From: Acidobacteriota bacterium
GTDB taxonomy: Bacteria; Acidobacteriota; Terriglobia; UBA7540
Length of the DNA stretch: 21,716 nt
NCBI GenBank assembly: GCA_003165615.1
Contig: PLWR01000210.1
Location: 1,478 to 23,193 of the forward strand
Reading direction: 5' to 3'
Part shown: positions 1 to 21,716 of the stretch, in pieces
How positions within the stretch are numbered: the stretch's first letter is position 1
Layout of the letters: every line of letters begins with the position of its first letter
Program-made: the position numbers and the translations under genes
The notes under the pieces: model-generated
The model's input: only the letters and a program-made list of their open reading frames with translations
What the model was told of the DNA's origin: nothing
Database searches by the model: none

Positions 1-275
1 TCAAGATCGTCCTGGGTGTCTTTGGCTTCCCAGTATCCGCGCGGCAGGCTGTTCCGGTCGCGCAGGGTGCCGTCAGGACGAATGATCGCGCCCCCGGACT
101 TGCCGGAAAGCTCGGCGATGAAGGTCCAGTCCTTGAGCCGGGCGGTCTCCTGAAGCAGGGACTCGAAGGGGGAACGCACGCTCATCTCGTTCAGCACGCC
201 CTGGGCCTGCAGGGCTGCGACCTGTTCGTAATACTTGCGAATGGAGCGGTGCGTGGGAGCAATAAGTCCAGTCAT
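1..275 (-). CDS. Type ISP-like restriction-modification enzyme, N-terminal fragment (partial)
   Basis: Open frame on the minus strand from an ATG at 275-273 to the left edge: 91 complete codons and no stop, so the 3' part lies outside the window. The N-terminus starts MTGLIAPTHR, with YYEQVAAL near residue 20. It then shows the pattern RPDGTLRD (66-73), LPRGYWEAKD (77-86). This opening is typical of single-chain restriction-modification proteins annotated as type ISP (nuclease, helicase and N6-adenine methylase in one polypeptide). D68 together with E83-x-K85 fits a PD-(D/E)xK nuclease core at the N-terminus. If so, the protein cuts unmodified foreign DNA and methylates host DNA in the cytoplasm. 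The methylase and helicase parts are not visible, so the family call rests on the first 91 residues only. It is transcribed divergently from the PEP-CTERM gene. Confidence 0.7.
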   Translation of the reverse strand, partial: MTGLIAPTHRSIRKYYEQVAALQAQGVLNEMSVRSPFESLLQETARLKDWTFIAELSGKSGGAIIRPDGTLRDRNSLPRGYWEAKDTQDDL

Positions 276-626
276 AACGATGGGGGCAATCCTAGCACTT
301 TAGCCGGGGGCGGGCCAAGCGCGAATGGTTTGTGCAGGCAGGCATTGTCGTCGGCGCGCTTGGAAAGCCGCGGACCTAGCCCACCGGCCCGGAATTTCCA
401 TCTCGGATTCCCAGGTTCCGGAGGATGGCACTTGGGTGCCATTCGTCTCGGCACAAGCATGCCGAAAATCGGCATATTCGGGCCATTGCGCAATTCGTGG
501 AGGCTGGTACCATCGCTTTGGTGCCTTGCTTCTTCGCTCCCATTCAGGAACGAGGAACAGAGCATACTACCTATGACTGAGGAGTCGGATGCCCTCATAT
601 CACCGATCTCCCCAGGAAGGAATCAA
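276..626. other. Intergenic region between divergent genes, with two short hairpins
   Basis: No convincing gene. Open frames here lack family features and overlap each other. Two small perfect inverted repeats are visible: ATGGCAC (425-431) with GTGCCAT (436-442) around TTGG, and ATGCCGA (459-465) with TCGGCAT (469-475) around AAA. They could be operators or mRNA hairpins for either divergent gene. A clear -35/-10 pair was not found. Confidence 0.5.
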
Positions 627-1293
627 ATGAATTCCAGAGTGAAGTCAAGCTTGTTGTCTCTTTCTGTGGTCCGCGCCGCGTTCGTCATCGCCGTGCTGTC
701 GTTTATTGCCGTGCCCTTGTCGGCTGCCGAAATCATTGTTAAGAGCGACGCCACGAACCTTGGTGCAATGGTGGCTTCGAGCTCGGATCCATCGCTCGCT
801 TCGGGCGATATCAGCGGACTGACATTTTCACCGGTCGGGACGGATAACGAAGGCACTTTCACCCCGGTGCCATCGGGAGCACCGTTGCGAACAATCGTAG
901 TGCAGGTCCCCCCCCGAGTGTGGTTATTACTGTGGAAATAGCGGCTTCGTCGAGGCTACATTCACGCTCCCATCCACGTTTTCCTCGATCTCGTTGACCG
1001 GTGCGGGCAACGTCGATGATTGGGGCTATGCGTTCTTGAACGGAAACATCATAAGTCCCCAACTGACAGAATTCGGCAATACCACTTTCAACACCAGCAA
1101 CCCTTCTTATTTTCTGCCGGGTACTACGAACACGCTCGTGATCTCTGATAGCAACTCCGGCGGCGGGCCCAGCGGCGTTGCCTTCTACTCCGATATCACC
1201 TACTCGACGACCACGCCGGAGCCCTGCTCTCTGATTCTTATGGGCTCGTTTCTGAGTTTGGTGGGGTTTGTTCGACGCCGACTCGGCATGTAA
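627..1293 (+). pseudogene. PEP-CTERM sorting-domain protein, split by a frameshift in a C8 tract
   Basis: The start is the ATG at 627, six bases after AGGAAGG (614-620). A Sec signal peptide follows (MNSRVKSSLLSL..., ending near VPLSAAE). The first frame stops at 939-941 just after eight consecutive C (908-915). The next frame is open straight through the tract and carries on as ECGYYCGNSGFVEATFTL. It ends with TTPEPCSLILMG, a membrane segment and a final RRR cluster, which is the PEP-CTERM signal recognised by exosortase for surface sorting. Seven C instead of eight would give one protein of 221 residues. Either the gene is phase-variable or broken at the homopolymer, or the base count is a sequencing or assembly error. 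The middle region is a short secreted domain of no recognised family, with an asparagine- and serine-rich stretch before the sorting signal. Confidence 0.8.
908..915 (+). repeat. C8 homopolymer at the frameshift point
   Basis: Eight consecutive C. Removing one base joins the signal-peptide half of the PEP-CTERM gene to the half carrying the sorting signal. Such tracts slip easily in replication and in sequencing. Confidence 0.85.
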
Positions 1294-1309
1294 CAGGTAG
1301 CACAGCGCA

Positions 1310-1339
1310 GCGGAGCCGCAACCAAACCAGCGGCTCCGC
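1310..1339. repeat. 10-bp-stem hairpin downstream of the PEP-CTERM gene
   Basis: GCGGAGCCGC (1310-1319) pairs perfectly with GCGGCTCCGC (1330-1339) around a 10-nt A/C-rich loop, 16 bases after the stop codon. No T-run follows, so it is not a standard intrinsic terminator. It may still protect the 3' end or block read-through. Confidence 0.55.
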
Positions 1340-1533
1340 CCTTGGGTCGAACGCCGTTCGCCCTACACGGGTGCGCAAGAATTCGTCCAGGAAACCGATG
1401 GCCTCCGGCCTTGGCAGGACTCGCGCCTGGTCCGGCCACGCGGGATGAAACCTGCGGAGCTGCGGTCTGCCCTCAGCGGTTATTAACATAACAACCTCAA
1501 CTTACAAATCAATATCCAATGACGAAAGGCCGC

Positions 1534-1565
1534 GGGAGTAATCCGTCGGCTGACGGATAACTCCC
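1534..1565. repeat. 14-bp-arm hairpin
   Basis: The arms are GGGAGTAATCCGTC (1534-1547) and GACGGATAACTCCC (1552-1565). They pair at 13 of 14 positions around the loop GGCT. There is no T-tail in either direction. It could be a dispersed palindrome (REP-like) or a transcript-end structure. Confidence 0.6.
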
Positions 1566-1631
1566 TGCCTCCTCCCGGCTACAGCCTGCCAATTGTGTGG
1601 AGTTTGCGAAGGGACCGCGTTTTCCAACCCA

Positions 1632-1832
1632 TCATCTCATCGTCTGGGGAATCCTGATCCGGCCCGGTTCTGCCGTGACCAGCGCTCCTTTGTGCAGGTC
1701 CTCGCTGTAGTCCGCGAGGACTCTAAGGCAAACGGGAGCCTGCTCCCCGACGCGAAAATTCACCAACCGTATGATGCCACAATGGGCAGCCCCTTGGAGC
1801 ACGGCCAACCCGCCGAAGCGGGGTAGCACATG
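1632..1832 (-). pseudogene. C-terminal remnant of a DUF5615-like (PIN-like toxin) protein
   Basis: Read from about 1832 down to a stop at 1634-1632, this frame gives RFGGLAVLQGA, then IIRLVNFRVGEQAP, then DLHKGALVTAEPGRIRI. The order and spacing match the C-terminal half of DUF5615 proteins, where a DFG-like motif, an I-x-L-R strand and a final GALV-(T/V)-VE-x-x-R-x-R-x strand occur. These proteins are PIN-fold nucleases usually encoded as the toxin of an antitoxin-toxin pair. The N-terminal half with the catalytic acidic residues is missing upstream, and no antitoxin is seen, so it is a non-functional relic. The family assignment is from memory of the motif pattern only. Confidence 0.5.
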
Positions 1833-1916
1833 ATGCCGGTTCCGTGGTGTGTTTACACAACCAAAATTCCTTAACCTTCCCACTGTCGCCGACGAAAAAA
1901 GTACGAACTTTGGGCG

Positions 1917-1922
1917 TATAAT
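1917..1922 (+). promoter_or_regulatory. Putative -10 box (TATAAT) of the GH2 gene
   Basis: An exact TATAAT lies 83 bases before the GH2 start codon, in the expected place for a promoter with a leader of roughly 75 bases. The region where a -35 box should sit (around 1894-1899) is A-rich and does not match TTGACA, so the promoter may be activator-dependent. Confidence 0.45.
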
Positions 1923-2005
1923 GGTTCGGCTTTTGAAGGCGGCCTCTCATATTGCCGGCGCGCTTGACGCAACTTTTACATACGAATCTTAAGGGTGACT
2001 CCTGC

Positions 2006-4585
2006 ATGAAGAAAGACAATGGTTCTCATAAACTAAATCGCCGCGAGGCGCTGATCGGACTTACCGGATTTGCCGCTGCAACGCCATTATTGGCAGGGCA
2101 GAACATAGGTGACCAGAAGCAGCATTCTTCAACTGCTCCCAAGAAATTGCCTGCCCCGCCGCCCGTGGCCCATGGGCGCGACCTGTCCTTCGACCAGGAC
2201 TGGCGGTTCCATCGTGGGGATGTTGCCGGCGCGGAGGCTCCGGGTTTCGATGATTCCCCATGGCGCAAGCTCGATCTTCCCCACGATTGGAGCATTGAAG
2301 ACCTCACCCCTGTCTCCGAGGCATCCGGCGAGGGCACCGTTTGGGTGCAGGGCAATGCGCCGACCCGAATTGGCCCCTTCGATGTGGCCCAAAGTGCCGG
2401 ACAGGAGGCGACGGGCTGGGTGGTCGGCGGCACGGGTTGGTACCGCAAGCGATTTCGCCATCCCGCCTCGGGCGAGAAGTCTGAAGTCGAGATTCGCTTT
2501 GACGGCGTCTACATGAACGCCGACGTTTGGCTTAATGGGGAGCACATCGGTGTCCATCCATACGGCTACACCACATTCGCCTTTGATTTGACCCCGCATC
2601 TAAAACCCGCCGCCGAAAACGTTCTGGCCGTTCGAGTCCGCAATGAAGGTATGAACAGCCGCTGGTATTCCGGCTCGGGAATTTACCGGCACGTGTGGCT
2701 CACCTTGACTGAAAAGGTGCGCATCCCGCTGTGGGGTGTGAGCGTGACCACGCCCAAAGTGGCGGCCGATCTTTCTACGGTCGAAGTTACCGTGCGCGCG
2801 GAAAATCGCACTAAGAATTCTGAAACCGTTACTGTTCGCGCCCAAATCATCGGGCATGAAAATAATGTGGCGGGTAAAGGGGAGCAACCGCTGGATCTGC
2901 CGGCGTCGGGCGAATCCACCGTGACCCAGTCGTTCGATATTCAGGCGCCAAAGCTATGGTCGAACGCCACGCCACACCTGTACCGGGCGGAGGTTGAGCT
3001 TCTGGTGGCGGGAAAAACAGTGGACCAATCCACCGTGACCTTTGGCATTCGCAGCATCGAGGTTGACATTGATCACGGCCTGCGCATCAACGGCGAGGTG
3101 GTGAAGTTGAAGGGCGGCTGTGTGCATCACGACAACGGCCTGTTGGGTTCGGCCGCCATTGACCGCGCGGAGGAGCGTCGCGTCGAGGTTTTGAAGGCCA
3201 ACGGCTACAACGCGATTCGCACCAGCCATAATCCGCCCTCGCCAGCTTTTCTTGATGCCTGCGACCGGCTGGGGATGATGGTGATTGACGAAGCCTTTGA
3301 CTGCTGGAATCTCGGCAAGAACGATGACGACTATCATCTCTATTTCAACGACTGGTGGGAGCGCGACATCAAGAGCATGTTGTTGCGCGACCGCAATCAT
3401 CCCAGCGTCATTTTCTGGTCCATCGGCAATGAGATTGACGGCCGCCGCAAACCCGAGGGAGTCGCCATTGCCAAGAAGCTGCACGACGCGGTAAAGAGCA
3501 TCGATCCCGTGCGGCCCATCACCATGGCGGTCCCCGGCCCCTACGACCACAACCTGCCGCAGTGGCAGGCCAACGATCCCTGCTTTCTCCATCTCGATGT
3601 GGGCGGCTACAACTATCAATGGCAGCAATACGAGCTGGACCACAAGCGCTTTCCTCAGCGCATCATGATGGGCACGGAATCGTTTCCCATCGAAGCCTAC
3701 GACAGTTGGCGTTATGCGGAAAAACTCAGCTACGTGCTGGGGGACTTCGTCTGGACGGCCATCGATTATCTCGGCGAGTCCGCCATCGGTCATACCATCC
3801 TCTCCATGGAGCCTGCCAATTGGCGCCAGAAGTATCCGTGGTTCATCTCCTACTGTGGCGATATCGATGCCGTCGGCCACAAGAAACCGCAATCGTATTA
3901 TCGCGATGTCCTGTGGGGGCAGAGCAAGTTGGAGATGGCGGTCCAGCGGCCCTTGCCGGCGGGAAGAACGGAGACCCTGTCCTCGTGGGGCTGGGTGGAC
4001 GAGTTGCGCAGTTGGACGTGGCCCGGCCTCCACGGCAAGACCCTCAATGTGCGTGTGTACACCGCGGGTGATCAGGTCAAGCTTCTTCTGAACGGGAAGG
4101 AAATTGGTTCGGCGCCGGTGCCGGAATCCGCCAAGCTCATCGCCATCTTCCCCGTGCCTTACATGGAAGGTGAACTGCGCGCAGTCGCGTACAAAGATGG
4201 AAAGGAGATCGCCTCGCAGACTCTCAAGACCGTGGGCAAGCCAGCGCGGCTCCGGCTGACTGCTGATCGGCAGACGATTCACGCCAGCCGCAATGACTTG
4301 GCCTTTGTCACCGTCGAGATGCTGGATGCGTCGGGCGCGCTTATCCCGGATGGCGTCCGCACCATCGATTTCCAAATCGAGGGAGTGGGAGAACTCGCCG
4401 CCGCCGGCAGCGCCAATCCCAAGGACGTCACCAGCTTCCGCCAGCCCACCTGCCGATCCTATCGCGGAAAATGCATTGCCATCTTGCGTCCCACCGGCCG
4501 GGCCGGGACCATCACGCTGCGCGCCAAATCCGCGGGCTTGGAGCCGGCGACCGTGCTGGTGACGTGCGCAGCGGGGGCCGTCTGA
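2006..4585 (+). CDS. Tat-exported glycoside hydrolase family 2, beta-galactosidase-like
   Basis: The 859-residue protein starts at ATG 2006, about 10 bases after AGGGTG. An upstream in-frame TTG at 1952 lacks a leader and was rejected. NRREALIGLTGFAAA near the N-terminus is a twin-arginine signal, so it acts outside the cytoplasm. Domain order: GH2 sugar-binding jelly roll (about 60-245, with DWRFHRGD and LPHDWSIED), immunoglobulin-like domain (250-350), TIM barrel (355-635), DUF4982-like domain (665-740) and a C-terminal immunoglobulin-like GH2 domain (745-855). The acid/base Glu is E476 in WSIGNEIDG; the nucleophile is E558 in MMGTESFP; TSHNPPSP is the usual GH2 loop. This layout is typical of bacterial exo-beta-galactosidases, although beta-glucuronidase or other GH2 specificities cannot be excluded. 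It opens the hydrolase cluster and probably trims side chains. A 23-bp hairpin repeat begins one base after its stop codon. Confidence 0.88.
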   Translation: MKKDNGSHKLNRREALIGLTGFAAATPLLAGQNIGDQKQHSSTAPKKLPAPPPVAHGRDLSFDQDWRFHRGDVAGAEAPGFDDSPWRKLDLPHDWSIEDLTPVSEASGEGTVWVQGNAPTRIGPFDVAQSAGQEATGWVVGGTGWYRKRFRHPASGEKSEVEIRFDGVYMNADVWLNGEHIGVHPYGYTTFAFDLTPHLKPAAENVLAVRVRNEGMNSRWYSGSGIYRHVWLTLTEKVRIPLWGVSVTTPKVAADLSTVEVTVRAENRTKNSETVTVRAQIIGHENNVAGKGEQPLDLPASGESTVTQSFDIQAPKLWSNATPHLYRAEVELLVAGKTVDQSTVTFGIRSIEVDIDHGLRINGEVVKLKGGCVHHDNGLLGSAAIDRAEERRVEVLKANGYNAIRTSHNPPSPAFLDACDRLGMMVIDEAFDCWNLGKNDDDYHLYFNDWWERDIKSMLLRDRNHPSVIFWSIGNEIDGRRKPEGVAIAKKLHDAVKSIDPVRPITMAVPGPYDHNLPQWQANDPCFLHLDVGGYNYQWQQYELDHKRFPQRIMMGTESFPIEAYDSWRYAEKLSYVLGDFVWTAIDYLGESAIGHTILSMEPANWRQKYPWFISYCGDIDAVGHKKPQSYYRDVLWGQSKLEMAVQRPLPAGRTETLSSWGWVDELRSWTWPGLHGKTLNVRVYTAGDQVKLLLNGKEIGSAPVPESAKLIAIFPVPYMEGELRAVAYKDGKEIASQTLKTVGKPARLRLTADRQTIHASRNDLAFVTVEMLDASGALIPDGVRTIDFQIEGVGELAAAGSANPKDVTSFRQPTCRSYRGKCIAILRPTGRAGTITLRAKSAGLEPATVLVTCAAGAV

Positions 4586-4586
4586 G

Positions 4587-4609
4587 GTAGCGGCGGGTTT
4601 ACCCCGCCA
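4587..4609 (+). repeat. 23-bp palindromic repeat, copy 1
   Basis: It starts GTAGC, followed by stem GGCGGG, loop TTTAC, stem CCCGCC and a final A. It has the same layout and the same loop as the three copies at 7430-7504, but with different paired bases in the stem. It begins directly after the GH2 stop codon. Confidence 0.7.
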
Positions 4610-4638
4610 GATTTGGATGGATGAAGTGAGGGTGTGAG

Positions 4639-5100
4639 ATGCGCACCGTCGCAGCCCTTGGGTTACTGCTTCTTTCCGGAATTTACGCCCCAAATGGTTT
4701 CGCGACGACGATCGCAATTATAAGCAACCGGGCTGAGTATCGAGGTACGCAAGCCGTTTTCGTGGGCACGGTGGTCTCGGTCGCCCCCGCACGTTATCCA
4801 AGTTATCGTGGGTACATGGTTCGATTTCGTGTGGACAAGCGATGGAAAGGGCCTAAAGTTCCCGAACTCAGCGTGCGCTCCGACCAGGGCTATGCCGGAT
4901 GCGGTCCGCGGTTTGAGGTCGGGGAGAAGTACCTGGTTTATGCCGGAATCGAGCAGGCACAGCCTGACGACCCTCCGGAGCTTGCGGTTGACCCATGCTC
5001 GCGCAGTAGGCGACTCGACCGGCAGACGTCCAAAGAGGTGCGAGGGTACAAAGAGCTTAATAGTATGTGGTTTCGGCTATGGTCGCACTTGCCCCTCTGA
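4639..5100 (+). CDS. Secreted NTR/TIMP-like domain protein
   Basis: This is a 153-residue protein with a Sec signal peptide (MRTVAALGLLLLSG..., cleavage near GFA). The body follows the bacterial netrin/TIMP-like pattern: AVFVGTVVSV at 39-48, VRFRVDKRWKG around 61-71, a CG followed by FEVGEKYLVYA, and DPCSRSRRL near 117-125. Proteins with this fold are common small secreted or lipid-anchored proteins in Acidobacteriota, and their bacterial role is unknown; inhibition of a metalloprotease has not been shown for them. The CxC usually found at the start of the mature domain is absent here. The ATG at 4639 lies about 6 bases after a GAGGG-type site. It sits between hydrolase genes, 53 bases after the GH2 stop, so co-transcription is possible. 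Confidence 0.6.
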   Translation: MRTVAALGLLLLSGIYAPNGFATTIAIISNRAEYRGTQAVFVGTVVSVAPARYPSYRGYMVRFRVDKRWKGPKVPELSVRSDQGYAGCGPRFEVGEKYLVYAGIEQAQPDDPPELAVDPCSRSRRLDRQTSKEVRGYKELNSMWFRLWSHLPL

Positions 5101-5148
5101 GGGCCATAAAGACTGCGATTGCTGGAGCGGGGTAGCGCGGAGAACTCG

Positions 5149-5496
5149 ATGCGAAAGATATGCTTTCTGGTTGCGGCGCTGGCGACTATCGTTGTCTTGC
5201 CGCAGTTCGTAGCCGCCCAGAGTCTCGGAGGAATATTCCCGGATATTACGCAGCAGCAGGATTATGTTTCCCGGCGCGTCTCCAGCTATGACGTCACGGG
5301 CGCGAACGCAGACAACAAACTGTTGGCGAGTGGTCAAACGCTGACCGTGTTCGATGCGGCGGGGCCCGGCGACATCACGCATATCTGGTTTACCCTTTCG
5401 AGTCACGAGCCTTTATATCTGAAGAAGCTGGTCCTGCGCATGTATTGGGACAACGAATCGACTCCGAGCGTGGAAGCACCCATCGGTGGCCGGTGA
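5149..5496 (+). pseudogene. DUF2961 (GH172-like) protein, truncated after about 115 residues
   Basis: Start ATG at 5149 with GGAG at 5139-5142. After a Sec signal peptide (MRKICFLVAALATIVVL...AAQ) comes the N-terminal part of a DUF2961 domain: VSSYDVTGANADN, AGPGDITHIWFTL, then LKKLVLRMYWDNE and PSVEAPIG. In full-length relatives (usually 350 residues or more) PSVE-x-P-(I/L)-G continues into DFFG and most of the catalytic domain. Here the frame instead ends at GGR-stop, six bases before the nested palindrome at 5502-5670. Only about 70 bases separate that palindrome from the next gene, so the C-terminal two thirds have been lost, not merely interrupted. DUF2961 proteins include the GH172 alpha-fructofuranosidase-type glycosidases. 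The remnant is very unlikely to be an active enzyme. Confidence 0.75.
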
Positions 5497-5501
5497 TTGG
5501 G

Positions 5502-5670
5502 AAGAGACCCCTCACCCGTCCCGCGCCCGCTGGAGAAAGCGCGCGGCGCGGTCCACCCTCTCCCCTCGGAGCGGGAAATAATCGAGAGGCGCGCAGACGC
5601 GCCGAGAAGACGACAGCCCTCTCCGAGGGGAGAGGGGGGCGGCAATGCGCCGCCGGGTGAGGGGTCTCTT
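5502..5670. mobile_element. 169-bp nested palindromic (MITE-like) element
   Basis: The outer arms of 17 bases match perfectly: AAGAGACCCCTCACCCG at 5502-5518 and its complement at 5654-5670. Inside, CCCTCTCCCCTCGGAG (5556-5571) pairs perfectly with 5621-5636, and GGCGCG (5588-5593) pairs with CGCGCC (5598-5603). The whole unit can fold into one long branched hairpin with no coding capacity. This is the make-up of a non-autonomous palindromic element. No target-site duplication is visible, which may reflect a later deletion. It lies at the breakpoint of the DUF2961 gene. Confidence 0.7.
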
Positions 5671-5727
5671 GCCCGCTGTCTGTTGCAATTTTCGCCGCGC
5701 ATGGCGGCCTGAATTCTCAAAACGTAT

Positions 5728-5734
5728 AGGGAGG
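5728..5734 (+). promoter_or_regulatory. Strong ribosome binding site deciding a TTG start
   Basis: AGGGAGG lies 5 bases before the TTG at 5740-5742. It is the only good Shine-Dalgarno site in the area and places the GH28 start at TTG, ahead of a complete signal peptide. Confidence 0.6.
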
Positions 5735-5739
5735 GCAAT

Positions 5740-7413
5740 TTGATCAATCGATCTAATGCGAAGAAATCTCTGGCAGGAGCGTTCCTGCCCATCATGCTTA
5801 TGGCTTGTACCAGTCTTTTCGCAACCGGCCCTTCGGTGATGCACGGCAAGGTCGTCTACAACATCAAGGACTTCGGGGCGACGGGAAATAAAGCCGATAA
5901 CGCCCTGCCGGCGATTCAGAAAGCCATTGATACTGCTGCCGTCAAGGGGGGAACGGTATACCTTCCGCCGGGCGACTACACTTCCGGAACGATTCGCCTG
6001 CGCAGCCATGTGAATTTTTACCTGGAAGCCGGCGCCACGCTCTACGCCTCGGAAAAACCCAGCGACTTTGCCGACCAGAAGGTAAAGTCCAAGGAAGCCT
6101 TGCTGTTCGGCGAAGACCTGGAAGACATTTCCATCGAGGGCCGGGGCACCATCGACGGCCAGCAGAAGTACTTCTGGGCGGACGACACGCTCGAGAGTGC
6201 ACGCTGGACCCATAAGATGATGCAGATGAAGATGGGTGGTTCGACGGCGCGCAGTTATCCCGCGGGCCATCCCAAGCAGGAGGACTATCCTCACCTGTTG
6301 TGGCTGGGGCGCTGCAATAACGTGCAGATCACAGGGCTTTCGTGGCTCCACTCGCCCAGTTGGTCTTTCGCGCTGTTTGCCTGTTCCCGCGTGGTGATCG
6401 ATGGCATTTACATTTACACCAACCTGCACGATGCGGTTTGGGCCGACGGCATTGACATTGTGAGCTGCCACGACATCAGCATTTCCAACAGCCGGATCGA
6501 AACGGGTGACGACTGCATCGCCATTGTTTGCGGAATTCCCGAGTGGGGTCCCGATTACCCGACCGAAAACATCACCATCACCAATTGCCGCTTTTCCTCC
6601 GCCTCGGCCGCCATCAAGTTCACCGAGGGGAACAGCCGCCTGGTGCAGCACGTGGTGGTCAGCAACTGCACGATCTATGACACCAATCGCGGCATCACCC
6701 TGCAAATTGCCACCGGCGGCACGGTGCGCGACGTGGTCTTCTCCAACATCACCATGGACCTGCACCGCTACGATTGGTTCTGGGCGGGCGACGGCAACGC
6801 CTTCAATATTGAAATCCATCGCACCAGCGAATGGAATGAGGAGCCCCCCAAGCCCGGCGAACCGGGACCCGGCTTGATCAAGGACGTTATCTTTCACGAC
6901 ATCATCGTCCACTGCCAGGGAACCTCCAAGATCCAGGGCCATCCGGAAAGGCCGCTGGAGGGAATTACTTTCGCCAACATCAAGTTCTTCATCTCGAGCG
7001 ATCCCAAGTCGCCTTACGACACGGCTACCTCGGCCATGATTTTCCGCCGCGCGAAGAACCTGAAGCTTCAGAATATCGAAGTGGTCTGGGACAAACCCTC
7101 GTCCGACAAATGGCAAAGCGCCCTCGAGGTGGAAGATGTGGATGGCCTCCAGCTTAGCGGATTCAGCGGGAACGCCGCATGGCCGGACCAGAATATTCCC
7201 GCCGTCCTTTTGAAGAACGTGAAGAACGCCAACGTGGACAACTCCGTAGCGCGGGCGGACACCAACGTCTTCCTGAAGATCGCTGGCGCTCAGACCCACG
7301 ACATTCATCTTTTGGGCAACGACTTCCACCAGGCCAAAGTACCGTTCCTGCTGGACCCGGACGTGAAACCTGAAAGCGTCACGGCTTTGGATAATTTCCT
7401 GCCGTCCAAGTAG
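5740..7413 (+). CDS. Glycoside hydrolase family 28-like beta-helix enzyme
   Basis: The 557-residue protein has a TTG start chosen because a strong AGGGAGG precedes it and a full export signal follows (KKSLAGAFLPIMLMAC...). LMAC could be a lipobox, giving a lipoprotein; otherwise the leader is cleaved near LFA. The body begins with YNIKDFGATGN and QKAIDTAAVKGGTVYLPPGDY, the usual entry to a pectate-lyase-type right-handed beta-helix. The active-site strand is WADGID (234-239) and TGDDCIAI with D257-D258. Compared with classical polygalacturonases (NTD, DD, GHG, RIK), the aspartates remain. The GHG histidine is absent, and SSASAAIKFTEG occupies the place of that strand. It therefore belongs to a divergent GH28 subgroup that may act on uronate- or rhamnose-containing chains. 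A second possibility is an exo-enzyme on rhamnogalacturonan fragments together with the rhamnosidase that follows. Confidence 0.8.
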   Translation: MINRSNAKKSLAGAFLPIMLMACTSLFATGPSVMHGKVVYNIKDFGATGNKADNALPAIQKAIDTAAVKGGTVYLPPGDYTSGTIRLRSHVNFYLEAGATLYASEKPSDFADQKVKSKEALLFGEDLEDISIEGRGTIDGQQKYFWADDTLESARWTHKMMQMKMGGSTARSYPAGHPKQEDYPHLLWLGRCNNVQITGLSWLHSPSWSFALFACSRVVIDGIYIYTNLHDAVWADGIDIVSCHDISISNSRIETGDDCIAIVCGIPEWGPDYPTENITITNCRFSSASAAIKFTEGNSRLVQHVVVSNCTIYDTNRGITLQIATGGTVRDVVFSNITMDLHRYDWFWAGDGNAFNIEIHRTSEWNEEPPKPGEPGPGLIKDVIFHDIIVHCQGTSKIQGHPERPLEGITFANIKFFISSDPKSPYDTATSAMIFRRAKNLKLQNIEVVWDKPSSDKWQSALEVEDVDGLQLSGFSGNAAWPDQNIPAVLLKNVKNANVDNSVARADTNVFLKIAGAQTHDIHLLGNDFHQAKVPFLLDPDVKPESVTALDNFLPSK

Positions 7414-7429
7414 TGCCTTTGGAGCGAAC

Positions 7430-7512
7430 GTAGCGGCGGCTTTACGCCGCCATGTGGCGAGGTAAACTCGCCGCTACATCCTGGCGAGGTAAACTCGCCG
7501 CTGCATCTTGGC
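7430..7512. repeat. Cluster of 23-bp palindromic repeats, copies 2-4
   Basis: Copy 2 (7430-7452) is in the same orientation as the copy at 4587: stem GGCGGC, loop TTTAC, stem GCCGCC. Copies 3 (7455-7477) and 4 (7482-7504) are inverted: stem GGCGAG, loop GTAAA, stem CTCGCC. Copies 3 and 4 form a 27-bp tandem period, and a third unit begins with TGGC at 7509. Stem bases change in pairs between copies while the loop is constant. The cluster fills the gap between the GH28 stop and the GH78 ribosome binding site. Confidence 0.75.
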
Positions 7513-7555
7513 CTGAGCCGGAAGTCCGGGCCAATAACCCAAAAGGAGTTTCACT

Positions 7556-10117
7556 GTGAAGAATCACGAAAAGAAAGCAGCTTTGAGCCGGCGGAATTTT
7601 CTGAGCGGCTCGGTGGCGGCGACGGTTGCGTCCATTGCCATGCCGGGAAACATGCCGGCCCGCGCGGCGGAGAAAACCGGGCAGGGAATGGCATCGACAT
7701 CCTCCGATGTTGTTTTCCGCTCCGCCAAGCCCATCTGGCCTAAGGGCCGGGAAAAGGAGATGAATCTCTTTGTGGGCTTCCGCGCGGTATTTCAAGCCCC
7801 CGCCGGCAAGCATGTCTACCTGCGCATGACCGGCTGCACGTTCTATCGTGTTTATCTCAACGGGCAATTTCACGGCTGGGGACCGGGCCGCCCTCCCCTC
7901 AACTTTGCCCGGGTCGACTCCTGGGACATCACTCCGCTTCTTGTTAAGGGTAGGAACATTGTCGCCGTCGAAGTTGCGGGTTACAACGTCAACGCGTATT
8001 ACGTTTTGGACCAGCCGTCGTTCCTGCAGGCGGAGGTGGTGACGGATTCGGAAGTGCTGGCGTCCACCGCCGGCGCCGGACAGCCCTTTGTGGCCAGGCT
8101 CCTTCCCCATCACATCGAGAAAGTGCAGCGCTACACTTTTCAACGCACCTTCTCCGAGGTGTATCACCTGGAGCCGCACTGGAACGCCTGGCGCGAACAT
8201 GCCGAGGTTCCCTTTGGGCCCGTGGCCTGCGCGGTCTATCCCCAACGCAAGTTGATTGCGCGCGGGGTTCCGTTCCCCAACTACGTCAAGCGGCAACCGG
8301 AGATGATCGCGGCGGAAGGCGAGTTTGACTGGAGCGGCAACGCGCCGAAGAGTTTGATGGAGGATCGCTCCATTCCCTCCGCCGCCAGAATCGGGCCGGA
8401 TATGCTGGGATATGCCTGGACGGACCTCGATGAGATTCCCTACCTGGAAGCGCAGAAGACAAAAACCACGGTCAACAACCGCGTCGATCGGCCCTACGTT
8501 CCGGACGAGGCCCTGCGCATCCGTGCCAATCAATTCAAGACCTTCGATTTTGGCACCAACCTGCCCGGATTTTTCGGCGCGCACGTAACGGTGAAGACCC
8601 CTGCCAAAATCTATTTCACCTGGGATGAGACGCTGGCGGACGGCGACGTGGATTTCAAGCGCCTGATGTGCTGCAACGTGCTTGCCTATACGCTGGCTCC
8701 GGGCGAATACCACCTGGAGACCTTTGAGCCCTACGGCCTGGAGTTCCTCAAATTGATGGTTCTCTCCGGCGAGTGCGAAGTCGACCACATTTTCATTCGT
8801 GAATACGCCGCCTCGGACATCTGGACCGCGGACTTCCATTGCAGCGATGCGCGCTTCAATGAGCTGTTTGTGGCGGGCCGGGAGTGTTTTCGCGCCAACG
8901 TCCTCGACACCTATCAGGACAATCCCACGCGCGAGCGCGGCACCTGGATTTGCGACCCGTTGTTTTCCGGGAGCGCGGCGCCGCTCCTAAGCGGGCATGC
9001 CAAAGTTGAGCGCAATATGTTCCAAAACTATATGCTCCCCGACCACTTTGTGGGTATGCCGGACGGCATGATGCCGAATTGCTATCCGGCGGATCATCCC
9101 GGAGGAGACTTTACTCCCCAGTGGCCGCTCTGGCTTGTGGTGCAATTGGAGGACTACCTTGAGCGCAGCGGCGACGGCGAGATGGTGGAGGACATGCGCG
9201 CCCGAGTCATGAAGCTGTTCGATTATTTCCGGCCCTTCCAAAACGAGGATGGCCTTTTGCACGATTTGAAGGGCTGGGCATTTGTCGAGTGGTCGAAATC
9301 GAATCAATTCGTTCAACCGCTAAACTATCCCACGAATATGCTTTATGCTGCGACGCTGGCGGCCGCTGGCCGGATGTACAACCTTCCGCATTTCATCGAG
9401 CAGGCGGAGTCATTGCGAAAATTGATTCGCCAGCAGTCCTATGACGGACAATTTTTTGTCGATAACGCGGTGCTCAAGGATGGAAAATACGTTCCGACGG
9501 ACAACCGCAGCGAAACCTGCCAGTACTACGCATTCTTTTTCGGGGTTGCAACCCCTGAAACCTATCCCGACCTTTTTAAGACGCTGCTCAACGAATTCGG
9601 CCCGCGCCGGCACAAGACCAATGCCTACCCAGATATCCCTCCTTCGAATGCGTTTATGGGGAACGTGATGAGGCAGGACATCCTTTCCCGCGCCGGCCAG
9701 ACCGAGCAGCTCGCGCAGGAGGCCATTGACAACCTGCTCTACATGGCGGACATCAGCGGTACGCTTTGGGAAAACAGCAGCGATGAAGCCAGCATGAACC
9801 ACGCGTTTGAAGCGCACATCGTAACCACGCTCTATCGGGACATCCTTGGCCTTTATAAAGTGGATATGGTGCGCAAAGAAGTGCACCTGCGCTTTACGCC
9901 GCTCGCCATTGATTGGTGCGAGGGCCGCACGCCCACGCCCGATGGGTTTGTCTACCTGCGCTGGGTCAAGACCCCGGACGGGCTGACTTATCAGCTCGAC
10001 GTTCCCGCGGGATATCGTGTTCAGGTGGAGACGCTGGGCAATGTTAATGCGGTCCAAAGGCACTTCCCGCATGGCAAGGTGAATTTCGGCTATAAGGTGG
10101 AGGGAGGGTATCAGTAA
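7556..10117 (+). CDS. Tat-exported alpha-L-rhamnosidase-like protein, GH78 family
   Basis: This is an 853-residue protein with a GTG start at 7556 preceded by AAAGGAG. The leader SRRNFLSGSVAATVASIA is a twin-arginine signal. Residues about 85-165 (FYRVYLNGQFHGWGPGRPP, SWDITPLL) form the sugar-binding N-terminal domain of GH78. The (alpha/alpha)6 barrel follows, with DTYQDNPTRERGTW: D455 and E460 correspond to the conserved Asp and general-acid Glu in the D-x-P-x-R-x-E motif. SGTLWENSSDEASMNHAF contains the conserved WE, with E739 in the place of the general base. A C-terminal beta-sandwich closes the protein. GH78 enzymes release alpha-L-rhamnose from pectin, gums or glycosides by inversion. 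The motif is somewhat divergent, so the exact substrate is open. Its stop codon is followed two bases later by the left border of an insertion cassette, which leaves the gene intact. Confidence 0.82.
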   Translation: MKNHEKKAALSRRNFLSGSVAATVASIAMPGNMPARAAEKTGQGMASTSSDVVFRSAKPIWPKGREKEMNLFVGFRAVFQAPAGKHVYLRMTGCTFYRVYLNGQFHGWGPGRPPLNFARVDSWDITPLLVKGRNIVAVEVAGYNVNAYYVLDQPSFLQAEVVTDSEVLASTAGAGQPFVARLLPHHIEKVQRYTFQRTFSEVYHLEPHWNAWREHAEVPFGPVACAVYPQRKLIARGVPFPNYVKRQPEMIAAEGEFDWSGNAPKSLMEDRSIPSAARIGPDMLGYAWTDLDEIPYLEAQKTKTTVNNRVDRPYVPDEALRIRANQFKTFDFGTNLPGFFGAHVTVKTPAKIYFTWDETLADGDVDFKRLMCCNVLAYTLAPGEYHLETFEPYGLEFLKLMVLSGECEVDHIFIREYAASDIWTADFHCSDARFNELFVAGRECFRANVLDTYQDNPTRERGTWICDPLFSGSAAPLLSGHAKVERNMFQNYMLPDHFVGMPDGMMPNCYPADHPGGDFTPQWPLWLVVQLEDYLERSGDGEMVEDMRARVMKLFDYFRPFQNEDGLLHDLKGWAFVEWSKSNQFVQPLNYPTNMLYAATLAAAGRMYNLPHFIEQAESLRKLIRQQSYDGQFFVDNAVLKDGKYVPTDNRSETCQYYAFFFGVATPETYPDLFKTLLNEFGPRRHKTNAYPDIPPSNAFMGNVMRQDILSRAGQTEQLAQEAIDNLLYMADISGTLWENSSDEASMNHAFEAHIVTTLYRDILGLYKVDMVRKEVHLRFTPLAIDWCEGRTPTPDGFVYLRWVKTPDGLTYQLDVPAGYRVQVETLGNVNAVQRHFPHGKVNFGYKVEGGYQ

Positions 10118-10119
10118 CG

Positions 10120-10154
10120 TGATGAGCGGTAGTGGTGCAGTTTCCGATTTGCCG
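10120..10154 (+). repeat. Left end of insertion cassette: 8-bp direct repeat plus 27-bp inverted repeat
   Basis: TGATGAGC (10120-10127) is the left target-site copy. The terminal inverted repeat runs 10128-10154, beginning GGTAGTGGTGCAGTTTCCG. It matches the complement of 10864-10890 at 25 of 27 positions. Confidence 0.85.
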
Positions 10155-10890
10155 GTCACTCACCCAAAATGGAAAGAAATGGCGCAAGCAGAACCCTGTG
10201 GCGAGCGTATCATCAAATTCAAAGCCGCAACTCCTTAAATGATCTAGGCTCTCTTACATCATGAAAACGATGAGTTATCCAACTCGGCGAACCATAGTGG
10301 TTGTGTTTGCACTTGAGGCTTTGACGGCTGCGAACTGCGTGGGGCAGGACGTGCCGAAGGGCGTGAACTACAAGAAGGCAACCGCTGAAACCAACGCCAA
10401 GGCTAAAATTGCACTCGAACGGGCGCTTTCAGACACCGACGCCCCGGCGAACTTCCTAAGTCAAGTGATCAGTTGTGGGCCGATCCTCTGGAATGACCTC
10501 AAGGCCGATCATGAGTCTCTATCGAAAGACTCGACTCCGGTGACCATGATGTTGTCAGTGCCGGAGCCCGTCCAGGCCGAAGGCCGGGGCTTTCGGACTC
10601 AGGAGCAACGGGATAGATTCTGGAAGCTGGTGCTCGATAAATATCCGGGACTGCGGAAGGGGATTGTTCGGCCAGCACGGGCAAATGAAATTCAGTTCTA
10701 CTGGGCAACAATACCTTTTGACATCGAGGAGCCATTCTTTGCGATTGAGACGCCAACTGACATCTTTGTCGCTAACCTGAGGTTTGAGAAGGACACAGCA
10801 ACATTGTTCTGGCTCGACAGAATGGACGACCTCCGAAAACTTAAGAAGTGACGGGCGGATTGTCGGCAAACCGGAAACTGCTCCACTACC
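10128..10890. mobile_element. 763-bp transposase-less insertion cassette (mobile insertion cassette type)
   Basis: The ends are imperfect inverted repeats of 27 bases (25 identical), at 10128-10154 and 10864-10890, both starting GG at the outer tip. Immediately outside both ends is the same 8-base word TGATGAGC (10120-10127 and 10891-10898), the signature of a target-site duplication. The interior carries one secreted hypothetical gene (10261-10851) and no transposase. It is therefore a non-autonomous element moved in trans, like the mobile insertion cassettes known for some IS families. Eight-base duplications and GG ends occur in several IS families (for example IS1595, ISL3, IS6, IS256), so the helper family is undetermined. 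Two counted 60-base lines inside are 50% GC, against 63-67% in two lines of the flanking genes. Insertion fell between the GH78 stop codon and the terminator at 10939. Confidence 0.85.
10261..10851 (+). CDS. Secreted hypothetical protein carried by the insertion cassette
   Basis: The 196-residue protein belongs to no family I recognise. The N-terminus MKTMSYPTRRTIVVVFALEA has a basic stretch and a hydrophobic core ending near CVGQD, so it is probably exported or lipid-anchored. Mature features include an alanine- and lysine-rich segment (KKATAETNAKAKIALERAL), two cysteines (one in the leader, one in SQVISCGP), an RTQEQRDRFWKLVLDKYPGLRKG helix-like stretch and a hydrophobic FYWATIPFDI strand. 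No ribosome binding site is obvious before either ATG 10261 or ATG 10270. It is the only gene between the cassette's inverted repeats, so it is the passenger. Its lower GC content than the flanking genes supports separate origin. It might be transcribed by read-through from the GH78 gene. Function is unknown. Confidence 0.75.
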   Translation: MKTMSYPTRRTIVVVFALEALTAANCVGQDVPKGVNYKKATAETNAKAKIALERALSDTDAPANFLSQVISCGPILWNDLKADHESLSKDSTPVTMMLSVPEPVQAEGRGFRTQEQRDRFWKLVLDKYPGLRKGIVRPARANEIQFYWATIPFDIEEPFFAIETPTDIFVANLRFEKDTATLFWLDRMDDLRKLKK

Positions 10891-10898
10891 TGATGAGC
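10864..10898 (+). repeat. Right end of insertion cassette: 27-bp inverted repeat plus 8-bp direct repeat
   Basis: The inverted repeat occupies 10864-10890 and ends CTGCTCCACTACC. It starts 12 bases after the stop codon of the passenger gene. TGATGAGC at 10891-10898 repeats the left border exactly. Confidence 0.85.
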
Positions 10899-10938
10899 CG
10901 CCCGCTTGCCGGTAACCACCCCGTCGCCTGCGGTGCCA

Positions 10939-10967
10939 CCCCTCCTAAATCAGGAGGGGAGTTTTTT
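10939..10967 (+). terminator. Rho-independent terminator
   Basis: CCCCTCCT (10939-10946), loop AAATC, perfect complement AGGAGGGG (10952-10959), then AG and six T (10962-10967). It lies downstream of the right cassette border. It was probably the original terminator of the GH78 transcript and now also ends the passenger gene's transcript. Confidence 0.85.
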
Positions 10968-11050
10968 GGAGCCTTTCCGCAGAGAAGGCGGCGGAGCCGG
11001 AGAAGTAGGGTCCTTGGGAATCGATAGCACTTTTAGCAGACAGAACTCAC

Positions 11051-11057
11051 GAGGAGG
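11051..11057 (+). promoter_or_regulatory. Consensus ribosome binding site
   Basis: GAGGAGG, 8 bases before the ATG at 11066. It is the strongest Shine-Dalgarno site in the window and fixes the start of the GH116-like gene. Confidence 0.7.
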
Positions 11058-11065
11058 AATAATTC

Positions 11066-13621
11066 ATGAAAACTGAACTCTCGCGGCGTAAATTCCTCGC
11101 TATCTCGGCGGGCGCCAGTGCGCTGACGGTAAATGGCCTGAAGGGTTTTGCCGGCGCCGGAGGGGCTTCTGAGGCTCCCGTGCCCATGGATCCCAAAGAG
11201 CCCGACCGGCTGTTTTCACCGGGCCTCAAAGGCGCGGAGTGGAACACCTTCCACGCGGCGGGTTATAGCAAGCCTGTGTCGGGCATCTGCTATCGCACCA
11301 AGCCTGAGGGCTACTTTGGCCTCTACATCGACAAGCCGCTACCTGTTTCCGGCATGCCGCTGGGAGGGATTGACACCGGTGCGTTGTATCTCGAGCCCTC
11401 GGGCCAATTGGGCTACACCTCCATCTTCAATCACCTCACACCGGTTGGCGGTCCCTTGAATACCCCCTACCTGGGAATCGCCAGCGCCGGCCGAGGGTGG
11501 GTATTTGGCACGGGCCAGACCAAGAATTATGCGGGAAACAACGGGCCGTCATTTGGACTCAGCGTGTGCGGCGGAATGCAGGAAAGCGAGTATTGGGGAC
11601 ACTATCCCATCGCCGACGTCGAATATAAGTCGGACGCGCCGGTGCAGATCGGCGTGCGGAGCTGGTCACCGTTCATTCCTGGCGATTCCAAGGCGTCCAA
11701 TACGCCCGGCGCAGTTTTTGAAGTTCACCTGAGAAATGCGAAAACGACGGGGCAGAAAGGCTGCGTGGTTTTCAGCTTTCCGGGCTTTGCCGAACATCAC
11801 ACCCGTGACTTCTCGATTGGCTGGCCCAATTTGCCCAAGAAGCCGGTGATGCCTCTTCCCCAGATTTCCCGCCTCCCTGCGCCCACTGGTCTCAAAGGCG
11901 TCTGGGTGGAAGACAAGGCGTGGGGAATGAGCTACGTTCTGGCGACGGTGGACGAAGGTCAGGTGCGCAGCGGCGGGGCTCTTGGCGTAGACGGACGGAC
12001 TTGGGATAAGGCAGAAGAGAAACTGCCCTCCACCGCCGAATGCGACGACGGGGGCTCATCCTTGACCGTGGACTATAATATCGGGCCCGGTGAAGAGAAG
12101 GTGATTCGCATCATCCTGGCCTGGTACGCGCCGGAGTGGGAAGGCAATGGCGTTCCGGGAACCGGCGGGGAACGCATCTGGACGTATGCACCGGAGGGAG
12201 AGACGCTGTCCACCACCGGCAAGCGCTTCACCCACATGTACGCCACGCGCTTTGCCAATGCCGGGGAAGTAGCAAGCTACCTGGCCCGCAACCATGAACA
12301 GTTGCTGGAACGCATCATCGCCTGGCAGTCGGAAGTCTATTCCGACCCGACGCTGCCCGCATGGTTGGCGGATTCGCTCATCAACGCCCTCTATTATTTC
12401 GCTCCGTGCAGCATGTGGGCGCAAGCCAAAGATCCCATTGGAAGCTGGTGCCGGCCGGAGGACGGGCTCTTTGCTTTGGAAGAGTCCCCGCGCGCTTGCC
12501 CACACATGAACACGCTCTCGAACGTGGGGATGTCCGGGCCGACCTTCTCATTTTTCTTTCCCGACCTGGCCCTGTCCATGTTGCGCACCATTCGCTCCAC
12601 ACAAAGAGAGAACGGTGATGTTGCCCAGCTTTTGGGGCGCTGGGCCGACCCGGCAAATTACATGTCGTACGACTATCAGGAGGTGATTTCCGGCTTCTGT
12701 TACGTGTCGGCGGCGTACCTGCACTGGAAGATCACCGGGGACGAAGCCTTCATGAAAGAGTTTTATCCATCGGTGAAGAAGGCTCTGCAATACTCCTTCA
12801 CTCAACGGCCAGACCTGGGCCCGTCGCAGATCATCGCCATGCCGCCGTTTCGGGAGCACACTTGGAACGACAGCGAATGGTTTGAGGATCGCTCCATGGT
12901 GGGCTACGTCTCCCACCCGGGCGGGCTGCGCCTGGCGGGGGCGGAAATGCTGAAGGCCTGGGCGCAGGCCATGGGGGATTCGGAAGAGGTTACGTACCTG
13001 GATTCACTGGTGGCCGCCGGCAAGGACGCCATGCAGAAATACTTGTGGAAGGGCGATCATTACCTGATTTACAACGATACGAAAACCGGCAAGACGCTGG
13101 ACGCCATCTTTTCCCCCACGCTCAACGGTCAATACTGGGCGCATTTCACCGGTGTGCCCACCGTCTTCCCCAAGGAAAACGTGGAGAAGATGCTTTCCCT
13201 TCAGCGCGACAAGGTTTGCAAAATCAGCAAACTCGGAATGCCGCCGATTTACGCGAATCCCGACGGCACGATGTGGAACAAGGATAAAACCGGGTACCTC
13301 ACGGGCGCATACCTCTACACCAACCACCAGGTGATGTGGAATGCCCTCACCTTTATCTACGAAGGGCACAAGGATGTCGGGCTGGAGTTGCTGCGCAAGA
13401 ATCTCGAAATCAACTATCTTGTCTGGGGTTATACGTGGGATGGCACCAACTGCTGTAGCGCCGGCGGAGATACCGGCGAAGTAAACTACGGTTGGGACTA
13501 TTGGTTCAACTGGTCCATATGGAACGCGCCGGCAGCGCTGCTGAATAAGGACATCACGGCGTTGTCGCAACCCGGCGGGTTGGTGCACAGAATGCTGGAA
13601 GCGGCAAAAGAGAAGTCGTAG
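11066..13621 (+). CDS. Tat-exported GH116-like (glucosylceramidase/beta-glucosidase family) protein
   Basis: An 851-residue protein whose leader SRRKFLAISAGASALTV is a near-ideal twin-arginine signal. The N-terminal beta-sandwich (about 90-370) opens with SGMPLGGIDTGALYLEPSGQ and SIFNHL, the hallmark of the GBA2_N domain. An (alpha/alpha)6 catalytic domain (about 400-840) follows. In GH116 the nucleophile is a Glu after Leu in an LEG-type motif ahead of a hydrophobic FPELE-like helix; here FALEES (E472) and TFSFFFPDL fill these positions. The acid/base Asp, expected after the PDGT motif in a D-E-V-W context, appears replaced: YTNHQVMW (N753-H754-Q755). Specificity (beta-glucoside, beta-xyloside, other) or even activity is therefore uncertain. 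It is preceded by a terminator and its own strong ribosome binding site, so it likely starts a new transcript. Confidence 0.75.
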   Translation: MKTELSRRKFLAISAGASALTVNGLKGFAGAGGASEAPVPMDPKEPDRLFSPGLKGAEWNTFHAAGYSKPVSGICYRTKPEGYFGLYIDKPLPVSGMPLGGIDTGALYLEPSGQLGYTSIFNHLTPVGGPLNTPYLGIASAGRGWVFGTGQTKNYAGNNGPSFGLSVCGGMQESEYWGHYPIADVEYKSDAPVQIGVRSWSPFIPGDSKASNTPGAVFEVHLRNAKTTGQKGCVVFSFPGFAEHHTRDFSIGWPNLPKKPVMPLPQISRLPAPTGLKGVWVEDKAWGMSYVLATVDEGQVRSGGALGVDGRTWDKAEEKLPSTAECDDGGSSLTVDYNIGPGEEKVIRIILAWYAPEWEGNGVPGTGGERIWTYAPEGETLSTTGKRFTHMYATRFANAGEVASYLARNHEQLLERIIAWQSEVYSDPTLPAWLADSLINALYYFAPCSMWAQAKDPIGSWCRPEDGLFALEESPRACPHMNTLSNVGMSGPTFSFFFPDLALSMLRTIRSTQRENGDVAQLLGRWADPANYMSYDYQEVISGFCYVSAAYLHWKITGDEAFMKEFYPSVKKALQYSFTQRPDLGPSQIIAMPPFREHTWNDSEWFEDRSMVGYVSHPGGLRLAGAEMLKAWAQAMGDSEEVTYLDSLVAAGKDAMQKYLWKGDHYLIYNDTKTGKTLDAIFSPTLNGQYWAHFTGVPTVFPKENVEKMLSLQRDKVCKISKLGMPPIYANPDGTMWNKDKTGYLTGAYLYTNHQVMWNALTFIYEGHKDVGLELLRKNLEINYLVWGYTWDGTNCCSAGGDTGEVNYGWDYWFNWSIWNAPAALLNKDITALSQPGGLVHRMLEAAKEKS

Positions 13622-13679
13622 GCGTGGCCGTGCAACGCTGATAACGCATCGAATTCCTGTGGAGAGACAATTCCCGAGC

Positions 13680-14744
13680 ATGTGGTTCCGCCTTACTCTT
13701 GCTGCCTTGTTGATCTCCGGCCTTGCCACCAGCCTGTCTTTAGGGGCGCGTGCGGGCACTCCGGCGGTGCCTGACACGGCCGATCAAACCGCCATTCAGG
13801 AAGCCGCCAGTTGGATCGGGCGCGAGAACGAGGTTGAAACCGAATATCGTTACGTCATGACCTGCAAGGTGCGTTTTGTGTTTTTCTGGGCCGGGAGTGA
13901 TGACGTGGGCGGTGGGTATGTTCGCATCGGGAAGGCCGCCGGGGATGAGCGGCAGCAGATGATCCAGGTCCTTTTTGGATCAGACCCCGCCAAGGCGCCG
14001 CTATCCATTAATCGCTGGGGCGCGGGGACGGAAGTTCTGCGCAGTCAGGAATCCGGTCAGCCAGGGGCGAGCGCATTTTTTGGGTTTATGAAATCGTCCA
14101 AGGGTCAGTCTGTGCTTGCCATGAGGAGTGAGCTTTCCAAGGAGAAAACCAACGGGGCACACCTTTTTGAGGGGATCATTAGTCGAGTGGACGAAGGCCG
14201 GGCGCTGACCACCTCCGTCCCCTATACCTCGAACCGGGATTTTGATCTGCACCAATACGCGGAAGCGGAAAAAGCGGCATTGCAACAATTGGAGAGTAAC
14301 CCCGCGCGTCATATCCAGCGCGTGGAAGGCGCCGCGCGGCAGGCGTGTCCGCGGGCGGGGGAATTTCTGACGACGATGCTGCAACTGATCGATGACGCCG
14401 TGGCCGGCCGCCCTACGCCCGAATCGCTTTGCTACATCTACAACGCCCGCCATTACCAGGCCACCCTGCTGAGTGTCCAACCCGTCGCGGAAAAGACGGT
14501 GCACGTCGGGCTGCATGGGAACGGAGGCGCCATCGATCAGACTTATCACCATCTCCGGCAAGGGCACTTTGAGGTGGCGTGCCAGGAGACAGGCACCAAG
14601 TCGATATTCGACATCGTGATCGGCATGGAGGGAAACCTGCGCGGCGCGCCCCTTCAGATCACCTACCAACCCAACTGGTGGTTTCAGGTCATTCTCAATC
14701 TCATGCCGAACACCCCACATCCCAACCCAGACTTGCATCACTGA
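13680..14744 (+). CDS. Secreted protein of unknown family
   Basis: This protein of about 354 residues belongs to no family I recognise. I prefer ATG 13680 (MWFRLTLAALLISGLATSLSLGARAG, a classical Sec signal) with GGAGA upstream at 13661-13665. A GTG at 13659 would add seven residues and cannot be excluded. The mature part shows ENEVETEYRYVMTCKVRFVFFWAG, then DDVGGGYVRIG, a QVLFGSDPAKAP stretch, a central FDLHQYAEAEKAALQQLE helix, and a C-terminal PLQITYQPNWWFQVILNL. The latter resembles the end of a beta-barrel or membrane-facing strand. Only 21 bases separate it from the next gene, so the two are probably co-transcribed, which hints at a role in handling the same substrate. It may be an accessory or binding protein; no catalytic motif is visible. 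Confidence 0.65.
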   Translation: MWFRLTLAALLISGLATSLSLGARAGTPAVPDTADQTAIQEAASWIGRENEVETEYRYVMTCKVRFVFFWAGSDDVGGGYVRIGKAAGDERQQMIQVLFGSDPAKAPLSINRWGAGTEVLRSQESGQPGASAFFGFMKSSKGQSVLAMRSELSKEKTNGAHLFEGIISRVDEGRALTTSVPYTSNRDFDLHQYAEAEKAALQQLESNPARHIQRVEGAARQACPRAGEFLTTMLQLIDDAVAGRPTPESLCYIYNARHYQATLLSVQPVAEKTVHVGLHGNGGAIDQTYHHLRQGHFEVACQETGTKSIFDIVIGMEGNLRGAPLQITYQPNWWFQVILNLMPNTPHPNPDLHH

Positions 14745-14765
14745 TGCGCCACCTCTAAGGAGCGA

Positions 14766-17700
14766 ATGATGAAACGTCGCGATTTCATGAAGTCGGGACT
14801 GATATCGTTGGCCTCACTGGGTGCGGCAGGCGCCTCGACCCTCGGTGCCCCCGATATTATCGGGGGATATTCTGAGGGTCAGAAAATCACCCTCAGCAAC
14901 AAGTTTCTTGAGTGGGAATTGACGATGACGGGCGGCGCCGCTCGGAGCACTCGCCTGCAGAATAAGCTCAGCGGGCGGGCTTTTGAGATCAGCGAAAGTC
15001 AGGAGCTTCAGCTCACTTTTTCCGCAGCGAAAGCGCGCATTGAAATCCCCTGGTGGCGGGCGAGGGTGGGGTCAGACCATGACGCCGATTCTCCCGACCG
15101 CGAACGCGGATACCTGGCCGGCTACCACCTGGAGGAATACCAGGACGACGCGGACTGGTCGAAACCCCTGAATCTACTTCTGCGCGGCATGGACCGCAGC
15201 GATATTCCCCCCGTCTTTAATGGGTATGCCTGGTTTCGACAGCAGTTCGAGTTGCCAAGTGACGCATGCGGGGAACTACTTACCTTTTGCCTCGGCGGTT
15301 ATACGCAAGAGGATTGGAACGAGTACTGGGTCTATGTCAACGGCATCGAGATTGGCCACTGGAAGAAGTCCGGGCGCTGGCGCGAGCCCGAGCAGTTGGC
15401 GCTGCGTCCGGGTTCTGCGGGATACGACAAGCTGCGCTTCGGCGGGCAGCAAAACCTGCTAGCCATTCGGACCTTTCAATTCGACAAGCGCTTTGAGGGA
15501 GTGAGTGATGCGATCCTCGATCGGGTTACTTTTGATGCCCGTCTCGCCGACCAGTTCATCGCCGTTGGACAGCCTTACCGGCATGTTTCCGATTTCAAGT
15601 TACGTGCTTGGCGCAAGACAGAAAGCGGCGAGGGCTCCAAATGCACTTTTGTTTTCGTGAGTGACCAGGAGCAGATTCATCTCACTCTTTATTACGAACT
15701 GGTTGGGTATTCGAGGCGCAAATGGGTTCAGGTGACGAATGCGGGAGGAACGGAGCGGCTCCTGCTGGACGTTGACTTGGATGACTTCCACCTCAATGCT
15801 CCGATGCGCGAGGGCGATTACGGCCAGCCCTTGATCGCCGCCGGCGAACTATTTTGCGCGGTCGAGCATCCCGCCGGAGTCAATCAAGGCATGGGCGGGC
15901 GCGTTCGCCTGCGGCATCTCCCGGGCAAACGACTGCCCGCCGGCGGCAGCTTTACCAGCAAAGTTGCCATCATCGGCGTGGCGCCGCAAGGCGAAGGGCG
16001 CGAGCAGTTCCTTGAGTACATTCGCGCCCGCTCCCCGCGCAAGGGGTTGCTGAGTATCTATGATCCGCTTGGTATCAATGGATTTCCCGACCACCCATGC
16101 TGGACCTTGGACGACCGGGAAATGCTGGGAACGATGGATCTGTTGGAGAAATGGCAAAAGCAAGGGGTGAAGTTCGACTATTACGTTCCCGACGTCGGTT
16201 GGCAGGACCGAACCGGCGACATGACGCAGTTCTGGCCGCAGTGTTTTCCGAGTGGCCCCGATGAGGTCATCCATCGGGCCAACCAACTCGGCATGAAGTG
16301 GGGGCTCTGGTTCAGCGGGACGCATGGCGAATGGGGCATTGGAGAAAATCCCCGATTAGGGCCGAGCCAAACGATTGTTCCGGGCGGGGAACCGGTTCGC
16401 TATGAATATCGCGACGGGTTTCCACAGGACGATTGGCGGCAGCAGTTCTGCCTGGCCTCCGAGCCTTACTTCACGACCTTCCGCGACGGCCTGCTGCAAC
16501 ACATCCGGCGTTACAATCTCCAATTTTACAAAGTCGATGACTCTACGTATTACTGCAACAACCCGGAACATGGCCACCTGCCGGGGAAATATTCGACGGA
16601 AGCCAACTTCGACGCCCTCATCGAAATTGCCCAAGCCACGCGCCAAGCGAATCCCAACATCTACATCATGTGGTATTGGGGAATTCGGTCTCCGTTCTTT
16701 CTCCTGTACGGGGATTCAATCTTTGAAAAACGGATCACCCTGGAAGCGTCGAGCACGGGCGACCAGCCCGCCCTTTTCTTCCGCGACGCGGTAAATCTGG
16801 CGCTTGATCAAGGCACTCAATTCTGCGAGTTCATCCCTCCCATGAGCAGGGACAGCCTCGGGATCTGGATCACGGACACGCGTTGGGGCAACTCGATGCA
16901 CAAAGAACGCTGGCAGGAGGCCGCGGTGATGGACCTCGGCCGCGGGAATTTGTTGTTCCCCCAAATCTGGGGCGAATTGAACTTGTTCGATGACCGCGAC
17001 ATCGCCTTTCTGGCGTGGATTCAGAAGTTGGCCAAACAGAACGAGGCAATCCTCCAGCGGCAAAAGACCATTCTCGGCGATCCCTGGAAAAGTGAGATTT
17101 ATGGATACGCCTACTTCCACGGCGACCGCGGGCTCATCTTCATGAACAATGTGGATTTCCAGGCAAGAAAGATAAGTCTGCGTCTTGATGAAAGCATAGG
17201 CTTGAAGTCGCCCGCAGGCACCGGGTTGGGGCTGATGGGGCACTTTCCAGACCACTCCGAACTGGTCAGGGAAGGCGAGGCATCGCTCGAAAGTGGGCAG
17301 ACTATTGAGGCCTGGCTGCGGCCGTTTGAAGTGGCCTTGTGGGAGATCGCGCCGGAGGGGGGCCCGGCCACCAGGGCGGTGGGACTGGGCCGACGAACGC
17401 TTGCGAAGGGAAAGCCGGACATCCAAAGTCACCGGCTGGAGCTGGAAACCGAGCCGGCGGGTGCGGGGATGGAAGTTTACTTTGCTGAACCCGACCCGCA
17501 TTTCCGCGCGGCCATGAACCGTCCCGCCCTGGCGGAATTCAAGCGGCTCGGTTACGAGAAACGGATCATGGCCCGCCGCGCCAAGATGCCTGATCTTGAG
17601 GGTCGCCCGCACGTGTTGGCGCTGGTCCTTCGCTTGCGCAAGGAAGGGAAGTGGTGGCGCCATCGCCAGCCCGCCGATCTAATTCAGACCTCGGCAAGAG

Positions 17701-17915
17701 TTGGTGACCAGGTTTTGCACCTGGAGGCGGTGCCCAATTTTCGCCAGACCGGAAACAACCAGTGGGCCCCCTGGCTGGTGTTTAAGATTCGCACCAACCC
17801 GGCGTGGTCCGGCAAGGATTTTCACGTGGCGTTCAATGCGTACCTGCCGCCCGAGGTGGATTGCCAGGACGAAGGCTGGGTGGTGCCCGAGTGGTGGATG
17901 GAAAAGCGAACGTGA
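14766..17915 (+). CDS. Tat-exported clan GH-D (GH36-like, alpha-galactosidase-type) glycoside hydrolase
   Basis: A protein of about 1049 residues. Two adjacent ATGs (14766, 14769) are possible; the second sits 6 bases from AAGGAG and fits better. MKRRDFMKSGLISLASLGAAGAS is a Tat-like signal. A beta-sandwich follows (about 40-415), interrupted at roughly 140-258 by a jelly-roll-like insert (NGYAWFRQQFELPSD, EYWVYVNGIEIGHWKKSG) resembling sugar-binding domains of GH2 enzymes. The TIM barrel starts near SIYDPLGINGF (about 428). It carries FDYYVPDVGWQDR, then LQFYKVDDSTYY with K589 and D591 in the nucleophile position of K-x-D, and SSTGDQPALF with D666 as candidate acid/base. A long C-terminal region (860-1049) is unassigned. 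The likely role is hydrolysis of an alpha-linked sugar, with galactose most common in this clan. A perfect terminator follows the stop codon. Confidence 0.7.
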   Translation: MMKRRDFMKSGLISLASLGAAGASTLGAPDIIGGYSEGQKITLSNKFLEWELTMTGGAARSTRLQNKLSGRAFEISESQELQLTFSAAKARIEIPWWRARVGSDHDADSPDRERGYLAGYHLEEYQDDADWSKPLNLLLRGMDRSDIPPVFNGYAWFRQQFELPSDACGELLTFCLGGYTQEDWNEYWVYVNGIEIGHWKKSGRWREPEQLALRPGSAGYDKLRFGGQQNLLAIRTFQFDKRFEGVSDAILDRVTFDARLADQFIAVGQPYRHVSDFKLRAWRKTESGEGSKCTFVFVSDQEQIHLTLYYELVGYSRRKWVQVTNAGGTERLLLDVDLDDFHLNAPMREGDYGQPLIAAGELFCAVEHPAGVNQGMGGRVRLRHLPGKRLPAGGSFTSKVAIIGVAPQGEGREQFLEYIRARSPRKGLLSIYDPLGINGFPDHPCWTLDDREMLGTMDLLEKWQKQGVKFDYYVPDVGWQDRTGDMTQFWPQCFPSGPDEVIHRANQLGMKWGLWFSGTHGEWGIGENPRLGPSQTIVPGGEPVRYEYRDGFPQDDWRQQFCLASEPYFTTFRDGLLQHIRRYNLQFYKVDDSTYYCNNPEHGHLPGKYSTEANFDALIEIAQATRQANPNIYIMWYWGIRSPFFLLYGDSIFEKRITLEASSTGDQPALFFRDAVNLALDQGTQFCEFIPPMSRDSLGIWITDTRWGNSMHKERWQEAAVMDLGRGNLLFPQIWGELNLFDDRDIAFLAWIQKLAKQNEAILQRQKTILGDPWKSEIYGYAYFHGDRGLIFMNNVDFQARKISLRLDESIGLKSPAGTGLGLMGHFPDHSELVREGEASLESGQTIEAWLRPFEVALWEIAPEGGPATRAVGLGRRTLAKGKPDIQSHRLELETEPAGAGMEVYFAEPDPHFRAAMNRPALAEFKRLGYEKRIMARRAKMPDLEGRPHVLALVLRLRKEGKWWRHRQPADLIQTSARVGDQVLHLEAVPNFRQTGNNQWAPWLVFKIRTNPAWSGKDFHVAFNAYLPPEVDCQDEGWVVPEWWMEKRT

Positions 17916-17929
17916 TTCAATTTCGGAGT

Positions 17930-17952
17930 GCGGGAGTTCGCTCCCGCTTTTT
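17930..17952 (+). terminator. Rho-independent terminator with TTCG loop
   Basis: GCGGGAG (17930-17936), loop TTCG, CTCCCGC (17941-17947), then five T (17948-17952), 14 bases after the GH36-like stop codon. The tetraloop makes this an unusually stable hairpin. Confidence 0.85.
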
Positions 17953-17954
17953 CC

Positions 17955-18027
17955 ACCGCTGACTCGTCAGCGGTTGGAGATTCGCCGCAATGAGTTGCGG
18001 CGAGGGAAAGCGGCGACGAGTCGCCGC
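17955..18027. repeat. Array of three consecutive perfect hairpins in a 5' leader
   Basis: ACCGCTGAC (17955-17963) pairs with GTCAGCGGT (17966-17974). TCGCCGCAA (17982-17990) pairs with TTGCGGCGA (17995-18003) around TGAG. GCGGCGAC (18010-18017) pairs with GTCGCCGC (18020-18027). The arms of the second and third hairpins share the GCGGCGA core, so alternative pairings between them are possible. The array sits between the terminator and the ribosome binding site (18045-18051) of the next gene. Confidence 0.7.
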
Positions 18028-18055
18028 AGTCCAAAACCCGGACCAAGGAGGCAAG

Positions 18056-20413
18056 ATGACGAGGAGAACAGTAATCTGGTCGCCGCTGTTGCTGGGCGCC
18101 CGGCGCGCGTGGAATATGCTCGCCAAAGGCTTGACGCCCGCATGGGCGGCAAAGGGTGCAAACCCAACCCCGGCACGTGGTGGGGAGAACGGAATCCTGC
18201 TGGAGAATTCAAATCATAAGCTGGAGTTTGATCGCAACAATGCGCGACTGCTCTCACTGCGAGCCAACACTGCGCCCGACCAGGAGTTTGCTGTCTCGAG
18301 TGACGAGCTGCCCGTGTTCGTAATTCAATATCTGACCAGCGAGAAGCAGTTCCGGCAAATCGCTTCCACGGATGCGAAGGAAGTGAATGTTCGATCGGCG
18401 GATAAGACCCTCACCGCCGATTTCACCGGGCTGGGGGGATTGGACCTGGCCGCGACCGTGACCGTCCGTTTGATGGAAAACGATCCCGCGAGTTATTGGT
18501 CCATCTCCATCCGTAACCATGCGAACCTTTCGATTACGGACGTGCAGTTCCCCTTTGTCGTCGTGCCCTATCATTTGGGTGGAAAGCCCGGTTCCGAAGC
18601 GCTGGTGCAGCCGCTGATGACAGGGCGCTTCTGGGAGGCTCCCAAACCGGAGGAGCTTGAGCCCGACAGTCCCCATGCGTGGCAGTTCCGCCCGGAAAAC
18701 ACCGATACCAGCCACTATCCCGGGCTCACCTTTGCCCAGTTCCTGACTTATTACAATGACCGCGCGGGGATTTACATGGCCTGTCACGATAACTCCGGGT
18801 CCATCAAGCTCATCAAGCCGGTTCACAACCGGGCGGAGGGAATTCGCCTGGGCATTGCCCACGTGGGTGACTGGCCCACGAATGGGGAGCGCGACCTTGG
18901 TTACGATGTTGTGGTGCGAACCTTTAAGGGTGATTGGTACGACGCGGCCGGTTTATACCGGGACTGGAGCCTGAAACAACATTGGGCCGCAACCCCACTC
19001 TACAAACGGCAGGATGTGCCCGACTGGCTGCTGGATTCCCCGCCGCACATTATTGTGAAAATCCAGGGCGAGGTGGATAATGCGCCTGCTGAACCCAATA
19101 AACAGTTTCTTCCCTATCCCAAAATTATCCCCTTACTGGAGAACATTTCGAAACGCCTTGATTCCCCCCTGGTGGCCATCGTCATGGCCTGGGAGCGCCC
19201 GGGGCCGTGGGTTTATCCGGATTGCTTTCCGCCAGCCGGCGGCGATGAATCGCTAAGCGAGTTCGCCCAATTGGCCAGAGAGCGGGGCTGGCACGTGGGC
19301 AGTTATTCAAATGGGACACGTTGGGCTACCAAGCATTACTGGACTGGGTATGACGGTGAAAAGTATTTCGCCGAACAAAAAGGGGCGGAAACCGTCTGCC
19401 GGACGCACGATCAAAAACTCTGGGAAGAAAATTGGGGCAACGCATGGCGTCCGAGCTATGCCTGCTGCCTGGGGGTGACGAGGACGAGGGAGATCGCTGA
19501 CGATTTTGTGCGCCGGCTCCTGGGTGATGGGCTCGATTGGTTGCAGTTTCTCGACCAGAATGTTTCCTGCTCCACTTTTCCGTGCTTCGCGCCCGACCAC
19601 GGCCACCCACCCGGGCCGGGCAAGTGGATGAATGCGGCCATGCAGCGGCTGCTGGACGACTTCCGGCAGATCGCCGACGAGCAGACCAGGAAGAGCGGGG
19701 GAAATCGGAAATTCGCTTTCTCGGTGGAAACTCCCCCCAATGAGTTCTTTATGCATAACTTCCAGGTCGGCGACATGCGGGCTGCGCCTCCCGGCCATGG
19801 CACCTACGGAAACTTGTTCTTTCCGCTCTATTCCTTTCTCTACCATGAGTTCGTACTCCTGCAAGGCGGATTCGGCCTGGCCCCCACCCCCTTTCACATG
19901 CAAATCTGCAGCGCCAGCAATCTGGTGATGGGCGAGATTACCGGCGCGATTCTGACCGGTGACGGCAAACTGCTGAACCGCGGCGAGACCAACCATTGGT
20001 GGATGCCCTGGTCGCCTGCCGTGGGGAATAACGACGATTCGCTTGCCATGCTGCGGTGCACCACGGCGCTGCGCCGCGGCAAGGCCAGGGAGTATTTAGT
20101 CTTTGGAAGGATGCAGCGGCCGGCGGAGGCGGCGGGAATCAAAATTGTCCATTGGGAGAGCGATGGCCTGGTTCGCAAGATTCCGGCGGTTTTCCACTCC
20201 GCGTGGCAAAGCCCCCAGGGCCGGTTTGGCATCGTCCTGGCAAACTGGACCCATGAAACTCAAACCGTCTCAATTTCTGATGCTCGACTGGGAAAACAGA
20301 TCACCGAATCCATCTCCACGCAGGATGTGAAGACCCGGGCACGGCAGGCCACCCCCGGAAAAATGGCCGTATCGCTTCCACCGCTCAGTTGCGCGCTGGT
20401 CGAAACGGCTTGA
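18056..20413 (+). CDS. DUF6259 domain protein, putative glycoside hydrolase
   Basis: A 785-residue protein. The start is ATG 18056, five bases after AAGGAGG (18045-18051); an upstream in-frame ATG at 17990 falls inside a hairpin and was rejected. TRRTVIWSPLLLGARRAW gives a short twin-arginine-like leader, less regular than in the neighbours. A beta-sandwich with LENSNHKLEFDRNNARLLSL leads to the DUF6259-type core: ACHDNSGSIKLIKP (about 242), GDWPTNGERDLGYDVVV, then FKGDWYDAAGLYRDWSLKQ. The TIM-barrel-like region (about 350-650) contains VAIVMAWERPGPWVYPDCFPP and DWLQFLDQN. The family is found next to glycosidases and is thought to act on carbohydrates, but no activity is established to my knowledge. 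It closes the hydrolase series, and its transcript probably ends at the palindrome before the convergent gene. Confidence 0.65.
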   Translation: MTRRTVIWSPLLLGARRAWNMLAKGLTPAWAAKGANPTPARGGENGILLENSNHKLEFDRNNARLLSLRANTAPDQEFAVSSDELPVFVIQYLTSEKQFRQIASTDAKEVNVRSADKTLTADFTGLGGLDLAATVTVRLMENDPASYWSISIRNHANLSITDVQFPFVVVPYHLGGKPGSEALVQPLMTGRFWEAPKPEELEPDSPHAWQFRPENTDTSHYPGLTFAQFLTYYNDRAGIYMACHDNSGSIKLIKPVHNRAEGIRLGIAHVGDWPTNGERDLGYDVVVRTFKGDWYDAAGLYRDWSLKQHWAATPLYKRQDVPDWLLDSPPHIIVKIQGEVDNAPAEPNKQFLPYPKIIPLLENISKRLDSPLVAIVMAWERPGPWVYPDCFPPAGGDESLSEFAQLARERGWHVGSYSNGTRWATKHYWTGYDGEKYFAEQKGAETVCRTHDQKLWEENWGNAWRPSYACCLGVTRTREIADDFVRRLLGDGLDWLQFLDQNVSCSTFPCFAPDHGHPPGPGKWMNAAMQRLLDDFRQIADEQTRKSGGNRKFAFSVETPPNEFFMHNFQVGDMRAAPPGHGTYGNLFFPLYSFLYHEFVLLQGGFGLAPTPFHMQICSASNLVMGEITGAILTGDGKLLNRGETNHWWMPWSPAVGNNDDSLAMLRCTTALRRGKAREYLVFGRMQRPAEAAGIKIVHWESDGLVRKIPAVFHSAWQSPQGRFGIVLANWTHETQTVSISDARLGKQITESISTQDVKTRARQATPGKMAVSLPPLSCALVETA

Positions 20414-20423
20414 TACCAGAAGG

Positions 20424-20505
20424 GTAGCGCGTCTGTTTTGAAAGGTCCGCGGCTTTTTCTTGCCCATGGGGACGAGCCGCGGACCTTCATGAAGGTATGC
20501 GCTAC
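20424..20505. repeat. Nested inverted repeat between convergent genes (possible terminator)
   Basis: Outer arms GTAGCGC (20424-20430) and GCGCTAC (20499-20505). Inner arms AAGGTCCGCGGCT (20442-20454) and AGCCGCGGACCTT (20475-20487), 13 bases and perfect. The right inner arm overlaps a second palindrome, ACCTTCATGAAGGT (20483-20496), which would compete with the main hairpin. It lies between two genes that converge, so it probably serves as a transcript end for both. No T-run follows the right arm. On the minus strand no T-run follows either. Confidence 0.65.
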
Positions 20506-20533
20506 GATCTCTTGCTGTCTGTCGTCTGCCGCC

Positions 20534-21716
20534 CTACTCTACTCCCCGCCTCACGGTGTTCCGATATTTCAGGAGGATGGTCATCAGGGCCATTCCCGTA
20601 GCCAGCAACAGGAGGGCCGAAGGCTCTGGGGTCGCGGCCGGCGCATAATAATCTGCTGAACCTGTCAAAATCAGGTCCAGGGTGCCGTCGTTAGATGAGA
20701 AACTCCAGCTATCACCGCCCGGCAGCGTCGGCAGGCCCACCACATCCGTGAAGCCACCCGAAATGCCATCCGTTGCCGTCACCAGTTCGAACGTCTCGCT
20801 TGGGACTATCACCAGGCCAGAGCCGGGGACCAGGTCCAACTCAAGTGTCCCGGCCAGAGTCGCTGTCCCTCCGATTACAACCAACCGGCTATAGTCGGGA
20901 TCAGCCGTCGTACCTCCCAGGAAAGCCTCCAGGATGCCGGTCGGACCCTGCGTGTAGTTGCCATAGATGGTCAGGGTATCGGGAATGCCCGGGTCGGACG
21001 CGGTGACGGTGCCCCCGACGTTGTCGACGTTACCCGTGATATTGCCGCTGCCTGAAACCATCCCGCCGTTGATCGTGGCTGTACCCACCGCCATCGCGCC
21101 GTTCACCTTCAGGCTGGCGCTGGCACCAGACTGGTTAAAGTTGTTCGTCCCGCTGGGACCAATGGTGAGCGTGCTCGGCTTCCCCACCGTCACGCTACCG
21201 GCGTTGGAGAAGTCTCCGGGCGTGGTAAAGTTGCGGCCGTTCTGGATGGTGAAACTGCCCGTCGCGGTGTTGTTGCTGAAGTTAGACAGGGCATCCAGGC
21301 CCGCCGCGTCCAAGAAGTTTGAGTTGCGGCCGTCCAGCAGAATGGTGGCGGCGTTGTTGACGATTTCCCCACCGCCATTGCCCAACGCATCGATCTGCAA
21401 GGTCCCGGGCGAGGCCACTGTGCCGTGGACGTTATATGTGCCGCCGGTGAGGGTGTTGCCGCTGAAGTTGGTGAGCGAACCACCTACCAGGTGCAGCGTG
21501 TTGCCGCTGTTCGCCTGGAGGGTGCCGTTGTTCGTGACCGTTCCGTTGTCGATGTCCAATTCGCTTGTCAGCAGAGCCCCCGTCGAATTGGCAATGATAG
21601 TTCCGCCTGCCTCGTTGATCAACGTCGCACCACTGTTTTGGATGATGCCCCCTCCCTGGATCGTATTGCTGATGTTGTCTAAGGTGACGCCGGAGGAGAG
21701 GGAGATCTCAGCGTTG
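20534..21716 (-). CDS. Large repeat-rich PEP-CTERM surface protein, C-terminal part (partial)
   Basis: An open minus-strand frame enters from the right edge and ends at TAG (20536-20534): 393 visible codons. The start lies outside the window; a TTG near 21622 is inside the reading frame and is not the start. The visible sequence is a series of short Gly/Asn/Thr-rich strands such as GTVTNNGTLQANSGNTLHLV and GSGNITGNVDNVGGTVTAS, a pattern typical of beta-helical adhesins or autotransporter-associated repeats. The end, AATPEPSALLLLATGMALM followed by KYRNTVRRGVE, is a PEP-CTERM signal: PEP motif, membrane segment, Arg-rich tail. The protein would be exported and processed by an exosortase. The likely role is surface or matrix attachment, inferred from family. 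Confidence 0.85.
   Translation of the reverse strand, partial: NAEISLSSGVTLDNISNTIQGGGIIQNSGATLINEAGGTIIANSTGALLTSELDIDNGTVTNNGTLQANSGNTLHLVGGSLTNFSGNTLTGGTYNVHGTVASPGTLQIDALGNGGGEIVNNAATILLDGRNSNFLDAAGLDALSNFSNNTATGSFTIQNGRNFTTPGDFSNAGSVTVGKPSTLTIGPSGTNNFNQSGASASLKVNGAMAVGTATINGGMVSGSGNITGNVDNVGGTVTASDPGIPDTLTIYGNYTQGPTGILEAFLGGTTADPDYSRLVVIGGTATLAGTLELDLVPGSGLVIVPSETFELVTATDGISGGFTDVVGLPTLPGGDSWSFSSNDGTLDLILTGSADYYAPAATPEPSALLLLATGMALMTILLKYRNTVRRGVE

Follow-up and report, generated by a model that had tools for sequence, protein, structure and literature searches.

The window analysed here, meaning the whole 21,716-nucleotide stretch of DNA from an Acidobacteriota bacterium, carries a forward-strand gene for an alpha-L-rhamnosidase (7556..10117; ORF list and Pfam, PF17389) whose TAA stop codon ends at 10117. 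A short element bounded by repeats follows: the left copy of an exact 8-bp target duplication, TGATGAGC, begins 2 bp behind the stop codon (10120..10127, forward strand), the left terminal inverted repeat of 27 bp occupies 10128..10154 (forward strand), its 27-bp right counterpart occupies 10864..10890 (reverse strand), and the right copy of the octamer lies at 10891..10898 (forward strand), with one copy abutting the outer side of each arm. The octamers were read directly from the sequence, and the arms were recovered by an independent repeat search and by pattern matching; the arms are 93% complementary, agreeing at 25 of 27 positions, which bears out what a sequence-only reading had described for the inverted repeats and for the direct repeat just outside them. 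Allowing up to three mismatches, a pattern written for both arms fits no third place in the window and gave no matches in 100 shuffles. The element is also lower in GC than its surroundings, as had been claimed (0.526 against 0.587 outside), with only 2 of 420 windows of the same size equally low or lower. No Rfam family matches the window at the gathering threshold.

Outside the element, a hairpin followed by a T run at 10939..10959 (forward strand) has the right shape for a terminator; the hairpin scan found one such structure against a mean of 1.3 in shuffles, which is not above chance. From this position, as the sequence-only reading proposed, read-through might express the cargo. The next gene downstream encodes a GH116 glycosidase (11066..13621, forward strand; ORF list and Pfam), whose closest acidobacterial homologue bearing a name is 67% identical and comes from a Terriglobia metagenome-assembled genome. 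A homologue of the rhamnosidase at E ≤ 1e-100 is present in 1 of 397 genomes (48–49% identical), and no empty site of the window insertion was found in this set. Among 12 window proteins scanned, of 42 listed ORFs of at least 100 aa, none is a transposase.

The longest ORF between the arms (10261..10851, forward strand; ORF list) encodes a protein of 196 aa, and its stop codon sits 12 bp ahead of the right terminal repeat. Two shorter ORFs, one of 104 aa and one of 85 aa, lie across it on the opposite strand. The protein has no match in Pfam (up to E 10), NCBIfam, PADLOC or PHROGs, and is thus of no recognised family, as had been proposed. It is probably secreted, judging by eye from a signal-like stretch at its N-terminus, and possibly adopts an NTF2-like fold, a cone-shaped alpha+beta structure. 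There are 103 homologues of the cargo protein, eleven of them (P0002-P0012) at 80% identity or more; one homologue is named Terracidiphilus and is placed by the taxonomy under Occallatibacter, order Terriglobales. Taken with the Terriglobia homologue of the GH116 protein and with the class of the genome on which the sampling was centred, this makes the host probably an acidobacterium of class Terriglobia. Paired ends are absent around the distant homologues L001-L006, indicating that the cargo gene family lives outside cassettes too. The cargo family had no match in viral contigs, and neither the cargo nor a 35-nt end had a match in plasmids.

The larger finding is the family that lies behind the window element, and it was approached through searches for its ends within Acidobacteriota. 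In a genome sample centred on a Candidatus Angelobacter genome of class Terriglobia (G001), the outer 19-mer has matches in 64 of 397 genomes of the order, a count that is no evidence by itself because the backwards control is nearly equal (58 genomes) and the copy-richest genomes, G339 and G370, carry a variant repeat. These two hold 27 and 11 matches, respectively, mostly of the form GGTAGTGGnnCAGTTTGCG, and one facing pair in G370 spans just 117 bp (L054, 2242-2358); a miniature repeat related to the cassette ends may therefore exist. Two exact viral copies of the 19-mer lie inside phage-like coding sequence and look like chance, and the 26-mer has none. The 26-mer gives a cleaner signal: in 150 genomes of the family of G383 it lies at 31 places in 20 genomes, against 1 control match, and a phylum-wide set of 199 genomes gave 9 places in 7 genomes, again against 1 control match. 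Five of these seven belong to the 19 genomes that the order sample had already covered, and two to the other 180.

A 30-bp profile was built from 18 ends (nine pairs), the window's two included, and scores the left and right ends of the window at 44.2 and 43.1; scores of such input ends are circular, whereas the octamer test described below is not. None of 262,117 positions in a reversed-sequence control scores above 12. A lack of any other copy of the ends in any genome was part of what would have refuted the sequence-only reading, and such copies exist: 23 further inward-facing pairs, 538–4342 bp in length, were found with the profile in 19 genomes of one Acidobacteriota order, and the median length of all 24 paired elements is 1690 bp. 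Nineteen of the 24 pairs have scores above 19 at both ends; in the other five (L090, L091, L100, L108 and L348) the second end reaches only 12.3–16.8, and since real sequence also contains isolated sites of 12–15 that have no sensible partner (L223, L227, L310, L343 and L355), a few pairs may be false. The two ends of an element have about 19 outer bases in common and usually diverge further in, with an L type reading ...GCCGACnAT and an R type reading ...GCC(C/G)GTGA. The inner part of the window's left end (...GCCGGTC) resembles the R type and that of its right end (...GCCGACA) the L type, and opposite types are seen in 14 of 19 pairs, with 2 ties and 3 exceptions, by a crude score set after the ends had been seen.

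In 8 of the 24 pairs, the octamers at exactly the expected offset on the two sides agree at 7/8 or 8/8, whereas shuffling the right flanks among pairs gives a mean of 0.33 and none of 20,000 such permutations reaches 8; the 19 pairs with both ends above 19 show 6 such duplications against 0.31 by permutation. GC is lower in the element than in its flanks in 20 of the 24 pairs. A sister cassette, L058 in genome G383, has an 8/8 duplication, GCAAAGTT, and sits within a dispersed repeat, which runs uninterrupted in three other loci of the same genome (L057, L059 and L194) with one GCAAGGTT or GCAAGGTC, these loci thereby representing paralogous empty sites. The L058 cassette has no counterpart in two relatives, G268 and G266 (L312/L313), where the flanks are 83–87% identical and the flanking genes about 87 bp apart; about 790 bp around the cassette also differ in these loci, so this comparison is not base-exact. 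A good part of the family is decayed or misassembled, as 16 of the 24 pairs fall below 7/8 at the exact offset and many strong ends stand alone. There are 54 strong ends, defined by a score above 26 and by 2.5 kb or more of inward sequence. For 29 of them an inverted partner scoring above 12 lies no farther than 4.5 kb away, for 2 a site in direct orientation lies inward over the same distance, and 25 lack a partner. Larger transposons were sought in 19 loci reaching about 4–20 kb inward of an end, 3 of which hold already known pairs, and no convincing distant partner was seen; L227 has one site of 12.4, 13.4 kb inward of an end.

For 16 of the 24 pairs Pfam gives the cargo a name, and the named cargoes are unrelated between elements. 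They comprise phosphatidylserine decarboxylase (L045), two methyltransferases with DUF2071 (L047), a Ser/Thr kinase with TPR (L048), PCMT (L051), SnoaL (L058 and L348), TPR below the curated cut-off (L079), a kinase (L080), LysR with a response regulator (L083), a winged helix with TPR (L087), GNAT (L090), radical SAM with HD (L092), PadR with DUF2306 (L095), DUF4386 (L096), shikimate kinase (L101) and radical SAM (L108). The eight elements without Pfam-named cargo are that of the window and L044, L046, L049, L088, L091, L100 and L237. Three cargoes, those of the window element, L058 and L348, are candidates for an NTF2-like fold, either from their family or from a model. No transposase or recombinase is among the cargo ORFs scanned from the 24 paired elements, a scan that covered part of the small ORFs, and no transposase is among 25 of the 56 matched families for 42 of the 57 listed ORFs inward of 22 single-ended loci together with 10 cargo ORFs. 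A regulator beside the single end at L097 gave a weak ISL3 helix-turn-helix match, which was set aside as it is below the cut-off and inside a LuxR-type domain.

IS1595, ISL3, IS256 and IS66 are families that make duplications of about 8 bp, and a helper was sought among them using PF12762, PF01610, PF00872 and PF03050 in 33 end-bearing genomes. The 142 loci fetched, which are part of the listed matches (70 IS1595, two of them overlapping, 19 ISL3, 23 IS256 and 30 IS66), extend about 1.5–2 kb past the match or as far as the contig allows, and were scanned with the end profile. No convincing end lies beside any of them, the best site scoring 13.3 (L310), and no full IS with cassette ends was found among the fetched loci and scanned ORFs. 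IS1595-family transposases (L114-L143 and L178-L217) are present in 28 of the 33 genomes, and the IS1595 elements for which both ends were located are often 1.8–2.9 kb, longer than the transposase gene, so that these elements may carry passengers of their own. They resemble the cassettes in that they make 8-bp duplications and many of their ends begin with GG; however, their ends are of the kind GGTAATTATnnACTTGAC and not the GGTAGTGGnnCAGTTTCCG of the cassettes, a resemblance in design and not in sequence. Cassette ends are at none of the 70 fetched IS1595 loci from the 33 genomes, so that within this sample the cassettes share their ends with no IS1595 element; the further IS1595 matches listed are mostly partial. 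In L059 (G383:C10, 1-260), an ORF cut by the contig edge starts 151 bp inward of an end; this start, which we take to be a tyrosine-recombinase-like N-terminus, could belong to an autonomous relative or be mere cargo.

In the accessible text of PMC3913671, a mic element is defined by two inverted repeats with no transposase gene nearby and usually with a target duplication, and MIC231A1 is described there as mobilised in trans by the IS231A transposase; the accessible part of PMC6542083 adds that MICs depend on an active transposase. With terminal inverted repeats, a target duplication and no transposase among the proteins scanned inside or nearby, the window element fits this definition. MIC231 of the Bacillus cereus group is alike in that its passenger replaces the transposase gene and its helper acts in trans (PMC3913671, accessible text). 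It differs in having a known helper, IS231A, in a host phylum other than Acidobacteriota, and in having IS231-type ends starting CAT... with 10–12-bp duplications, according to the available portion of PMC2266710, where the ends here start GGTAGTGG... with 8 bp duplicated. As the same part of PMC3913671 describes them, the qnrD and qnrS2 mic elements also have inverted repeats and no known helper, no fitting transposase having been found for qnrS2; the qnrD element differs in its 2-bp duplication and 24-bp ends, and no lineage-wide family with varied cargo is reported there for either. The Tn3-derived TIMEs and their mosaic derivatives are likewise non-autonomous, with common ends, differing inner modules and lengths of 262–3892 bp, but the accessible text of PMC4133298 gives them 38-bp Tn3-type ends, 5- or 6-bp duplications and known Tn3 parent transposons. 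An integron gene cassette is argued against by the terminal repeats with their duplications. No cassette family in Acidobacteriota or with these ends was found in the open-access literature searched, a scope that excludes subscription papers and ISfinder; in the accessible portion of the Solibacter usitatus paper, transposases, IS elements and repeats are mentioned and such cassettes are not. The suggestion that both element and cargo may be undescribed can be kept in part: the element type, MIC, is already described, whereas the literature searched contains no description of this family, in which the ends are common, the cargo varies and no parent IS was found, and the cargo has 103 homologues and no named family.

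The window element is real, has transposed, and is by structure a mobile insertion cassette. A chance inverted repeat around an ordinary gene would have nothing in its favour beyond the general abundance of short repeats, and is refuted by the empty shuffles and control positions and by a family of paired ends with duplications. A transposase-less cassette mobilised in trans, as the sequence-only reading proposed, is the best fit to the paired ends, the duplication and the 23 further pairs, and it is very likely that 10128-10890 is a MIC moved in trans by a DDE transposase and belongs to a family with varied cargo found mainly in one Terriglobia order. The 763-bp non-autonomous cassette would have inserted into TGATGAGC behind the rhamnosidase gene, thereby duplicating the octamer, and a DDE-type transposase encoded elsewhere would recognise both ends and move any gene between them. 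We infer DDE chemistry from the terminal repeats and from duplications of fixed length and variable sequence; the action in trans, the continuing mobility of the cassettes and the expression of the cargo are likewise presumed. Within the Acidobacteriota sampled, the family would reside mainly in one order of class Terriglobia, its ends conserved and its cargo differing from member to member.

The source of the helper is where further explanations divide. On balance, the cassettes probably are orphan derivatives of one ordinary IS, each formed when the IS gave up its transposase while retaining or capturing an adjacent gene, with a parent that is rare, extinct or outside the sample. MICs are conventionally taken to arise in this way, and the explanation departs from the main reading only in where the helper comes from. 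The precedent of MIC231A1, mobilisable in trans by the IS231A transposase (PMC3913671, accessible text), speaks for such an origin, as do ends lying 30–300 bp from a contig edge, as is seen with repeated elements (L057, L059, L113, L147 and L157), and co-resident IS1595 elements of similar design (many GG starts, 8-bp duplications, about 1.0–2.9 kb), yet no transposase appeared in the scanned ORFs of the 24 pairs and 22 single-ended loci and no copy-rich genome was found. Diverse cargo, a low copy number in each genome, a distribution concentrated in one order of the sampled phylum and the failure to find a parent IS would instead suit a dedicated transposase, host-encoded or of non-IS type, that moves the cassettes as a gene-shuffling machine. 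Its logic would be comparable to that of integron cassettes or RAYT/REPIN pairs. This explanation is considered unlikely, as no candidate enzyme was identified and the contig-cut, tyrosine-recombinase-like start in L059 is perhaps mere cargo and misfits variable 8-bp duplications. Equally doubtful is an order-wide DDE-based system in which asymmetric conserved ends shuttle single genes or small operons within Terriglobia genomes, with the transposase not carried between the ends, as a shared cargo pool that is integron-like without an attachment site or integrase. Pairs of TIME-like miniature elements could also flank and mobilise intervening DNA, as composite transposons do and as TIMEs do with plasmid segments (PMC4133298, accessible text), and the 37-bp back-to-back end pair of G001 would fit this; with a second, direct-orientation site inward of just 2 of the 54 strong ends, and only two ends in the window with no complete two-ended miniature element on each side, such an arrangement is very improbable.

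Returning to the cassette moved in trans, the finding of matching ends with quite different genes inside suggests a gene-shuffling system with an enzyme yet to be found, and which enzyme moves the cassettes is the sharp question. Acidobacteriota are abundant in soil and their genomes are large and varied; to our knowledge, the exchange of single genes among them is poorly known. A family of small cassettes that share their ends and can swap their cargo would open a direct path for such exchange, and the conserved ends make the cassettes countable in any soil metagenome.

Some further arrangements of the ends were observed. In G001, two ends lie back to back in a 37-bp palindrome (L012, 1501-1537), possibly an excision remnant or a minimal element. 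Inside the larger cassette of L058, a weaker nested pair of ends at 1887 and 2853 (scores 11.1 and 16.8) encloses the second ORF and is possibly a cassette within a cassette. A block of 1550 columns containing a Crp-type regulator is 87.7% identical between L343 (981-2519) and L341 (6281-7809), from genomes G214 and G161, with unrelated flanks; one border of the block is an R end of the family, and the other border has no recognised end.
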